Assembly: GCF_034661235.1 (NCBI RefSeq) | Contig: NZ_CP141059.1 | Coordinates: 1,859,501 to 1,923,500 of the forward strand | DNA from: Nocardioides bizhenqiangii | GTDB taxonomy: Bacteria > Actinomycetota > Actinomycetes > Propionibacteriales > Nocardioidaceae | Length of the DNA: 64,000 nt | Reading direction: 5' to 3' | Part shown: in pieces, positions 1-64,000 of the stretch | Layout of the letters: each line of letters begins with the position of its first letter | Position numbering within the stretch: position 1 is the stretch's first letter | The notes under the pieces: model-generated | What the model saw: the letters and a program-made list of their open reading frames with translations, nothing else | What the model was told of the DNA's origin: nothing | Database searches by the model: none | Program-made: the position numbers and the translations under genes

Positions 1-271
1 GGCCGCCCACCGGCTCCCGCAGCTCGTCGAGACCGCCGTCCGGGGACGGGACCTTCAGGTGCCAGCCCGCGTCGCCGCCGCCCGTGCGCCGTCGCAACGT
101 GAGGCCGGCGGCGGCCAGCGCCAGGCGGTCGGTGTCGAAGTACGTCGCGCCCAGCTCCTGCGTCTCCGGGCCGGCCACGCTCGCGATGCCGTCCAGCGCC
201 GTGAGATCGGGCATTTCAGCTTCGGCAGCCGGCTCGTACTTGCCTTCGAGCTCTCGCACCACCGCTCCCAT
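1..271 (-). CDS. CYTH-domain protein (CYTH/CHAD type), C-terminus outside window
   Basis: Only the first 90 codons are in the window; the gene runs off the left edge. The N-terminus reads VRELEGKYEP, which fits the ExExK signature of CYTH (triphosphate tunnel) proteins. It is followed at about residues 44-75 by YFDTDRLALAAAGLTLRRR and GWHLKVP, the substrate-tunnel strand pattern of this family. Actinobacterial members usually continue into a CHAD helical domain, which cannot be checked here. The ATG at 271 is taken because an in-frame stop lies about 12 bases upstream. TAGCGC ends 6 bases before the ATG, a near match to the leaderless -10 pattern seen across this window. The gene is divergent from the Nif3 gene. 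Confidence 0.8.
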   Translation of the reverse strand, partial: MGAVVRELEGKYEPAAEAEMPDLTALDGIASVAGPETQELGATYFDTDRLALAAAGLTLRRRTGGGDAGWHLKVPSPDGGLDELREPVGG

Positions 272-331
272 GGGGATGCGCTACCCACTCCGGCCACGGG
301 GACACGGAGCCGGCCCGTCAGCCGTGGCCAG

Positions 332-337
332 TAGCCT
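332..337 (+). promoter_or_regulatory. -10 box of the leaderless Nif3 operon
   Basis: TAGCCT ends 7 bases before the ATG at 345, so transcription would begin at or next to the start codon. No Shine-Dalgarno sequence is present. Inferred from the recurring pattern in this window. Confidence 0.5.
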
Positions 338-344
338 GACCAGC

Positions 345-1463
345 ATGCCCAGACTCGCGGACATCGTCAGCCTGATCCACGGGTGGTACCCCCCGGCCAC
401 TGCGGAGGAATGGGACGCGGTCGGCCTCGTGTACGGCGATCCGGAGCAGCAGGTCAGGAAGGTGATGTTCGCCGTCGACCCGTCACCGGCGGTCGCGGCG
501 GAGGCGGCCGACTGGAGGGCCGACCTGCTCGTCGTCCACCACCCGCTCTTCCTCAAGCCGGTGCACGGGTTCGCGGCGACCACGCCGAAGGGCCGCACGC
601 TGGCGACCCTCGCGGGCGCCGGCTGCGCCCTGCTGACGGCGCACACCAACGCCGACCAGGCTGCGGGTGGCGTCTCGGAGGCCCTGGCCCAGGCGCTCGG
701 TCTGAGCGACCTCGAGCCGCTCGTCCGGGGCATCGGCGAGCCGATCGACAAGCTCACCGTCTTCGTGCCCGAGGACGCGGCGGCCCCGGTGCGGGCGGCT
801 CTCGCCGAGGCCGGCGCCGGCCGGATCGGCGACTACGACTTCGCGTCCTTCACCAGCCACGGCGAGGGTCGGTTCCGGCCGCTGGCGGGAGCGGAGCCGA
901 TGATCGGCACCGTCGGCGAGATCGAGACCGTCGCCGAGGTGCGGATCGAGGCGGTCCTCGCCCGGCACCTGCGGCGTGGGGTGGTCGAGGCGATGCTGGC
1001 CGCACATCCCTACGAGGAGCCGGCGTACGACCTCGTCGAGCTTGCCGACCCCGGCATCCTCACGACCGGCACCGGGCGGGTCGGCACCATCCCGACACTC
1101 ACCCTCGCGGAGTTCGCCAAGGCCGTGGCCGACGCGCTCCCGGAGACGCAGCACGGCGTGCGGGTGGCCGGTGACCCCGAGCGGACGGTGCGGAAGGTCG
1201 CCGTGTGCGGGGGAGCGGGCGACTTCCTCCTCGACCAGGTCGCGGGGTCGGATGTCGACGTCTACCTGACCAGCGACCTGCGGCACCACCCGGCGGCGGA
1301 GTTCATGGAGAAGAACGGTCCGGCCCTGGTCGACGTCGCCCACTGGGCAGCCGAGTGGACCTGGCTGCCTGTGGTCGCCGCGCGGCTGGAGGAGGCGCTC
1401 GGTAGCGACGTGGACACCCGGGTGAGCACGCTCTGCACGGACCCCTGGACAATGAGGTTATGA
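345..1463 (+). CDS. Nif3-like dinuclear metal centre hexameric protein
   Basis: The protein has 372 residues and belongs to the Nif3/YbgI (GTP cyclohydrolase I type 2) family, whose biochemical role is unsettled. Metal-ligand motifs are visible: VVHHPLF with H65 and H66, TAHTNAD with H100 and D104, and a C-terminal DVAHWAAEW with H333 and E337. The central insertion between the two halves is typical of longer bacterial members. The reading frame stays open further upstream, but the ATG at 345 starts the conserved MPRLADIVSLI block and sits 7 bases after a TAGCCT -10 box. It overlaps the next gene by ATGA and heads a three-gene operon, the same order I recall for Rv2230c-Rv2229c-Rv2228c. Confidence 0.92.
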   Translation: MPRLADIVSLIHGWYPPATAEEWDAVGLVYGDPEQQVRKVMFAVDPSPAVAAEAADWRADLLVVHHPLFLKPVHGFAATTPKGRTLATLAGAGCALLTAHTNADQAAGGVSEALAQALGLSDLEPLVRGIGEPIDKLTVFVPEDAAAPVRAALAEAGAGRIGDYDFASFTSHGEGRFRPLAGAEPMIGTVGEIETVAEVRIEAVLARHLRRGVVEAMLAAHPYEEPAYDLVELADPGILTTGTGRVGTIPTLTLAEFAKAVADALPETQHGVRVAGDPERTVRKVAVCGGAGDFLLDQVAGSDVDVYLTSDLRHHPAAEFMEKNGPALVDVAHWAAEWTWLPVVAARLEEALGSDVDTRVSTLCTDPWTMRL

Positions 1464-2203
1464 AGGCCGACCCTGACGCCCAGCTGAAGCTGCTCGACCT
1501 CCAGAAGCTCGACGCCGCGGCCGACCAGCTGCGCCACCAGCGCGCCCACCTCCCCGAGGACACCGAGGTCTCCGCGCTCGACGTCCGCCGCGCCGACGTG
1601 CTCGGCCGCAGCCGCGACCAGCAGATCGTCGTCGACGACCTCACGGCCGCCCAGGAGAAGGCGGACGCCGACGTCGAGCAGGTGAAGGCGCGGCGCAAGC
1701 GCGACCAAGACCGGATGGACCAGGGACTGATCGGCAACCCCAAGGACCTCGAGCGGATGCAGCACGAGCTCACCTCACTGGAGCGTCGGATCGCGACCCT
1801 CGAGGACGAGGAGCTCGAGGTCATGGAGGACCTCGAGGCCGCGCAGACCGAGCTCACCGCGATGCGCAACGACCTCGCCGAGACCGAGGAACGGCTGGCC
1901 AAGGTCACCGAGGCGCGCGACCGGAGGTATGCCGAGATCGATGCCGAGCTCGCTCGCATCGCCGGTGAACGCGAGCCGGTCGTGGCCGCGGTGCCCGCCG
2001 ACCTGCTCGCGCTCTACGACCGCCTGCGCACGAGCAAGGGCGGCGTCGGCGTCGCCGAGCTCCGCGCCCGCCAGTGCGGCGGGTGCATGCTCAGCCTCGA
2101 CAACGCCGACCTCGCCGACATCCGCAGCAAGGCAGACGACGAGGTCATCCGTTGCGAGCAGTGCCAGCGGATCCTGGTCCGGACGAGCGAGAGCGGTCTC
2201 TGA
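1460..2203 (+). CDS. C4-type zinc ribbon coiled-coil protein
   Basis: This 247-residue protein has a long charged coiled coil (about residues 10-160) and a C-terminal zinc ribbon with CGGC (C206, C209) and CEQC (C232, C235). This is the CT398 / zf-RING_7 (DUF164) architecture found next to Nif3 in many actinobacteria. No enzymatic role is established; a nucleic-acid or protein-bridging role is plausible. It is translationally coupled to Nif3 (four-base overlap) and its stop lies one base before the GTG of the RNase H gene. Confidence 0.9.
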   Translation: MKADPDAQLKLLDLQKLDAAADQLRHQRAHLPEDTEVSALDVRRADVLGRSRDQQIVVDDLTAAQEKADADVEQVKARRKRDQDRMDQGLIGNPKDLERMQHELTSLERRIATLEDEELEVMEDLEAAQTELTAMRNDLAETEERLAKVTEARDRRYAEIDAELARIAGEREPVVAAVPADLLALYDRLRTSKGGVGVAELRARQCGGCMLSLDNADLADIRSKADDEVIRCEQCQRILVRTSESGL

Positions 2204-2204
2204 C

Positions 2205-3425
2205 GTGCCGGATCGGTCGTCCGGTCCGAGGTCGGTGATCATCGAGGCCGACGGCGGCTCCCGCGGCAACCCGGGGCCGGCGGCGTACGGCGCGCTGCTC
2301 AAGGACGCCGACACCGGCGAGATCATCGCGGAGGACGGACAGACGATCGGGGTGGCGACCAACAACGTCGCGGAGTACTCCGGTCTGATCGCCGGCCTCA
2401 AGCTCGCCGAGCTCTATGCGCCGGGCGCCGACATCGAGGTCCGGATGGACTCCAAGCTGGTGGTCGAGCAGATGAGCGGCCGCTGGAAGATCAAGCACCC
2501 GGACATGCGCCCGCTCGCGATGGAGGCCAACCGGCTGGCTCCCTTCGGTACGACGTACACGTGGGTGCCGCGCGAGCAGAACAAGCACGCCGACCGGCTC
2601 GCCAACGAGGCGCTGGACGGCAAGCGCGACGGGGTCACCGTCGCCGCGGTCGAGCCGGGTGACTCCGGTGAGTCCCTCATCGAGGAGATCGAGAGCCCGG
2701 CCGCGACGGCCGCGGTCGACCAGGCCGGGGAGGCGCCGCCGTCGGGCGACGCCCCGACGACGCTCATCCTGCTGCGCCACGGAGTCACTCCCCACACGTC
2801 CGGTCGCCGCTTCTCCGGCGGCCTGGGTGGGGACAACCCCGGTCTCAGCAACGAGGGCCGCGAGCAGGTCCGGGCAGCGGCCGCGTGGCTGACCGAGCTG
2901 AAGGACAAGATCGACGCCGTCGTGTGCTCGCCGGTACGGCGCACCCGCGAGTCCGCCGAGATCGTGGCTGCCGAGCTCGGACTGCCGCTGGAGGAGGAGC
3001 CCGGCTTCGCCGAGATGGAGTTCGGCGCTTGGGACGGGCTCACCTTCATGGAGGTCGCCGAGGAGCACAAGGAGACCTTCGAGGCGTGGCTGGGAGACCT
3101 CGACACGGCGCCTCCCGGGGGCGAGTCGTTCAACGTCGTCGAGGCTCGGGTCCGGGCCGGGCTCGACCGGGTGCTCGAGCAGCACGCGGGACGGACCGTG
3201 GTGGTGGTCAGCCACGTCACGCCGATCAAGACCCTGGTCGCCAACGCGCTGAAGGCGCCGCTGGAGGCGGTGTTCCGGATGGAGCTGAGCCCGGCGTCGG
3301 TCTCGGTCATTTCCTTCTACCCCGACCGCTCGGCGACCGACGGCACCGGCTGGCACGGATCGCTGCGTCTCTACAACGCCCTGCCGCCGGGTGATCGCAC
3401 CCTGCTGGAGTCCGGGCGCTGGTGA
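2205..3425 (+). CDS. Bifunctional RNase H / acid phosphatase
   Basis: The 406-residue protein fuses an N-terminal type I RNase H domain (about 10-140) to a histidine phosphatase domain (about 185-400) through an acidic Ala/Pro-rich linker. RNase H acidic residues are visible as D16 (EADGGSRGNPG), E57 (NNVAEYSG), D82 (RMDSKLV) and D130 (KHADRLAN). The phosphatase has RHG at 191-193 and a second His in SHVTP at H337. RNase H removes RNA from RNA:DNA hybrids; in mycobacterial homologues the C-terminal half has been linked to CobC-like phosphatase activity in cobalamin synthesis, which suits the nearby cob genes. The GTG at 2205, one base after the previous stop, is preferred to an extension that would overlap the upstream gene. 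Confidence 0.92.
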   Translation: MPDRSSGPRSVIIEADGGSRGNPGPAAYGALLKDADTGEIIAEDGQTIGVATNNVAEYSGLIAGLKLAELYAPGADIEVRMDSKLVVEQMSGRWKIKHPDMRPLAMEANRLAPFGTTYTWVPREQNKHADRLANEALDGKRDGVTVAAVEPGDSGESLIEEIESPAATAAVDQAGEAPPSGDAPTTLILLRHGVTPHTSGRRFSGGLGGDNPGLSNEGREQVRAAAAWLTELKDKIDAVVCSPVRRTRESAEIVAAELGLPLEEEPGFAEMEFGAWDGLTFMEVAEEHKETFEAWLGDLDTAPPGGESFNVVEARVRAGLDRVLEQHAGRTVVVVSHVTPIKTLVANALKAPLEAVFRMELSPASVSVISFYPDRSATDGTGWHGSLRLYNALPPGDRTLLESGRW

Positions 3426-3477
3426 GCCGGGCCTCCGCCGGAGGGCTTTCCCTCTGACGGCGACCGGAGATCAGCCC

Positions 3478-3483
3478 TAACCT
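3478..3483 (+). promoter_or_regulatory. -10 box of a leaderless membrane-protein gene
   Basis: TAACCT ends 7 bases before the ATG at 3491. No Shine-Dalgarno sequence is present. Confidence 0.45.
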
Positions 3484-3490
3484 CGAGAGC

Positions 3491-4126
3491 ATGAGCTACC
3501 CGCCGCCGCCGCCTGGCCAGCCGGGACCCGGTGGACAGCCGCCCTACGGGCAGCCGCAGCCGCCCTACGGGCAGCCGGCGCCGTACGGGCAGTATCCGGC
3601 GACACCGAGCAAGAAGGGCAAGGGCTGCCTGATCGCCGGGATCGTGGTGTTCGTCGTCCTGCTCGTCGTCTGCGGCGTGGGCGGCTTCCTCGTGTGGAAG
3701 CTCTACGACACTGTCAAGGACAGCGTCCCGGGCCTGGGCGGCGCGGAGTGCCCCACCGAGGACGAGGTCTCGGACGTCGTGGGCTCGGACGTCGAGCTGC
3801 TCCTCGACGCCGACATCGTCGTCGCCGCCGGGTGCAACTACAGCGGCAGCGGCGTCGGGGTGGTCATCGCCGAGGGCGCCGGCGTCATCGCCGATGAGGA
3901 GATCGAGGCGTTCCGCACCGAGGCCCGGAACGCAGGGACCGAGGCCGAGTCGATCGATGCCGGAGACGACGGGCTCGCCTTCGGGTCGTCCCAGCGCAGC
4001 CAGGCGATCGCGAAGAACGACGGCACGGTGGTCGAGGTCGAGATCTTCGGGGAGAACGGCCAAGGCATCGGCAACCAGAAGGACGCGGCCGTCGAGCTGC
4101 TGGAGCTGTACATCGACGTCAACTGA
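3491..4126 (+). CDS. Membrane-anchored protein with Pro/Gly/Tyr-rich N-terminus
   Basis: This 211-residue protein starts with a proline-rich tail containing repeated PPYGQP units (residues 1-38). A basic KKGKG stretch and one transmembrane helix (about 46-69) follow, then an acidic extracytoplasmic domain. Such tail-plus-anchor proteins are common in actinomycetes and are often annotated DUF4190- or DUF4333-like; I do not recognise the exterior domain. It contains two cysteines (in GGAECPTE and VAAGCNYSG) that could form a disulfide. The function is unknown. The gene is monocistronic with its own -10 box and convergent to yaaA. Confidence 0.75.
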   Translation: MSYPPPPPGQPGPGGQPPYGQPQPPYGQPAPYGQYPATPSKKGKGCLIAGIVVFVVLLVVCGVGGFLVWKLYDTVKDSVPGLGGAECPTEDEVSDVVGSDVELLLDADIVVAAGCNYSGSGVGVVIAEGAGVIADEEIEAFRTEARNAGTEAESIDAGDDGLAFGSSQRSQAIAKNDGTVVEVEIFGENGQGIGNQKDAAVELLELYIDVN

Positions 4127-4143
4127 GGGGCCGCCGTCCGGGA

Positions 4144-4923
4144 TCAGACCTCGCTGACGACCACGTCGAGCTGGGTGCCCCTCTTCGTCGGCTCGCCCGG
4201 CTCGACCCGCCAGCCGAGGTCGGTGAGAAGGGTCGCCAGCCCGGCAGGCGTCCGCGGGTCCGCCCCGTCCTCGAGGAGGTCGCGCACGAGGCGCCCCTTG
4301 GTCGCCTTGTTGAAGTGGCTCACGACCTGGCGGCGGCCGGCGACCTCGTGGAGGACCCGTACGGTGGCGACCCGGGGTGCGAGCTCGGCAGGCGGGCGCC
4401 AGAAGCCGGCGTACATGCTGGACCGGAGGTCGACCAGCAGGCCCCGGCCCATGGCGTCGAGCACAGCAGGACCGAGCGAGTCGCGCCACAAGCCGGCCAC
4501 CGGGCCGAGGCCGGGCACGGTCGCGTCGCCGGAGAGCCGGTAGGCCGGGATCCGGTCACCGACCCGCACCAGGCCGAACAGGCTGGACGTGATCGCGAGC
4601 CGCGACGCCGCTCGCCGCTTGGCCGGGGGAGTGAGCGAGTCGAGCCCGAGTGCGTCGTAGAGAACGCCGTCGTAGATCCGGTCCGCTCGTGCGGTCGGGG
4701 CGTCGTTCAGCGTCGCGTTGCGGGCGACCAGGTCGAGCTGGGTGCGGGAGAGACCGAGCACGGTGGCCGCGTGGTCCGGATGGTCCCGGCACAGGGCGAC
4801 CAACGCGTCGAGAACCCGCTCCCTGGCCGGAGTCAGCGACGGCAGCGACATCGTCGTCAGCTCGAGCGGCTTGCCCCGTCCAGGGGCGGCTTTGCCCTCG
4901 CTCGGTGGCAGCAGGATCAACAT
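4144..4923 (-). CDS. yaaA: YaaA / UPF0246 family peroxide-stress protein
   Basis: The 259-residue protein begins MLILLPPSEGKA and carries LARNATLND and SHFNKATKGRLVRDLL, all hallmarks of the YaaA (DUF328, UPF0246) family. In E. coli YaaA limits intracellular free iron under peroxide stress and binds DNA. Length and motif order are normal. The gene is divergent from the RNB exonuclease across about 115 bp. TACGCT lies 8 bases before its ATG, one base further than the usual spacing here. Confidence 0.9.
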   Translation of the reverse strand: MLILLPPSEGKAAPGRGKPLELTTMSLPSLTPARERVLDALVALCRDHPDHAATVLGLSRTQLDLVARNATLNDAPTARADRIYDGVLYDALGLDSLTPPAKRRAASRLAITSSLFGLVRVGDRIPAYRLSGDATVPGLGPVAGLWRDSLGPAVLDAMGRGLLVDLRSSMYAGFWRPPAELAPRVATVRVLHEVAGRRQVVSHFNKATKGRLVRDLLEDGADPRTPAGLATLLTDLGWRVEPGEPTKRGTQLDVVVSEV

Positions 4924-5026
4924 CGGGACCCAGCGTAGTAGGCGGACGTCAGCCGTCCATGGGGTGATCCGTCAGTGAACACATGCCGTCCGGCCGGCTC
5001 CCGGTCCTGGCTCCCCGCCACCCGGT

Positions 5027-5032
5027 TAGGGT
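5027..5032 (+). promoter_or_regulatory. -10 box of the leaderless RNB exonuclease gene
   Basis: TAGGGT ends 6 bases before the ATG at 5039. The GGAG next to the ATG is too close to act as a ribosome binding site. Confidence 0.45.
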
Positions 5033-5038
5033 CGGAGC

Positions 5039-6475
5039 ATGCCGAGCAACCTCGTGGTCCGGGTGGGGGACAGCTCCGATGCCCTGCGGGATGCGCTGGC
5101 AGAGGTCGAGCGGGAGCTGGAGCTGCCGGGCGAGTTCCCTGTCGAGGTGCAGCAGGCAGCCGAGCTGGCTGCGGCGGCGCCGACGCTGCCCGAGCTCGAC
5201 CGCACCGACATCGAGCTCCTCACCATCGACCCCGAAGGCTCGATGGACCTCGACCAGGCCCTGCACCTCGAGCGGCACGGCGACGGCTACCTGGTCCACT
5301 ACGCGATCGCCGACGTCGCGGCGTTCGTGCGGCCCGGCGACGCGGTCGACCTGGAGGCGCACGCCCGCGGCGAGACCCTGTACGGCGCCGGCAGCCGGAT
5401 CCCGCTCCACCCGCCGGCGCTCTCCGAGGGCGCTGCGTCCCTGCTGCCCGACCAGACCCGACCGGCGGTGTTGTGGTCCATCACGATCGACGGGGCCGGC
5501 ACCACCACGAACGCCGCGGTCGAGCGGGCGATGGTGCGATCCCGCGAGCGGATGACCTACGACGGCGCGCAGGCGGCACTCGACGCCGGCACCGCCGGCG
5601 AGGTGCTGCAGCTGTTGCGCGAGGTCGGGCAGCTGCGCGAGCAGCAGGAGGGGGCCCGCGGTGGGATCTCGCTCCCGCTCCCCGAGCAGGAGGTCGACGT
5701 CGCCGACGAGGGCACGTTCCACCTCGAGTTCCGCCGGCAGGTGCCGGTCGAGCTCTGGAACGCCCAGATCTCCCTGCTCACCGGGATGGCAGCCGCAGGC
5801 CTCATGATCGCGGGCGAGGTCGGGCTGCTGCGCACCCTGCCACCCGCCGACCCGCGCGACGTCGCCCGCCTGCGCCGGGTCGCCAAGGGGCTCGGGATCG
5901 AGTGGCCCGAGTCGACGACGTACGACGCCCTCATCCGCTCGCTCGACACCGGCCAGCCGTCCCACCAGGCGATGGTGGTCGCCTGCACCCGGCTGCTGCG
6001 CGGGAGTGGCTACGTCGCGTTCGACGGCGAGGTGCCGACCGAGCACGAGCACGCCGCGATCGCCGCGCCGTACGCCCACGTCACGGCACCGCTCCGCCGT
6101 CTCGGCGACCGCTACGCGCTCGAGGTGTGCCTCGCTCTGTCCGCAGGTCGGTCGGTGCCGGAATGGGTGCTGGCTGCGCTGCCCGACCTGCCGAAGACGC
6201 TGGAGGAGTCCGCCCGCCGCGCCGGCTCCTACGAACGGGCGGTGCTCGACGTGATCGAGGCCGGTCTGCTGGCCGATCGGGTCGGCGAGGAGTTCGCGGG
6301 TGTGATCACCAGCGTCCGTGAGGACGACCCGCGCAAGGGCGTCGTCGTGCTGTCCGAGATCGGGGTCGAGGCGCCGGTCACCGGAGACCGCGACCTGCCG
6401 GTGGGGACGGAGGTCCGGGTCCGGCTCGAGACCGCGGACCTGGCGGCGCGGAAGGTGGCGTTCCGCCTTGGCTGA
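5039..6475 (+). CDS. RNB-domain (RNase II/R type) ribonuclease
   Basis: This 478-residue protein is a compact RNB enzyme expected to degrade RNA 3'-to-5'. The active-site block reads IDPEGSMDLDQA, with D64, D70 and D72 in place. The fourth acidic position (D210 in E. coli RNase II) is Gln73, a substitution I believe recurs in this short actinobacterial subfamily. No full N-terminal cold-shock domains are evident; the C-terminus has a short S1-like segment (about 420-478). It overlaps the TTG start of cobU by 8 bases, so the two are probably co-transcribed. Confidence 0.9.
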   Translation: MPSNLVVRVGDSSDALRDALAEVERELELPGEFPVEVQQAAELAAAAPTLPELDRTDIELLTIDPEGSMDLDQALHLERHGDGYLVHYAIADVAAFVRPGDAVDLEAHARGETLYGAGSRIPLHPPALSEGAASLLPDQTRPAVLWSITIDGAGTTTNAAVERAMVRSRERMTYDGAQAALDAGTAGEVLQLLREVGQLREQQEGARGGISLPLPEQEVDVADEGTFHLEFRRQVPVELWNAQISLLTGMAAAGLMIAGEVGLLRTLPPADPRDVARLRRVAKGLGIEWPESTTYDALIRSLDTGQPSHQAMVVACTRLLRGSGYVAFDGEVPTEHEHAAIAAPYAHVTAPLRRLGDRYALEVCLALSAGRSVPEWVLAALPDLPKTLEESARRAGSYERAVLDVIEAGLLADRVGEEFAGVITSVREDDPRKGVVVLSEIGVEAPVTGDRDLPVGTEVRVRLETADLAARKVAFRLG

Positions 6476-6998
6476 CGGACGGGTCCTCGTCACCGGCGGC
6501 GTCCGGTCCGGCAAGTCCGCGCACGCCGAGGGACTGCTCGCCGACCAGCCGACCACGACGTACGTCGCCGCCGGCCCCTCCTACGACGACGCCGACTGGC
6601 AGGCGCGCATCGCCCGCCACCGCGAGCGCAGACCAGCGACCTGGTCGACGCTCGAGACCGTCGACCTGGAGGTCGCCCTGGCCGAGATGACCGGTCCGGT
6701 GCTCGTCGACTGCCTCGGCACCTGGCTCGACGCGATCATCGGCGGAGCCGGGCTGTGGGAAGCGCCGGTCGACGAGGTCGAGGACTACGTCGCCACCCGC
6801 ACCACCGGACTCACCGCGACCCTCCGTGCCGCCGTCAATCCCGTCGTGATCGTGACCAACGAGGTCGGCCTCGGGGTCGTCCCGGAGCACCGATCGGGGC
6901 GGCTGTTCCGCGACCTGCTAGGCACCATCAACCAGCGCGTTGCCGCCGTCTGCGACGAGGTGCACCTCGTGGTGGCCGGGCGGGTGCTGCGGCTCTAG
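6468..6998 (+). CDS. cobU: Adenosylcobinamide kinase / adenosylcobinamide-phosphate guanylyltransferase
   Basis: The 176-residue protein has the CobU P-loop GGVRSGKS at residues 10-17, plus VDCLGTWLDA and VTNEVGLGVVPEH, which are diagnostic of CobU/CobP. It phosphorylates adenosylcobinamide and then adds GMP, giving adenosyl-GDP-cobinamide in the late corrin pathway. The TTG at 6468 is chosen because it begins MADGRVLVTGG, the expected N-terminus, and overlaps the upstream stop. Its stop codon overlaps that of cobS on the other strand within one CTAG. Confidence 0.92.
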   Translation: MADGRVLVTGGVRSGKSAHAEGLLADQPTTTYVAAGPSYDDADWQARIARHRERRPATWSTLETVDLEVALAEMTGPVLVDCLGTWLDAIIGGAGLWEAPVDEVEDYVATRTTGLTATLRAAVNPVVIVTNEVGLGVVPEHRSGRLFRDLLGTINQRVAAVCDEVHLVVAGRVLRL

Positions 6999-7762
6999 TT
7001 GTGATGCCCAGCCAGCGCCAGGAGCAAGGTCGCCAGCGCCAGCTCGATCGTCGCACCGAAGACGTCGCCGGTGACCCCGCCGAACCGGCGGACCGCGCGC
7101 ACCACCAGGAGGAGCACGACGAACGCGGCCAGGCCGACGGCCAGCGGACCGCGCCACGGGTGGACCAGCGCTGCGGCGCCGGCCAGTGCGGCCCAGCCGA
7201 GCAGCGTCCACCAGACCGGCGCCCGGCGGGTGAAGGTCGAGCCGAGCCCGTCCGGCCGCGCCGGTGGCACGGGACCGGCGCAGGTGATCCACAGCGCCGC
7301 CCTCGAGGCGCACACCGCGGTACCCGCGATCACCGCCGATCGGGCACCGCCCACGAAAGTCGCGAGGGCCGCGGCCTGGACGCCGAGCACCAGCACCACG
7401 GCAACGACACCTGCCGGGCCCGCCGTACCCCCCTTCATCACGGCGAGCGACCGCTCCCGGTCGTAGGACGCCGTCAGTCCGTCGGCGACGTCGGACAGGC
7501 CGTCGAGGTGCAGGGCGCGGCTCCCGAGCGCGAGGAGTGCCAGCGCGACGAACGCGACCGCCAGGGACGGGACCGGCGTCTCGCCGCCTGCCCACACGGC
7601 CAGGCCGACCAGCGCGCCGAGCGGCAGCACCGCGAGCGGAGCGAGCACCAGGGCACCGGTCGCGACGCCCGGGGTGACCCGCAGCACCGCGGGCACCGGG
7701 AGCGCAGTCAGCGTCCCTAGCGCCAGCCGCAGGCTGCGGCCGACGACCGCCGGCCGGCTCAC
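6995..7762 (-). CDS. cobS: Adenosylcobinamide-GDP ribazoletransferase (cobalamin synthase)
   Basis: The 255-residue membrane protein has six or seven hydrophobic segments and the CobS signatures HLDGLSDVADGL (about residues 80-91) and MKGGTAGPAG. It joins adenosyl-GDP-cobinamide to alpha-ribazole (phosphate) in the last assembly steps of cobalamin. The GTG at 7762 overlaps the cobT stop as GTGA, so translation is coupled to cobT. Confidence 0.92.
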   Translation of the reverse strand: MSRPAVVGRSLRLALGTLTALPVPAVLRVTPGVATGALVLAPLAVLPLGALVGLAVWAGGETPVPSLAVAFVALALLALGSRALHLDGLSDVADGLTASYDRERSLAVMKGGTAGPAGVVAVVLVLGVQAAALATFVGGARSAVIAGTAVCASRAALWITCAGPVPPARPDGLGSTFTRRAPVWWTLLGWAALAGAAALVHPWRGPLAVGLAAFVVLLLVVRAVRRFGGVTGDVFGATIELALATLLLALAGHHN

Positions 7763-8817
7763 CGGGAAGGAAGCAGGTCGGCGAGCAGCGCGACGTCGCG
7801 GAGCACCGCGACCGCCGACCGCAGCACCGGGACCGCCGCCACCGCACCTGACCCCTCGCCCAGCCGGAGCCCCAGATCGAGGACCGGCTCCAGGCCGAGC
7901 TTCGCGAGGGCCAGCGTCTGCGCGGGCTCGGTGGAGCGGTGGCCGGCGGCGAACCACGCCGCTGCGCCCGGCGCCAGCCGGTCGGCGGTCAGAGCGCAGG
8001 CGACGGACATCAGGCCGTCGAGGAGGACGGGTACGCCGCGCTCGGCCGCGCGGGCGAGGTAACCGGTCGCAGCTGCCAGGTCCGCGCTGCTCAGCGCGGT
8101 CAGGGTCTCGACGGGGTCCAGCGCCCGGTCGCCGGCACGGTCGAGCGCCGCCTGGACCACCTCGACCTTGCGATTCCACGTCGCGTCGTCGATGCCGGTG
8201 CCGCGGCCGGTGACCTCGCTGGCGGGCAGCCCGAGCGCGGCGGCGACGAGCGCGGCCGCCGGGGTGGTGTTGCCGATGCCCATGTCACCGCTCAGCAGGA
8301 GCTGCGCGCCGGCGTCGATCTCCTCGTCAGCGACGGCGCCGCCGGCGTCGAGTGCGCGTCGGGTCTCGTCGGGGGAGAGGGCGTCCTCGAGGTGGATGGC
8401 GCCGCTGCTGCGGCGTACCTTGCGTGCCCGGACGTCGGCGGGCACGCCCGCGAGGTCGTCGTCGACGCCGAGGTCGAGGACCCGCACGCGGACGTCGTGC
8501 GCCGCGGCCAGCGCCGAGACCCCGGCCTTGCCGGCGACGAAGGTGCGGACCATGGCCGCGGTGATCTCCGGGGGGTACGCCGAGACCCCGTGCCGCGCGA
8601 CCCCGTGGTCCCCGGCGAAGATCACCAGCCGGATGTCGGTCAGTGGTATCGGCGGCACCTGACCCTGGGCGGCGGAGAGCCAGACGGCCAGGTCGCCGAG
8701 CCGACCCAGCGCACCAGTGGGCGTTGCGAGACCGGCAAGCCGTTCGGCCGCTGCGGCGGCGACGGCCGGGTCCGGCGGGGGTACGGGGGATCCGGTCGGG
8801 GAGGGGCGGCCTGCCAT
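7759..8817 (-). CDS. cobT: Nicotinate-nucleotide-dimethylbenzimidazole phosphoribosyltransferase
   Basis: The 352-residue protein has the CobT motifs FAGDHGVARHGVSAYP, SGDMGIGNTTPAAA and LGEGSGA, the last containing the catalytic base Glu (E321). It activates the lower ligand base to alpha-ribazole phosphate. Length is normal for the family. Its ATG lies 6 bases after a TAGGTT -10 box, and it forms an operon with cobS, convergent to cobU. Confidence 0.94.
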   Translation of the reverse strand: MAGRPSPTGSPVPPPDPAVAAAAAERLAGLATPTGALGRLGDLAVWLSAAQGQVPPIPLTDIRLVIFAGDHGVARHGVSAYPPEITAAMVRTFVAGKAGVSALAAAHDVRVRVLDLGVDDDLAGVPADVRARKVRRSSGAIHLEDALSPDETRRALDAGGAVADEEIDAGAQLLLSGDMGIGNTTPAAALVAAALGLPASEVTGRGTGIDDATWNRKVEVVQAALDRAGDRALDPVETLTALSSADLAAATGYLARAAERGVPVLLDGLMSVACALTADRLAPGAAAWFAAGHRSTEPAQTLALAKLGLEPVLDLGLRLGEGSGAVAAVPVLRSAVAVLRDVALLADLLPSR

Positions 8818-8823
8818 GGGGGG

Positions 8824-8829
8824 AACCTA
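8824..8829 (-). promoter_or_regulatory. -10 box of the leaderless cobT-cobS operon
   Basis: On the minus strand TAGGTT is followed by six C residues and then the cobT ATG. No Shine-Dalgarno sequence is present. Confidence 0.5.
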
Positions 8830-8846
8830 CCGCCCCGCCGACCCGG

Positions 8847-8963
8847 TCAGGCGAACAGCAGGACCAGCACGAAGAGGAACGCCATGACGGAGACGACCAG
8901 CACGATGCCCGGGAGCTCCGAAGGCTCGCTCGACTCGTCGACCTCGTTCGCATTGGCCGTCAT
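8847..8963 (-). CDS. Small single-pass membrane protein, 38 residues
   Basis: The protein begins MTANANEVDE, has an acidic Ser/Glu-rich head of about 17 residues, then one hydrophobic helix of about 20 residues running to the C-terminus. A GGTAGG stretch lies just upstream of the ATG on the minus strand. Function is unknown. The clean acidic-head-plus-helix pattern and the position in the operon-like gap before cobT argue that it is a real gene. Confidence 0.6.
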   Translation of the reverse strand: MTANANEVDESSEPSELPGIVLVVSVMAFLFVLVLLFA

Positions 8964-9111
8964 CTGACCTACCCCATGTGTTGCAACCCGAGATGCCGTC
9001 GCGCGCCCGTGCGCTTGACTCCGGAGTGTCGACCTCTGTGGGACATTTCGGGCGAAAATGCGAAAGGTTGCCGGATTCGAGAAGCGCACCCCCGCCTGCG
9101 ATGCTGGCGCG

Positions 9112-9648
9112 GTGACAACCGGCCGGGGACACACCGTGCTGCTCGTCCCTGTCCCCGAGCTCGAGCCGTTCGCCCGGGACCGCTGGGCGCACTACCTCGC
9201 GAGCTGGATCTCCCGCGACCCGGCGTTCACCCACGCCCACATCACCGCGCTGGCGCCATACCTCCCCGACCCGACGGCCGCCGACCTCGCGCAGGTCGCC
9301 GCCATCGCGCGCGCCACCCCGGCCTTCGACTACGTGCTGCGTGAGGTCGAGGAGCTGCCCAACGGGTTCATCCAGGTGGCGCCGGAGCCCGCCGCGCCGT
9401 TCACCGCGCTCACCGAGGCGCTGTGGGACGCGTTCCCTGCGTGCCCGCCGTACGCGGGGGAGTACGCCGCCGCCCCGCACGTCACCCTCGACCAGCGCTC
9501 GGAGTCGGTGTCGGTCGCGAGCACGCGCGCGCTGCTCGGCCACCTGCTGCCGGCGCGGTGCCGGGCGGACCGGCTCGAGCTGCACTGGTACGAGGAGGGC
9601 AACTGCCACGTGCTCGCCGACTGGAAGCTCGGCAGCGCATCGGTCTGA
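9112..9648 (+). CDS. 2H phosphoesterase superfamily protein (2'-5' RNA ligase-like)
   Basis: The 178-residue protein has two HxT motifs, HIT at 43-45 and HVT at 123-125, spaced as in the 2H (LigT/ThpR/CPDase) fold. Members act on cyclic or 2'-5' phosphodiesters of RNA or nucleotides; the substrate cannot be predicted. The GTG at 9112 is chosen over an ATG at 9058 because GATGCT ends exactly 6 bases before it, matching the leaderless pattern, and homology starts only at TVLLVPVPELE. Confidence 0.8.
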   Translation: MTTGRGHTVLLVPVPELEPFARDRWAHYLASWISRDPAFTHAHITALAPYLPDPTAADLAQVAAIARATPAFDYVLREVEELPNGFIQVAPEPAAPFTALTEALWDAFPACPPYAGEYAAAPHVTLDQRSESVSVASTRALLGHLLPARCRADRLELHWYEEGNCHVLADWKLGSASV

Positions 9649-9697
9649 CTCGGCCCTGTGGTGAGTCTCACCACGTGAGAAGGACGGGCGAACCCGT

Positions 9698-9946
9698 ATG
9701 GGCCGACGCGTGCGGGGCATTCGACTCTCCATGTTCATGGGACTCGGCACCGGCCTGATCGTCGTGGGACTGATCATCGCCCTCGACCTCCTCACCGTCG
9801 ACCTGGCGTTCGTCGACGACGGCGCGCTCGGAGCCGTCCTCCTCGTCGCAGGCCTCCTGCTCCTCGGCCTGTCTCTGCTCTACGCACCGCCGCACCGCCG
9901 GGTGATGTACGTCCAGAGCTCGCGCGACGACAGAACCGCGCGATGA
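9698..9946 (+). CDS. Small two-helix membrane protein (DUF6458-like)
   Basis: The 82-residue protein has two transmembrane helices (about 13-33 and 40-62) separated by a short acidic loop, and a basic C-terminal tail. The pattern GLGTGLIVVGLIIA resembles the DUF6458 family. AGAAGGA lies 13 bases before the ATG at 9698; an internal ATG at 9731 is an alternative start. It shares an ATGA overlap with the next small gene. Confidence 0.7.
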   Translation: MGRRVRGIRLSMFMGLGTGLIVVGLIIALDLLTVDLAFVDDGALGAVLLVAGLLLLGLSLLYAPPHRRVMYVQSSRDDRTAR

Positions 9947-10083
9947 ACCGGCCAGCGGGTGCCGCGGTGGCGCCCGCGGAGCACGACCATGCCTGGCAGC
10001 TGGTGAGCGTCGAGAGCGACGGCGGGGTCGAGGTGCGGGAGCTGCTCTGCACCACCTGCCAGGAGGTCCGGATCACCGGTTAG
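9943..10083 (+). CDS. 46-residue protein with CxxC motif
   Basis: The ATG overlaps the preceding stop as ATGA, so the gene is translationally coupled to the membrane protein before it. The product begins MNRPAGAAVA, contains EHDHAWQLVSVES and ends in LLCTTCQEVRITG, with one CxxC pair that could be half of a zinc-binding site. Its TAG is only two bases from the left 26-bp copy of the rnpB 3' end. Function unknown. Confidence 0.6.
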   Translation: MNRPAGAAVAPAEHDHAWQLVSVESDGGVEVRELLCTTCQEVRITG

Positions 10084-10085
10084 CC

Positions 10086-10111
10086 GGGGACGGGCCGACC
10101 TGTAAGCCGGG
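10086..10111. repeat. Left 26-bp direct repeat, copy of the rnpB 3' end (att-like)
   Basis: This stretch is identical over 26 bp to 10948-10973, the 3' terminus of the RNase P RNA gene. The match stops exactly at 10085/10112 versus 10947/10974. It looks like the displaced end of rnpB left after an element integrated there. Confidence 0.75.
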
Positions 10112-10247
10112 ATAAGGTCCCGCGTGAGTGACACCGTTGGTCAGCGTTGGCTATACGCGTCTCTTCTCGGGAGACGGGCAGCAGGCTAGGGGCATCGAGA
10201 CGATCGTGTCGAGCGGCATGCGTGAGGTGGCCCCGGGGGCCGGGCGG

Positions 10248-10448
10248 TTACGCCAAGCTTGCTGGGGCGAGGACGAGCGCTGGGAGCCACTCGGTAACGA
10301 TCCTGCCGTCGACCTCGTGACTGACAAGGCCCTCCCATACGGCGCCGCGCCGACGCCACCTCACCACTAGACCGTCGCTGCCGTCGGCGCTCTCAGGCCG
10401 GTCGACGATGACTTCGTGTACGCCAGAAAAGATGTCTTGATCCGCCAT
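10248..10448 (-). CDS. Hypothetical 66-residue protein inside the rnpB-associated segment
   Basis: The product begins MADQDIFSGVHEVIVD and has a balanced composition with VVRWRRRGAVWEGLV near its middle, more protein-like than the other frames here. Codon third positions are less GC-rich than in neighbouring genes, consistent with acquired DNA. No family is recognised and no clear ribosome binding site is seen. Confidence 0.45.
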   Translation of the reverse strand: MADQDIFSGVHEVIVDRPESADGSDGLVVRWRRRGAVWEGLVSHEVDGRIVTEWLPALVLAPASLA

Positions 10449-10730
10449 GATGGCCGGTCCCTAGTGAGCCTCTGATGGCTCTGGCTTCGCCGCAATAGGC
10501 GGCATTGGTGCCGGGGGACGAACCGGGGTCTCGGGCCAGTCGGGCGACTTGGACTTTCGACTGTACGCCTACTCGCCGGATGGAGGGTCAGGGGTCGGGT
10601 ACTGCTCAGCCAGCCAGCCCGCACTTGCGCGCACCGTCGACGGGCCCGGGGCCGGCTAGGTCCCGGAAGGTTCAGACGAGTTGCCCCCGGGACCGCCCGG
10701 CGGCTTTCATGGGGCGCACGCCGCGCAGGC

Positions 10731-10927
10731 TCACTCAATGACGCGAAGGTGGCCGCCCGCAGCCTCGTGGGCGTCCAACAGGGTCGCCTCCATGATGCCC
10801 CGGCCGAACACGGCGAAAATCTCGTCGGCGTCTTCTCCCGCCGCCAGCGACGCGGGATGCGATCGACAGCGTTCTCGGGACTGCTGCGGACTCCCTGCGG
10901 ACTGGTGGAGGTTGAAATGTGCTCCAT
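10731..10927 (-). pseudogene. Possible frameshifted small gene
   Basis: From the ATG at 10927 one frame reads plausibly to about 10852 (MEHISTSTSPQ ... NAVDRIP). The sensible continuation (LAAGEDADEIFAVFGRG and EATLLDAHEAAGGHLRVIE) lies in another frame that stops at 10731. Joined, the two would make an acidic protein of about 65 residues. This is a reading of composition only; no homologue is recognised. Confidence 0.3.
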
Positions 10928-10947
10928 CGCAGGTCAGAGAGGGGGTA

Positions 10948-10973
10948 GGGGACGGGCCGACCTGTAAGCCGGG
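10948..10973. repeat. Right 26-bp direct repeat at the rnpB 3' end (att-like)
   Basis: This copy is continuous with the intact RNase P RNA gene and forms its P1 3' strand and conserved 3' region. It is identical to 10086-10111. Confidence 0.75.
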
Positions 10974-11319
10974 TTCTGTGATCGGTGACCATCCATCTAC
11001 GACCGCCGTTGCCGGCGGCCTCCAGCGGCCTACCCGTGTGCTCGGGCGAGCAGCCCTCGAGCGCACACTGTCTGGCCTTGCTCCAAGTGGGGTTTGCCGA
11101 GCCGTCCCGGTCGCCCGGGGCGCTGGTGGTCTCTTACTCCACCGTTTCACCCTTACCCCGTCCCTCGAGAGGGACGAGGCGGTCTGTTCTCTGTGGCACT
11201 GTCCCGCGGATTGCTCCGGGTGGGTGTTACCCACCACCTTGCTCTGTGGAGCCCGGACTTTCCTCGGGACCCGACCCTGTCGCCAGGGCAGGTCACGCGG
11301 TCACCCGGTCGGCCCGTCC
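10951..11319 (-). ncRNA. rnpB: RNase P RNA, bacterial type A
   Basis: The catalytic RNA of RNase P, which removes 5' leaders from tRNA precursors. On the minus strand the conserved GAGGAAAGTCCGGGCTCC lies at 11265-11248 and ACAGAACCCGGCTTACAG at 10979-10962. The two ends pair as a perfect 12-bp P1 helix (11318-11307 with 10962-10951). The length of about 369 nt is normal for actinobacteria. A TACCCT -10 box 7 bases upstream fixes the 5' end near 11319. The 3' end coincides with one of the two 26-bp direct repeats. Confidence 0.96.
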
Positions 11320-11326
11320 ACGACCC

Positions 11327-11332
11327 AGGGTA
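11327..11332 (-). promoter_or_regulatory. -10 box of rnpB
   Basis: On the minus strand TACCCT lies 7 bases upstream of the first base of the predicted P1 helix, the spacing expected for a transcription start. No convincing -35 is visible. Confidence 0.55.
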
Positions 11333-11390
11333 GTGCTTGGGAGATGAGTACGGCGGAATCACCGCCTCCGTGGCATCGTTGTCCACACCC

Positions 11391-11810
11391 ATGAGCGAGC
11401 CGGAGATCCCCCTGCGAGCCCCGGGCGTCGTGTTCCCGGCAGCGGTCGCGCGTCCCGAGAGCGCCTACCGGACCGCCCACGACCTGCTCGAGCGGCGCGC
11501 GCCCAGTGAAGCGCTCAAGGTCCTCGAGCCCGCGCTGGAGCAGGAGCCGGCCAACCGCGGCCTGCGGCTCCTCCGGGCCTGGGCCTACCTGATGCGCGCG
11601 CAGCTGGTGAAGGCCTCCGACGAGCTCGCCGAGCTGGTCGAGGACGACCCGTCCGACGTCTGGGCCCAGCACGCGCTCGGTCGCGCACTCGAGCGGCAGT
11701 CCCGGCACCGCGAGGCCCTGCCGCACCTCCGACTGGCCGCGGCGATGAGCGGCGACGTCGAGCACGAGCTCGCCGTGCTCCGGGTGGAGCGGCTGGCGGG
11801 CGACCTGTAG
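11391..11810 (+). CDS. TPR-type helical repeat protein
   Basis: The 139-residue protein contains helical-pair repeats, for example AYRTAHDLLERRAPSEALKV, LRAWAYLMRAQLVKASDELA and AQHALGRALERQSRHREALP. These fit three tetratricopeptide-like units. Such small TPR proteins usually mediate protein contacts; no partner can be named. The ATG at 11391 gives the MSEPEIPLRAPG start; an upstream in-frame start would run into the rnpB promoter. It is divergent from rnpB. Confidence 0.75.
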   Translation: MSEPEIPLRAPGVVFPAAVARPESAYRTAHDLLERRAPSEALKVLEPALEQEPANRGLRLLRAWAYLMRAQLVKASDELAELVEDDPSDVWAQHALGRALERQSRHREALPHLRLAAAMSGDVEHELAVLRVERLAGDL

Positions 11811-11845
11811 GCGCCCTGCGCTCGCACCTCGGCCGGCGGCGGCGA

Positions 11846-11851
11846 TAGGTT
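11846..11851 (+). promoter_or_regulatory. -10 box of a leaderless small gene
   Basis: TAGGTT ends 6 bases before the ATG at 11858. No Shine-Dalgarno sequence is present. Confidence 0.5.
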
Positions 11852-11857
11852 CACGGC

Positions 11858-12040
11858 ATGGCGTACTGGTTCTGTCTGACGCACCACGTCGTGGAGCCCG
11901 ACGAGGGCTGTCCCAACAAGGACCGGCTCGGGCCCTACGAGACCGAGGCCGAGGCGGCGCGCGCGATCGAGAAGGCGGCAGAGCGCACCGAGGCCTGGGA
12001 CGAGGACCCGATCTGGAACGACGACGTCGAGGACAAGTAG
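11858..12040 (+). CDS. Conserved actinobacterial 60-residue protein
   Basis: The product starts MAYWFCLTHHVVEPDEGC and continues NKDRLGPYETEAEAARAIE. This C/HH/C-containing head followed by an acidic helix is a pattern I recall as widely conserved in actinobacteria without assigned function. The Cys and His residues (C6, H9, H10, C18) could bind a metal. It is followed after 3 bases by a membrane protein, so the two are probably co-transcribed. Confidence 0.8.
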   Translation: MAYWFCLTHHVVEPDEGCPNKDRLGPYETEAEAARAIEKAAERTEAWDEDPIWNDDVEDK

Positions 12041-12043
12041 GCG

Positions 12044-12352
12044 TTGGCCGCCTTCCAGCGCCGGCGCCGGATCAAGCCGGTCGCCGACGGTCCGCGGGGT
12101 GAGGTCTCGTTCACCCCGTGGCTCGGGATGATCCTGATCGTCTCGTCGTTCTTTCTCTACGCCGCCAGCGGTCTGATCGCCCCGTGGTGGGGCGTCGTCG
12201 TCATGGTCGTGATCTGGCTGGTGCTCTTCATCCTCTGCTGCGTGTGGTGGAGCCCGCATCCCAGGCGCCTGGTCTGGATCGGCGCGCTGTCGTACCCGCT
12301 GTGGTTCTGCCTCATCGTCGGCGGTGCGATCGCCTTCGGCTGGCAGGCCTAG
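12044..12352 (+). CDS. Three-helix membrane protein
   Basis: From a TTG three bases after the previous stop, the 102-residue product has a basic N-terminal tail and three hydrophobic helices (about 27-45, 46-68 and 77-98). The second helix carries a CC pair. No family is recognised. The tight spacing argues for an operon with the upstream 60-residue protein. Confidence 0.7.
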   Translation: MAAFQRRRRIKPVADGPRGEVSFTPWLGMILIVSSFFLYAASGLIAPWWGVVVMVVIWLVLFILCCVWWSPHPRRLVWIGALSYPLWFCLIVGGAIAFGWQA

Positions 12353-12517
12353 CGAGCCGCCTGTGACCCGCTCGGGCCACAAAAGCAGGACTGCGGAGGA
12401 CGAACGGATCTTCGAGGTGGCTCCAACACCTCAGACGATCAACGCCCGACCCCCGCAGTCCAATCGCGTCACGTGGTTGGGGGACCAGTTCATGACGAGC
12501 ACATTTCAGCGGCACAC

Positions 12518-12554
12518 CTTGACGTGTGTCAAGTTCCGACTGGTCAGGTGACCA
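12518..12554 (+). promoter_or_regulatory. Two palindromes upstream of tetR, likely operators
   Basis: CTTGAC-GTGT-GTCAAG (12518-12533) and TGGTCA-GG-TGACCA (12541-12554) are both perfect inverted repeats. Their centres are 22 bp apart, two helical turns. A third short palindrome, ACAATTGT, lies at 12575-12582. The arrangement fits a self-regulating TetR dimer pair. The 12353-12517 part of this intergenic region shows no gene. Confidence 0.5.
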
Positions 12555-12596
12555 AAGTTTTCTGTCCGGTTGTCACAATTGTCAGAAGAATGGGAT

Positions 12597-12602
12597 TACG
12601 CT
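12597..12602 (+). promoter_or_regulatory. -10 box of the leaderless tetR gene
   Basis: TACGCT ends 6 bases before the ATG at 12609. Confidence 0.45.
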
Positions 12603-12608
12603 CCCGTC

Positions 12609-13235
12609 ATGGGGAATGCGTCGGGTCGCAGATCGCCAGCTGACAAGTACGACGAACGCCGTCGAGCGCTCGCCGAATCGGCGCTGAAGACGCTGGGTCA
12701 GCTGGGCTACGCCCGGGCGAGCCTCCGGGAGATCGCCCACAACTCCGACTTCAGCCACGGCGTCGTCCACTACTACTTCGAGGACAAGCACGACCTCATC
12801 GTCTACTGCGTCCGGGAGTACAAGACGATGTGTGTGCGCCGCTACGACGGCGTGGTCGCCGAGTCCACGACGCCCGAGGAGCTGCTGGAAGGCTTCGCCG
12901 ACCAGCTGGTCCTGACCCTCGAAGAGGACGCCGCGATGCACCGGCTCTGGTACGACGTCCGCACGCAGGCCATGTTCGAGGCGCGTCTGCGCGACGTCGC
13001 GGTCGAGATCGACGGCTGGCTCGAGGCCATGATGGCGCGGATCGTCTCCCGTTATGCCGAGCTGGCCGGCGGCCAGCCGGCGATGAGCCCGCCCATGGCC
13101 TACGCGATCTTCGACGGCATGTTCCACCAGGCGCTGATGAACCTCACCCTCGGGAATGACGAGGCGCTCGACCAGATCCGCACCGTCGTGCACCAGCTGC
13201 TACCGACGATGATCGAGGCTCCCGTCAGGGTCTGA
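12609..13235 (+). CDS. TetR-family transcriptional regulator
   Basis: The 208-residue protein has an N-terminal helix-turn-helix (about 17-65) with YARASLREIAHNSDFSHG and VVHYYFEDKHDLIVYC, the recognition-helix region of TetR proteins, and a divergent ligand-binding C-terminal domain. The ATG at 12609 is preferred to a TTG at 12570 because of the -10 box and the expected N-terminal length. Candidate operators lie just upstream. Likely targets are itself and the SRPBCC gene 74 bases downstream, possibly also the nearby dehydrogenase pair. Confidence 0.9.
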   Translation: MGNASGRRSPADKYDERRRALAESALKTLGQLGYARASLREIAHNSDFSHGVVHYYFEDKHDLIVYCVREYKTMCVRRYDGVVAESTTPEELLEGFADQLVLTLEEDAAMHRLWYDVRTQAMFEARLRDVAVEIDGWLEAMMARIVSRYAELAGGQPAMSPPMAYAIFDGMFHQALMNLTLGNDEALDQIRTVVHQLLPTMIEAPVRV

Positions 13236-13309
13236 GCCGTTGCGCGTCCGCGGGGCGGGTATCGGGGGTCCATGACCCGAGTCGTGTCGACCACCGCCGA
13301 GGACCGCGC

Positions 13310-13768
13310 ATGAGCGACTTCGAGAAGAAGGCAATTTCCGTCAGCCGCGAGGTCGACGCCTCGCCGAGCGACGTGTGGGCCGTGCTGAGCGACGGCTGGC
13401 TCTACCCGTGCTGGGTGGTCGGCGCCGCTCGTATGCGCGACGTCGACCCCCGCTGGCCGGAGAGGGGATCACTGCTGCACCACTCGGTGGGGAACTGGCC
13501 GTTCCTCATCGACGACAAGTCGGAGGTGCTCGACATGGTGCCGGAGAGGTCGCTCCGGCTGCGGGCGCACGGGTGGCCTGCCGGTGCGGCCGAGGTCCTG
13601 ATCGAGATCGAGGAGCAGGGCGACGGTTGCCTGCTGACCATCCGCGAGGACGCGGTGGAGGGTCCTGCGACGCTGGTTCCGCGCCCGGCTCGACAGGGAA
13701 CCATCGCGCCCCGCAACCGCGAGGCGCTGCGCCGGCTCGGCTTCCTCGCCGAGGGACGCCGGCGCTGA
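13310..13768 (+). CDS. SRPBCC (START-like) family protein
   Basis: The 152-residue protein begins EKKAISVSREVDASPSDVWA, the first strand and helix of the polyketide cyclase / START-like fold, and alternates strands to about residue 110 with a C-terminal helix (RNREALRRLGFLAE). These proteins bind hydrophobic ligands in a deep cavity; some are lipid carriers or cyclases. GAGGA lies upstream of the ATG. It is convergent to the FAD oxidoreductase, one base apart. Confidence 0.85.
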   Translation: MSDFEKKAISVSREVDASPSDVWAVLSDGWLYPCWVVGAARMRDVDPRWPERGSLLHHSVGNWPFLIDDKSEVLDMVPERSLRLRAHGWPAGAAEVLIEIEEQGDGCLLTIREDAVEGPATLVPRPARQGTIAPRNREALRRLGFLAEGRRR

Positions 13769-13769
13769 C

Positions 13770-15365
13770 TCAGCGTCCGGGTCGCTCGAGGAGCCGCGCC
13801 CAGGCCGTGCTCAGCAGCCGCTTCCGGACGATGCCCGAGCCACCGAGGGCGGACCGCGCGGCGTTCCACCCGCACGCACCGTGCACGCCCCCGCCGGGGT
13901 GCGCCGAGGCACCGGCCAGGTAGAGGCCCTCGATCGGTGTCTCGGGACGGCCCAGCCCGGGGGTCGGTCGGAAGATCAGCTGCTGGTGGATCCCCGACGT
14001 GCCGGCGTTGAGCGCCCCGTCGACCAGGTTGGAGTCGGCCTCCTCGAGGTCGTGCGGTCGTTGCACCTGCTCGGCGAGGACGGTGTCCGCGAATCCCGGT
14101 GCGTGGGTCTCGATCAACTGGCGCACCTGCTCCGCCACCGCGTCGACCGCGTGCGGGTCGCTGGCGACCCGGTGCGGGAGGTGGGTATAGGCCCAGGCGC
14201 TCTCGGTGCCCGGCGGTGACCTGGTCGGGTCGGCGGTGCTCATCTGGCCGAAGAGGACGAACGGCGCACGCGGCGCGCGCTGGTTCGACAGGTCGGCCGC
14301 GAAGTCCACGAACCCTGCCTCGTCGACCCCGACGTGGACGGTCCCGGCGCCGCGGGCTCCGGCCGCGGTCCACGGCACCGGCTCGCGGAGGGCCCAGTTG
14401 AACTTGAGGGTGGGGTTGTCCCAGTGGAAGCGCTCCAGGGCGGCGAGGAACCGCGCCGGGAGGTGCTCTGCATCGACCATCTCGCCGTACAAGGTCGGGG
14501 CGTCGACGTCGGCCAGCACGGCCCGCTTGGCGTCGACACGAGTGCCGTCGGCAAGACGTACGCCGGTCGCGCGCCCGCCGCTGACCTCGATGTCGGTCAC
14601 GCGGGTGCCCGTCAGCAGCTCGCCGCTGTTCGCGCGGAAGCGGGACGCGAGAGCGTCGGCCAGCCGTTGCGCGCCGCCCTGCGGGACGGGGAACCCGACG
14701 TCCTGGCCGAGCATGCACAGCAACCAGCCGTACATCCCGCTGCCGGCCGAGTCCGGGCCGACGTCGGAGTGCATCGCGTTGCCGGTGAGGAGGACCGCAG
14801 CGCCTTCCCCGTTGAACCGCTCGTCGGCCAGGCGATGGACCGGGAGCACTGCCTGCCGTAGCAGGTCGAGCGCGTCCGCTGTCCCGAGCGCGCGCAGCAG
14901 GCGCACGCTCGGGCGGATCGGCGGGAACGGGGTGAAGAGTGCGTCCAGGAGCGGATCGCGCACTCGTTGCCACTGCTCGCAGAGCTCCAGCCAGGCGTCG
15001 CCGTCCCCGGCTGCGAACTCCTCGAGACCCGCGGCCGTGTCCTCGGGTCGGCGATGGAGCACCGCCGCCCGGTCGTCCGGCAGCACGTGGGTGAGGACGT
15101 CGGGCGCCTGCGTCCACTCGAGACCGTGTGCCTGCAGGTCGAGGCCCTGGATCACCGGAGATGCCGCCGCCAGCGGGTAGAACGCGCTGAACAGGTCGTT
15201 GCAGAACCCTGGTGCGGTCACTTCCGCGCTGCGGACGGCACCGCCGACGACGTCGTTCGCCTCGACCAGCAGCACCTCCCAGCCGGCGTCGACCAGGGCG
15301 TTGGCGGCGACCAGCCCGTTGGGTCCGGCTCCGATGACGACCGCGTCGACCGGGCCACGGGTCAT
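13770..15365 (-). CDS. FAD-dependent phytoene-desaturase-like oxidoreductase
   Basis: The 531-residue protein has an N-terminal Rossmann motif VVIGAGPNGLVAAN (G12, G14, G17) followed by LLVEANDVVGGAVRS. It ends with a C-terminal FAD block LYLAGASAHPGGGVHGACG, as in CrtI/PYROXD2-type amine oxidase superfamily members. No crtB or other carotenoid gene is nearby, so carotenoid desaturation is not implied and the substrate is unknown. Its ATG overlaps the stop of the upstream alcohol dehydrogenase (ATGA), so the two form an operon. Confidence 0.88.
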   Translation of the reverse strand: MTRGPVDAVVIGAGPNGLVAANALVDAGWEVLLVEANDVVGGAVRSAEVTAPGFCNDLFSAFYPLAAASPVIQGLDLQAHGLEWTQAPDVLTHVLPDDRAAVLHRRPEDTAAGLEEFAAGDGDAWLELCEQWQRVRDPLLDALFTPFPPIRPSVRLLRALGTADALDLLRQAVLPVHRLADERFNGEGAAVLLTGNAMHSDVGPDSAGSGMYGWLLCMLGQDVGFPVPQGGAQRLADALASRFRANSGELLTGTRVTDIEVSGGRATGVRLADGTRVDAKRAVLADVDAPTLYGEMVDAEHLPARFLAALERFHWDNPTLKFNWALREPVPWTAAGARGAGTVHVGVDEAGFVDFAADLSNQRAPRAPFVLFGQMSTADPTRSPPGTESAWAYTHLPHRVASDPHAVDAVAEQVRQLIETHAPGFADTVLAEQVQRPHDLEEADSNLVDGALNAGTSGIHQQLIFRPTPGLGRPETPIEGLYLAGASAHPGGGVHGACGWNAARSALGGSGIVRKRLLSTAWARLLERPGR

Positions 15366-16543
15366 GGCTTGAAGACGACCTTGATCATCCCGTCCTCCTT
15401 GTCGCGGAACTTCGCGTAGGCCTCGGGGGCATCGGTCAGGGGGAGTCGATGGGTCGCGAAGGTCTCGGTGCCTAGAGGATCGCTGTCATCGGTGAGCAAG
15501 GGCAAGATGTCGTCGCTCCAGCGACGCACGTTGGCCTGACCCATCCGCAGCTGGATCTGCTTGTCGAACATCTGCATCATCGGCATCGGGTCGGTGGCGC
15601 CGCCGTAGACGCCGACGACCGACACCGTGCCGCCGCGGCGGACCGCGTCGATGGACGCGTGCAGCGCCGCCAGCCGGTCGATGCCGGCGTTCACCATCAG
15701 CTTGCGGGCAGCGACGTCGGGAATCAGTCCGACCGCCTTGATCATCGTCTCGGCCACCGGGTTGCCGTGCGCTTCCATGCCGACGGCGTCGATCACGGAG
15801 TCGGCCCCTCGGCCAGAGGTGCGGTCGCGCACCTCGGCCGCGAAGTCGTCGACCTCGTCGATGTCGATGGTCTCCGCGCCGACCTCGCGCACCCGCTGCA
15901 ACCGCTCGGGCACGCGGTCGGCGACGATCACGCGGTGTCCCTCGTGCAGGGCGATGCGAGCCGCCATGTCGCCGATCGGACCGGCACCCATGACGAGGAG
16001 CACGCCGTCGTCAGGCAGGTCGGCGTAGCGCACCGCCTGCCACGCCGTCGGCAGCACGTCGGACAGGTAGACGAACCGGTCGTCCGACGGGCCCTCGGGG
16101 ACCTTGATGGGGAGGAAGTTGGCGAACTGTACGCGGAGGAGCTCGGCCTGTCCGCCCGGAACCTGGCCGTAGAGCTTGCTGTAGCCGAGCAGGCTCGCGC
16201 CCGTGCCGGACTCCCGGTTCTGGGTCGTCTCGCACTGGCTGTGCAGTCCCCGCCGGCAGGTCCAGCACTCGCCGCAGCTGATGTTGAAGGGGACGACCAC
16301 CCGGTCGCCCACCTTGATCTCGGTGACCTCCGACCCGATCTCCTCGACGATGCCCATTGGCTCGTGGCCGACGATGTCGCCGGCCGTCATGAACGGCCCG
16401 AGCGGGTCATAGAGGTGGAGGTCCGAACCGCACAGGCCGGTCGTGGTGACCCGGATGATCGCGTCGGTCGGCTTCTCGATCGTCGGGTCGGGGACCTCCT
16501 CGACGCGCATGTCCTTCGGTCCCTGCCAGGTCACTGCCTTCAC
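15362..16543 (-). CDS. Zinc-dependent alcohol dehydrogenase (MDR family)
   Basis: The 393-residue protein has catalytic zinc ligands C38 (GLCGSD) and H60-E61 (VGHEP), a structural zinc set C90, C93, C96 and C104, and the NAD site GAGPIG at 186-191. The internal FWTPFN-like region and the insertion before the C-terminus resemble glutathione-independent formaldehyde dehydrogenase-like members. The GTG at 16543 is firmly supported by AGGAGG 7 bases upstream. It is the first gene of a two-gene operon with the FAD oxidoreductase. Confidence 0.92.
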   Translation of the reverse strand: MKAVTWQGPKDMRVEEVPDPTIEKPTDAIIRVTTTGLCGSDLHLYDPLGPFMTAGDIVGHEPMGIVEEIGSEVTEIKVGDRVVVPFNISCGECWTCRRGLHSQCETTQNRESGTGASLLGYSKLYGQVPGGQAELLRVQFANFLPIKVPEGPSDDRFVYLSDVLPTAWQAVRYADLPDDGVLLVMGAGPIGDMAARIALHEGHRVIVADRVPERLQRVREVGAETIDIDEVDDFAAEVRDRTSGRGADSVIDAVGMEAHGNPVAETMIKAVGLIPDVAARKLMVNAGIDRLAALHASIDAVRRGGTVSVVGVYGGATDPMPMMQMFDKQIQLRMGQANVRRWSDDILPLLTDDSDPLGTETFATHRLPLTDAPEAYAKFRDKEDGMIKVVFKP

Positions 16544-16733
16544 CGGTCGTCCTCCTGGTTGTGGTGCTGAAGCTCTGGATGTCCGGTCGTTACCCGGTTT
16601 CCCGGTCGCTAGTGGACTCCTCTCCGAACCGGCACGCGTGGCCACGGAACATCGTTCCGCGGCAAAGGAACGCCTTCAGGACATGAACCACATCCAGCGG
16701 CGCTGGTGCGGCGCCACACGAGAGGAGATCGTC

Positions 16734-17381
16734 ATGTCGGACACCGTGATCAAGGAGTGGGCAGCCGCTCATGCCACCCGCCTCAGCCTGCGGTCCGTCG
16801 CGGTCGTCGTCGCCGCCACCTCGATGCTGCTTGTCGGCTGCTCCTCGGAGCCCGAAGATCGGACGAGCCCCACCGTGGGCTCTACGGAGCCGGACACCAC
16901 AGAGGCCTCGGAGGCCCCGGAGGTCCCGCCGACCTCCGCGCCCGCGCCGACCTCCGCGCCCGCGCCGACCTCCGAGCTGGAGGGAACCTGGCGGGCCGGC
17001 CCGCTCTCACTCGAGGACACCGAAGCCACCATCCGCCGCTACGGGCTGGGCCGGTACGTGCAGGACTACCGGGAGAACGCCCCGTTCTTCGGCGACGACA
17101 CCATGCTGACGCTCACCATCGAGCATGGCGCCTGGGATCTGTACGGCGAGTCGGGTGGCGGACAGCCGGTACCGATCGACTACAACGCGGAGTACGAGAT
17201 CGACGGCGAGTCCGTGGTCTTCCACCACTCCGACGGCTCGAACACCTACCGCTGGCAGGTCCACAACGACACCCTGATTCTCCACTTCGTCAGGTCGACG
17301 TTGCCCGGCTATCGGGGGATCCCGGACGAAGTGTTCCAGCGCGCGCTGTACATGACCGAGGTGTTCTCGAGACAGCGCTGA
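16734..17381 (+). CDS. Secreted lipoprotein, unknown function
   Basis: The 215-residue protein has a signal peptide ending in the lipobox LLVGC (lipidated C36). A low-complexity Thr/Glu/Pro linker with APAPTS repeats (an 18-bp tandem repeat in the DNA) follows, then a globular domain with LEGTWRAGPLS and alternating acidic strands. AGGAG precedes the ATG at 16734. The intergenic region 16544-16733 shows no other gene. Confidence 0.8.
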   Translation: MSDTVIKEWAAAHATRLSLRSVAVVVAATSMLLVGCSSEPEDRTSPTVGSTEPDTTEASEAPEVPPTSAPAPTSAPAPTSELEGTWRAGPLSLEDTEATIRRYGLGRYVQDYRENAPFFGDDTMLTLTIEHGAWDLYGESGGGQPVPIDYNAEYEIDGESVVFHHSDGSNTYRWQVHNDTLILHFVRSTLPGYRGIPDEVFQRALYMTEVFSRQR

Positions 17382-17406
17382 GGGTCCGGTCGGGCAGGAT
17401 GTCTGC

Positions 17407-17967
17407 ATGACCATCCAGATCGCCCAGGACCCCGCCGCCGACAAGGTCTTGTCGGACGACTCGTTCGCGCTCCTCACCGGAATGCTGCTGGACCAGCAGT
17501 TCCCGATGGAGCGGGCATTCGCCGGCCCGGCGAAGATCCTCGACCGGTTCGGCACGCTCGACCCCGCCCGGATCGCCGCGGCCGATCCGGAAGCGTTCGC
17601 CGATCTCTGTGCGACCCCGCCCGCCATCCACCGCTACGGCCGATCGATGGCCGGCCGGGTGCAGGCCCTGGCCGCCCAGGTCGTCGAGGAGTACGGCGGG
17701 GACGCGAGCCGGATCTGGCGGGAACCCGCGAGCGGCGCCGACCTCCTCAAGCGGCTCCAGGAGCTGCCGGGCTTCGGCAAGCAGAAGGCGCAGATCTTCG
17801 TCGCCCTCGTCGCCAAGCAGCTCGGCGTACGTCCTGACGGGTGGGAGCAGGCGGCCGGCGACTACTCGTTGGACGGCTACCGCTCGGTCGCCGACGTGGT
17901 GGACGCGGCATCGCTCCAGAAGGTCCGGGAGTTCAAGCAGGCGAAGAAGGCCGCCGCGAAGTCCTAG
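17407..17967 (+). CDS. HhH-GPD family base-excision DNA repair protein
   Basis: The 186-residue protein has a helix-hairpin-helix LQELPGFGKQKAQIFVALV (about 116-134) and an N-terminal LLTGMLLDQQFPMERAF, matching the short actinobacterial HhH-GPD glycosylase-like family (TIGR03252 as I recall). It is expected to excise damaged bases, but it is shorter than MutY/Nth and lacks an Fe-S cluster loop. The ATG follows a CAGGAT box by 6 bases, the leaderless spacing. Confidence 0.87.
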   Translation: MTIQIAQDPAADKVLSDDSFALLTGMLLDQQFPMERAFAGPAKILDRFGTLDPARIAAADPEAFADLCATPPAIHRYGRSMAGRVQALAAQVVEEYGGDASRIWREPASGADLLKRLQELPGFGKQKAQIFVALVAKQLGVRPDGWEQAAGDYSLDGYRSVADVVDAASLQKVREFKQAKKAAAKS

Positions 17968-17972
17968 TCCGA

Positions 17973-18024
17973 ATTCCCGAAGGTAAAACCGGGAATCAAC
18001 TGCTTCCGGGAATCGGGTGATTCC
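17973..18024 (+). promoter_or_regulatory. Inverted repeats upstream of the tetR-hydrolase-BVMO operon
   Basis: ATTCCCG (17973-17979) pairs with CGGGAAT (17990-17996). GGAATC-GGGT-GATTCC (18009-18024) is a perfect palindrome directly against the -10 box. CCGGGAATC also occurs twice. These share one half-site (GGAAT/ATTCC) and are strong candidates for the operator of the downstream TetR protein. Confidence 0.6.
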
Positions 18025-18026
18025 TG

Positions 18027-18032
18027 TATGGT
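18027..18032 (+). promoter_or_regulatory. -10 box of the leaderless six-gene catabolic operon
   Basis: TATGGT ends 6 bases before the ATG at 18039. The adjacent palindrome at 18009-18024 would block RNA polymerase when occupied. Confidence 0.55.
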
Positions 18033-18038
18033 CGGGTC

Positions 18039-18725
18039 ATGGCCACCGAGACCATCGCCCCTGCCGCGGGGTCGGGCCGCCTCTGGCAGGGCCAGACACC
18101 CGATGCGCGGGCGGCCGACCGCCGGCAGCGTCTCGTCGAGGCCGGCCTCGAGCTGGTCGGCACCCAGGGCGTGACGGCGCTGACGATGCGGGCTGCGTGC
18201 CGGGAGGCGGCAGTCGGTCCGCGCTACTTCTACGACCTGTTCGCCGACCGCGACGAGCTGCTGGCCGCCGTCTACGACGAGGCCGTCGAGCGGATCCGTG
18301 AGCCGATCCTCGCGGCCGCCGTCGCGGTCAATGCCACCGACGGCGTCGCCGCAGCGCTCCTCGAGGCCTTCGACACCGCGGTCGCGGTGGTCGAGGACGA
18401 TCCCAGGATCGGACGCGTGCTCTTCCGTGAGTCGGCTGCCGACGAGACGTTGCGGCCCCGGTCGCAGGCGGCGATGCCCGAGTTCGTGCTGTCCGTGCTG
18501 GCCGAGCTGGTGCCCGAGGAGGCCGAGGCGTTGCGGCAGCCGTCGCGGGCATGGACGGTGATCGGGTTCTCGGCGGCGATCTTCGCGCTGTTCCTCGCCT
18601 GGAGCGAGGGTGCCCGGCACACCCCCCGCGCCGAGTTCGTGCACCACTGCGCCCGGCTCGCGGTGGACCAGCTCGGGCTCGACATCGAGCTGCCGTCGGT
18701 CGCCCGGTCAGGCGGTCGGCGTTGA
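18039..18725 (+). CDS. TetR-family regulator of the catabolic operon
   Basis: The 228-residue protein has an N-terminal helix-turn-helix with RRQRLVEAGLELVGTQG, ALTMRAACREAAVGPRYF and YDLFADRDELLAAVYDEA, canonical for TetR repressors that use PRYFYxxF recognition helices. It heads the operon and overlaps the next gene by TTGA, so it almost certainly regulates the cluster, probably as a repressor released by a pathway metabolite. The operator palindromes lie immediately upstream. Confidence 0.92.
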   Translation: MATETIAPAAGSGRLWQGQTPDARAADRRQRLVEAGLELVGTQGVTALTMRAACREAAVGPRYFYDLFADRDELLAAVYDEAVERIREPILAAAVAVNATDGVAAALLEAFDTAVAVVEDDPRIGRVLFRESAADETLRPRSQAAMPEFVLSVLAELVPEEAEALRQPSRAWTVIGFSAAIFALFLAWSEGARHTPRAEFVHHCARLAVDQLGLDIELPSVARSGGRR

Positions 18726-19528
18726 TCTCCGTCGACCGCCGCGGCGCAGGCGACCCGATCGTGCTGGTCCACGGCATCGGCAGCCGCTGGCAGAGCTTCG
18801 AACCGGTCCTCGACCGACTTGCCGAGCACCACGAGGTGATCGCGATCGACCTCCCAGGTTTCGGCGCCTCCCCGCTCGTCGACGGCGTGCGGCCCGGCCC
18901 CCGCGGCTATGCCGACTGGCTCGCCGGCTGGCTCGCGGCCAACGACGTCGCCCGTCCGCACCTGGTCGGCAGCTCCATGGGCGGCGGGGTCGCCCTCGAG
19001 CTCGGCCGCGCGGGAGTCGCGTCCTCGGTGACGGCCTTCTCGCCGGTCGGGTTCTGGGGTACGGCGGGTCTGCGCTGGACCCAGAGCCTGCTGACCGGCC
19101 TGAGGACCGGTGCCCGGACCGCCGCACCGGTGCTGAACCGGATGCTCGACCACCCGGCCGGTCGCGCCGTGCTGCTGAGCAACATGTTCGGCCATCCGAC
19201 GCGGATCCCGCCCGAGGTCGCGCGCGCGGACCTCGCCGGGCTGGCCGCGGCAACGGGGTTCGCCGCCGCGCGGAAGGACTTCGGGAGCTACTTCCTCGGC
19301 TCCGACGACGACCCGGGCGCGCTGGTCGACGTCCCGGTCACGATCGCCTGGGGCACGCGCGACGTCGTCCTCATCCATCGCTCGCAGAGCGCCCGGGCCC
19401 GCGAGGTGCTCCCGTTCGCCCGCCACGTCGACCTCGCCGGTTGCGGGCACCTGCCGTTCAACGACGATCCCGCGCGGTGCGTCGGGCTGATCCTCGAGAA
19501 CGCCGCAGCCACGAAGGAGACGCGATGA
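18722..19528 (+). CDS. Alpha/beta hydrolase
   Basis: The 268-residue protein has VLVHGIGSRWQSF (oxyanion region), the nucleophile elbow GSSMGG with S85, acid D214 (GTRDVV) and H243 (CGHLPF). This is a complete triad of an esterase, lactonase or C-C hydrolase. The TTG at 18722 overlaps the tetR stop, and its own stop overlaps the BVMO start. Placed beside a Baeyer-Villiger-type enzyme, hydrolysis of the ester or lactone it makes is the natural role (inference). Confidence 0.9.
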   Translation: MISVDRRGAGDPIVLVHGIGSRWQSFEPVLDRLAEHHEVIAIDLPGFGASPLVDGVRPGPRGYADWLAGWLAANDVARPHLVGSSMGGGVALELGRAGVASSVTAFSPVGFWGTAGLRWTQSLLTGLRTGARTAAPVLNRMLDHPAGRAVLLSNMFGHPTRIPPEVARADLAGLAAATGFAAARKDFGSYFLGSDDDPGALVDVPVTIAWGTRDVVLIHRSQSARAREVLPFARHVDLAGCGHLPFNDDPARCVGLILENAAATKETR

Positions 19529-20970
19529 ACCCCTCTGTCGCCGTCATCGGCACCGGGTTCGGTGGCCTGGCCGCCGTCATCGAGCTGAAGAAGCGCGGCT
19601 TCGACGACATCGTCGTCTTCGAGAAGGCCGAAGACGTCGGCGGCGTCTGGCGCGAGAACACCTACCCCGGCGCCGCGTGCGACGTGCCCTCGCCGTTCTA
19701 CTCGTTCTCGTTCGAGCCCAACCCCCGCTGGCCGCACCGGTTCTCCCGCCAGCCGGCGATCCTCGGCTACATGCGCCACGTCGCCGACAAGTACGACGTC
19801 CGTCGGCACGTCCGCTTCAGCACGGAGGTCACCGGAGCGTCGTACGACGCCGCCGCCCTGAAGTGGACGGTCGAGCTCAGCTCCGGCGCCCAGGTCGTCG
19901 TCGACGTGCTGGTGTCCGCCGTCGGGCAGCTCTCGCGGCCGTCCTACCCGGAGATCGAGGGCGCCGACTCCTTCGACGGGCCGATGTTCCACTCCGCCGA
20001 GTGGGACCACGACGTCGACCTGGCGGGCAAGCGGGTCGCGGTGATCGGCACCGGCGCGAGCGCCATCCAGTTCGTGCCGGAGATCCAGCCCGAGGTCGAG
20101 CACCTGACGGTGTTCCAGCGCACCCCGCCCTACATCATCCCCCGCTTCGACCGGGAGTTCTCCGGCACGCACCACAAGGTCTTCGAGCGGCTGCCAGCGA
20201 CCCAGCTGGTCGAGCGCGGCACCTGGTACGGCGTCGTCGAGGGGCTCAGCGTCGCGTGGGTCTACTCCAAGCCGCTCGCCAGGACCATCAAGGCGATCTC
20301 GAAGTGGCACATGCGGCGGCTCACCAAGGCGAAGCCCGGGCTGTTCGAGAAGGTCTGGCCGAAGTACCAGATCGGGTGCAAGCGGATCCTGTTCTCCAAC
20401 GACTACCTGCCGACCCTGGCCCAGCCCAACGTCGACGTCAGCACCCAGCGGATCACCGGGATCGTCCCCGCCGGGGTGCGGACGGTGGACGGAAAGGTGC
20501 ACGAGGTCGACGTAGTCATCTGGGGCACCGGCTTCAAGGCCACCGAGTTCCTCGCGCCGATGTCGATCAAGGGCAGCGAGGGTCGCGACCTCCACGACGA
20601 GTGGCGCGGCGGCGCCCGCGCCTACTACGGCATGACCGTCCCGCACTTCCCCAACCTGCTCGTCATGTACGGCCCCAACACCAACACCGGCGGCGGGTCG
20701 ATCATCTACTTCCTCGAGGCGCAGGCGAAGTACCTCGGCGACTACGTCGAGCACCTCGCCGCGGCCGGCGCCCCGCTCACCGTCAGGCCCGAGGTCGAGC
20801 AGGAGTACGACGACCGCATCCAGGGGCTGCTCTCCGAGAGCGTGTGGACCCAGTGCTCGTCCTGGTACCGCAACGAGGACGGCCGGATCACGACGAACTG
20901 GCCGACGCTCGGGGTCCAGTACAAATCGCAGGCGAAGTTCGACCCTGCCGACTACGAGGTGGTGTCCTGA
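19525..20970 (+). CDS. Baeyer-Villiger-type flavin monooxygenase
   Basis: The 481-residue protein has two Rossmann motifs, GTGFGG at 9-14 (FAD) and GTGASA near 174 (NADPH). Between them at 150-161 lies FDGPMFHSAEWD, a match to the class B Baeyer-Villiger fingerprint FxGxxxHxxxW(P/D). DVVIWGTGFKATEF near residue 340 is also typical. These enzymes insert oxygen beside a ketone to give an ester or lactone using NADPH and O2. AAGGAG precedes the ATG by 6 bases, and the start overlaps the hydrolase stop as ATGA. Confidence 0.9.
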   Translation: MNPSVAVIGTGFGGLAAVIELKKRGFDDIVVFEKAEDVGGVWRENTYPGAACDVPSPFYSFSFEPNPRWPHRFSRQPAILGYMRHVADKYDVRRHVRFSTEVTGASYDAAALKWTVELSSGAQVVVDVLVSAVGQLSRPSYPEIEGADSFDGPMFHSAEWDHDVDLAGKRVAVIGTGASAIQFVPEIQPEVEHLTVFQRTPPYIIPRFDREFSGTHHKVFERLPATQLVERGTWYGVVEGLSVAWVYSKPLARTIKAISKWHMRRLTKAKPGLFEKVWPKYQIGCKRILFSNDYLPTLAQPNVDVSTQRITGIVPAGVRTVDGKVHEVDVVIWGTGFKATEFLAPMSIKGSEGRDLHDEWRGGARAYYGMTVPHFPNLLVMYGPNTNTGGGSIIYFLEAQAKYLGDYVEHLAAAGAPLTVRPEVEQEYDDRIQGLLSESVWTQCSSWYRNEDGRITTNWPTLGVQYKSQAKFDPADYEVVS

Positions 20971-22640
20971 TGACTCCCTACGACTACGACGTGATCGTTG
21001 TCGGGTCCGGCTTCGGCGGCAGCGTGACGGCGCTGCGGCTCACCGAGAAGGGCTACCGCGTCGGCGTGCTCGAGGCCGGCCGCCGCTGGGACGCCGACAA
21101 CCTCCCGAAGACCAACTGGAACGTCCGCAAGTCGATCTGGGCCCCCCGGCTGGGGTTGACCGGCCCTCAGCGGATCAGTGCTCTCGGCAAGTGCCTGGTC
21201 TTCAGCGGGGCGGGTGTCGGCGGCGGTTCGCTGATCTACGGCAACACGCTCTACGAGCCGCTCCCGGAGTTCTACCGCGACCGGGCGTGGGCACACATCA
21301 CCGACTGGCGCGACGAGCTGGCGCCCTATTACGACCAGGCGAAGCGGATGCTCGGCGTGGTCGAGAACCCGCGGACCGGTCCCAAGGACGACCTGCTGCT
21401 GCAGGTCGCGCGCGACCGCGGGGTGGCCGAAACCTTCCACAAGACCCAGGTCGGCGTCTTCTTCAACGAGGGCAGCGAGGGCGAGGAGGTCGACGATCCC
21501 TACTTCGGCGGGGCCGGACCGCGCCGGGCCGGCTGCATCCACTGCTCGGACTGCTTCACCGGCTGCAAGCACAACGCGAAGAACACCACGACGATGAACT
21601 ACCTCTACCTGGCCGAGGAGCACGGCGCCGAAGTCCACCCGCTCACGACCGTCACGTCGGTGGAGCCCGACGGGGCCGGCGGCTACGTCGTCGAGACCGA
21701 GCGCTCCAACGGCAAGCTGCGGAACGGGCGTCGTACCTTCACTGCGGAGCACGTGGTCTTCGCCGCGGCCGCGCTCGGTACCCAGAAGCTGCTCCACAAG
21801 CTGCGTGACGACGGGACCCTCCCCGGCCTGTCGCCGCGGCTGGGCGAGCTGACCCGCAGCAACTCCGAGGCGATCCTGGGCGTGCAGAGCCGCAGCCGCG
21901 ACGACTTCGCCCAGGGCGTCGCGATCACGTCGTCCATCCATCCCGAGCCGCAGACGCACGTGGAGGTGTGCACCTACGGCAAGGGGCACAACTCGCTGTT
22001 CGCGCAGACCGTGCCGATGGTCGACGGAGGGGCTTTCCGGTTCCTGCGGTTCCTGCTGACCATCGTGCTGCACCCGCTGCTGTTCCTGCGGTCGCTGAAC
22101 CTCAGGAGCGCCTCCGAGCGGTCCGTCATCCTGCTGGTCATGCAGTCGCTGGACAATTCGCTGACGTCCTACCTCAAGGGCGGCCAGCTCAAGACGAAGC
22201 AGGGGAAGGGCGAACCGAACCCCGACTGGCTCCCGATCGCCCACGAGATCGCCAGGGAGTACGCCGCCAAGGCCGATGCCGACACCGGCAACATCGCCAC
22301 CGACATCTTCAACATCCCGGCCACCGCGCACTACATCGGAGGCTGCACGATCGGTGACTCCCGCGACACCGGCGTGATCGACCCCTATCAACGGGTCTAC
22401 GGCCATCCCGGGCTCCACATCGCTGACGGAAGCGCGATCACCGCCAACCTCGGCGTCAACCCGTCGCTGTCCATCACCGCCCAGGCCGAGCGCGCGATGG
22501 CGTTCTGGCCCAACAAGGGGGAGTCGGACGCCCGGCCGGCCCTCGGTGCGCCGTACCAGCGGATCGCGCCGGTCATGCCCAACCACCCCGTCGTCCCCAC
22601 GTCGGCGCCCGGCGCGCTGCGGCTCCCGGCGAGCGCCTGA
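20970..22640 (+). CDS. GMC-type (cholesterol-oxidase-like) oxidoreductase
   Basis: The 556-residue protein starts with the FAD motif VVGSGFGGSVTALRL and has SGAGVGGGSLIYGNTL, both typical of bacterial cholesterol-oxidase-like GMC proteins. The C-terminal block has AHYIGGCTIG, LHIADGSAI and NLGVNPSLSITA, carrying the expected His and Asn active-site pair. An unusual cysteine set, C189, C192, C195 and C199 (GCIHCSDCFTGCK), lies mid-protein. It would oxidise an alcohol, sterol or terpenoid to a ketone. Its ATG overlaps the preceding stop by one base. It may act as a dehydrogenase rather than an oxidase. Confidence 0.9.
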   Translation: MTPYDYDVIVVGSGFGGSVTALRLTEKGYRVGVLEAGRRWDADNLPKTNWNVRKSIWAPRLGLTGPQRISALGKCLVFSGAGVGGGSLIYGNTLYEPLPEFYRDRAWAHITDWRDELAPYYDQAKRMLGVVENPRTGPKDDLLLQVARDRGVAETFHKTQVGVFFNEGSEGEEVDDPYFGGAGPRRAGCIHCSDCFTGCKHNAKNTTTMNYLYLAEEHGAEVHPLTTVTSVEPDGAGGYVVETERSNGKLRNGRRTFTAEHVVFAAAALGTQKLLHKLRDDGTLPGLSPRLGELTRSNSEAILGVQSRSRDDFAQGVAITSSIHPEPQTHVEVCTYGKGHNSLFAQTVPMVDGGAFRFLRFLLTIVLHPLLFLRSLNLRSASERSVILLVMQSLDNSLTSYLKGGQLKTKQGKGEPNPDWLPIAHEIAREYAAKADADTGNIATDIFNIPATAHYIGGCTIGDSRDTGVIDPYQRVYGHPGLHIADGSAITANLGVNPSLSITAQAERAMAFWPNKGESDARPALGAPYQRIAPVMPNHPVVPTSAPGALRLPASA

Positions 22641-22651
22641 GAGGAACCACG

Positions 22652-23191
22652 ATGACCACGACGAACCCAACCGGCCGGCTCGAGGCGCTCGGAACCGCGT
22701 GCGACGCGGCCGAGGCGCAGGCATTGTTCGACAGCCTCTCGGCCGTCCGCCCGGAGGAGCTCACCGGCCGGTTCAGCGGCCGTGAGCTGGCGACCGGCCA
22801 CCCGATGGACGGGCTCCTCGAGGCATCCGGGTGGTACGGCAAGCAGTTCGACGGCGTCGACCACGTGCACCCGCTGCTCTTCCGTGATCTCGGCGGCGCG
22901 ATCTTCCCGGTCGAGCCGCGGAAGGTGCCGCTGGGCATCGTGCCCAAGCTGCCGGCGGCCGTGGTCGCCCGGTCAAGGGCCGCGGTCGGGGCCCTCAAGC
23001 CGGTGCTGCGCACGAAGAAGCACCGCGCCCGGCTCCGCGCGGTCGAGCACCGTGGCGTGGTGACGGCCGCGATGGTCTACGACCACCTGCCGATCATCGA
23101 CGTCTTCCGCCGGGTCGACGCCGACACCCTGCTGGGCGTGATGGACCTGCGAGGCGCCCCGCCGTACTACTTCGTCCTGACGAGGGACTGA
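22652..23191 (+). CDS. GXWXG / DUF4334 domain protein
   Basis: The 179-residue protein has an N-terminal GXWXG-type domain (ATGHPMDGLLEASGWYGKQF) and a C-terminal DUF4334 domain (RAVEHRGVVTAAMVYDHLPI and LRGAPPYYFVL). The biochemical role of this pair is unknown; it may bind a small hydrophobic substrate. GAGAGGAA lies just before the ATG, and the gene sits 11 bases after the GMC gene, inside the operon. Confidence 0.88.
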   Translation: MTTTNPTGRLEALGTACDAAEAQALFDSLSAVRPEELTGRFSGRELATGHPMDGLLEASGWYGKQFDGVDHVHPLLFRDLGGAIFPVEPRKVPLGIVPKLPAAVVARSRAAVGALKPVLRTKKHRARLRAVEHRGVVTAAMVYDHLPIIDVFRRVDADTLLGVMDLRGAPPYYFVLTRD

Positions 23192-23194
23192 GGC

Positions 23195-23995
23195 ATGACT
23201 CCTGCGGAGCTGAGCCACGCCGACCTGCGCCTCGAGGTCGGGGGTGGGGTCGCGACGATCACGCTGGACCGGCCCGGCGTGCGCAACGCGCAGCGGCCCC
23301 GGATGTGGGCGGGCCTCGCGCGGATCCTGGACGAGCTCGACGAGTCGGTGCGGGTCGTCGTGCTGCGCGGTGCGGGCGGCACGTTCTCGGCCGGGCTCGA
23401 CCTGTCACTGCTCGACCCGGCGCAGCCGGACGAGGAGGGCAATTTCGTCGCCACCCTGGCGCTGGACGACCGGGCGATCATCGACCAGATCGACGTGTTC
23501 CAACGGCCGTTCGCGATGCTGGCGGACCCGCGTTTCATCACCGTCGCGGTGGTCGAGGGCCACGCCATCGGCGCCGGCTTCCAGCTGGCGCTGTGCTGCG
23601 ACCTGCGGATCGCCACCGACGACGCCCGGTTCTGCATGAAGGAGCCCGCCCTCGGGCTGGTGCCCGACCTGGTCGGCACCAAGCCGCTGGTGGCGGCCGT
23701 CGGCTATGCCCGCGCGCTGGAGATCTGCGCGACCGCGCGGACCGTCGCCGGCACCGAGGCGGGCGAGATCGGCCTGGCCCAGGTGGTCGTCCCCGCCGCG
23801 GAGCTGGACGCTGCCCTCGCGGCGACCGTCCACGCGCTCACGGCGCACCCGCACGGCGCGGTCAGCGCGACCAAGGCGCTGCTCCAGGCGGCCCCCGCGC
23901 GGAGCCTGGACGATCAGCGTCTCGCGGAACGGACCGCCCAGGTCGCGCGCTTCCGCGACCTCGCCGCCGCGTTCGCGCCGGCCGCGGGGGAGTGA
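23195..23995 (+). CDS. Enoyl-CoA hydratase / isomerase family protein
   Basis: The 266-residue crotonase-fold protein has the two oxyanion-hole motifs GTFSAGLDLS and GHAIGAGFQLAL. Glu residues sit at both catalytic positions (KEPALG and ALEICATA), so true hydratase activity is plausible. It follows DUF4334 by 3 bases and ends the operon; it could process the acyl-CoA formed from the acid released upstream. There is no nearby acyl-CoA ligase, so activation would use an enzyme encoded elsewhere. Confidence 0.9.
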   Translation: MTPAELSHADLRLEVGGGVATITLDRPGVRNAQRPRMWAGLARILDELDESVRVVVLRGAGGTFSAGLDLSLLDPAQPDEEGNFVATLALDDRAIIDQIDVFQRPFAMLADPRFITVAVVEGHAIGAGFQLALCCDLRIATDDARFCMKEPALGLVPDLVGTKPLVAAVGYARALEICATARTVAGTEAGEIGLAQVVVPAAELDAALAATVHALTAHPHGAVSATKALLQAAPARSLDDQRLAERTAQVARFRDLAAAFAPAAGE

Positions 23996-24118
23996 ACGGT
24001 CACACCGCGCCCGGTGTGCGGACGATGTCCAGGTGCGTGGCAGAATGGCCATTGCGGTCTTGACGCCTCCGGGCTGTGCCGCGCCCTACTGCCAGTTCTG
24101 CCGTATCGAGAGGTGTTC

Positions 24119-25612
24119 GTGTCGTCGAACGCACGCAAGGTCCCCGCTGCGGTGCTCGCGCACCCATCCATCGTCGCCCTGGTCGATCGGGCCACTCCGA
24201 TGGGCAGTGTGAGTCCCGAGGAAGTGCGGCAGGCGTGCGCCGACGCTGACGTCGCCGCGCCGCACCTGAAGTCGCTCCTGGGCCATCTCGCGGGCCTCGG
24301 CATCACCGTTGCGATGCCCGCCAGTGGACGCGCCGTAGCCGCGTCCGGCAGGAGCAAGACCGCGACCAGCCCCGTGAAGAAGGCGCCCGCCAAGAAGGCA
24401 CCGGCGAAGGCCGCCGCTGCCAAGTCGGCCGCGCCGGCCAAGAAGGCCGCCCCGGCGAAGAAGGCCGCGCCGGCGAAGAAGGCCGCTGCGAAGGCTGGCG
24501 AGGCCGCTCCCGAGTCTGCCGCTCCGGTCATCGGCCCCGACGGCAAGAAGATCCTGCCCGATCTCCCCGACGAGCAGTTCGAGAAGGACGTCAAGGCCGA
24601 CCCGACCATCGTCGAGGACGAGAAGGAGGCTGCGTCGGCGTCGTTCGTCGTCTCGGCCGCCGACGACACCGACGAGCCCGAGCAGCAGGTCATGGTCGCC
24701 GGCGCGACCGCCGACCCGGTCAAGGACTACCTCAAGCAGATCGGCAAGGTGCCGCTCCTCAACGCCGAGATGGAGGTCTCGCTCGCCAAGCGGATCGAGG
24801 CCGGTCTCTTCGCCGACGAGAAGCTCGCGCGCGGCAACAAGATGTCCGCCAAGCTGCTCGAGGAGCTGGAGTGGATCGCCGAGGACGGCCGGCGTGCCAA
24901 GAACCACCTGCTCGAGGCCAACCTCCGGCTCGTCGTCTCGCTGGCAAAGCGCTACACCGGCCGCGGGATGCTGTTCCTGGACCTGATCCAGGAGGGCAAC
25001 CTCGGTCTGATCCGGGCGGTCGAGAAGTTCGACTACACCAAGGGCTACAAGTTCTCGACGTACGCCACCTGGTGGATCCGGCAGGCGATCACCCGCGCGA
25101 TGGCCGACCAGGCCCGGACCATCCGGATCCCGGTGCACATGGTCGAGGTCATCAACAAGCTCGCCCGTGTCCAGCGCCAGATGTTGCAGGACCTCGGCCG
25201 CGAGCCGACCCCGGAGGAGCTCGCCAAGGAGCTCGACATGACTCCCGAGAAGGTCGTCGAGGTCCAGAAGTACGGGCGTGAGCCGATCTCCCTGCACACT
25301 CCGCTGGGCGAGGACGGCGACTCCGAGTTCGGTGACCTGATCGAGGACTCCGAGGCGATCGTCCCGGCGGACGCGGTCAGCTTCACGCTCCTGCAGGAGC
25401 AGCTGCACGCCGTGCTCGACACGCTGTCCGAGCGCGAGGCCGGCGTGGTCTCGATGCGGTTCGGTCTGACTGACGGACAGCCGAAGACGCTCGACGAGAT
25501 CGGCAAGGTCTACGGCGTGACCCGCGAACGGATCCGTCAGATCGAGTCCAAGACCATGTCGAAGCTGCGGCACCCGAGTCGGTCCCAGGTCCTGCGCGAC
25601 TACCTGGACTGA
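24119..25612 (+). CDS. rpoD: Principal RNA polymerase sigma factor (RpoD/SigA/HrdB)
   Basis: The 497-residue protein has region 1.2 ([16 protein letters not shown]), regions 2.1-2.4 ([46 protein letters not shown]), region 3 and a region 4 helix-turn-helix ([19 protein letters not shown]). This is the housekeeping sigma factor. Between the N-terminus and region 1.2 lies an Ala/Lys/Pro-rich tail with repeated PAKKA units (about 82-125), as in other actinobacterial primary sigma factors. GTG codons occur at 24113 and 24119; the second has GAGAGG 5 bases upstream and is chosen. Confidence 0.95.
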
Positions 25613-25708
25613 CCGCCTGGGGCGTGTCGGCCTGTTGTCCACGACAGAGCGCTACCAGATCCGGCGCGCTCGACACCCGTGCGTGATGCGCGATCGCTCG
25701 GACCTGCA

Positions 25709-25865
25709 TAACGTGGGCGTCGCGACAGAGGGGCTTCGTTTGGAGCGCGGACCCCTGCCGCGGCCCAGCTTCTCCCTTGTCCTGGTGCTGCTGATCGCGA
25801 CCGAACCGGTCGCGGCGCTCAGGACGTCCCCCCCAGCCGCCGGAGCGCCGCGGCTGGGGGCGCTC
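25709..25865 (+). ncRNA. Candidate small RNA downstream of rpoD
   Basis: A -10-like TAACGT (25709-25714) is followed by about 80 bases, a perfect 7-bp hairpin (25797-25813), and then a very strong 11-bp hairpin (25830-25860). The layout of promoter, hairpin and terminator could encode an RNA of about 145 nt. The alternative is that both hairpins simply end the rpoD transcript. Confidence 0.3.
25830..25860 (+). terminator. Strong GC hairpin downstream of rpoD
   Basis: CCCCCAGCCGC (25830-25840) pairs perfectly with GCGGCTGGGGG (25850-25860) across a 9-base loop. It is followed by CGCTCTCTTC, a weak T-rich tail. Likely a rho-independent terminator. Confidence 0.6.
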
Positions 25866-26451
25866 TCTTCAGGACCGGTTGTCTACGCCGGTTGCGATCC
25901 GTTCGCAGATCTGGCACCGCGCGTTTCCCGATTCGGTGGGGGCGGCGGCCCAGTCGGCCATACCGTCGGTATTTCGGGAGACGCCCCACCTGGTCACCCC
26001 CACCCGGTCATGCCGGGACCAGGTGGGGCACGTCTGCGTCAAAGTCTCGCCGACCCCCATGTGGGTCTGGCGTGGAGGGGCGGTCCCCCGGCGAGGGCTT
26101 CTGCGCGCGGCACGTGGCGAACCGGGTCAGGTCCTCAGCGATGTCAACCATCGGAGGCAAACCTTCTGTGCAAGCACCTGGAGCGACCCGCTTCTCCGGA
26201 GGTCTTGGTGCGGGTTCCAAACTAAGCCCGCTCGACCCGTCCGCGAGACTCCGGCGACATCGCTAGTGCGGTTTGGAGTTCCGACCTAGGCGATGCGCGC
26301 CGGACGCGTCGTGCGTCCCCAAGCTGCACGGCGCGGGTTGGGCCTCGCAGCGCCGTCAGCGTCTCGATGGCGTCGGTCACGACCCGCACTCAGTTCCTGT
26401 TCGTGAGACGTGGCTCGGCCTGCTGGCGTACCGTCTGCCGCACGCTAGTTC

Positions 26452-26467
26452 TCGTAGGCGCCTACGA
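26452..26467. repeat. Perfect 16-bp palindrome
   Basis: TCGTAGGC-GCCTACGA is a perfect uninterrupted palindrome, followed at once by CTCGCGAG (26471-26478), a second one. It lies in the gene-free region about 300 bp upstream of the secreted protein gene. It could be a protein-binding site or a recombination remnant. Confidence 0.5.
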
Positions 26468-26563
26468 ATTCTCGCGAGGCCCCGTCGGTTCACAAGCCAG
26501 CCGCGGGGCCGCCCGCATTTCCGACCGGAATCACCTGGCACTCGTCGGGTACCGGACATGCGA

Positions 26564-26597
26564 CCGCCCCGCCCGGCAGAGCTACCGGGTGGGGCGG
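26564..26597. terminator. Strong GC hairpin in the gene-free region
   Basis: CCGCCCCGCCCGG (26564-26576) pairs with CCGGGTGGGGCGG (26585-26597) with one G-T wobble and an 8-base loop. There is no T-tract on either side, so terminator function is uncertain. Confidence 0.45.
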
Positions 26598-26762
26598 CCT
26601 CTGGTCCCGGTCGAGGTTCGGTGTGCGGCGCCGAGCGGATTGGTCCAAGATGGCAGCAGTCCCGGGATCGCTGTCTCGGGTGGTCCGACTGCGACCCGTT
26701 GCAACCCGAAGGCTCCCGGTCGCGTCTCCTGTTCGCCAACACTCGCACCTGAGGAGATCACG

Positions 26763-27305
26763 ATGAACAAGCTGATCCGGGCTGCCGCGGTCCTTGCTGC
26801 CGGCGCTGCGCTTCCGCTCCTGCACAGCCCGTCCGCCCACGCCGAATCGGTGGCAGTCGCCGATCCCGCCGACGCGGCTGCGTCGGACGCGGACATCCGC
26901 AAGGTGCGGGTCAACCACGCCGCGCGCACGGTCTACACCCGGATCGAGGTCGAGGACCTCGACATCGCGTCCTCGCAGGCAGGCGTGACCATCTGGTTCG
27001 ACGCCGACGGGAGCCGCCCCGGACCCGAGTACCAGATCGGCGTACCGCTCTTCGAGGGTGCGGACTGGGCGGTCACCCGATCGAGCCGCTGGCAGTCCGT
27101 CGGTGAACCGCGCAGCTGTCGCTCCGACCTGACCTTCCTCCCCGGCCAGGATGCGGTGCGCGTCGAGGTCGGTCGCGGCTGCCTGGGCAGGCCCAACAAC
27201 CTGCGCGTCAGCGTCCGGATGACCGAGCAGGTCTCCCCGTCCAACGTGGTGAGGGACTGGGTGCCGTCCCGCCGCCACTTCCTGCCCTGGGTCGTCAGGG
27301 ACTGA
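26763..27305 (+). CDS. Secreted protein, unknown function
   Basis: The 180-residue protein has a Sec signal peptide (MNKLIRAAAVLAAGAALPLL, cleavage likely after AHA) and a mature part with VYTRIEVEDLDIASSQAGV and VTIWFDADGS, a beta-sandwich-like pattern. Two cysteines (in PRSCRSD and GRGCLG) could form a disulfide. GAGGAG precedes the ATG at good distance. No family is recognised. The frame is open further upstream but lacks signal character. Confidence 0.78.
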   Translation: MNKLIRAAAVLAAGAALPLLHSPSAHAESVAVADPADAAASDADIRKVRVNHAARTVYTRIEVEDLDIASSQAGVTIWFDADGSRPGPEYQIGVPLFEGADWAVTRSSRWQSVGEPRSCRSDLTFLPGQDAVRVEVGRGCLGRPNNLRVSVRMTEQVSPSNVVRDWVPSRRHFLPWVVRD

Positions 27306-27307
27306 CC

Positions 27308-27325
27308 CCTCCGGTCAGCCGGAGG
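27308..27325. terminator. Bidirectional hairpin between convergent genes
   Basis: CCTCCGG (27308-27314) pairs with CCGGAGG (27319-27325) across a 4-base loop. It lies between the stop of the secreted protein and overlaps the stop of the EamA transporter. Confidence 0.5.
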
Positions 27326-28145
27326 CGACGAAGGCGACCGCCGCGCCGCAGAGGACGAGGCCCAGACCCTGGGCGCGGTAGATGTGCTCGCGGAGCACGA
27401 CGGCTGCGAGCAGGATCGTGAACGCGGGGTAGAGCGACGTCAGGACGGCGGCGACCGTGAGCAGGTCGGTCTGGGTCGCGAGGAGGAACATCAGCACCGC
27501 CGCGGTCGCCACGAGGCCGGCGACGGCTCCCCACAGCTCTGAGCGCGCGGTCGGGAGCCACGGCGCCCGGAGCGCGACGGCGATCGCGCAGATCGTGACC
27601 AGGGCAGCGGCCTGGCTCGCCGCCAGCGGCCAGAAGCCGGCGCCGTCCGGCACCTGGCCCAGTGCGACGAAGAGCACACCGAATCCGAGGCCGGCGAGGA
27701 GGCCGTCGGCGAGGCCGCCGGTCCGGTCGTCCCCGGCCGTGTCGGGCACGCGTGCGACCAGCCAGATGCCCGGCATCGCGACGGCGATGCCCACCGCGAC
27801 CAGCGTCGAGGGGCGCTCGCCGGAGGCGATGCCGACCACGACGGGCACGACGGCCGCACCCACCGCGGACACCGGCGCCACGACCGCCATCCGGCCGTTC
27901 GCGAGCCCGCGGTAGAGGAAGACCGTGCCGACGCCGCTACCGAGCCCGGACGCGGCGCCCCAGAGCAGGTCGGCGGTGGTCGGGTCTCCCACCACCACCA
28001 GCGACAGGACCGAGGCGCCGGCCAGGGCGCCGATGGCCCCGAGGAGCGCAACCGGCCACGGCGTCGTACGCCGTGACGCGAGGCCACCGATGAAGTCGGA
28101 CAGGCCGTAGGCCATCGCAGCGCCCAGAGCCAGCACGATCCCCAT
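27315..28145 (-). CDS. EamA/DMT family transporter
   Basis: The 276-residue protein has about ten hydrophobic helices in two homologous halves, beginning GIVLALGAAMAYGLSDF. The two EamA repeats cover about 1-130 and 145-276. Drug/metabolite transporters of this type export amino acids, metabolites or drugs; the substrate is unknown. It is downstream of, but separated by a terminator from, the zinc-ribbon gene on the same strand. Confidence 0.88.
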   Translation of the reverse strand: MGIVLALGAAMAYGLSDFIGGLASRRTTPWPVALLGAIGALAGASVLSLVVVGDPTTADLLWGAASGLGSGVGTVFLYRGLANGRMAVVAPVSAVGAAVVPVVVGIASGERPSTLVAVGIAVAMPGIWLVARVPDTAGDDRTGGLADGLLAGLGFGVLFVALGQVPDGAGFWPLAASQAAALVTICAIAVALRAPWLPTARSELWGAVAGLVATAAVLMFLLATQTDLLTVAAVLTSLYPAFTILLAAVVLREHIYRAQGLGLVLCGAAVAFVASG

Positions 28146-28163
28146 CAGCAGGCACCAAAGGCA

Positions 28164-28191
28164 AAGGCCCCGGACAGGTGTCCGGGGCCTT
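28164..28191 (-). terminator. Rho-independent terminator of the zinc-ribbon gene
   Basis: AAGGCCCCGGACA (28164-28176) pairs perfectly with TGTCCGGGGCCTT (28179-28191). On the minus strand the stem is followed by TTTGCCTTTGG, a usable U-rich tail, and it lies 22 bases past the stop of the gene at 28213-28443. Confidence 0.75.
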
Positions 28192-28212
28192 CGACGAGGT
28201 AGGGGGAGCGTC

Positions 28213-28443
28213 TCAGCGCTCGTCCTCCGAGGCGACGGCCGGCGTGCTCGCGAGCTTGTGCGTCTCGTCGTGGACCACGATCGCGACCTGCTTCAGCTTG
28301 TCGCCGTGCTCACGGGCGTGGTGGGCGCAGAACAGGAGCTCGCCGCCGGAGGCGAGCTCGACGCGAAGATAGGCTTGGGCACCGCAACGGTCGCAACGAT
28401 CTTCGGCGGTCAGGGGTGCGCTGGGGGCAACAGCAGTGTTCAT
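28213..28443 (-). CDS. Small actinobacterial zinc-ribbon-like protein (DUF7455-like)
   Basis: The 76-residue protein has CDRCGAQAYLRVEL (C17, C20) and LLFCAHHAREHGDKL, a CxxC/CxxH treble that should bind zinc. Proteins of this kind are conserved near the rpoD-parE region in actinobacteria and have no assigned role. GAGG lies 7 bases before the ATG. It is divergent from parE and ends in a strong terminator. Confidence 0.85.
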   Translation of the reverse strand: MNTAVAPSAPLTAEDRCDRCGAQAYLRVELASGGELLFCAHHAREHGDKLKQVAIVVHDETHKLASTPAVASEDER

Positions 28444-28653
28444 GTTGTGCCTCTTTCTTCGGTCGGTGCCTGATCAACGTAGCGAGTGGTCCCAAGATTC
28501 CCGCTCACGTGTGGTCCACGGCACTTCCATCCTGTCACGGCATCCACTTTGCCGATCGGGATTTCCACGCCCCGAAACATCCTTGTTACCAACGGCATCT
28601 GCTGCTCACATCGTTGCCCTGCGCAAGACCGTGTGCCTGCATCGAACCCCGGC

Positions 28654-30771
28654 GTGTCGCGGGTAGATTCTTACCCAGATCGCCGCAGTTTCAACCAGGA
28701 GCACGCCATCACCGACAAGACCTACAACGCCGCCCACCTGCTGGTCCTCGAGGGCCTCGAGGCCGTCCGCAAGCGGCCGGGCATGTACATCGGGTCCACC
28801 GACACCCGGGGCCTCATGCACTGCCTGTGGGAGATCATCGACAACGGCGTCGACGAGGCGCTCGGCGGTCACGCGCGCCGGGTCGAGGTGACGCTCCACC
28901 CCGACGACTCGGTCGAGGTCTACGACGACGGCCGCGGCATCCCGACCGACAAGGAGCCCAAGACGGGTCTGCCCGGCGTCGAGGTCGTGGCGACCAAGCT
29001 GCACGCCGGCGGAAAGTTTGGCGGCGGGTCCTACAACGCGTCCGGCGGTCTGCACGGCGTCGGGTTGTCGGTGGTCAACGCCCTCTCCTCACGCATGGAC
29101 ATCGACGTCGACCGGTCGCCGTCCCAGCAGGGCATCTCGTTCCAGCGCGGCATTCCCGGAGTGTTCGACGGCAACGGTCCGAAGGCGGCCTTCCAGCCGA
29201 AGTCAGGGCTCAGCCGCAAGGGCAAGCGGGTCGGCAAGGACCGGTCGGGCACCCGGATCAGGTTCTGGCCGGATCGCCAGACCTTCACCAAGGACGCCCG
29301 GTTCGAGCTCGACGGCCTGGTCGGGCGCGCCCGGCAGACGGCCTACATCGTGCCCGGCCTCGAGCTGGTCGTCCGCGACCTGCGCGGACCGGAGCTCTTC
29401 GAGGAGAAGATCCGCCACGACGGCGGCATCTCCGAGTTCGCCGAGGCGCTCAGCCACGGTGAGCCGGTCACCGACGTGATCCGGATCACCGGCACGGACA
29501 CCTTCACCGAGACCGTTCCGATGCTCGACGAGCAGGGTCACATGACGCCCCAGGACGTCGACCGGGAGCTCACGGTCGACATCGCAGCCCGGTGGGACAC
29601 CGGCTACGAGACGGAGGTCCGCTCGTTCGTCAACGTCATCGCGACCCCGAAGGGCGGCACCCACGTCGCGGGGTTCGAGGCAGCGCTGACCAAGACCTTC
29701 AACGACGCGATGCGCGCCTCGAAGGCGCTCAAGGTCAACGACGACGACGTGATCAAGGACGACATCCTCGAGGGCCTCACCGCGATCGTCACCGTCCGGC
29801 TCGCCGAGCCCCAGTTCGAGGGCCAGACCAAGGAGATCCTCGGCACTCCCGCCGTACGCGCGTCCGTGCGCAAGGTGGTCGCGGCCCAGCTGAAGGACTT
29901 CCTGACCTCGACGAGGCGTGCCGAGAAGGCCCAGGCGAGGCTGCTGATGGAGAAGGTCGCCGGCGCCGCCAAGACGCGGATCGCGGCTCGCCAGCACAAG
30001 GAGACCCAGCGCCGTAAGAACGCGCTCGAGTCCTCGACCCTGCCGGCCAAGCTCGCCGACTGCCGTGCGTCGGGCGCCGATCGCAGCGAGCTGTTCATCG
30101 TCGAGGGAGACTCGGCGCTCGGCACCGCCAAGCTGGCGCGCAACTCCGAGTTCCAGGCGCTGCTCCCGATCCGCGGCAAGATCCTCAACGTCCAGAAGGC
30201 GTCCATCGGCGACATGCTCAAGAACACCGAGTGCGCCTCGATCATCCAGGTCGTCGGCGCCGGCTCCGGCCGCACGTTCGACCTCGACGCCGCCCGCTAC
30301 GACCGGATCATCTTCATGGCCGACGCCGATGCCGACGGCGCCCACATCCGGTGCCTGCTGGCGACCCTGTTCTTCAAGTACATGCCGCAGCTCGTGGAGA
30401 AGGGCCGGGTCTACACCGCGGTGCCGCCGCTCCACCGGATCGAGATCTCCAACCCGCGCAAGGGGCAGGACAAGTACATCTACACCTACTCCGACGACGA
30501 GCTGCAGCGGAAGCTGGCGGAGCTGAAGAAGAAGAACGTGCGGTGGAAGGACCCGGTCCAGCGCTACAAGGGCCTGGGTGAGATGGACGCCGACCAGCTG
30601 GCCGAGACGACCATGGACCCGCGGCACCGCACCCTGCGCCGGCTGACCGTCGACGACGCGGAGGAGGCGGCCCAGGTGTTCGAGCTGTTGATGGGTTCCG
30701 AGGTCGCCCCGCGCAAGGAGTTCATCGTCCAGGGCGCCTACGAGGTCGACGTCGAGGCCCTCGACGCGTAG
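28654..30771 (+). CDS. parE: DNA topoisomerase IV subunit B / gyrase B-type
   Basis: The protein has an N-terminal GHKL ATPase domain (EIIDNGVDEAL, DDGRGIP, GGLHGVGLSVVNAL), a transducer domain and a TOPRIM domain (EGDSALGTAK, MADADADGAHIRCL), ending with the PVQRYKGLGEMDADQL block. With ParC it decatenates chromosomes. The closest conventional start is GTG at 28654. However, CAGGAG (28696-28701) sits six bases before an ATC at 28708, which begins ITDKTYNAAHLLVLEG, and a TAGATT -10 box (28664-28669) lies downstream of the GTG. The true start may therefore be ATC at 28708. Confidence 0.93.
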   Translation: MSRVDSYPDRRSFNQEHAITDKTYNAAHLLVLEGLEAVRKRPGMYIGSTDTRGLMHCLWEIIDNGVDEALGGHARRVEVTLHPDDSVEVYDDGRGIPTDKEPKTGLPGVEVVATKLHAGGKFGGGSYNASGGLHGVGLSVVNALSSRMDIDVDRSPSQQGISFQRGIPGVFDGNGPKAAFQPKSGLSRKGKRVGKDRSGTRIRFWPDRQTFTKDARFELDGLVGRARQTAYIVPGLELVVRDLRGPELFEEKIRHDGGISEFAEALSHGEPVTDVIRITGTDTFTETVPMLDEQGHMTPQDVDRELTVDIAARWDTGYETEVRSFVNVIATPKGGTHVAGFEAALTKTFNDAMRASKALKVNDDDVIKDDILEGLTAIVTVRLAEPQFEGQTKEILGTPAVRASVRKVVAAQLKDFLTSTRRAEKAQARLLMEKVAGAAKTRIAARQHKETQRRKNALESSTLPAKLADCRASGADRSELFIVEGDSALGTAKLARNSEFQALLPIRGKILNVQKASIGDMLKNTECASIIQVVGAGSGRTFDLDAARYDRIIFMADADADGAHIRCLLATLFFKYMPQLVEKGRVYTAVPPLHRIEISNPRKGQDKYIYTYSDDELQRKLAELKKKNVRWKDPVQRYKGLGEMDADQLAETTMDPRHRTLRRLTVDDAEEAAQVFELLMGSEVAPRKEFIVQGAYEVDVEALDA
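28664..28669 (+). promoter_or_regulatory. Candidate -10 box of parE
   Basis: TAGATT would place the transcription start near 28676, giving a 32-base leader that contains the CAGGAG site. If real it excludes the GTG at 28654 as the start. Confidence 0.4.
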
Positions 30772-30789
30772 CCGGGGCCAGAGAGACGC

Positions 30790-31662
30790 TCAGCCCGACT
30801 GACGCTGCGCGTGGGCGACGCGCCGGATCCGCAGCAACATGGCGGCGGACGGGATCACCCGACCGTTGACGTAGGTCGAGAGCCGGGAGGGCGAGGTCCC
30901 GATCAGGGAGGCGAACTGGCGCTGGGTGAGTCCGCTGATGGCGACCAGTCGCCGGATCTCGCGCGCGATGGCGTCACGCTCCCGCTGCTCCTGGCGGTGT
31001 CGGTAGACCTTCCGGCACTCCTCGAGGACCTCCGCGATCACGTCGAGCTCGGCTTCCTTGACGAGCCGGAGGATGTGCGTGCCGTACGGCCCCCAGGGGC
31101 TGTCGATCAGCGGCAGCAGGGCTGCCCGCCAGCGGCGGGCGTTTCCGTGGTGGATCAGGTCCATCAGCTGGTCGGTGGTCCGGATCGTGGGCGTCCGGGG
31201 CAGGTCCTCGGCGCCGGCGAGCAGCAGCCAGAACGTCTGGTGGTGGGTGCGCGTGACGATCGCCGAGACCTTGGCCGCAGACAGGCCGGTGCGCGCGAGC
31301 CGCTCGCGGAGCTGCGCGACGTCGCCGAGCAGGCGCAGCGCGGCGGTGGTGATCGGAAGGTCGGGGCCGAGGCCGAGCAGCTCGTCGAGCTCGCCCTGGA
31401 TCGCCGCGGTCCGCTCCGCACCGATCGACCGGATCAGCGAGTCGAGGGTCACGATGTCCTCGGCCTCGCCGTACAGGACCAGGGCGACGAGGTTGCTGAG
31501 CACGGCACTCCGGGTCTTGTCCTTCTGCCAGGCCGGAGTCGTCGTCAGGGCGAGGAAAGGGGTCCAGATCGCGCCCGCTTCGGCGTGTGCTGCACCGTCG
31601 GATCGAGCTGCGAGACGGGACTGCGCCTGGCTGATCCGATCGATGTCGTCCCGCGCGGGCAT
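30790..31662 (-). CDS. XRE-type helix-turn-helix regulator with large N-terminal domain
   Basis: The 290-residue protein has a C-terminal helix-turn-helix (about 235-285) with AISGLTQRQFASLIGTSPSR and LSTYVNGRVIPSA. The roughly 230-residue helical N-terminal part matches no family I recognise. GGAGG 4 bases before the ATG at 31662 supports this start over a TTG at 31707. A CAACGTTG-centred palindrome lies upstream. It is convergent to parE, 18 bases apart. Confidence 0.8.
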   Translation of the reverse strand: MPARDDIDRISQAQSRLAARSDGAAHAEAGAIWTPFLALTTTPAWQKDKTRSAVLSNLVALVLYGEAEDIVTLDSLIRSIGAERTAAIQGELDELLGLGPDLPITTAALRLLGDVAQLRERLARTGLSAAKVSAIVTRTHHQTFWLLLAGAEDLPRTPTIRTTDQLMDLIHHGNARRWRAALLPLIDSPWGPYGTHILRLVKEAELDVIAEVLEECRKVYRHRQEQRERDAIAREIRRLVAISGLTQRQFASLIGTSPSRLSTYVNGRVIPSAAMLLRIRRVAHAQRQSG

Positions 31663-31801
31663 GGTCCTCCGAGCCGCTTCCCCCTCAGTCAGTTGGAGCC
31701 CGACCAAGGTCCGTCCGTGCGGCAGCGGACGGCCTAGGAAAATCAGGCTACCGGGGGGTAGGCACGCGGTCGTAGGAAGCCAGCGGGTGAGGCTCTCAGA
31801 T

Positions 31802-31817
31802 CTGGCAACGTTGTCAG
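31802..31817. promoter_or_regulatory. 16-bp near-perfect palindrome upstream of the XRE gene
   Basis: CTGGCAACGTTGTCAG has a perfect CAACGTTG core and one mismatched pair. It lies about 140 bases upstream of the XRE gene start and just past the carbonic anhydrase stop. A candidate operator. Confidence 0.35.
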
Positions 31818-31837
31818 CTCCGAGAAGCCGCTGCGGG

Positions 31838-32332
31838 TCAGACCTTCTGCGTGAGCAGACCGGTGTCGACGTCGTAGAGGAAACCGCCGACCTCGACCGT
31901 GTCCGGGATCAGGGGGTGCGACCGCACCTTCTGGACGTCCTCGGCGAGCGCCTGGGCCTGGTCCTCGATCACGTGGAAGGCCTGCCACGAGGCGTCCTGC
32001 CCGGCCGACGCGGACACTCGTGCGCGGAGCTCGCCCTCGGAGCTGGTGGCGACGGCGCACCGGGTGTGCGGCACCACCATGATCCGGTCGACCTCGAGCA
32101 GGTGGACGCCGAGGACCAGGGCCTCCAGCGCCGCCTCGGTGACCCGGGCGCCGGGGTTGCGGAAGATCTTCGCGTCGCCGGGCTTGAGCCCGATCATCCG
32201 CAACGGGTCGATCCGCGAGTCCATGCAGGTGACGATCGCCAGTCCGGCGTGCGCGACACCGTCGAACCCGCGAAGATCGAAGTCGACCGCGAAGTCCCGG
32301 TTGGCGGCCAGCAGGTCGTCGAAGTTGCCCAT
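31838..32332 (-). CDS. Beta-carbonic anhydrase
   Basis: The 164-residue protein has the beta-class zinc ligands C36 (TCMDSR), H89 and C92 (VVPHTRCA), with the D38-R40 pair of the CxDxR motif. It interconverts CO2 and bicarbonate in the cytoplasm. It is the short beta-CA form typical of actinobacteria and Firmicutes. It lies 9 bases after the MFS gene but has its own TAAATT box 6 bases upstream of the ATG. Confidence 0.93.
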   Translation of the reverse strand: MGNFDDLLAANRDFAVDFDLRGFDGVAHAGLAIVTCMDSRIDPLRMIGLKPGDAKIFRNPGARVTEAALEALVLGVHLLEVDRIMVVPHTRCAVATSSEGELRARVSASAGQDASWQAFHVIEDQAQALAEDVQKVRSHPLIPDTVEVGGFLYDVDTGLLTQKV

Positions 32333-32338
32333 GGGGCC

Positions 32339-32344
32339 AATTTA
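32339..32344 (-). promoter_or_regulatory. -10 box of the carbonic anhydrase gene
   Basis: On the minus strand TAAATT ends 6 bases before the ATG, giving a leaderless internal promoter inside the parC-to-carbonic anhydrase run. A GGAGG lies further upstream at poor spacing. Confidence 0.45.
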
Positions 32345-34084
32345 TCCTCCGGTTCGGAGGACCTCCGCCGTGTCCAGGCCTCGGGTGGGTGCCCGCCGGA
32401 ACAGCACGAGGGCGAGCGCGGCGGCGAGCACCGCCGCCACCGCCGCCCCGGTGAAGACCGACTGCTCCTGCACGATCGCAAGGTCGACCAGCCCGAGGTC
32501 GGGGTTCCTCTCGTGCTCTCGGTGCAGCTGGTGCAGACCCCAGGTGGTGAGCACGGAGATGCCGACCAGCATGCCGACCATCCGCGCGACCACGACCAGC
32601 GCGCTCGCGAGCCCGTGCGTGTCGTGGGTCGTGGTGGACAGGATCGCCGCGTTCACGGGCGCCAGCGCGAGGCCGAACCCGAGCCCGCCCACGATCAGCG
32701 GCACGTTGGACGCGAACCCGTCGAGGCTGGTCGCGTCCCACTGGGCCATCCAGAAGAACCCACCGGCCGCCAGCAGCATCCCGACCGCGGTGATGACCCC
32801 GGCCGGCAGTCGCCGGACGAGGTAGCCACCGACGACGGCCCCGACAGGCAGCGCGGCGAGGAACCGGAGCAGGACCAGGGCCGCACCCAGCTGGGAGTCG
32901 CGGTGGGTGGTCGTGCGCGCGAAGAGCGGGATGTCGACCAGGGCGGCGATCAGCGCCCACCCGACGAGGAAGCTCACCAGGAGCGAGCCCCACGCCGGCA
33001 CCGCGGCCATCGCGGCGCGGGGGATGATCGGTGCGTCGGCTCGGACCAGGTGCACGACGAACGCCGCCGCCGCGAGGCCGGCGCCGAGGAGGAACCAGCC
33101 GCCCTTCGGGTTGAACACGGCCACCTCGGGGTCGGCACTCGCGAAGGCGAGGACGATGCCGCCGAGCGCCACCGCCAACAGGGTGGCTCCGACCAGGTCG
33201 GCCTCCTGTGCGGAACGGAACCAGCCGCGGACGTCCACGAGCGGGTGGCGGGCGAAGACGCACCGGAGGGCGAGGATCACCGCTGCGCCGACGGCGATGA
33301 CGCCGACCGGCGTCACCCAGCGGCTGCCTCCGTCGACGTACGGGATGAAGAGCTGGCCCCAGGTCAGGTCCCGCTTGAGCTCCGCGGGCTGGAGGAAGAC
33401 GAGGAATCCGGCCGCCAGGAGCACGACGGCCGCGACCCAACCGAGCAGATCGGTCCTACGCTTTGCCGCCTCCGCAACCCCAGGGTGCGGAATGGGCTGG
33501 CGCCACAGGATACGGACGGCCACGACCAGAAGCACACCGACCGCGAGGTTGATCGCGAAGATGGTGCGCCAGGTCCCGAACGAGAGCACCAGGGCACCGA
33601 AGAGCGGACCGAGCACGCTGCCGATCTCCTGGACGCCCGACACGATCCCGAGCGGCAGACCGCGCCGCTCCACGGGGTAGAGGGCGGCGACGAGCGCCAT
33701 CGTGGCCGGCACCAGGCCGCCGCCGCCGGCGCCCTGGAGGAACCTGCCGATCACCATCGTCGTGAGGTCGTAGGAGATCGCCGTGAGGAGGGAGCCGACC
33801 GCGAACACGGCGAGCGACGCCGCGAGCACCGGGACCTGGCCGCGGAGGTCGGCGATCCGTCCGATGAGCGGGAGCATCGCCACGTAGCCGAGCAGGAAGC
33901 CGGAGACGATCGGCGCGGCGCGCTGGAGCTCGTCGACCGGGATGTCGACCGCCGCCATCATCTCCGGCAGCGCCAGCACCACGACATAGGTGTCGATCGC
34001 GGCGAACGCGACGGCGGCCGCGCAGAAGCCGAGCAGCAGGCGGGACCGCCTGTCCAGCCCCATCATCGGGTCGGGCCCCGTCAT
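32342..34084 (-). CDS. MFS transporter, DHA2-type (14 helices)
   Basis: The 580-residue protein has about 14 hydrophobic segments and the MFS motif GRIADLRGQVPVLAAS between helices 2 and 3. GAGGGGLVPATMAL and SGVQEIGSVLGPLFG match motifs of the EmrB/QacA drug:H+ antiporter family. It is expected to export drugs or lipids. It lies 13 bases after the LppX-type lipoprotein gene. An LprG-like lipoprotein beside an MFS pump recalls the mycobacterial LprG-P55 pair, suggesting a joint role in lipid or drug export (inference). Confidence 0.9.
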   Translation of the reverse strand: MTGPDPMMGLDRRSRLLLGFCAAAVAFAAIDTYVVVLALPEMMAAVDIPVDELQRAAPIVSGFLLGYVAMLPLIGRIADLRGQVPVLAASLAVFAVGSLLTAISYDLTTMVIGRFLQGAGGGGLVPATMALVAALYPVERRGLPLGIVSGVQEIGSVLGPLFGALVLSFGTWRTIFAINLAVGVLLVVAVRILWRQPIPHPGVAEAAKRRTDLLGWVAAVVLLAAGFLVFLQPAELKRDLTWGQLFIPYVDGGSRWVTPVGVIAVGAAVILALRCVFARHPLVDVRGWFRSAQEADLVGATLLAVALGGIVLAFASADPEVAVFNPKGGWFLLGAGLAAAAFVVHLVRADAPIIPRAAMAAVPAWGSLLVSFLVGWALIAALVDIPLFARTTTHRDSQLGAALVLLRFLAALPVGAVVGGYLVRRLPAGVITAVGMLLAAGGFFWMAQWDATSLDGFASNVPLIVGGLGFGLALAPVNAAILSTTTHDTHGLASALVVVARMVGMLVGISVLTTWGLHQLHREHERNPDLGLVDLAIVQEQSVFTGAAVAAVLAAALALVLFRRAPTRGLDTAEVLRTGG

Positions 34085-34097
34085 GCCGAGCTGGTCA

Positions 34098-34850
34098 TCA
34101 GGGAGCCGTGATCTCCTGCTCGACGCCGTAGTCCTGCACCTCGATCACGTAGGTGATCTCGTCCATGCCCGCGAAGAACTCGCCGGTGAGCTCGGCCTCG
34201 GTGAGGTAGCCGTCCGCGTCGATCCGGTAGGTGGCGTCGAAGTCGTCGCCCTCGGCGCAGGGGAGGATGTTGCGCACGGCGTCGCCCGGCAAGGTGCCCG
34301 TGAACGGCGTCACCGTCTCGTCGTTGTCGTCGCCGCCGAGCTCGCTCTCGCCCTCCTCCAGGTCCTCTGTCTCGGTCAGGATGGGGGAGACCCCGTTGTC
34401 GGGGTCGAGCAGCATGCCGGGGTCGGGGGCGCAGAACTCGTCGGGGTCGAGCTCCTGCCAGCCAACGACCGGCACCTCGACGTAGAGGTTGCCGTCCGCG
34501 GAGATGACGGCGATGTCGCTCGCGTCGGTGCCCATGACCCGGCCGGCGACCTCGCCCTCGAACGACGGCGGGTCGGCGATGAGGGTGCCCGCGGCCGACG
34601 CCAGGAAGTCGCCATCGTCGGGCTCGTCGTCGGTGCTGAGGGTGATCTCGACACCGGTCGTCTCGTCGAGCTTGGCCTTCGCGGCGGCCATCACCTCCTC
34701 GGGCGAGACCTCCCCGTCGCCGTCGTCGTCGAGGTCCTTGTTGTCGGTGACCGGGTCGTCGCCGCCGGAGCAGGCGGCGACCGAGACCACGCTCAGGGCC
34801 CCGACGAGGGCGGCCGCGGCCAGACGACGGAGGGGATGCGCAAGCGTCAT
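34098..34850 (-). CDS. LppX/LprAFG-type lipoprotein with EF-hand-like loop
   Basis: The 250-residue protein has a signal peptide ending AACSGG (lipidated C27) and an LppX_LprAFG-like domain with ISADGNLYVEVP, FTGTLPGD and EITYVIEV. These proteins bind lipids or lipoglycans in a beta-roll cavity. At 41-52 lies DDDGDGEVSPEE, a complete canonical EF-hand calcium loop, between the lipid anchor and the domain. AGGGTGA precedes the ATG, four bases after the parC stop. The MFS gene follows. Confidence 0.85.
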   Translation of the reverse strand: MTLAHPLRRLAAAALVGALSVVSVAACSGGDDPVTDNKDLDDDGDGEVSPEEVMAAAKAKLDETTGVEITLSTDDEPDDGDFLASAAGTLIADPPSFEGEVAGRVMGTDASDIAVISADGNLYVEVPVVGWQELDPDEFCAPDPGMLLDPDNGVSPILTETEDLEEGESELGGDDNDETVTPFTGTLPGDAVRNILPCAEGDDFDATYRIDADGYLTEAELTGEFFAGMDEITYVIEVQDYGVEQEITAP

Positions 34851-34854
34851 GGCG

Positions 34855-37344
34855 TCACCCTGACACAGCCGCGGTGAGCACCGCCGCGAGCGGTCCGGCG
34901 CACGCGGCCAGTGGCTGGCTGCCGGGGACGCCCGAGCCGTCACGTCGTCCGGTCGCGGGTGGCAGGTCGACCGGTGCGCCGCTGGCGGCCGCTGCGCGGG
35001 CCGGTGTGGGGCCGGCCCAGGCGAAGACGAGGGCGTCGTCGCCCTTGAGGAACCGGTGGCAGCGGACACCGCCGGTGGCCCGGCCCTTGGGCGGGTACTC
35101 GGCGAAGTCGGTCACCTTGACCGCGCCGGGCTCGGTGCCGGGGAGCGCGGTGGACGAGCCGGAGGCGGTGACCAGCACCGCGCCGTCGTCGTACGACGGG
35201 AGGTCGAGGGCCCCGAACCAGACCACCCGCTCGCCGGTGGTCACGCGGACGCCTGCCATGCCGCCGCCCGAACGGCCCTGCGGGCGGACCCCGGACGCGG
35301 GGTAGTGGAGCAGCTGGGCGTCGGAGGTCACGAAGCAGAGCTCCTCCTCGCCGGTGCGCAGCTCGATCGCGCCGACGACCTCGTCGCCCTCGGCGAGACG
35401 GATGACGTCCCACTCGTCCCTCCCCAGCACCTCGGGGTTGACCCGCTTGACCACGCCCTGGCGGGTGCCGAGCGCGAGGCCCGGCCCGTCGGTGGCGAGG
35501 GTGCACAGCGCGAGCGCGCGCTCACCGGCGCCGAGCGAGAGCAGCTCGGACAGCGGGACCCCGCCCTGGAGGTTGGACTCGTTGGCCGACGGCGGGATGG
35601 CCGGCAGGTCGAGCACGCCGAGACGGAGGAGGCGACCCGCCGACGTGAGGACGCCGATCTCTCCGCGCGCGGTCGTGCGGACAGCGGAGACGACCACGTC
35701 GTGGTTGGCGCGGGCGCCGCCGGTTCCGACCGGCTCGGCGCTGTTGGTGCGGGCGAGGAGGCCGGTGGACGAGAGCAGCGCGAAGCAGGGGTCGTCGGGC
35801 ACCTCGAGGGGCGCGGCGGACGCGGTCACCGCGCCGGTGCCGGCCGACTGGAGGAGCACGGTGCGGCGCGGCGTACCGAACGTCTTGGCGACCTCGCCCA
35901 GCTCGTCGCTGACGACCCGCTTGAGGAGGCCCTCGTCGGCGAGGATCGCTTCCAGCTCCTCGATCTCCCGGCGGAGCGTCTCCTGCTCCTTCTCGAGCTC
36001 GATCCGGGAGAACCGGGTGAGCCGGCGCAGCTGCATCTCGAGGATGTAGTCCGCCTGGGCCTGCGACAGGTCGAAGACCGAGATCAGCCGCTCCTTCGCA
36101 GCCGCCGAGTCGTCGCTGGTGCGGATCACCTGGATCACCTCGTCGATGTCGAGGAGCGCGATCAGCAGTCCGTCGACCAGGTGCAGCCGCTCGGCCTTCT
36201 TGTTGCGGCGGAACTCCGAGCGGCGGCGTACGACGTCGTAGCGGTGGTCGAGGAAGACCGTGAGCATCTCCTTGAGGCCCAGCGTGCGCGGCTGGCCGTC
36301 GACGAGCGCGACGTTGTTGATGCCGAAGGTGTCCTCCATCGGCGTCTGCCGGTAGAGCTGCTCGAGCAGCGCCTCGGGCACGAAGCCGTTCTTGACCTCG
36401 ATCACCAGCCGCAGGCCGTGTGAGCGGTCGGTGAGGTCCTTCAGGTCGGCGATGCCCTGCAGCTTCTTGCCCTGGACGAGGACCTTGATCCGCTCGACGA
36501 CCTTCTCGGTGCCGACGCCGTAGGGCAGCTCGGTGACGACGATGCCCTTGCGTCGGCCGACGGTCTCGACGCGAGCGGTCGCGCGCATGCGGAAGGTGCC
36601 GCGGCCGGTCAGGTAGGCGTCGCGGATCCCGTCGAGCCCGACGATCTTGCCGCCGGTCGGGAGGTCGGGGCCGGGGATGAAGCGCATCAGGCCGTCGACG
36701 TCGGTGCCCGGGTGCTTGATCAGGTGGCGCAGCGCCTGCACCACCTCCACCAAGTTGTGCGGCGCCATGTTGGTGGCCATGCCGACCGCGATGCCGGTGG
36801 TCCCGTTGACGACCAGGTTGGGGATCGCCGAGGGCAGCACCGACGGCTCCATCTCGCGGCTGTCGTAGTTGGGCCGGAAGTCGACGGTGTCCTCGTCGAT
36901 CGACTCGGTCATGACCGCGGCCGGCGGTGCCATCCGACACTCCGTGTACCGCATGGCTGCCGGCGGGTCGTCGCCGCCGGGGGAGCCGAAGTTGCCGTGG
37001 CCGTCGACCATCGGGAGCCGCATCGCCCACGGCTGCGCCATCCGCACCAGGGCGTCGTAGATCGCGCCGTCACCGTGGGGGTGCAGCCGACCCATCACCT
37101 CACCGACGACCCGGGCGCACTTGACGTGGCCGCGATCGGGCCGGATGCCCATGTCGTTGAGCGTGTAGAGGATCCGGCGCTGCACCGGCTTGAGGCCGTC
37201 GCGCGCGTCCGGCAGCGCGCGGGAGTAGATGACGGAGTAGGCGTACTCGAGGAACGACGACTCCATCTCGTCGCGGATGTCGGTGTCGAGGATGTGCTCC
37301 TCGAAGTCGTCCGGAAGGTCCTGCTTCGTGGTACGCCGTGCCAT
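34855..37344 (-). CDS. parC: DNA topoisomerase IV subunit A / gyrase A-type
   Basis: The 829-residue protein has the winged-helix and tower domains with catalytic Tyr133 (MRYTECRM), [11 protein letters not shown] and a C-terminal beta-pinwheel with GYRATGGV-like repeats. The quinolone-resistance region reads [10 protein letters not shown], with Gly93 where E. coli GyrA has Ser83 and Asp97 at the Asp87 position. ATG codons occur at 37353 and 37344; GGGGAG lies 1 base before the first and 10 before the second, so 37344 is chosen. Pairs with parE on the other strand 4 kb away. Confidence 0.93.
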
Positions 37345-37598
37345 GCGGGCCATTCTCCCCGGCGGCCCCGACGGGCGAAGGGAGGGCTCGCCGACCTGGG
37401 CCGGGAGAGTGCGAATGCTCGGGTCGCAGAGCGTCGTTCCGGAGCCCCGGTGGCCGTGACGAAACCACTCGTGGCAGCGGGTTGCGCGACGCGGGGGTTG
37501 CGACCGAAAGGCTTAGGACGGGGAGCGGAGTCACGGGTCGAGCGCCGCGCCCATCTCACGGATCCAGATGGAGAAGCCTGAAAACCAGCCCGATCGTT

Positions 37599-37637
37599 CA
37601 AGTTCAACTTGTCAGGATAGTCGAACTGGTGTACGAT
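37599..37637 (+). promoter_or_regulatory. Promoter with overlapping palindrome upstream of the HNH gene
   Basis: TTGTCA (37609-37614) and TACGAT (37632-37637) are spaced by 17 bases, the best -35/-10 pair in the window. CAAGTT-C-AACTTG (37599-37611) is a perfect palindrome overlapping the -35, a likely operator. The remaining part of the 37345-37752 gap shows no gene. Confidence 0.65.
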
Positions 37638-37752
37638 TGACCGTAGGTCGCAAGACCCATGTCGTCCACGAGACTCAGCTCTAGGACACCCCGGCACCAG
37701 GCCACCGGACACACCCATTCACGTGTGCCCGAGCAGCCGAGAGGGGGTCCGG

Positions 37753-38994
37753 ATGACCAGCCTGCCGCAGACCGCCCACCCGATCGTGGGTGCGGTCGCG
37801 ACGGCCCGGGACGCGTTGAAGACCGTCCGCGACGTGCAGCCGACGTTCATGGCACCGGCCCAGAAGCAGGCCGCGGTCCTCGAGCTCGACGCGCTGGAGG
37901 CGACGCTGGCCGAGCTGCGGCTCCGGGTGCTTGCGAGTGCCGCCGATGCCGCCGAGGAGGCCGGTGCCCGCGACGTCGGTGCCTGGACCGCGCAGCTGAC
38001 CCGCGCCGATGTGTCGTCAGCCCGGGCCGATGCGCGGTTGGCCGAGGCCCTGGACCGCCGGTGGACCCAGGTCGCGGCCGGGATGGCCGACGGCAAGGTC
38101 TCGCTTGCCCAAGCCAGAGTCATCGCCCACGCGTTGGAGGCGCTGCCCGCCGATCTGGACCCCCGCCTGGTCCTGGACGCGGAGGCGCAGATGGTCGCCT
38201 ACTGCGCGGAGTTCAACCCCACCGAGCTCCGCCGGCTCGGCCGCTACCTCCTCGAGGTCGTCGCCCCGGACATCGCCGAGGCCGAGCTGGCCAAACGGCT
38301 CGAGGGTGAGGAGCGCCGGGCGCGGGAGAAGACCAGCCTGCGATCCCGGCTGATCGGCGAGGGCCTGGCCCGGACCACCATCGTCCACCCCGTCCTGGAC
38401 CGAGACCGGCTGCTGACCTACCTCGAAGCCTTCACCTCACCCCGCAAACACCACGACGCCCTCAGCGGGGAGGAGGACCGGATCCCCTACCCCCGCCGCC
38501 TCGGCCAAGCCTTCTGCGCCCTCCTCGAACACCTCGACCCGACCAAGCTCCCCCAACACGGTGGCGATGCGACCACGGTGATGGTCACCATCGGCCTCGA
38601 CTCCCTCCGCGCCGAACTGGGCGCCGGCAGCATCATCGGCGGCGAACCCCTCTCCGCCACCCAAGTCCGGCGACTGGCGTGCAACGCGGACATCATCCCC
38701 GTCGTCCTCGGCGGGAACGGCGAGATCCTCGACCTCGGCCGCACCCGGCGGTTGTTCTCACCCGCCCAACGCAAAGCCATGCGGCTACGCGACCAACGCT
38801 GCCGGAGCGAGGGCTGCACCGTCCCCGCCGCCTGGACCGAAGCCCACCACCTCAAACCCTGGGCCACCGGCGGGAACACCGACCTCGACGACGGCATCCT
38901 CCACTGCAACTACCACCACCACCTCGCCCACGACCCCAACCACACCACCGAACGACTCCCCAACGGCGACATCCGCTACCACCGCCGCACCTAA
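37753..38994 (+). CDS. DUF222 HNH endonuclease (13E12 repeat family)
   Basis: The 413-residue protein has an N-terminal helical DUF222 domain and a C-terminal HNH nuclease (about 345-395) with CRSEGCTVPAAWTEAHHL, GGNTDLDDGILHCNYHHH and HD. The zinc and catalytic residues look complete. This family is present in many copies in Nocardioides and mycobacteria (REP13E12) and is often linked to mobile DNA, but its role is unclear. The ATG at 37753 follows GAGGGGG. It is transcribed from a strong-looking promoter at 37609-37637. Confidence 0.9.
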   Translation: MTSLPQTAHPIVGAVATARDALKTVRDVQPTFMAPAQKQAAVLELDALEATLAELRLRVLASAADAAEEAGARDVGAWTAQLTRADVSSARADARLAEALDRRWTQVAAGMADGKVSLAQARVIAHALEALPADLDPRLVLDAEAQMVAYCAEFNPTELRRLGRYLLEVVAPDIAEAELAKRLEGEERRAREKTSLRSRLIGEGLARTTIVHPVLDRDRLLTYLEAFTSPRKHHDALSGEEDRIPYPRRLGQAFCALLEHLDPTKLPQHGGDATTVMVTIGLDSLRAELGAGSIIGGEPLSATQVRRLACNADIIPVVLGGNGEILDLGRTRRLFSPAQRKAMRLRDQRCRSEGCTVPAAWTEAHHLKPWATGGNTDLDDGILHCNYHHHLAHDPNHTTERLPNGDIRYHRRT

Positions 38995-39069
38995 ACCGAC
39001 GACTCCGTAGGAACGCCCCCATTGCCGAGAAGCGGTCGGGCGCGTCGGCGGCGTGGCATCGTTCTGCCG

Positions 39070-39723
39070 GTGACTGCCCAGGACGCCCTCAAGTCCGCCC
39101 TTCGTGAGGTCCTGAGTCCGGTTGCCCGTGACCACGGCTACAAGGGGTCGTCCCCCAACTGGCGCAAGTCGTCTGCTGCCGGCGACTGGGCAATAGTCAA
39201 TGTTCAGTCTTCATCATCGAGTAGCGCCCGCAGTTTGTCCTGCGTCATCAATCTCGCCTTCGCTCCAGAGCCGTGGCTCAGGTGGCACCGATCCCGGCGC
39301 GCCCACATGCCGAAAGCAATACCTGAGTCTCTCGGCCTCTACCGGCAGCGCCTCGGGCCAGTCTCAGGACCCACTAGCTCCAGAGGTTGGTGGGAGGTCG
39401 TCGACGCCGAGTCGGCCGGAGCTGTCGTCACGGACATGTGCGCCCAGTTGGACCGCGCTGGATGGCCGGTACTGGACGAGATGTTCTCTCGAGAAGCACT
39501 GAAGACTCGGCTCGAGGAGGGCGACCTCGGGTTCATCAAACGTGCGCACTTCGAGTACCTCTTCTCGGACGCGGAAGCACTCCTACTCATGGACTCCGGC
39601 ATGTCAGACGAGTTGGAGTCGCGGCTCGACTCGGCAATGAGCCACGTACCGCGCGAGAAGCGAGACAGTACCCTTCAGTTCGTCGCGTGGGTGCGCTCGC
39701 AGGCGGTACGCGGACACGGGTAG
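39070..39723 (+). CDS. DUF4304-like protein
   Basis: The 217-residue protein has an N-terminal helix-strand block with ALREVLSPVARDHGYKGSSP and NWRKSSAAGDWAIVNVQSS, which fits DUF4304, a family of unknown function seen beside toxin and nuclease genes. Codon use is visibly less GC-biased than in surrounding genes. The GTG at 39070 lies 7 bases after CATCGT. Possibly an acquired gene. Confidence 0.7.
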   Translation: MTAQDALKSALREVLSPVARDHGYKGSSPNWRKSSAAGDWAIVNVQSSSSSSARSLSCVINLAFAPEPWLRWHRSRRAHMPKAIPESLGLYRQRLGPVSGPTSSRGWWEVVDAESAGAVVTDMCAQLDRAGWPVLDEMFSREALKTRLEEGDLGFIKRAHFEYLFSDAEALLLMDSGMSDELESRLDSAMSHVPREKRDSTLQFVAWVRSQAVRGHG

Positions 39724-39751
39724 GTCGCCCGCTAATTGTGATGCCCTGCGT

Positions 39752-39789
39752 GCGCGCGCAGCGGCACGCTGTTGCCGCGAGGCGCGCGC
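39752..39789. terminator. Nested hairpin between convergent genes
   Basis: GCGGCA (39761-39766) pairs with TGCCGC (39773-39778). The outer GCGCGCGC tracts (39752-39759 and 39782-39789) can extend the stem. It lies between the DUF4304 gene and the convergent lipoprotein gene and overlaps neither. Confidence 0.45.
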
Positions 39790-39798
39790 GCTCGCGTG

Positions 39799-40311
39799 TC
39801 AGTCGACGCTGACCCGATTCAAGACGGTCACCGCACGCCGCGGTGAAACCCCGCCCCATCCGATGAGCAGGTCGCATCCTTCGGCTTGGCCGGGCACCGG
39901 CCATAGGACGTGAGTCAGTCGGCCAAGCACCTGGGTCGGCGCCGAGTAGAAGAGGTCCGCTGTGCTTCCCTGGATTCTGACTTCGCGGTGGGTGCCGCGA
40001 GGTCCGTCGCCCTGTAGAGCGTCCCTCCCCGTCAGCGCCACCCAGAACTGGATGTGTCCGTTTGCTCGGTAGCGCGTGTAACTGGACCTGGGGAAGCCCT
40101 GGAGCGGCTTGTCGAATCCGGACTCCTGAGTCCACCCAGGGACGTCCGGCACGTTCACGTTGGGGCACTCAGCGCGTCGCGAGGCCGCGCTGCTGGGCGC
40201 AGCGGTTGGGGAACCGCTGTTGCCGCTTTCAGAGTCGTCGGAAGGTTCGGACCCGCTGCAACTAGCGGTCAGCAGGGCGACCGCCACGACGCCGACCACC
40301 GGTACTCGCAT
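39799..40311 (-). CDS. Lipoprotein, unknown function
   Basis: The 170-residue protein starts MRVPVVGVVAVALLTASC with a clear lipobox (C18) and a Ser/Asp-rich linker. Its exterior domain contains VPGWTQESGFDKPLQGF and ending strands. GGAGG lies 8 bases before the ATG at 40311. Codon use is less GC-biased than average. No family is recognised. Confidence 0.75.
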   Translation of the reverse strand: MRVPVVGVVAVALLTASCSGSEPSDDSESGNSGSPTAAPSSAASRRAECPNVNVPDVPGWTQESGFDKPLQGFPRSSYTRYRANGHIQFWVALTGRDALQGDGPRGTHREVRIQGSTADLFYSAPTQVLGRLTHVLWPVPGQAEGCDLLIGWGGVSPRRAVTVLNRVSVD

Positions 40312-40494
40312 GCCCACGACCTCCACTCGTTCATCAAGTGTGACGCTTCATTGCGCCCCTCGGTTGCACCGCAACGTCCGCTACCGCTGCGCTGAGCGCG
40401 CACTCGTGCCGACATCGCCGATGAGTCGGCTGCGGCCGCGCGGTCGGTCTTGGCAACGACCCTCGACGGGAGGGTCCGTCACGAGGAGGTCTCA

Positions 40495-40968
40495 ATGCCA
40501 TCGGTACGCACCCACCTGTGGTTCGGGAACGACAAGGCCGTCGAGGCGGCGAACTTCTACGCGGAGAACATTCCGGACTCGGCCGTCAACCGGGTCTTCA
40601 CGGCACGAACCGACCCCGACAGCCCGGTCGCCGAGGTCGTCGAGTTCACGGTGGCCGGGCACGAGGTCGTCGGGCTCAACGCGGGGCCGGAGTTCCACCT
40701 CGACGAGGCGTTCTCGTTCTATCTCCGTGTCGACGGACAGCAGGAGGTCGACCACTACTGGGCGATCCTCACTGCCGACGGCGGCGAGGCGGGCGCGTGC
40801 GGCTGGTGCAAGGACAGGTACGGCGTGTCCTGGCAGGTCATCCCACGCGAGCTGGAGGAGCTCTCCGGCGACTACAGCACCGAGGCCAACCGGCGGGTCT
40901 GCCAGGCGATGCTGAAGATGGGCAAGATCGACGTCGCCGAGCTCCAGGCCGCCTATGACGCCGCCTGA
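40495..40968 (+). CDS. VOC family protein (PhnB / glyoxalase-like)
   Basis: The 157-residue protein begins VRTHLWFGNDKAVEAANFY and has WCKDRYGVSWQVIPRELEEL, the pattern of the PhnB-like VOC proteins once called 3-demethylubiquinone methyltransferase-like. The true reaction is unknown. GAGGAGG lies 6 bases before the ATG. A second, related VOC gene lies at 58200-58694. Confidence 0.88.
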   Translation: MPSVRTHLWFGNDKAVEAANFYAENIPDSAVNRVFTARTDPDSPVAEVVEFTVAGHEVVGLNAGPEFHLDEAFSFYLRVDGQQEVDHYWAILTADGGEAGACGWCKDRYGVSWQVIPRELEELSGDYSTEANRRVCQAMLKMGKIDVAELQAAYDAA

Positions 40969-40973
40969 TCAGG

Positions 40974-41210
40974 TCAGGAGTAGCGGTGGCTCTTCGCCGC
41001 GTGCCCGTGCTCGCGGGTGCAGGTGCGGCCGTTCATCGAACGGTGTCCGCACAGCTGGTCGGCGGGGGAAGCCGGTGCGACGGGGTCGGTCGGCTGCGGC
41101 TCCACCGCTCGGAGCGCTGGTCTGGCGGGCCGAGCGGCCGCGGTCGATCTGGTCGCCCGTTCGTTGTAGCGGGCCTCTCGCATCGCGCGCAGGGCGGCTT
41201 CCTTGCTCAT
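40974..41210 (-). CDS. Small protein with Cys/His-rich C-terminus
   Basis: The 78-residue protein has a basic N-terminal helix (MSKEAALRAMREARYNERA), an Ala/Pro-rich linker, and a C-terminal CGHRSMNGRTCTREHGH motif that could bind zinc. I recall similar Cys/His tails on small actinobacterial proteins. It is convergent to the VOC gene, five bases apart. Function unknown. Confidence 0.65.
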   Translation of the reverse strand: MSKEAALRAMREARYNERATRSTAAARPARPALRAVEPQPTDPVAPASPADQLCGHRSMNGRTCTREHGHAAKSHRYS

Positions 41211-41307
41211 CGTCGCTTCACCCGACTCACTCTAGGCGGGACCTCCGACGGATCCGGGATTTGCCCGGCGGTCCTCATCCGGAAGGTCTGCCTTCACCGT
41301 TAGCCAC

Positions 41308-41313
41308 TAGCCT
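41308..41313 (+). promoter_or_regulatory. -10 box of the leaderless acyltransferase gene
   Basis: TAGCCT ends 6 bases before the GTG at 41320. Confidence 0.5.
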
Positions 41314-41319
41314 CGTCGT

Positions 41320-44028
<2,709 letters not shown>

Positions 44029-44079
44029 AGAACCGGCCGTGCTGTGGGTGGTCGCCCGTTGCCGTGACAGGATGCGACC

Positions 44080-44673
44080 ATGCCTGACGTCCGTTCCCGA
44101 ACCTCCGAAGACCGGGACCGCGCGCCCGAGCTCCGCGAGGCGCTCGACCGCACCGGCTACTACCCGGAGGTGGTCGCGGACGCGGTGGCGGAGGCGGTCG
44201 GGGGCGAGCACGTCGTGTCCTTCTACGTGCACCACGAGCCGACGTTCGAGCGCGACGAGGTACGCCGTCACCAGAGCGTGATCGTCCTGACCCCGAGCCG
44301 GCTGATCCTCGCCCACACCGACGAGCACGCCGGCGACGACCTGCTCCCGGAGCCCTACACCTCGACCTCGACGGAGGCGGTCAATCTCAGCGCGGTGTCG
44401 TCGGTGGTCGTGACCCGGATGACGGCCAACCCGACCGCGGGCCCGCAGCCGCCGGTCGAGGCGGTGCTCACCATCGGATGGGGCGCCGTGCACCGGGTCG
44501 ACCTGGAGCCTGCCGGCTGCAACGACCCCCAGTGCGAGGCCGACCACGGCTACACCGGCACCCTGTCCTCGGACGACTTCTCGCTCCGGGTGTCGGCTGC
44601 CGCGGACGGCTCGGACGCCGTCGGTGGCCTGTTGTCCTTCGCCGCGTCGCTCTCCGCCCGTACCCGCGGATGA
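44080..44673 (+). CDS. DUF5998-like conserved actinobacterial protein
   Basis: The 197-residue protein has RTGYYPEVVADAVAEAVGGE, a central strand block VIVLTPSRLILAHTDEH and the acidic EPAGCNDPQCEADHGYTG. I recall this pattern as DUF5998. Role unknown. It overlaps the following phosphodiesterase gene as ATGA, so their functions are probably linked. CAGGAT lies 6 bases before the ATG. Confidence 0.85.
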   Translation: MPDVRSRTSEDRDRAPELREALDRTGYYPEVVADAVAEAVGGEHVVSFYVHHEPTFERDEVRRHQSVIVLTPSRLILAHTDEHAGDDLLPEPYTSTSTEAVNLSAVSSVVVTRMTANPTAGPQPPVEAVLTIGWGAVHRVDLEPAGCNDPQCEADHGYTGTLSSDDFSLRVSAAADGSDAVGGLLSFAASLSARTRG

Positions 44674-45806
44674 GCGACATCCGGACGATGGAAGAGTTCT
44701 GCGAGCCCGCCTACGGCGAGCGCTCCCTCGGCGACGTGGTCCCGGCGGTGGCGGCCGCGCTCGGCCACACCCTCGACGGCGATCCGCGCGGGCTGGACCT
44801 GCCCGGTGCGTCGTCGTACGTGGTCTTCCTCATCGACGGCCTCGGCGCCAACTTGTTGCGTCGGCACGCGGAGGTGGCGCCGTACCTCGCCTCGCTGCTG
44901 CCGACCTCGACCATCGGCACCGCCGGCGTGCCGTCCACCACCTCCACCAGCCTGACCTCGTTCGGCACCGGGCTGGTGCCCGGCGGCCACGGCCTGGTGG
45001 GATTCACCACCCGGGTGCCCGGCACCGAGAACCTCCTCAACGCGCTGATCTGGGACGCCGACGTGGATCCCATCGAGTGGCAGCCGCACACGACGACGTT
45101 CACGCGGTTGCAGGCACTCGGTGTGCGGGTCAGCGTCGTCAACAAGCGGGAGTTCCTCGGCAGCGGGCTCACGGTGGCGGCCCACCGCGGCGCCGACTAC
45201 GTGGGCGTCGATCGCGTCGGGGAGCGGATCGCGGCCGTGGTGGCGGCGTCCGCCGAAGCCCCTTCGTTGACCTACGTGTACGACGGCGACCTCGACTGGA
45301 CCGGGCACCGGTGGGGCGTCGACTCCAGCCACTGGCTGCAGCAGCTGGCGATGATCGACCACGAGGCCGAACAGCTTCGTGAGGCGCTGCCGGCCGACCG
45401 TCGGCTGCTGGTCGTGGCCGACCACGGCATGGTCGACGTGCCCCAGGACGACCGGATCGACGTCGCCGCGGACGATGCGCTCGGCTCGGGGATCTTCCTG
45501 ATCGGCGGCGAGGCGCGTTTCCGCCACCTCTACTGCGTCGGCGGAGCGGTGGCCGACGTGGTGGACACGTGGCGGGCCACTCTCGCCGACCGCGCCGAGG
45601 TGCTGACCCGTGCGGAGGCGATCGGCCGCGGGTGGTTCGGCCCGGTCGACCCGGTGGTGCTGCCGCGGATCGGTGACGTCGTCGTGGCCTGTCGCGGCAC
45701 GTCGGCGGTGCTCTCCACCGACGGCTTCCCCTACGAGACCCGGCTGATCGGCATGCACGGCTCGCTCACCGACGACGAGATGCTGATCCCGCTCCTCGTC
45801 GACTGA
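44670..45806 (+). CDS. Alkaline phosphatase superfamily / nucleotide pyrophosphatase-like enzyme
   Basis: The 378-residue protein has the metal-binding start FLIDGLGANLLRRH, a Thr nucleophile region TTSTSLTSFGTG, and VVADHGMVDVPQ near residue 250, as in type I phosphodiesterases and nucleotide pyrophosphatases. The substrate is unknown. No signal peptide is seen, so it is probably cytoplasmic. Coupled to the DUF5998-like gene. Confidence 0.9.
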   Translation: MSDIRTMEEFCEPAYGERSLGDVVPAVAAALGHTLDGDPRGLDLPGASSYVVFLIDGLGANLLRRHAEVAPYLASLLPTSTIGTAGVPSTTSTSLTSFGTGLVPGGHGLVGFTTRVPGTENLLNALIWDADVDPIEWQPHTTTFTRLQALGVRVSVVNKREFLGSGLTVAAHRGADYVGVDRVGERIAAVVAASAEAPSLTYVYDGDLDWTGHRWGVDSSHWLQQLAMIDHEAEQLREALPADRRLLVVADHGMVDVPQDDRIDVAADDALGSGIFLIGGEARFRHLYCVGGAVADVVDTWRATLADRAEVLTRAEAIGRGWFGPVDPVVLPRIGDVVVACRGTSAVLSTDGFPYETRLIGMHGSLTDDEMLIPLLVD

Positions 45807-45823
45807 CAGCACCGGACCTGGGC

Positions 45824-45852
45824 AACGAACCTTTCCGACGGGTGGCGTCGTC
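45824..45852 (+). promoter_or_regulatory. Candidate ECF-type promoter upstream of the SigE-family gene
   Basis: CAACGAAC (about 45823-45830) followed by CGTCGTC (45846-45852) matches the AAC...CGTC layout of ECF promoters, with 15 or 18 bases between the AAC and CGTC depending on which repeat is used. It would make the operon self-activating. Confidence 0.4.
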
Positions 45853-45903
45853 AGGGAGGGTGAGCAGGGCGGCACGGAGCCGCCCTCGGGAGTCGGAGGC
45901 ACG

Positions 45904-46437
45904 ATGGCTGCTCGGGACAGGTCCGCTTTCGCGGAGTTCGTCGCGGCCCGGTCGGGCGCGCTGCACCGTGCCGCCTACCTGATGGTCGGCGACGTCGGGC
46001 TGGCCCAGGACCTGGTCCAGGAGGCGCTCACCAAGACCTACGTCGCGTGGCCTCGGCTGCGCGACCCCGCCAATGCCGAGGCCTACACCCGCAAGGCGAT
46101 CACCACCACGGCGATCACCTGGTTCCGCAAGAAGAGCTGGTACGGCGAGCGCACGGCCGAGCACGTGCCGGAGACCGCCGACGCGGGTCATGCCGACGCG
46201 GTCGCCGCACGGACCTCGCTGATGCAGGCGCTCGCGCAGCTGCCGCCCCGGCAGCGCGCGGTCATCGTCCTCCGCTACTACGAGGACCTCACCGAGGCGC
46301 AGACCGCCGCGATGCTCGGCTGCGCCGTGGGCACCGTGAAGAGCCAGGGCTCCGCCGCGCTCAGCAAGCTGCGTGACCTGATGGGCGACCAGCTCGACGT
46401 CACCGACCTGATCAACAACGAGGAGGTGCCGGCATGA
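45904..46437 (+). CDS. SigE-family ECF RNA polymerase sigma factor
   Basis: The 177-residue protein has region 2 (RAAYLMVGDVGLAQDLVQEA with TKTYVAWPRL) and region 4 (LPPRQRAVIVLRYYEDLTEA, MLGCAVGTVKSQ). This is the two-domain ECF form of the SigE family abundant in Streptomyces and Nocardioides. GGAGG precedes the ATG. It overlaps the next gene as ATGA, the standard coupling to an anti-sigma factor. Confidence 0.93.
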   Translation: MAARDRSAFAEFVAARSGALHRAAYLMVGDVGLAQDLVQEALTKTYVAWPRLRDPANAEAYTRKAITTTAITWFRKKSWYGERTAEHVPETADAGHADAVAARTSLMQALAQLPPRQRAVIVLRYYEDLTEAQTAAMLGCAVGTVKSQGSAALSKLRDLMGDQLDVTDLINNEEVPA

Positions 46438-47600
46438 CCGAGCAGCTCAAGACCATGATGGATCGGGCGGCCGACCAGGACTTCGCCGCGGTCGACCTCG
46501 ACGCGATCACCGGTGCCGGGGAGCGGACCCTCCGCCGCCGGCGCGTCGCGACCGGCGTCGCCGGTGTCGCCGTACTGGCGGTCGTCGCCACGGTCGCTGC
46601 CGTCTTCGGAGGTGACGACGGCGACCGCAAGACCGACTTCGTCGACGAGCCGTTCCGCACGGACGTGCCGATGTGGACCGAGGGCAGCACCCTCCACACA
46701 CCGGAGGCGACGTACGACCTCGGTGTCGACGTCGCCAGCTTCGTCCGCACCAGCGAAGGCATCGTGTTCCTCGGGTGGGACGGCAACCGGGAGGGGCGGT
46801 TCGGCGTCTACTCGTTCGCGGGTGAGGGTGAGCCGAAGCAGATCGGCGAGACCCAGGACTCGCGGCTGCGGTCCGACCCGGAGGCGCCGTATGTCGGCTG
46901 GCTCGATGGGACCGGTGACGATCCCGAAGCTGTTGTCTTCGACGTGAGCGGCAACGAGCTGGTCTGGAGCGAACCAGCCGGGATCGAGGAGAACTTCCCG
47001 TTCGTCGCCGTGGACGGCGACCAGACCTACCTGGAAGGCTCCCCGCTCCGCGTCGTCGACCTGACGTCCAGGACCGTCACCGAGCTACCGGACGTGGCGG
47101 CGTGGACTGAGGTGGTTTCGATCGAGGACGACCTGGTTGCTCGCGCGGAGGGCACCCGCGACGAAGGCGAGGGGACACTTCTCGTAGGCCCCGGTGGCGA
47201 GGCGCGGGTCAGGATCCCTGGCGTCGCGACCGAGGCCGGTCTCCTCTCGCCCGATGGTCGCTGGATCAGCGTGTTCGACGAGCAGGTGCAGGTCTACGAC
47301 ACCCGGACGGGGGAGCGGGTCGCGGTCGACGCCGGTCATCCCGCCGGTCTCGGGTACGACTGGTTGGACGGTGACACGCTGCTGGCGATCGCCGGCGCGG
47401 CGAACCCCGAGCAGATCGACCTGCTCCAGTGCGAGATACCTGCGGGCGGCTGCGAGCAGGTCGCCTCCCTCGGCGGGTTCGAGGCCGGCGAGCTGTACTC
47501 CATCAGCTTCGGGGAGGCGATCTGGGGGATCGCGGCTTCAGCCGAGGGCTCGGACGTCGACGTCACCTCCACCGTCAGCACGGCAGAACCACCCGAGTAA
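46434..47600 (+). CDS. Putative membrane anti-sigma partner with beta-propeller-like exterior
   Basis: The 388-residue protein has a short cytoplasmic N-terminus (1-38), one transmembrane helix (about 39-59) and a 330-residue exterior. The exterior contains repeated short strands such as GVYSFAGEGEPKQIG, VVFDVSGNELVW and QVYDTRTGERVAVD, a WD40/PD40-like propeller pattern. Its position after the ECF sigma factor and its topology suggest a signal-sensing regulator, though no classic zinc HxxxCxxC anti-sigma motif is present. Confidence 0.75.
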   Translation: MTEQLKTMMDRAADQDFAAVDLDAITGAGERTLRRRRVATGVAGVAVLAVVATVAAVFGGDDGDRKTDFVDEPFRTDVPMWTEGSTLHTPEATYDLGVDVASFVRTSEGIVFLGWDGNREGRFGVYSFAGEGEPKQIGETQDSRLRSDPEAPYVGWLDGTGDDPEAVVFDVSGNELVWSEPAGIEENFPFVAVDGDQTYLEGSPLRVVDLTSRTVTELPDVAAWTEVVSIEDDLVARAEGTRDEGEGTLLVGPGGEARVRIPGVATEAGLLSPDGRWISVFDEQVQVYDTRTGERVAVDAGHPAGLGYDWLDGDTLLAIAGAANPEQIDLLQCEIPAGGCEQVASLGGFEAGELYSISFGEAIWGIAASAEGSDVDVTSTVSTAEPPE

Positions 47601-47624
47601 GCGCCGTCTGGCATCCTTCACCGG

Positions 47625-48281
47625 GTGGCGGAGCTGACCTTCTGGACGGGCACGATGGACGCGGGGAAGTCGACGCTCGCCCTGCAGACCAACCACAACC
47701 ACGCCGCGCGTGGTCGGGTCGGGCGGCTGTACACGTCGCACGACCGGGCAGGGGTGGCGACGGTGTCGTCCCGGCTCGGTCTCACCGCCGAGGCGCACGA
47801 GGTCACGCCGGACTTCGACTTCTGGCGGACGACGGTCGACGCGCTCACCCAAGGAGCGCGGATCGACTACTTCGTGTGCGACGAGGCGCAGTTCTACACC
47901 CGTGACCAGATCGACCAGCTCGCCAAGATCGTCGACGAGCTGCAGATCGACGTCTTCTGCTTCGGGATCCTCACCGACTTCCGCACCAAGCTGTTCGAGG
48001 GCTCGGCCCGGCTGGTCGAACTCGCCGATCGCACCGAGGTGCTCCAGGTCGAGGCGCTGTGCTGGTGCGGCAAGCGCGCCACCCACAACGCCCGCACCGA
48101 GGACGGCGCGATGGTCACCGAGGGTGAGGTGATCGTGGTGGGCGACGTCGACGTACCACCGGTCGACGAGCCGACCGTCGTGTCCTACGAGGTGCTCTGC
48201 CGCCAGCACCACCGCCGCGGGCTCACCGCGGCCCGGGCGCGTGCAGTCTCGCTGGCACCCGACCCGCTCCCGTTCGGCTGA
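47625..48281 (+). CDS. tdk: Thymidine kinase, type II
   Basis: The 218-residue protein has the P-loop GTMDAGKST at 9-17, CDEAQFYTRDQI, and a zinc lasso with CWCG and a later CRQH. It phosphorylates thymidine in the salvage pathway. The GTG at 47625 lies 7 bases after CATCCT. It follows the anti-sigma gene by 24 bases but appears to have its own leaderless promoter. Confidence 0.93.
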   Translation: MAELTFWTGTMDAGKSTLALQTNHNHAARGRVGRLYTSHDRAGVATVSSRLGLTAEAHEVTPDFDFWRTTVDALTQGARIDYFVCDEAQFYTRDQIDQLAKIVDELQIDVFCFGILTDFRTKLFEGSARLVELADRTEVLQVEALCWCGKRATHNARTEDGAMVTEGEVIVVGDVDVPPVDEPTVVSYEVLCRQHHRRGLTAARARAVSLAPDPLPFG

Positions 48282-48289
48282 CCTGCTGG

Positions 48290-48331
48290 GGTCTCGAGAC
48301 AGTCGCTGCGCGACTTCCTCGACCACCGGTT
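48290..48331. repeat. Probable dispersed Nocardioides-type intergenic repeat
   Basis: The stretch contains GTCTCGAGAC (48291-48300, a perfect palindrome) and GTCGC-TGC-GCGAC (48302-48314, a hairpin), then TCCTCGACCACCGGT. I recall near-identical sequences scattered between genes of Nocardioides genomes. Only one copy is in this window, so the repeat status rests on recall. Confidence 0.4.
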
Positions 48332-48341
48332 TACTAGGGGC

Positions 48342-49514
48342 ATGGCTGACCTGAGGATCCCGCGGGACCGGGACGACGACTACTCCGCCGCCGCGATCAA
48401 GGCCCGGCAGGAGCTGGTGCGCTCCCGCACCGGCAGCGCGGTCGAGCACGTCGGGAGCTACTCGCTGGATCCGTCCACGCTTCCCGGCAACATCGAGAAC
48501 TTCTTCGGCGTCGCGCAGGTGCCGATCGGGCTGGCCGGTCCGCTGCTGGTCAACGGCGAGCACGCTCAGGGGGAGTTCCTGGTCCCGCTCGCAACCACCG
48601 AGGGCACGCTGGTGGCGTCGTACAGCCGGGGCATGAAGCTGTGCCGGGAAGCCGGTGGGGTCACCACGACGGTGCTCGACGACCGGATGCAGCGAGCGCC
48701 CGTCTTCAGCTTCGAGAGCGCCCGCGAGGCGAAGGCGTTCTCTGCCTGGCTCGACGACAACTTCGAGCCGATCGCCGCCGCTGCCCAGACGACGACCAGC
48801 TCGGGCAGGCTGGTCGAGATCCAGAAGTTCTCGGTCTCCAAGCTGCTCTACACCCGGTTCAACTACACGACCGGCGACGCGGCCGGGCAGAACATGACGG
48901 GCAAGGCGACGTTCGCCGCGTGCGCGTGGATCAAGCAGAACTACCCGGGCGAGCTGCACTTCCTGCTCGAGGGACAGTTCGCCACCGACAAGAAGACCTC
49001 GGTCGTCAACATGCTCCACACCCGCGGCAAGCGGGTGGTCGCCGAGATCACGCTCCCTGCCGGACTCGTCGAGGAGCAGATGAACGTCACGACCGACAAA
49101 CTCTGGGCGGCGCGACTCCGGGGCCAGCTCGGCGCGATCATGTCGGTGACGAACAACAACGGCAACCACTCCGCCAACGGCATCACCGCGATGTTCATCG
49201 CGACCGGACAGGACGTCGCCAACGTGGCCGAGTCATCCGCCCTCTACGGGTTCTCGGAGCTGCTGCCGAACGGCGACCTCTACGCCTCGGTCACGCTGCC
49301 GTCACTCATCATCGCGACGTACGGCGGCGGCACCGGGCTGGCCACGCAGCGCGAGTGCCTCGAGATCATGGACTGCTACGGCACCGGCAAGGTCCGAAAG
49401 CTCGCCGAGATCATCGCCGCGACCGTGCTCGCCGGCGAGCTGTCGCTCGGGTCGGCCGTCGTCGCGGAGGAATGGGTGCAGGCGCACGACGACCTTGGCC
49501 GCAACCGCCCTTAG
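48342..49514 (+). CDS. HMG-CoA reductase-like protein lacking the C-terminal catalytic His
   Basis: The 390-residue protein aligns along its whole length with class I HMG-CoA reductases: catalytic E87 (ATTEGTLVAS), DAAGQNMTGKAT, K217-K218 (ATDKKTS) and D291 (TGQDVANV). At the C-terminus the usual AGHLVxSH reads AEEWVQAH, so E377 replaces the His that protonates CoA. It may have altered chemistry or reversed preference, or H382 may substitute. No other mevalonate gene is in the window. The dispersed-type repeat lies just upstream. Confidence 0.85.
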   Translation: MADLRIPRDRDDDYSAAAIKARQELVRSRTGSAVEHVGSYSLDPSTLPGNIENFFGVAQVPIGLAGPLLVNGEHAQGEFLVPLATTEGTLVASYSRGMKLCREAGGVTTTVLDDRMQRAPVFSFESAREAKAFSAWLDDNFEPIAAAAQTTTSSGRLVEIQKFSVSKLLYTRFNYTTGDAAGQNMTGKATFAACAWIKQNYPGELHFLLEGQFATDKKTSVVNMLHTRGKRVVAEITLPAGLVEEQMNVTTDKLWAARLRGQLGAIMSVTNNNGNHSANGITAMFIATGQDVANVAESSALYGFSELLPNGDLYASVTLPSLIIATYGGGTGLATQRECLEIMDCYGTGKVRKLAEIIAATVLAGELSLGSAVVAEEWVQAHDDLGRNRP

Positions 49515-49525
49515 CCACCCTCCGG

Positions 49526-51247
49526 TCAGGAGACCGTGACCTCCCGCCAGGGGCGTGGTTCGGCGTTCGCGATGCCCCAGGTGTCCTTGACGAAGAGCGC
49601 GACGCCGTACCGGCCGGGAGGCAGTGCGCGACGGATCTTCCACGCGGTGGAGGTCGCTCCCGGGTCGGTGAGCACCGTCCAGATCTTCTCGTAGGCACCC
49701 CACGTCCCGTCCCGGTGCAGCCACTGGCCGGTCGCGAGGTCCCGGATGCCGACCGCGACGGCTTCGACCCCGTGGTCGGGAGCCGTCGCCGTGCCTTCCG
49801 CCACGATGGCGCCGCCGTCGTCGGTGACCGACGTGAACGTCCCGGCCGGCCGGTAGTCCGGGTTGCCCGGGCAGGTGCCCCAGACGGGACGGGGGAGTAC
49901 CCAGGCAGTCGCGAAGCTGTCGAACTCCCGCGGGGCTGACTTGATCGAGGGGACGCACCAGCCCGACAGGTCCCGGTTGAACTCCCGCGCGCCCTCGAAG
50001 ACCTCCTGCATGTCGCCCTCGTACCTGATGCCCGACACGTCCCAGTTGCCGATCGGCTGGTTGAAGCGCGAGCCGGCGAACATCCCGGTCATCTCGGTCA
50101 GCCCAGACGTGTCCCAGTCCGCGATGGGCTGGTTGAACGGCGACCAGCCGAACATGTAGACCATCCTGCTCACGTTGGAGACATCCCAATCGGCGATCGG
50201 CTGGTTGAACCGCGAGAAGAGAAACATCCAGGTCGTGTTCGTGACGTTGGAGACGTCCCAGTCGCCGATCGGTCGGTTGAAGACCGACCGGTTGAACATG
50301 GAGGCCATCGACACCACGTTCGACACGTCCCACCCGCCGATGGGCCGGTTGAACCGGTTCGTCACCTGGTCGCCCCCGCCGAGGTTGTTGCCGCTGAACA
50401 TGCCGGTCATGGACGTCACGTTGGAGACGTCCCAGTCGCCGATGAACCGGTTGAAAGAGGAGCCCTCGAACATCCCGCTCATGTCGGTGACGTTCGAGAC
50501 GTCCCAATTCCCGATCGGCTGGTCGAACGAGTTGTAGCCGCCGTTCCCGCTGAACATCGACGCCATGTCCGTGACCTGCGAGACGTCCCAGGACCCGATC
50601 GGTTGATCGAACGGCGATCCGGCGAACATCGCAGACATGTTCCTGACGCGGGAGACGTCCCAGGTCCCGATGGGTTGGTTGAAGGAGCTCTCCGCGAACA
50701 TCCCCTCCATGTCCTTGACCCGCGAGACGTCCCAGTCGGCGATCGGCTGGTTGAAGTCGTCGGCGGCGTAGAACATGTGGTCCATGTCGATGACACCGGC
50801 GGGGATCTCCGCGACGTTGGTGAGGGACCTGGCCTCGGCGAACGCGCCGGACAGGTCGGTCGTGCCCGTCGGGCCCCACTCGTCGACGGTCAGGAGCCCG
50901 GTCGGGACGAAGTCGTAGTTGATCGGGAACCGGCCGAAGCGGGTAAAGGTGCCGGTGACGACCACTTCGGCCCGACCGACAGCCGGATCGTAGGTGTGCT
51001 GGACCGGGGGGTGCGTACGCGGCAACCGTTCGCCGGAGACCACGGTCTGCGTGCCGTCGCCCCAGTCGACCGTGACGTCGACGCTGCCGTAGAGGTGCAG
51101 CGCGACCCGGTGGTGGAACGAGGTGTTCCAGGTGGTGACGAACCGACCACCCGCAGCCGCTTCGGACGGCGTGGCCGGCGCGAGCGCGACCAGTGGTGCG
51201 ATCAGCAGTGCGGACAGGGCGCTGACGGCAGCGCGACGTAATGACAT
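49526..51247 (-). CDS. BspA/DUF285 leucine-rich repeat surface protein with PKD-like domain
   Basis: The 573-residue protein has a signal peptide ([20 protein letters not shown]), a PKD-like strand with VDWGDGTQ (about 62-69), and from about 160 to 430 ten repeats of about 24-34 residues built on FNQPIGxWDVSNVTxMxxMF, plus a worn eleventh. This is the BspA-like DUF285 repeat known from Mycoplasma, Lactobacillus and marine bacteria. A C-terminal beta domain ends in WREVTVS. No LPXTG or anchor is seen, so it is probably secreted. GGGGAT precedes the ATG at 51247. It is divergent from the M3 peptidase. Confidence 0.9.
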
Positions 51248-51336
51248 GGCGATCCCCTTCGGCCGACGGGTGTTGGAGCCACGGCGTCGGGCCCTGCGAT
51301 GGTCACACGGGTCTCCTTTACTCGTCAACGCGCACG

Positions 51337-51342
51337 TAGGGT
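51337..51342 (+). promoter_or_regulatory. -10 box of the leaderless M3 peptidase gene
   Basis: TAGGGT ends 6 bases before the ATG at 51349. Confidence 0.5.
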
Positions 51343-51348
51343 TTCGTC

Positions 51349-53373
51349 ATGCACCCACTGCTCCTCCCCAGTGACCTTCCCTACCAGCTGCCGAGGTTCT
51401 CCGACTTCACCGACGACGACTTCGCCCCGGCCCTCGACGAGGGGATGGCTGCCCAGATCGAGGCCGTCTCCGCGATCACCGCGAACCCGGAGCCGGCCAC
51501 CTTCGACAACACCCTGGTGCCGCTCGAGCGGAGTGGCGAAGGGCTGTCCCGCGTGCTGCGGATCTTCTCGAACAAGGCGAGCGCCGACACCAACGAGCAG
51601 GTCGACGAGCTGCGCGCGGCGTACGCCCCGAGGCTGGCGGCGCACTCCGACGCCATCGCGCTCGACCCCGACCTCTACCAACGGCTGCTGGCCGTGCACG
51701 AGCAGCGCGACGCGCTCGACCCCGAGGCGCGCTACCTGGTGGAGCGCTACGTCGTCGAGTTCACCCTCGCGGGTGCGGCGTTGGGGGAGGACGACAAGGC
51801 CCGGCTGCGCAAGCTCAACGAGCAGATCTCGGCGCAGGAGACGGCCTTCGAGATCACGCTCCAGGCCGACACCAACGATCTCGCCGTCGTGATCGACGAC
51901 GAGTCCGAGCTCGCCGGGCTGACGCCGGGCGAGATCTCCGCCGCGGCTGCCGCGGCGGCATCCCGCGGCCTTGACGGCAAGTGGCTGCTCACGCTGGTGC
52001 TGCCGACCGCGCACCCGCACCTGGCGGCGCTCACCGACCGCGACGTACGTCGCCGGCTGTCCGAGGCCCAGCGGGCACGGGGGAATCGCGGCGGCGCACA
52101 CGACACCCGGCAGATCGCGCTCGACATCCTGCGGTTGCGCGCCGAGCGGGCCCAGCTGCTCGGCTTCGCCAACCACGCGGAGCTGGTCACCAAGGACAAC
52201 ACCGCAGGCACCCCGGCCGCGGTACGCGGGATGCTCGCCCAGCTGGCGACGCCTGCTGCCGGCAACGCGAGACGTGAGCAGGCAGCCCTCTCCGCCCAGG
52301 CCGGATTCCCGGTCGAGGCGCACGACTGGGCGTTCTACGCCGAGCAGGTGCGCTCGGCCGAGTACGACGTCGACCTGGCCGCGCTGCGCCCCTGGTTCGA
52401 GGTGGAGCGGGTGCTCCGCGATGGCGTCTTCTTCGCTGCCAACCGGCTCTACGGGTTGACCTTCGCCGAGCGCAGCGACCTTGAGGGCTACCACCCCGAC
52501 GTCCGCGTGTTCGAGGTCGCCGACGAGGACGGGGGCCCGGTCGGCCTCTACCTGCTCGACCTCTACACCCGCGACTCGAAGCGGGGCGGCGCCTGGATGA
52601 GCAGCTTCGTCAACCAGTCCGAGCTCCTCGGCATCGACACCGCGGTGGTCTACAACAACCTCAACGTGCCCAAGCCGGCCCCGGGTGACGCGACGCTGCT
52701 GACCTACGACCAGACCCGCACCCTCTTCCACGAGTTCGGCCATGCGTTGCACGGCCTGCTGGCGCGGGCGACGTACCCCCGGTTCGCCGGCACCGCCGTC
52801 TTCCGCGACTTCGTCGAGTACCCCTCGCAGGTCAACGAGATGTGGATGCTCTGGCCCGGGGTGCTGGCCAACTACGCGGTCCACCACGAGACCGGCGAGC
52901 CGATCCCGGCCGAGGTGATCCAACGGATCGAGGCGTCCTCGACCTTCAACGAGGGCTTCGGGACCAGCGAGTACCTTGCCGCCGCTCTGCTCGACCTCGC
53001 CTGGCACGAGCTCGGTCCCGACCAGGTGCCGACCGACCCCGCCGAGGTGCTGCGCTTCGAGGCGGCGGCGCTCGCGGCGGTCGGGCTCGACAACCCCGCG
53101 GTGCCGTCGCGTTACTCCACGCCCTACTTCGCGCACAGCATGAGCTCGGGCTACGCGTCCGCGTACTACTCCTACATCTGGAGCGAGGTGCTCGACGCCG
53201 ACACCGTCGCCTGGTTCAAGGACAACGGAGGACTCACCCGCGAGAACGGCGACCTCTACCGGAAGCACGTCATCGGCATCGGTGGCACCAAGGATCCGCT
53301 CGCGTCGTACGTCGAGTGGCGCGGGCGGCCGGCGCCGATCGAGCCGCTCCTGGAGCGGCGCGGGCTGGTGTAG
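51349..53373 (+). CDS. M3 family oligopeptidase (peptidyl-dipeptidase Dcp-like)
   Basis: The 674-residue protein has the zinc site HEFGHALH at 461-468 with the downstream Glu in FVEYPSQVNEMW, and MSSGYASAYYSYIWSEVL, matching Dcp/OpdA-type M3 peptidases. It cleaves short peptides in the cytoplasm; no signal peptide is present. Length is normal for the family. Confidence 0.94.
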   Translation: MHPLLLPSDLPYQLPRFSDFTDDDFAPALDEGMAAQIEAVSAITANPEPATFDNTLVPLERSGEGLSRVLRIFSNKASADTNEQVDELRAAYAPRLAAHSDAIALDPDLYQRLLAVHEQRDALDPEARYLVERYVVEFTLAGAALGEDDKARLRKLNEQISAQETAFEITLQADTNDLAVVIDDESELAGLTPGEISAAAAAAASRGLDGKWLLTLVLPTAHPHLAALTDRDVRRRLSEAQRARGNRGGAHDTRQIALDILRLRAERAQLLGFANHAELVTKDNTAGTPAAVRGMLAQLATPAAGNARREQAALSAQAGFPVEAHDWAFYAEQVRSAEYDVDLAALRPWFEVERVLRDGVFFAANRLYGLTFAERSDLEGYHPDVRVFEVADEDGGPVGLYLLDLYTRDSKRGGAWMSSFVNQSELLGIDTAVVYNNLNVPKPAPGDATLLTYDQTRTLFHEFGHALHGLLARATYPRFAGTAVFRDFVEYPSQVNEMWMLWPGVLANYAVHHETGEPIPAEVIQRIEASSTFNEGFGTSEYLAAALLDLAWHELGPDQVPTDPAEVLRFEAAALAAVGLDNPAVPSRYSTPYFAHSMSSGYASAYYSYIWSEVLDADTVAWFKDNGGLTRENGDLYRKHVIGIGGTKDPLASYVEWRGRPAPIEPLLERRGLV

Positions 53374-53384
53374 CCCCGACGCAG

Positions 53385-54191
53385 CTACCTGAACGGTCCG
53401 TCGGCGATGAGGCCGCGCACGGTGTCGAGGGTCAGGCCTTCCGCCTCCGTGTCGGTCACGCACCAGGTGGCGCCGGCGTCGGCGTACGGCGAGGGGTCGG
53501 CGCCGGGCGCGACCGCCGCGATGACGTCGTACGGCGCCGTCGGGTCGTCGCGCAGCGCCGTGACGGCGGCGACCTCCTCGGCGAGCTGGTCGGGGTCGGC
53601 GAGGTTGACCGGGAAGAATCCGTCGTTGCGCGCTGCCCGCTGTCGCGGACGGGCCTTCCCGGGGAACCCGGCCACCCAGATCGGGATGGTGCGCTGCGTC
53701 GGCCGGGGGAGGAAGCGCACACCGTCGACGGCGTAGTGGTCGCCGCGATGGTGCACCGGCTCGCCGGACCAGGCGCCGCGCAGGATCTCGAGCGCCTCGT
53801 CCAGCATGGCCGCCCGGGCGCGTTCGTCGGTCTCTTCGCCGAAGAGGGAGAACTCACCGCCGAACCGGTCCGACCCGAGGCCGACGCCGAGGCTCACCCG
53901 CCCACCGCTCAGCAGGTCCAGAGCCGCGGTCTCACGCGCCAGCTTCGCCGGACGGCGGCGCGCGACCGCGGTGACCAGGGTGCCCAGCCGGATCCGATCC
54001 GTCGCCGCTGCGATCGCTGCGAGCGCGACCCACGGATCGCCCGCGCTGACGACCGGCTCGTGCCAGCGGAGGTGGTCCCACACGAAGAAGCCGTCCCATC
54101 CGGCCTCCTCGGCGGCGACCGCGAGGTCCACCGCGACCCGGGGATCGGCGAGGTCGTCGAAGAGCGGCACCCACACCGCGGACCGGGTCAT
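53385..54191 (-). CDS. LLM-class flavin-dependent oxidoreductase
   Basis: The 268-residue protein has EEAGWDGFFVWDHL near the start and DRIRLGTLVTAVARRRPAKLA, the luciferase-like TIM barrel pattern of F420- or FMN-dependent enzymes. DLLSGGRVSLGVGLGS is a common family block. The substrate is unknown. Its ATG overlaps the hydrolase stop (ATGA), so the two are co-expressed. Confidence 0.9.
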   Translation of the reverse strand: MTRSAVWVPLFDDLADPRVAVDLAVAAEEAGWDGFFVWDHLRWHEPVVSAGDPWVALAAIAAATDRIRLGTLVTAVARRRPAKLARETAALDLLSGGRVSLGVGLGSDRFGGEFSLFGEETDERARAAMLDEALEILRGAWSGEPVHHRGDHYAVDGVRFLPRPTQRTIPIWVAGFPGKARPRQRAARNDGFFPVNLADPDQLAEEVAAVTALRDDPTAPYDVIAAVAPGADPSPYADAGATWCVTDTEAEGLTLDTVRGLIADGPFR

Positions 54192-55003
54192 GACGTGTGC
54201 TCAAGGAGCGCGGGGACGAACAGGTCCCAGACCGGTGGCGGGACGTCGTGGCCGGTGGCCGGCAGCACGAGCAGCCGCGCGCCGGGAACGGCGTCCCGGA
54301 GTGCCTCACCATGGGAGAGCGGAAAGGCCGGGTCGATCTCCCCGTGCACGACGAGCGTCGGCACCGCGACGTCGCGGAAGCTGCCGTTCCTCGGCGCGTC
54401 GAAGTCGATGAGGTAGTGGTTCAGCATGGTCGACGCGGCCGACTTGCCGCGAGCGACGTCGCGCTCGGCGAGAGCGCGAGCGGCCTCGGGGTCGAAGTGG
54501 GGCGATCCGCCGGCGTACGCCGCCACTGCGGCGACCACGTGGTCGACGACCTGTTGGACGTCGTCGTAGTCGGGCGGTGGCGGGAACGCGACCTGTCCCA
54601 TCTCGAGCTCGCCGGTCGTGGTGGTCACGAACGTGACGGTCTCCACCCGAGCAGGATGATCGACGGCCAGGGCCAGCGCCGTTCCACCGGCCATCGACCG
54701 ACCGACGACGTGCGCCGTCTCGACGCCGAGCGCGTCGAGGACGCCGACGGCGTCGGCCACCATGTCGCTGAAGGCGTACCCGGGCTCGCCCGCCGGCCAG
54801 TGCGTCGACCGTCCTGTGTCGCGGTTGTCGAACCGGATGACGAACCGGCCGCCGTCTGCCAGGCGCCCGCACAGCTCGTCCTCCCACCACAGCATCGACG
54901 CCGATGCGCCGTGGATCAGCAGGATCGCGGGGTCCGTGGGGTCGCCGAAGGTCTGCACACACAGCTCGACGCCGTTGATCTCGAGGAGTTGCTCTGGGTT
55001 CAT
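54188..55003 (-). CDS. Alpha/beta hydrolase
   Basis: The 271-residue protein has LLIHGASASMLWWEDEL, RFDNRDTGRSTHWP, a nucleophile elbow VVGRSMAGG, a DPAFPLSHGE acid and a TGHDVPP His. The elbow has Ala where GxSxG expects the second Gly. Similar proteins include methylesterase- and epoxide-hydrolase-like members. TAGCGT ends 7 bases before the ATG. It is the first gene of a pair with the LLM oxidoreductase and divergent from the LysR regulator. Confidence 0.88.
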   Translation of the reverse strand: MNPEQLLEINGVELCVQTFGDPTDPAILLIHGASASMLWWEDELCGRLADGGRFVIRFDNRDTGRSTHWPAGEPGYAFSDMVADAVGVLDALGVETAHVVGRSMAGGTALALAVDHPARVETVTFVTTTTGELEMGQVAFPPPPDYDDVQQVVDHVVAAVAAYAGGSPHFDPEAARALAERDVARGKSAASTMLNHYLIDFDAPRNGSFRDVAVPTLVVHGEIDPAFPLSHGEALRDAVPGARLLVLPATGHDVPPPVWDLFVPALLEHTS

Positions 55004-55038
55004 GGCCTCGACGCTAGGCCTCGTCGACGTTCGTGAAA

Positions 55039-55076
55039 AGCGATCAATAGCGATCAAGAAGATCGGGCGATACGAT
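55039..55076 (+). promoter_or_regulatory. LysR operator and promoter region
   Basis: AGCGATCA occurs twice (55039-55046 and 55049-55056), ten bases apart. CGATC-AAGAA-GATCG (55051-55065) is a perfect palindrome. TACGAT (55071-55076) is a -10 box 7 bases before the GTG at 55084. The arrangement between divergent genes is typical of a LysR regulator controlling itself and its neighbours. Confidence 0.55.
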
Positions 55077-55083
55077 AATGTTC

Positions 55084-55974
55084 GTGATCGAGCTCCGCCA
55101 CCTCGCCGCCCTGGACGCGGTGGTCGCCGAGGGTACGTTCGGCCGGGCCGCAACCCGCCTGGGGTACACGCAGTCCACGCTCAGTCAGCAGATCGCAGCG
55201 CTGGAGCGGTCCGTCGGCGGCGCCGTCTTCGACCGCCCCGGCGGGCCGCGGCCAGTGCGGATCACCCCACTCGGGCGCGTCGTGCTGGAGCACGCTCAGG
55301 GGATGCTCCGCTCCGCGGCCGACGCCGACGAGGCGATCGCTCGGTTCCACGCCGGCGGCGGCAGGGTCGACATCGGCACCTTCCAGACCGTCACCAACGT
55401 CGTGCTGCCGCCGGTGGTCGCCGCCGCCCGGGCCGAGCACCCCGACTGCGACATCCGGCTGGTCGAGGACGAGTCCGAGGAGCCGTCCCTGACCGGGCTC
55501 GACCTGATGTTCTTCGACGGCCCGGGAGGCCCGGATCTCGATCGGGTCCGACTGCTCGCCGACGAGCACGTCCTGGTCGCGCCGCGCTCGCTGTTCCGTC
55601 GCGGCCCGGTCGCAGTGGAGCGGCTCGACGGCGCCCCGATGATCGGGCTGCCGCGGATCTGCGACCAGCGGCGGGTCGAGGACAGGTTGGCCGAGCTGGG
55701 TGTCCGCCCTCGTTTCGTGTTCCGGACGGCCGACAACCAGGCAGTCGTCTCGATGGTGCGGGGCGGGCTCGGGTGCGCGGTCCTCCCGGTACTGGCGACG
55801 AGATCGGTCGGGAGGGACGAGGAGGTGGTCCTGCACAAGATCCGACCGGCCCTGCCGCCACGCGAGATCTACCTGCTCTGGCAGGGCACCCTGTCGCCGC
55901 TGGCCGCCCGCGTGCGCGACCTCAGCATCGACGCCAGCCGAGCGCTGACGTCCTCGGGCGCGTGCCGGCTGTGA
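55084..55974 (+). CDS. LysR-family transcriptional regulator
   Basis: The 296-residue protein has an N-terminal winged helix-turn-helix (IELRHLAALDAVVAEGTFG, RLGYTQSTLSQQIAALERSV) and a periplasmic-binding-like effector domain from about 90. The GTG at 55084 is chosen over the ATG at 55078: it yields the usual VIELRHL start and lies 7 bases after the TACGAT box, whereas the ATG would lie upstream of the transcript. It likely controls the divergent hydrolase-LLM pair. Confidence 0.9.
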   Translation: MIELRHLAALDAVVAEGTFGRAATRLGYTQSTLSQQIAALERSVGGAVFDRPGGPRPVRITPLGRVVLEHAQGMLRSAADADEAIARFHAGGGRVDIGTFQTVTNVVLPPVVAAARAEHPDCDIRLVEDESEEPSLTGLDLMFFDGPGGPDLDRVRLLADEHVLVAPRSLFRRGPVAVERLDGAPMIGLPRICDQRRVEDRLAELGVRPRFVFRTADNQAVVSMVRGGLGCAVLPVLATRSVGRDEEVVLHKIRPALPPREIYLLWQGTLSPLAARVRDLSIDASRALTSSGACRL

Positions 55975-55977
55975 CGG

Positions 55978-57162
55978 TCAGCGGACCGGCCGGACCCGCA
56001 GGATCCGGTCGTCGCCGCCGCCGTTCGACGTCGTGACGAGCAGCGATCCGCGATAAGCGGTCACGCCGCGCAACCGGCCGGGGTTGCGGAGGCGTTCGGG
56101 CGCCCGGGTCCACCGCAGGTCGCCGCTGGCGTCGAACTTGACGAACATCAGCCGTTCGCCGGCGAGGCACGCAACCGCGAGCGTGCCGGCGTACGAACCC
56201 CAGCCCCGCCCGCTGACGAAGGCGGCGCCTGACGTCGCGATCGTGGGATTGCCGGACCGCCACTTGGCGCTCCACTGCCGCCCGGGCAGGGAGTGGTCGG
56301 TCATCGGCACCGACTCGTCGTAGCCGGGGACCGGGTTCCAGCCGAAGTTGCGGCCGCGGCCGAGCTTGTTGATCTCGTCGTCGCGGAAGCTCCCGTGCTC
56401 GACCGACCACAGGCTGCCGTCGCGTCGCTGGGCGAGGCCCTGCACGTTGCGGTGGCCGTAGGTGTAGATGTAGCGCTTCCTGCCGTCCGCGCCTGCCCAC
56501 GGGTTCGTCGGCCACGGCCGTCCGGTTGCAGGGTCGAGGCGCAGCGTCTTGCCGCCGAACGAACGCAGGCTCTGCGGGTTCCTGCCGACGGCGGCGTCAC
56601 CCGTGCCGACGAGGAGCGCGCCGTTGCGGGCGATGAGCAGCCGGCATCCGCCATGCCGGCCGGAGGTGGTCGGCAGGCCCTTGAGCAGCACGTCAGGACG
56701 GCCGACCGCGGTGAGGCCGGGATCCAGCTTCCATCCGATCACCCGGATGTCGTGCCTGCCGCCCGGCAGCTTCCAGCCCTGACAGGTGTAGATCCGCCGG
56801 TTCTCGGCGAAGTCGGGATCGACCGCAAGACCCATCAGCCCGGTCTCGCCGGACACCCACACCCGCCGGCTGGGGAACGCGACCCGGCGCTTGTCGCCGT
56901 CGGCCTGGATCAGCGTGAGGTTTGCTCGGTCGCGTTGGGTGAACAGCAGCCGACCGTTGCCCACGGGGCGCACGTCCCACGGGTGGTCGAGGTCGTTGGC
57001 GACCGTCGTCACCCGCAACGCGGGCGCGGCACGGCGCGGGCTGTCGTCGTAGCCGGCATCCCGGTCGCGGATCGGCGATGCGGGCGACCCGGACGCCGGG
57101 GAGGACGCGAGGGTGGTGAGCAGAAGGGCCAGGGCGGCGAGGGGGGCACCGAGTTTGCGCAT
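55978..57162 (-). CDS. PQQ-type sugar (glucose/sorbosone) dehydrogenase, secreted
   Basis: The 394-residue protein has a signal peptide (MRKLGAPLAALALLLTTLAS), then a six-bladed propeller with LDHPWDVRPVGNGRLLFTQR, GETGLMGLAVDPDF and DDEINKLGRGRNFGWNPVPG, matching the GSDH family. It oxidises sugars outside the cell, if PQQ and calcium are available. TAGGTT ends 7 bases before the ATG at 57162. The longer upstream frame is an artefact opposite panB. It is convergent to the LysR gene, three bases apart. Confidence 0.9.
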   Translation of the reverse strand: MRKLGAPLAALALLLTTLASSPASGSPASPIRDRDAGYDDSPRRAAPALRVTTVANDLDHPWDVRPVGNGRLLFTQRDRANLTLIQADGDKRRVAFPSRRVWVSGETGLMGLAVDPDFAENRRIYTCQGWKLPGGRHDIRVIGWKLDPGLTAVGRPDVLLKGLPTTSGRHGGCRLLIARNGALLVGTGDAAVGRNPQSLRSFGGKTLRLDPATGRPWPTNPWAGADGRKRYIYTYGHRNVQGLAQRRDGSLWSVEHGSFRDDEINKLGRGRNFGWNPVPGYDESVPMTDHSLPGRQWSAKWRSGNPTIATSGAAFVSGRGWGSYAGTLAVACLAGERLMFVKFDASGDLRWTRAPERLRNPGRLRGVTAYRGSLLVTTSNGGGDDRILRVRPVR

Positions 57163-57202
57163 GGCCACCAACCTAACGCCGTGCGTCGCGGGCCGTCCAA
57201 GG

Positions 57203-57242
57203 GTGTCGAAGCGTGTCGAAGGCCGTCGATCGGGTGTCGAAG
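57203..57242. repeat. Three GTGTCGAAG direct repeats
   Basis: GTGTCGAAG occurs at 57203-57211, 57213-57221 and 57234-57242. It sits in the gap between panB and the sugar dehydrogenase, 40-80 bases upstream of the latter's promoter. A possible iterated regulator site or a fragment of a dispersed repeat. Confidence 0.4.
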
Positions 57243-57250
57243 GGCCAGGG

Positions 57251-58078
57251 TCAGAACGTGTGCTCCGGTCCGGGGAACTCGCCGGTCTTGACCTCGGAGT
57301 CGTAGGCGCGGGCGGCGTCGAGCAGGACCGACCGGACGTCGGCGTACTGCTTGACGAAGCGCGGCATCCGCCCGGTGCGCAGGCCGAACGCGTCCTGCCA
57401 CACCAGCACCTGGCCGTCGCACTCCTTGCCGGCGCCGATGCCGATCGTCGGGATCTGCAGCTTTCGCGTGACCTGGGCGGCGACGTCGCCGGGGACCATC
57501 TCCATGACGACGGCGAAGGCCCCCGCCTCCTGGACCGCCTCGGCGTCGCGCAGCACCCGTTCCGCCGTGTCGCCGCGACCTTGCACCCGGTAGCCGCCGA
57601 GCGCGTGCTCCGACTGCGGGGTGAAACCGATGTGCGCCATGACCGGGATGCCACCACGGGTCATCCGCTCGATCTGCGGGGCCATCTCGACCCCGCCCTC
57701 GAGCTTCACGCAGTGCGCGCGGCCCTCCTTCATGAACCGGACGGCCGTGAGGTAGCCCTGCTCTGGCGACGCCTGGTAGGACCCGAAGGGCAGGTCGCCG
57801 ACGACCATCGCCCGCTCGACCGCGCCGCTGACTGCGCGCGTGAGCGGGATCAGCTCGTCGACGGTCACCGGCAGCGACGTGGCGTTGCCGAGGACGTTGT
57901 TGGAGGCGCTGTCGCCGACGAGCAGGATCTCGATGCCTGCCTCGTCGAAGACCTGCGCGGTGAGCATGTCGTAGGACGTCAGCATGGAGAAGCGCTCGCC
58001 GCGCTCCTTCATCTCACGCAGGTGGTGCGTGCGGATCCGCTTGATCGTCGGTCCGTACGGCGCGGTTTCCTCGCTCAT
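57251..58078 (-). CDS. panB: 3-methyl-2-oxobutanoate hydroxymethyltransferase
   Basis: The 275-residue protein has [33 protein letters not shown], the magnesium and substrate motifs, [14 protein letters not shown] and [18 protein letters not shown]. It is the first enzyme of pantothenate synthesis, adding a hydroxymethyl group to 2-oxoisovalerate. The ATG at 58078 follows GGAG at 8 bases; a further in-frame ATG upstream adds residues without family similarity. Confidence 0.94.
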
Positions 58079-58199
58079 CGTCGAGCTCCGTCTCCTCGTG
58101 ACTCGCGGCCCTGGTGAAGGGTCCACGTTCCTGGATGGACGAACACGAGGCTAGCCCCGGAGCAGCCGGATCCGCGCTGTGTGCTGCATCACTCAGGCT

Positions 58200-58694
58200 T
58201 CAGCTGACGGCGGCCGCGTCCGCCGCCGCCTCGAGCTGGGCGATGACGATCCGGCGCATGCCGAGCATCGCCTGCGTCGCGGCCTGCGCCCGCACCGGGT
58301 CGGGGTCGGACACCAGCTCGTAGAGGCGGGTCGGGACGATCTGCCACGACAGGCCGTACCGGTCCTTGAGCCAGCCGCACACCGACTCCTCGCCGCCGTC
58401 GACCAGCGCGTCCCAGTAGTAGTCGACCTCCGTCTGGTCGCGGCAGGCCACCGAGAACGAGACGGCCTCCGAGAACGCGAACGGCGCGGACCCGCCGTTG
58501 ATGCCGCGGAAGGTCATCCCGTCGAGCGTGAACTCGCCGGCCATCACCGTCCCGGGCTTCCCGGGTCCGGCGTCGTTGTAGCGGGTGAGGTGGCCGATGG
58601 AGGAGTTCGGGAAGATCCCGGTGTAGAAGCGGGCAGCTTCCTCGAGGTTGTCGTCGAACCACAGGCAGGGCGAGATGCTGGACGCGATCGTCAT
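58200..58694 (-). CDS. VOC family protein (PhnB / glyoxalase-like)
   Basis: The 164-residue protein begins MTIASSISPCLWFDDNLEEA and has CGWLKDRYGLSWQIVPTRLYEL, the same PhnB-like VOC type as the gene at 40495. It is divergent from nadE across 61 bases. Role unknown. Confidence 0.88.
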   Translation of the reverse strand: MTIASSISPCLWFDDNLEEAARFYTGIFPNSSIGHLTRYNDAGPGKPGTVMAGEFTLDGMTFRGINGGSAPFAFSEAVSFSVACRDQTEVDYYWDALVDGGEESVCGWLKDRYGLSWQIVPTRLYELVSDPDPVRAQAATQAMLGMRRIVIAQLEAAADAAAVS

Positions 58695-58743
58695 GTCGAT
58701 GATGACCAGCCCGCAGCGTCGTACTCATCGGAAGCCCGATCCC

Positions 58744-58749
58744 TAGACT
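58744..58749 (+). promoter_or_regulatory. -10 box of the leaderless nadE gene
   Basis: TAGACT ends 6 bases before the GTG at 58756. Confidence 0.5.
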
Positions 58750-58755
58750 CCCTCC

Positions 58756-60813
58756 GTGGACTTCTACTCGGCCTATGCCCACGGCTTCGCTCGGGTCGCG
58801 GCCGGCACGGTGCCGGTCGCGCTCGCGGATCCGGCGACCAACGCGGCACGGACGCTCGAGCAGGTACGAGCGCTGCACGAGCAGGGGGTCGCGGTGGCGG
58901 TGTTCCCCGAGCTCGGGCTGACCGGCTACGCCCTCGACGACCTGTTCCTCCAGGACACGCTGCTCGAGTCCGCCCGTACGGCGATCGACGAGCTCGTCGA
59001 TGCGTCGGCCGACCTGCGCACGGTGATGGTGGTCGGGGCGCCGCTGGAGCACGGCAACCGGGTCTACAACTGTGCCGTCGTGATCCACCGCGGCCGCGTG
59101 CTCGGGGTGGCGCCGAAGTCCTACCTCCCGAACTACCGGGAGTTCTACGAACGTCGCTGGTTCGCGCCGGGCGACGACGTCCGCGGAGAGACGGTCGAGC
59201 TCGCCGGCCAGGAGGTGCCGCTGGGGCCGGACCTGATCTTCACGGCGACCGACGTCCCCGGCCTCCACCTGCACGTGGAGATCTGCGAGGACATGTGGGT
59301 CCCCGTGCCGCCGAGCGCACAGGCCGCTCTCGCCGGCGCGACCGTGCTCGCCAACCTCAGCGCCAGCCCGGTCACGGTTGGTCGCGCCGAGGGGCGGCGG
59401 CTGCTCGTCCAGTCGGCCAGCGTCCGCTGCAGCGCTGCGTACATCTACACGGCCGCCGGCCAGGGGGAGTCGACGACCGACCTCTCGTGGGACGGCCAGT
59501 CGATGGTCTACGAGTGCGGCGACCTGCTCGGAGAGAGCGAGCGGTTCCCGGACGGCCCGCGGGCGATGGTCGTCGACGTCGACCTCGACCGGCTGCGCCA
59601 GGAGCGGCTGCGACAGGGGAGCTTCGACGACAACCGGCGCGGCGTCGGTGTCGTGACCGACGACTACCGCCGGGTGGAGTTCGTGCTGGACCCGCCGACC
59701 GGTGACATCGGGCTGCTCCGCAAGGTCGACCGCTACCCGTTCGTCCCCGACGACCCCGCCCGGCTGGCGCTCGACTGCTACGAGGCCTACAACATCCAGG
59801 TCTCCGGGCTGGAGCAGCGTCTCACCTCCATCGGTCAGCCGAAGGTGGTCATCGGCGTCAGCGGCGGTCTCGACTCGACGCACGCGCTGATCGTCGCCGC
59901 CAAGGCGATGGACCGGCTCGGCCGCCCCCGCAGCGACATCCACGCGTTCACGCTGCCGGGCTTCGCGACCGGCGACACGACGAAGTCCTACGCGACCCGG
60001 CTCGCGACCGCCCTCGGCTGCACCTTCGCCGAGATCGACATCAGGCCGGCCGCCGAGCAGATGCTCAAGGACCTCGACCACCCCTACAGCGAGGGTGACG
60101 CCGTCTACGACATCACCTTCGAGAACGTGCAGGCCGGGCTGCGCACCGACTACCTCTTCCGGATCGCCAACCACCGCGGCGGCATCGTGCTCGGCACCGG
60201 CGACCTGTCCGAGCTCGCGCTCGGCTGGTGCACGTACGGCGTAGGCGACCAGATGTCGCACTACAACGTGAACGCCGGCGTCCCGAAGACGCTGATCCAG
60301 CACCTGATCCGGTGGGTGATCGACAGCAAGCAGCTGCACGGGGGCGACTACGACGACCAAGCGGATGCGGTGCTGCGCGAGATCCTCGAGCAGGAGATCA
60401 CCCCCGAGCTGATCCCGACGACCGAGGGCGTCAAGCCCCAGGCGACCGAGGACTCGGTCGGCCCCTACGCGTTGCAGGACTTCACGCTCTTCCACGTCAT
60501 CCGGCTCGGCTACACCCCGAGCAAGATCGCGTTCCTCGCGTGGCACGCGTGGAAGGACCCGGCGGCGGGGGATTGGCCACCGGGGTTCCCGGAGGAGGCG
60601 CGTACGTCGTACGACCTCGCGACCGTGCGGCGTTGGCTCGAGGTCTTCGTCAAGCGCTTCTTCGCCAGCCAATTCAAGCGCTCGGCGCTGCCCAACGGGC
60701 CGAAGGTGAGCAACGGCGGCACCATGTCGCCGCGCGGCGACTGGCGGATGCCGTCGGACGCCAGCGCGGCCGCGTGGCTGGCTGAGATCGAGGCCAACAT
60801 CCCTCGCGACTGA
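58756..60813 (+). CDS. nadE: Glutamine-dependent NAD(+) synthetase
   Basis: The 685-residue protein has an N-terminal nitrilase-type glutaminase with E52 (FPELGLTGY), K121 (APKSYLPNYREF) and C177 (EICEDMW). A C-terminal synthetase follows, with the PP-loop SGGLDST at 369-375. It makes NAD from nicotinate adenine dinucleotide using glutamine and ATP. Length matches the actinobacterial two-domain form. The GTG at 58756 follows a TAGACT box. Confidence 0.95.
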   Translation: MDFYSAYAHGFARVAAGTVPVALADPATNAARTLEQVRALHEQGVAVAVFPELGLTGYALDDLFLQDTLLESARTAIDELVDASADLRTVMVVGAPLEHGNRVYNCAVVIHRGRVLGVAPKSYLPNYREFYERRWFAPGDDVRGETVELAGQEVPLGPDLIFTATDVPGLHLHVEICEDMWVPVPPSAQAALAGATVLANLSASPVTVGRAEGRRLLVQSASVRCSAAYIYTAAGQGESTTDLSWDGQSMVYECGDLLGESERFPDGPRAMVVDVDLDRLRQERLRQGSFDDNRRGVGVVTDDYRRVEFVLDPPTGDIGLLRKVDRYPFVPDDPARLALDCYEAYNIQVSGLEQRLTSIGQPKVVIGVSGGLDSTHALIVAAKAMDRLGRPRSDIHAFTLPGFATGDTTKSYATRLATALGCTFAEIDIRPAAEQMLKDLDHPYSEGDAVYDITFENVQAGLRTDYLFRIANHRGGIVLGTGDLSELALGWCTYGVGDQMSHYNVNAGVPKTLIQHLIRWVIDSKQLHGGDYDDQADAVLREILEQEITPELIPTTEGVKPQATEDSVGPYALQDFTLFHVIRLGYTPSKIAFLAWHAWKDPAAGDWPPGFPEEARTSYDLATVRRWLEVFVKRFFASQFKRSALPNGPKVSNGGTMSPRGDWRMPSDASAAAWLAEIEANIPRD

Positions 60814-60821
60814 TCAGCCCC

Positions 60822-60827
60822 TAGGCT
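60822..60827 (+). promoter_or_regulatory. -10 box of the leaderless glutamine synthetase gene
   Basis: TAGGCT ends 6 bases before the ATG at 60834. Confidence 0.5.
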
Positions 60828-60833
60828 CTCCCC

Positions 60834-62171
60834 ATGGGCAAGCAGGAAGACTTCGTACTCCGCGCTCTCGAGGAGCGTGACGTCCGGTTCGTCCGGCTCT
60901 GGTTCACCGACGTGCTCGGCTTCCTGAAGTCGGTCGCAGTGGCGCCGGCGGAGCTCGAGGGCGCGTTCGCGGAGGGCATCGGGTTCGACGGCTCGGCGAT
61001 CGAGGGCTTCGCGCGGGTGTACGAGTCCGACATGCTGGCGAAGCCCGACCCGGCGACGTTCCAGATCCTCCCGTGGCGGGGCGAGGGACCGTCGACCGCC
61101 CGCATGTTCTGCGACATCGTGATGCCCGACGGCTCGACGTCGTACGCCGATCCCCGCAGCGTGCTCAAGCGCACGCTCGGCAAGGCAGGGGAGCAGGGCT
61201 TCACGTTCTACACGCACCCCGAGATCGAGTTCTACCTGTTCAAGGACGACCCGCAGCCGGGGGTCGAGCCGGTGCCGATCGACCGCAGCGGCTACTTCGA
61301 CCACGCCGCCCACTCCGACGGCTCCGACTTCCGCCGCGAGGCGATCACGATGCTCGAGGCGATGGGGATCTCGGTCGAGTTCAGCCACCACGAGGGCGGT
61401 CCGGGCCAGCAGGAGATCGACCTCCGCTACGCCGACGCGCTGTCCACGGCCGACAACATCATGACCTTCCGCACGGTGATCCGGGAGGTCGCGCTCGGCC
61501 AGGGCATCTGGGCGACGTTCATGCCGAAGCCGTTCACCGACCAACCGGGGTCCGGGATGCACACCCACGTCTCGCTCTTCGAGGGCGACCAGAACGCCTT
61601 CTACGAGCCAGGCGCCGAGTACCAGCTGTCGAAGATCGGCCGCCAGTTCATCGCGGGCGTGCTCCACCACGCGGGTGAGATCAGCGTCGTGACCAACCAG
61701 TGGGTCAACTCCTACAAGCGGATGATGTTCGGCGGTGAGGCTCCGTCGTACGTCTGCTGGGGCCACAACAACCGGTCCGCGATGATCCGAGTGCCGATGT
61801 ACAAGCCGCTCAAGGGCCAGTCGACCCGCATCGAGCTGCGCACCATCGACGCTGCCTGCAACCCCTACCTCGCGTTCGCGGCCGTGCTCGCGGCCGGGCT
61901 CAAGGGCATCGAGCAGGGTTACGACCTGCCGCGCGAGGCAGAGGACGACGTCTGGGCGCTGACCGAGGCCGAGCGCCGGAGCCTCGGTATCGCACCGCTG
62001 CCCAAGAACCTCAACGAGGCGATCGAGATCGCCGAGCGGTCCGAGCTGCTCGCCGAGACCCTCGGGGAGCAGGTCTTCGACTACTTCCTCCGCAACAAGC
62101 GCGCCGAGTGGGACGAGTACCGCGGCCAGGTGTCGGCGTTCGAGCGTGACCGCATGCTGCCCGTCCTGTGA
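60834..62171 (+). CDS. glnA: Glutamine synthetase, GlnA2-like type I
   Basis: The 445-residue protein has DGSAIEGFARVYESDM, the EFYLF block, HEGGPGQQEIDLRYADAL, the catalytic GSGMHTHVS and NRSAMIRVP motifs. The Tyr of the adenylylation loop (NLYDLP) is replaced in KNLNEAIEIAE. This is the shorter GSI-alpha-like form similar to mycobacterial GlnA2, so the downstream GlnE probably modifies another paralogue rather than this enzyme. Confidence 0.94.
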   Translation: MGKQEDFVLRALEERDVRFVRLWFTDVLGFLKSVAVAPAELEGAFAEGIGFDGSAIEGFARVYESDMLAKPDPATFQILPWRGEGPSTARMFCDIVMPDGSTSYADPRSVLKRTLGKAGEQGFTFYTHPEIEFYLFKDDPQPGVEPVPIDRSGYFDHAAHSDGSDFRREAITMLEAMGISVEFSHHEGGPGQQEIDLRYADALSTADNIMTFRTVIREVALGQGIWATFMPKPFTDQPGSGMHTHVSLFEGDQNAFYEPGAEYQLSKIGRQFIAGVLHHAGEISVVTNQWVNSYKRMMFGGEAPSYVCWGHNNRSAMIRVPMYKPLKGQSTRIELRTIDAACNPYLAFAAVLAAGLKGIEQGYDLPREAEDDVWALTEAERRSLGIAPLPKNLNEAIEIAERSELLAETLGEQVFDYFLRNKRAEWDEYRGQVSAFERDRMLPVL

Positions 62172-62172
62172 G

Positions 62173-62854
62173 ATGAGGGTCCTGGTCGTCCAGCACGAGG
62201 ACGGCTGCCCTCCTGCCCGGCTCGGGGTATGGCTGGTCGATGCGGGCTGCGAGCTCGACGTACGACGGCCGTACGACGGGGAGGGCTTGCCCGGTGGCCT
62301 CTCCAGCCACGATGCGATGGTCGTGCTCGGCGGCGAGATGGGCGCCGACGACGATGCCGTGCATCCGTGGCTGACCCCGACGAAGGAGCTGCTGCGCCAG
62401 GCGGCCCGCGACGCCGTGCCGACGCTCGGAGTCTGCCTCGGCCACCAGCTGGCCGCCGTCGCCCTCGGTGGGCCGGAGCGCCCGCGGCCGCCAGATCGGC
62501 GTACTGGAGGTGGGGTGGACCGGTGCGGCCGCCACCGACCCGCTCGTGGCGAGCCTCGCCACGCCCCGCCGAGCTATCCAGTGGAACGAGGACCTGGTGC
62601 TCGATCCGCCTCCCGGAGCAGTGCTGCTGGCTGCGACGGCGCTCGGCGAGATCCAGGCGATGCGATTCGCTCCGACGGTGTGGGGCGTTCAGTGGCACCC
62701 CGAGGCAACGCTGGAGATGATCAAGAGCTGGGCGGCGAACGAACCCGGCCCACGCGCGGACGCGGGACTGATCGCAGTCCGGGATGCCGAGGCCGAGCTC
62801 GAGCTGTCGTGGCGCGATCTGGGCAAGGCGTTCGCCGCTACCGTGACCGCATGA
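62173..62854 (+). pseudogene. Type 1 glutamine amidotransferase, frameshifted
   Basis: The first 98 or so codons from ATG 62173 give a normal start (MRVLVVQHEDGCP, VVLGGEMGADDD) and the Cys nucleophile in GVCLGHQLAAVALGG. After about 62470 the expected sequence (SARGRQIGVLEVGW ... WGVQWHPEAT, with the His-Glu pair) continues in the +1 frame to a stop at 62854. One extra base (or two missing) explains this. Frame 1 stays open without a stop into glnE. The cause could be a sequencing error, a real mutation or programmed shifting. It overlaps glnE as ATGA. Confidence 0.85.
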
Positions 62855-64000
62855 ACCGGGCGACGCTGCGCAGCGAGCTGCGCCGGCACGGGTTCGTCGA
62901 GGTCGATCGGGCGCTGGAGGAGCTTGCCGAGCTGGGCACTGCCGGGCAGGAGCTGGTCGCCATCCTCGGCAGGACGGCCGAGCCGAGCGCCGCGTTGTCG
63001 GCCCTGGTGCGGCTGGCCGAAGCCGTCGACGACCGCGACGGCCTGCTCTCGGCGCTCGCGGCCGACGAGGGCACGGCGATGCGCCTCCTCTGCATCCTCG
63101 GCGCCAGCGCCGCGCTGGCCGACCACCTCGTCGGCCACCCGGACCACTGGCGGATGCTCACTGACCCGACGCTCGGCACCACCCGTCCGGCCGCGTGGGC
63201 GCTCCGGGCGGCGCTGCTGGAGGCGGTGGGTGCGGACCCCGGCGACCCGGCGCCCGTGGCGACCCTCCCCGAGGCCGAGGCGGTGGATGCGCTGCGGGTC
63301 ACCTACCGCCGGCTGCTGCTGCCGCTCGCAGCGCGCGACCTCGCCCACGATCTCGGCGTCGACGACATCGCTGCCGAGCTCTCCGACCTGGCGGCCGGCA
63401 CCCTCGACGCCGCGCTCGCGGTCGCCCGCGCCCAGCTGGGTCAGGAGTCGGCGCTGGCCCGGCTCTCGGTGATCGCGATGGGCAAGTGCGGTGGGCACGA
63501 GCTCAACTACGTCTCCGACGTCGACGTCATCTTCCTCCACGAACCTGCGAACGGCGCGGACGACGTAGCGGCGGCCCGCGTCGCTGCCCGCCTCGCCTCG
63601 GGCTTGATGAACGTCTGCTCGGCCCACACGGCCGAAGGCACGATCTGGCCGGTCGACGCGGCGCTCCGCCCGGAGGGCAAGGCCGGCGCGCTCAGCCGCA
63701 CCCTCGCCGGCTACCGCGCCTACTACGAGCGCTGGGCCGCGGCCTGGGAGTTCCAGGCGCTGCTCAAGGCCCGCCCTGTCGCCGGCGACATCGAGCTCGG
63801 CCGGGAGTTCGTCGCCATGGTCTCCCCGATGGTCTGGTCGGCGGCCGATCGGGAGGGCTTCGTCGACGCCGCCCGCGCGATGCGACGTCGCGTCATCGAC
63901 CACATCCCGGCCAAGGAGGCCGACCGTCAGCTGAAGCTCGGCGAGGGCGGACTGCGCGACGTCGAGTTCGCCGTCCAGCTGCTCCAGCTCGTGCACGGCC
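62851..64000 (+). CDS. glnE: Glutamine synthetase adenylyltransferase, 3' end outside window
   Basis: The first 383 codons are present. MGKCGGHELNYVSDVDVIFL at about 210-229 is the nucleotidyltransferase signature (GS-LNYxSDxDxI) of GlnE, and GEGGLRDVEFAVQLLQLVHG follows near the window edge. GlnE adds and removes AMP on glutamine synthetase in response to nitrogen status. It is the third gene of a tight glnA - amidotransferase - glnE group, again the order I recall from mycobacteria. Confidence 0.93.
   Translation, partial: MNRATLRSELRRHGFVEVDRALEELAELGTAGQELVAILGRTAEPSAALSALVRLAEAVDDRDGLLSALAADEGTAMRLLCILGASAALADHLVGHPDHWRMLTDPTLGTTRPAAWALRAALLEAVGADPGDPAPVATLPEAEAVDALRVTYRRLLLPLAARDLAHDLGVDDIAAELSDLAAGTLDAALAVARAQLGQESALARLSVIAMGKCGGHELNYVSDVDVIFLHEPANGADDVAAARVAARLASGLMNVCSAHTAEGTIWPVDAALRPEGKAGALSRTLAGYRAYYERWAAAWEFQALLKARPVAGDIELGREFVAMVSPMVWSAADREGFVDAARAMRRRVIDHIPAKEADRQLKLGEGGLRDVEFAVQLLQLVHG

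Follow-up and report, generated by a model that had tools for sequence, protein, structure and literature searches.

Six adjoining genes of Nocardioides bizhenqiangii, at 18039-23995 in the 64-kb stretch of DNA analysed here (the window), are on balance probably an operon, induced by its substrate, for the catabolism of a secondary alcohol or a ketone of hydrophobic nature, as judged from sequence. They encode, overlapping or closely spaced, a TetR-family regulator, an alpha/beta hydrolase, a Baeyer-Villiger monooxygenase (BVMO), a GMC oxidoreductase, a DUF4334 protein and a crotonase-superfamily protein, and all six proteins score above the Pfam cut-offs for their named families. The chemistry suggested by this gene content is of a known kind, and what appears unexpected is an iron-sulphur-type signature in the alcohol-oxidising GMC protein. 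An initial annotation had described a head-to-tail array with overlaps or gaps of at most 11 bases, a BVMO carrying its fingerprint and operator palindromes at the promoter; the coordinates and families are borne out by the open reading frames, the sequence and Pfam, and the fingerprint and the palindromes were likewise found.

All six genes lie on the forward strand. The gene of the regulator, a probable local autorepressor (18039-18725), overlaps by 4 bases that of the hydrolase, which has a TTG start (18722-19528; PF12697, PF00561), and this in turn overlaps by 4 bases the gene of the type I BVMO (481 aa; 19525-20970). The gene of the ChoD/ChoxAB-type GMC oxidoreductase (556 aa; 20970-22640) overlaps the BVMO gene by 1 base and is followed, after a gap of 11 bases, by that of the DUF4334/GXWXG protein (22652-23191) and, after 3 bases more, by that of the crotonase (23195-23995; PF00378, 134 bits). 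The overlaps suggest that the six genes are co-transcribed. A terminator scan of 17900-24200 returned two sites, both on the minus strand, where 1.6 are expected.

The sequence GGAATCNNNNGATTCC, allowing at most one mismatch, has two matches in the 64-kb window, the adjacent 16-bp palindromes at 17992-18007 (GGAATCAACTGCTTCC, imperfect) and 18009-18024 (GGAATCGGGTGATTCC, with perfect arms), both on the forward strand; shuffled windows contain 0.06 matches on average, and none of 100 shuffles contains two. The palindromes end 2-3 nt before a TAYGGT box that is itself 6-7 nt from the start codon, and the whole block is common to seven genomes. Its -10-like hexamer in the window is TATGGT (18027-18032, forward strand), and the distance from box to ATG, read from the sequences, is 6 nt in six genomes (the window, L012, L014, L015, L016 and L043) and 7 nt in L097. 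Because this short spacing is kept across genomes, we infer a leaderless promoter with TATGGT as its -10 box; no sigma-70 consensus promoter was found at 17900-24200. Across the 78 genus genomes scanned, the double operator, as a 33-bp pattern, occurs in four, at one site in each and always at this promoter; a reversed control pattern has no match in the 78. A further inverted repeat at 17973-17996 is present in the window and absent from the five relatives scanned. The regulator has a TetR_N domain (PF00440, 29.3 bits, cut-off 24), and none of the seven NCBIfam families listed reaches its cut-off. Bound to the two palindromes abutting the -10 box, it would repress the whole unit including its own gene, and the substrate or a pathway intermediate would release it.

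Judged by its sequence hallmarks, the BVMO of the window is a true type I enzyme. Its fingerprint, FDGPMFHSAEWD at residues 150-161 (19972-20007, forward strand), agrees with FxGxxxHxxxW[P/D], and F150, G152, H156 and W160 are invariant in 22 sequences; the last fingerprint position of 15 BVMO-labelled proteins from loci of the class is P or D in eight, N in three and R in four. Also invariant in the 22 sequences are D53 and R287, which from sequence context we take to correspond to the active-site pair D66 and R337 of phenylacetone monooxygenase. The segment GGVWRENTYPGAACD at residue 39 matches [A/G]GxWxxxx[F/Y]P[G/M]xxxD, and two Rossmann motifs of the form GxGxx[G/A] are found (GTGFGG at 9, GTGASA at 175), as both motifs are defined for type I BVMOs in the part of PMC12724338 available to us.

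The GMC protein scores above the cut-offs for both of its domains (PF00732, 42.2 bits; PF05199, 52.3 bits), and its His/Asn catalytic pair, H454 and N497, is invariant in 31 sequences. At residues 189-199 (21534-21566, forward strand) it carries CIHCSDCFTGC, a CxxCxxCxxxC motif that is present in all 120 GMC relatives among those listed and in 27 of 28 and 14 of 14 members of two further sets of relatives. Fructose dehydrogenases have a 3Fe-4S cluster in their GMC subunit; our model of the window protein, a poor one (pLDDT 68.6), aligns with their structures at TM scores of 0.55-0.58. The 3Fe-4S cluster of FAD-glucose dehydrogenase sits in a loop of its GMC subunit (PMC6719666), and a loop comparison places the cysteine motif near that site. 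The two proteins share a cysteine cluster at a similar point of the sequence and a His/Asn catalytic pair, but glucose dehydrogenase has three ligands spaced 5-3 and the window protein four cysteines spaced 2-2-3 (PMC6719666). The six operon genes include none for hitchhiker and multihaem c subunits of the BcGDH/FDH type. The motif is a candidate iron-sulphur site, although its presence does not prove that a cluster is bound, and the GMC protein may be an electron-donating dehydrogenase. If the motif does bind an Fe-S cluster, a large group of proteins now named cholesterol oxidase or ChoD could act as dehydrogenases instead of oxidases, and their role would be read differently.

Among 80 DUF4334-anchored loci, 22 have BVMO, GMC and DUF4334 genes head to tail, and these core clusters occur in Nocardioides, in Nocardia and in one Propionibacteriales MAG. 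Cluster-type GMC proteins (at least 76% identity) are present in 6 of the 78 genus genomes, form a clade of their own (support 100/99) apart from the ChoD type, and in all five cases outside the own genome adjoin BVMO and DUF4334. Within the class, GMC and BVMO genes lie no more than 7 kb apart in 25 of the 83 genomes having both, among the matches listed, and this recurrent pairing supports the earlier proposal of a self-regulated catabolic unit in which a GMC alcohol oxidoreductase and a serine hydrolase accompany a type I BVMO. The TetR gene stands beside four of the 22 core clusters. The hydrolase has a GSSMG nucleophile elbow, WGTRD and GCGH, motifs also found in its relatives. On whether homologous clusters routinely lack a hydrolase, a point raised by the initial annotation, the picture is mixed: 17 of 22 have it adjoining the core, and five have none beside the BVMO.

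What is observed in this model is the gene content, its conservation, the sequence motifs and the conserved operator; the reactions are proposed. The GMC flavoenzyme would oxidise the alcohol to a ketone, its electrons leaving through an iron-sulphur cluster on the four cysteines, with oxygen either not the acceptor or not the sole one. By its family chemistry the BVMO would convert the ketone to an ester or lactone by oxygen insertion, and the hydrolase would cleave this product to an acid and an alcohol. The released primary alcohol could be oxidised by the same or a paralogous GMC enzyme and then by an aldehyde dehydrogenase (ALDH), which some relatives have inside the operon and which the own genome would supply from elsewhere. 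The alcohol-ketone-ester logic put forward earlier is supported, but the accompanying idea that the acid is sent to beta-oxidation is not, since the crotonase is beside only four of the 22 core clusters and, in five of five sequences, has Gln where the first catalytic Glu is expected (GAGFQLA; column matched by eye). The second is kept (KEPALG). We take the catalytic pair of enoyl-CoA hydratase to be Glu144/Glu164 of the rat enzyme, and lacking paired glutamates the protein was not assigned as a standard enoyl-CoA hydratase.

The DUF4334 protein contains PF14231 (84.7 bits) and PF14232 (93.1 bits; cut-off 25 each) in one polypeptide and is predicted to be a single-domain beta-barrel resembling 4mve, a solved but uncharacterised structure. 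Lipocalin and FABP-like barrels may or may not share this fold. From the fold it might, most likely, bind a poorly soluble intermediate. What it does is not tied to this pathway alone, as 58 of the 80 loci, a few of them cut by contig ends, have it without the head-to-tail core; the BVMO-GMC-DUF4334 core offers a concrete context for finding its function.

The order of the steps may differ from that above. In a ketone-utilisation operon, an alternative to which we give about one chance in four, the BVMO would act first and the hydrolase second, and the GMC enzyme would turn the primary alcohol freed in this way into an aldehyde, on which an ALDH would then act. An ALDH gene, not part of the window operon, lies between hydrolase and BVMO in four of the 22 core clusters and also in G063 (L097), and in L013 one directly adjoins DUF4334 without BVMO or GMC. 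The own genome further encodes, elsewhere, a ChoD-type GMC paralogue (L002/L101) that is 60% identical and shares the cysteine motif. Its gene is flanked by a guaA-like (GATase) gene and by a gene for a GabD2-type ALDH, with no BVMO match in the 16 kb searched around it and no DUF4334 match, so this type of GMC also pairs with ALDH. It differs from the cluster GMC in its clade and in its ALDH neighbour; ChoD of mycobacteria belongs with it as a ChoD-type GMC beside a guaA-like gene. The ALDH genes of relatives suggest that the GMC protein may use the primary alcohol set free from the ester, either in place of the first secondary alcohol or in addition to it, and the GMC step may follow that of the BVMO. 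However, in 18 of the 22 core clusters the operon includes no ALDH gene, and the ChoD/ChoxAB family name refers to a secondary (sterol 3-beta) alcohol. The cysteine motif, the ChoD-type paralogue and the ALDH of relatives had all been overlooked in the initial annotation.

That the alcohol may be a sterol is suggested by the nearest named GMC family, cholesterol oxidase ChoxAB (NF058674), together with sterol-ring genes in the genome. A steroid-directed unit, with the GMC protein as 3-beta-hydroxysteroid oxidase and the BVMO as a steroid monooxygenase cleaving a side chain or ring ketone, would also agree with a steroid monooxygenase as the nearest solved relative of the BVMO (1.2e-72), with a sterol-type HsaD (467.7 bits, cut-off 400) and a near-KstR regulator in the genome, and with the GMC relative of an Acinetobacter BVMO cluster, which at 1037.7 bits exceeds the ChoxAB cut-off of 850. 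The window GMC reaches 537 bits and was therefore not assigned as a ChoxAB equivalog; the own-genome paralogue reaches 582.4. Moreover, about 0.7 Mb separates the operon from the HsaD and KstR-like genes, and the double operator occurs once in the own genome by genome scan, which places the operon outside any wider sterol regulon using this operator. Relatives of this general kind use aliphatic 2-ketones (AlmA, PMC12388405; SadD, as cited in the part of PMC12753306 available), and we regard the steroid reading as rather unlikely. An aliphatic ketone is no less likely as substrate than a sterol, a terpenoid or an alicyclic compound, and the genome also has a gene for an AlkB-like protein with a fused rubredoxin. 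A detoxification unit, in which BVMO and GMC would remove the threat of reactive aldehydes or ketones without use of their carbon, would suit a small regulated unit with neither transporter nor CoA ligase among its six genes (Pfam, NCBIfam), but hydrolase and ALDH genes in 17 and four of the 22 core clusters resemble a sequential pathway, making it very improbable.

A more tentative extension of the catabolic-operon reading, which we hold to be possible but doubtful, is an actinobacterial respiratory module for subterminal oxidation, in which a 4Fe-4S flavo-dehydrogenase of GMC fold, hitherto named cholesterol oxidase, would feed the respiratory chain with electrons taken from a hydrophobic alcohol and would not form hydrogen peroxide. 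DUF4334 would then be a new small-barrel class (with the acetoacetate-decarboxylase-like protein in the same slot in some actinobacteria) that moves the ketone or ester, itself insoluble, among the GMC enzyme, the BVMO and the hydrolase.

The breakdown of alcohols and ketones by way of BVMOs has been reported from Acinetobacter, Thalassolituus and Pseudomonas and for a few Rhodococcus enzymes, and a regulated, widespread actinobacterial version would tie many uncharacterised BVMOs to a pathway. The sad cluster of Acinetobacter sp. NyZ410 serves subterminal alkane oxidation (Yin et al. 2022), with SadC (acting on the secondary alcohol), SadD (a BVMO) and the esterases SadA and SadB leading from secondary alcohol through ketone and ester to primary alcohol, as cited in the parts of PMC10045523, PMC12753306 and PMC13055320 available. 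Compared by these descriptions, both clusters unite a secondary-alcohol enzyme, a BVMO and ester cleavage, but sad has two esterases and the window operon one hydrolase, by which it was not classed as a sad cluster; DUF4334, crotonase and TetR are named for the window operon and not in the available descriptions of sad. An AlmA-type BVMO is known in A. baylyi (cited in the available part of PMC12449030), and recombinant AlmA of A. vivianii converts 2-decanone and 2-dodecanone to octyl and decyl acetate (PMC12388405); AlmA shares the type I fingerprint, and the work on it concerns Acinetobacter.

Among sequenced loci, Acinetobacter NZ_CP104448.1 (L093) has consecutive genes for an AraC-like regulator, a BVMO, an SDR-like protein, a hydrolase and a GMC protein, with BVMO and GMC 48% and 43% identical to those of the window and the same cysteine motif in the GMC. 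It differs in the AraC-like regulator and the SDR-like extra gene, both assigned by reading, in a hydrolase from another Pfam family (Abhydrolase_3) and in having no DUF4334 match. A Burkholderia glumae plasmid (L095) carries comparable enzyme kinds as adjoining AraC, ALDH, GMC and BVMO genes, with the hydrolase fused to the BVMO (47% identical), but has no DUF4334 match and no annotated TetR, and its distant GMC aligns over a short C-terminal stretch only and lacks the cysteine motif, which is thus not needed for the pathway logic. The mymA operon of M. tuberculosis combines a BVMO with a hydrolase, dehydrogenases and an AraC-type regulator and contains, to our knowledge, neither GMC nor DUF4334. 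One cluster of AraC-type proteins is also encoded upstream in L027, L036, L046 and L068, the one in L027 having been checked by Pfam.

The six genes on the plus strand at 18039-23995 encode a TetR regulator (18039-18725), an alpha/beta hydrolase (18722-19528), a Baeyer-Villiger monooxygenase (BVMO; 19525-20970), a GMC oxidoreductase (20970-22640), a DUF4334 protein (22652-23191) and a crotonase (23195-23995). The initial annotation described this unit correctly: the families, the coordinates, the successive overlaps (4, 4 and 1 bases) and the gaps (11 bases after GMC, 3 after DUF4334) all agree with the ORFs, the sequence and Pfam. A gene for a TIGR03252 DNA glycosylase (17407-17967) lies on one flank of the operon and, on the other, an ORF read as encoding a primary sigma factor, in a genome of 4.55 Mb in a single contig, of which the window is one stretch. 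Among named genomes, those nearest to the window belong to Nocardioides. Two genes upstream of the operon, the minus strand (13770-16645) encodes a flavoprotein of the amine-oxidase family (PF01593) together with a zinc alcohol dehydrogenase.

A scan of public genomes gave 182 relatives of DUF4334, the best 80 of which were kept as loci, and BVMO, GMC and DUF4334 follow each other head to tail in 22 of these 80. The three genes are the core of the operon, and the regulators, an aldehyde dehydrogenase (ALDH) and the crotonase are exchangeable. A hydrolase precedes the core in 17 of the 22 clusters; the window-type TetR, an ALDH between hydrolase and BVMO, and a crotonase after the core are each found in 4, the crotonase once 1.8 kb further on. 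The place of TetR is taken by an AraC-type cluster at loci L027, L036, L046 and L068 (L027 by Pfam), and, in the Nocardia loci, L025 and L037, by a divergent gene that belongs to another cluster and reads as TetR-like. Two loci are near misses, L043 being frameshifted and L044 having DUF4334 divergent from GMC and BVMO. Non-core loci have DUF4334 elsewhere, many of them in a Nocardia neighbourhood with one gene recurring in 35 loci; at L013 it is accompanied by an aldehyde dehydrogenase alone. Since 14 of the 80 loci, cut by contig ends, span less than 16 kb, the 58 without the core are an upper figure for its absence. Nocardia loci in the range L023-L045 (e.g. L031:1096-2600) also carry a second, distant DUF4334 paralogue, 35-40% identical to that of the window in alignment, with a zinc alcohol dehydrogenase and, by reading, a TetR-like gene as neighbours; in 10 loci it precedes the core cluster by about 3 kb.

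Within the genus, 6 of 78 genomes encode a GMC at least 76% identical to that of the window. BVMO and DUF4334 adjoin this cluster-type GMC in all five genomes besides our own, together with a hydrolase in 4, TetR in 3, a crotonase in 3 and ALDH in 2; four of the five are the genomes of L012, L015, L027 and L037 and are therefore not new cases. At 13 other GMC loci (L101-L113) a BVMO-like gene adjoins GMC in three, and none of the 13 has a DUF4334 match over 80 bits. Class searches for GMC and BVMO covered 296 genomes, with 150 rows each taken among the matches listed. Among these matches at least 83 genomes have both genes, with starts within 7 kb in 25 of the 83 and within 2.5 kb in 13, own genome included. 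The slot held by DUF4334 in relatives of the window is occupied at two of the class loci scanned with GMC and BVMO adjacent by an acetoacetate-decarboxylase-family protein (L145:7104-7691, L148:10280-10930), and a LysE transporter gene follows GMC at L144. In a maximum-likelihood tree built on 46 GMC rows (45 different; some genomes appear twice), the cluster-type GMCs, comprising 27 rows labelled BVMO-linked and L028, form one clade (support 100/99) separate from the ChoD type. Starred branches of this tree, in which long branches (L093 and L107 among others) are unsure in placement, force at least four changes of BVMO linkage, and therefore the pairing of GMC and BVMO arose or was lost repeatedly.

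Operator palindromes had been proposed upstream of TetR, and they are genuine: with at most one mismatch, GGAATCNNNNGATTCC has two adjoining sites in the 64-kb window (17992-18007 and 18009-18024), where 0.06 would be expected. The consensus of the pair in seven genomes is GGAATCRnnYGCTTCCnGGAAKCGnnYGATTCC, in operon sense or mirror. It is followed by 2-3 nt, TAYGGT and, after 6 nt, the start codon in the window, L012, L014, L015, L016 and L043, the latter spacing being 7 nt in L097. A promoter scan found no sigma-70 consensus promoter in the operon region. We scanned the 78 genus genomes, own included, for the double operator with up to three mismatches; being a dyad it reads on both strands, and it occurs in four genomes (G000, our own; G034; G050; and G063, that of L097), at a single place in each, compared with no match to the reversed control pattern in the 78. 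Because the pattern was derived in part from G034 and G050 (the genomes of L015 and L012), G063 is the sole fresh case. All four belong to the six genomes with a cluster-type GMC, and the other two (G020 and G053) have clusters without the window-type TetR. Judged by these sites, regulation of the operon is local and conserved: a single local TetR would bind its single operator as two dimers and control its own transcription.

The best family for the window GMC is NF058674 (ChoD/cholesterol oxidase type), at 537 bits; the cut-off of 850 rules out identity with the ChoxAB equivalog. The GMC of the Acinetobacter BVMO cluster passes the same model (1037.7 bits vs. 850). A mycofactocin GMC is likewise ruled out (42.8 bits vs. 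a cut-off of 387.45). The second GMC copy of our own genome, 60% identical to that of the window, is of ChoD type with the same cysteine motif (locus L002; G000:C1:3565317-3567008). It lies between a guaA-like gene, so named from its GATase domain, and a GabD2-type aldehyde dehydrogenase, and its clade includes rows from other genus genomes.

Residues 189-199 of the window GMC read CIHCSDCFTGC. The pattern CxxCxxCxxxC is present in all 120 database relatives listed (best 120 of 8000 scored), in 27 of 28 GMC calls of the loci (the one without it is a fragment in the frameshifted L043), in 20 of 20 GMCs from L092, L093 and L096-L113, and in all 14 BVMO-linked GMCs from class loci. In an alignment of 31 sequences, with identities as low as 42%, all four cysteines are invariant. 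Two solved cholesterol oxidases with printed alignments have no cysteines at this position, and a phmmer search of the PDB with the cysteine-loop fragment returned, besides an unrelated chain, only cholesterol oxidase (E 0.035). The structure model is poor (pLDDT 68.6, Foldseek matches at rmsd of about 8 or more) and too weak for cysteine geometry. We take the spacing to resemble the 4Fe-4S ferredoxin pattern. The FAD-glucose dehydrogenase of Burkholderia cepacia has a GMC fold in which three cysteines of the loop 197-229 bind a 3Fe-4S cluster that accepts electrons from FAD (PMC6719666). By position in the chain its loop is similar, but the cysteine spacing is different. The cysteines of the window GMC thus form a putative electron-transfer cluster site, and the enzyme may be an Fe-S flavoenzyme. 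A literature search, with subscription journals mostly outside it, found no published account of this operon or of an Fe-S cluster in this type of GMC.

The window BVMO carries the tested type I hallmarks, and among solved structures it is nearest to steroid and phenylacetone monooxygenases; it has 481 aa vs. about 540-550 in those enzymes. Of the BVMOs at 15 class loci, 8 end the fingerprint with Pro or Asp, 3 with Asn and 4 with Arg, so not every relative conforms to the strict fingerprint, as the window BVMO does. The hydrolase has the motifs GSSMG, WGTRD and GCGH, with GxSMG found in 17 of the 18 hydrolases listed, window included; the exception is a truncated call. A BVMO paralogue (42%; 775919-777355) occurs elsewhere in the genome (G000:C1:771571-780620), with fatty-acid-desaturase family genes on either side.

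The crotonase protein fits its superfamily, but at the column that we take to be the first catalytic Glu (columns matched by eye) all five orthologues have Gln, the second Glu being kept, and the hydratase reading was dropped on this ground. As it is linked in 4 of the 22 core clusters, the crotonase is most readily regarded as accessory. For DUF4334, assignment to a fold family is not claimed, as lipocalin/FABP rows tie with de novo barrels in structure comparison. The route from alcohol through ketone to ester put forward in the initial annotation is reasonable and already known in kind, but its last step, delivery of an acid to beta-oxidation, is not borne out by this linkage and Gln substitution. 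Beyond that correction, the analysis adds the core genes, the local, conserved regulation predicted from the operators, and a possible Fe-S GMC.

Membership in the Acinetobacter subterminal alkane oxidation (sad) cluster was not assigned; the window operon has one hydrolase, and sad was compared by description. A Burkholderia glumae plasmid carries a BVMO::alpha/beta hydrolase fusion (L095:4944-7409) adjoining an aldehyde dehydrogenase and a GMC that differs in type from the window's. The BVMO of this cluster is 47% identical to that of the window, but its GMC aligns only over 57 residues in the C-terminal part and is without the cysteine motif. The cluster supports the pathway chemistry and was withdrawn as support for the window GMC type; confidence in the best explanation is unchanged, because it did not rest on the Burkholderia GMC.

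Published substrates include 2-decanone and 2-dodecanone for A. vivianii AlmA (PMC12388405) and medium-chain aliphatic ketones for R. erythropolis BVMO_4041 (PMC12724338); A. guillouiae, with BVMOs in its proteome, consumes C10-27 2-ketones (PMC12753306). With moderate confidence we lean towards an aliphatic or alicyclic substrate. A probable sterol-ring degradation locus (G000:C1:2578919-2618711) encodes HsaD, which scores above its cut-off, and a KstR-like regulator that falls just short of its own; the same contig also has, at about 60 kb (L119:1036-2562), a fusion of an AlkB-like protein with rubredoxin (FA_desaturase and Rubredoxin domains, NYLEHYG motif); alkane-derived and sterol-derived alcohols are therefore both possible substrates. 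Filing of the operon under a sterol regulon was not adopted, as the operator occurs once in the genome and the near-KstR gene is 0.7 Mb away. Some 4 kb beyond the AlkB-rubredoxin fusion, at 64460-65503, there is a flavin monooxygenase (31% like the window BVMO).
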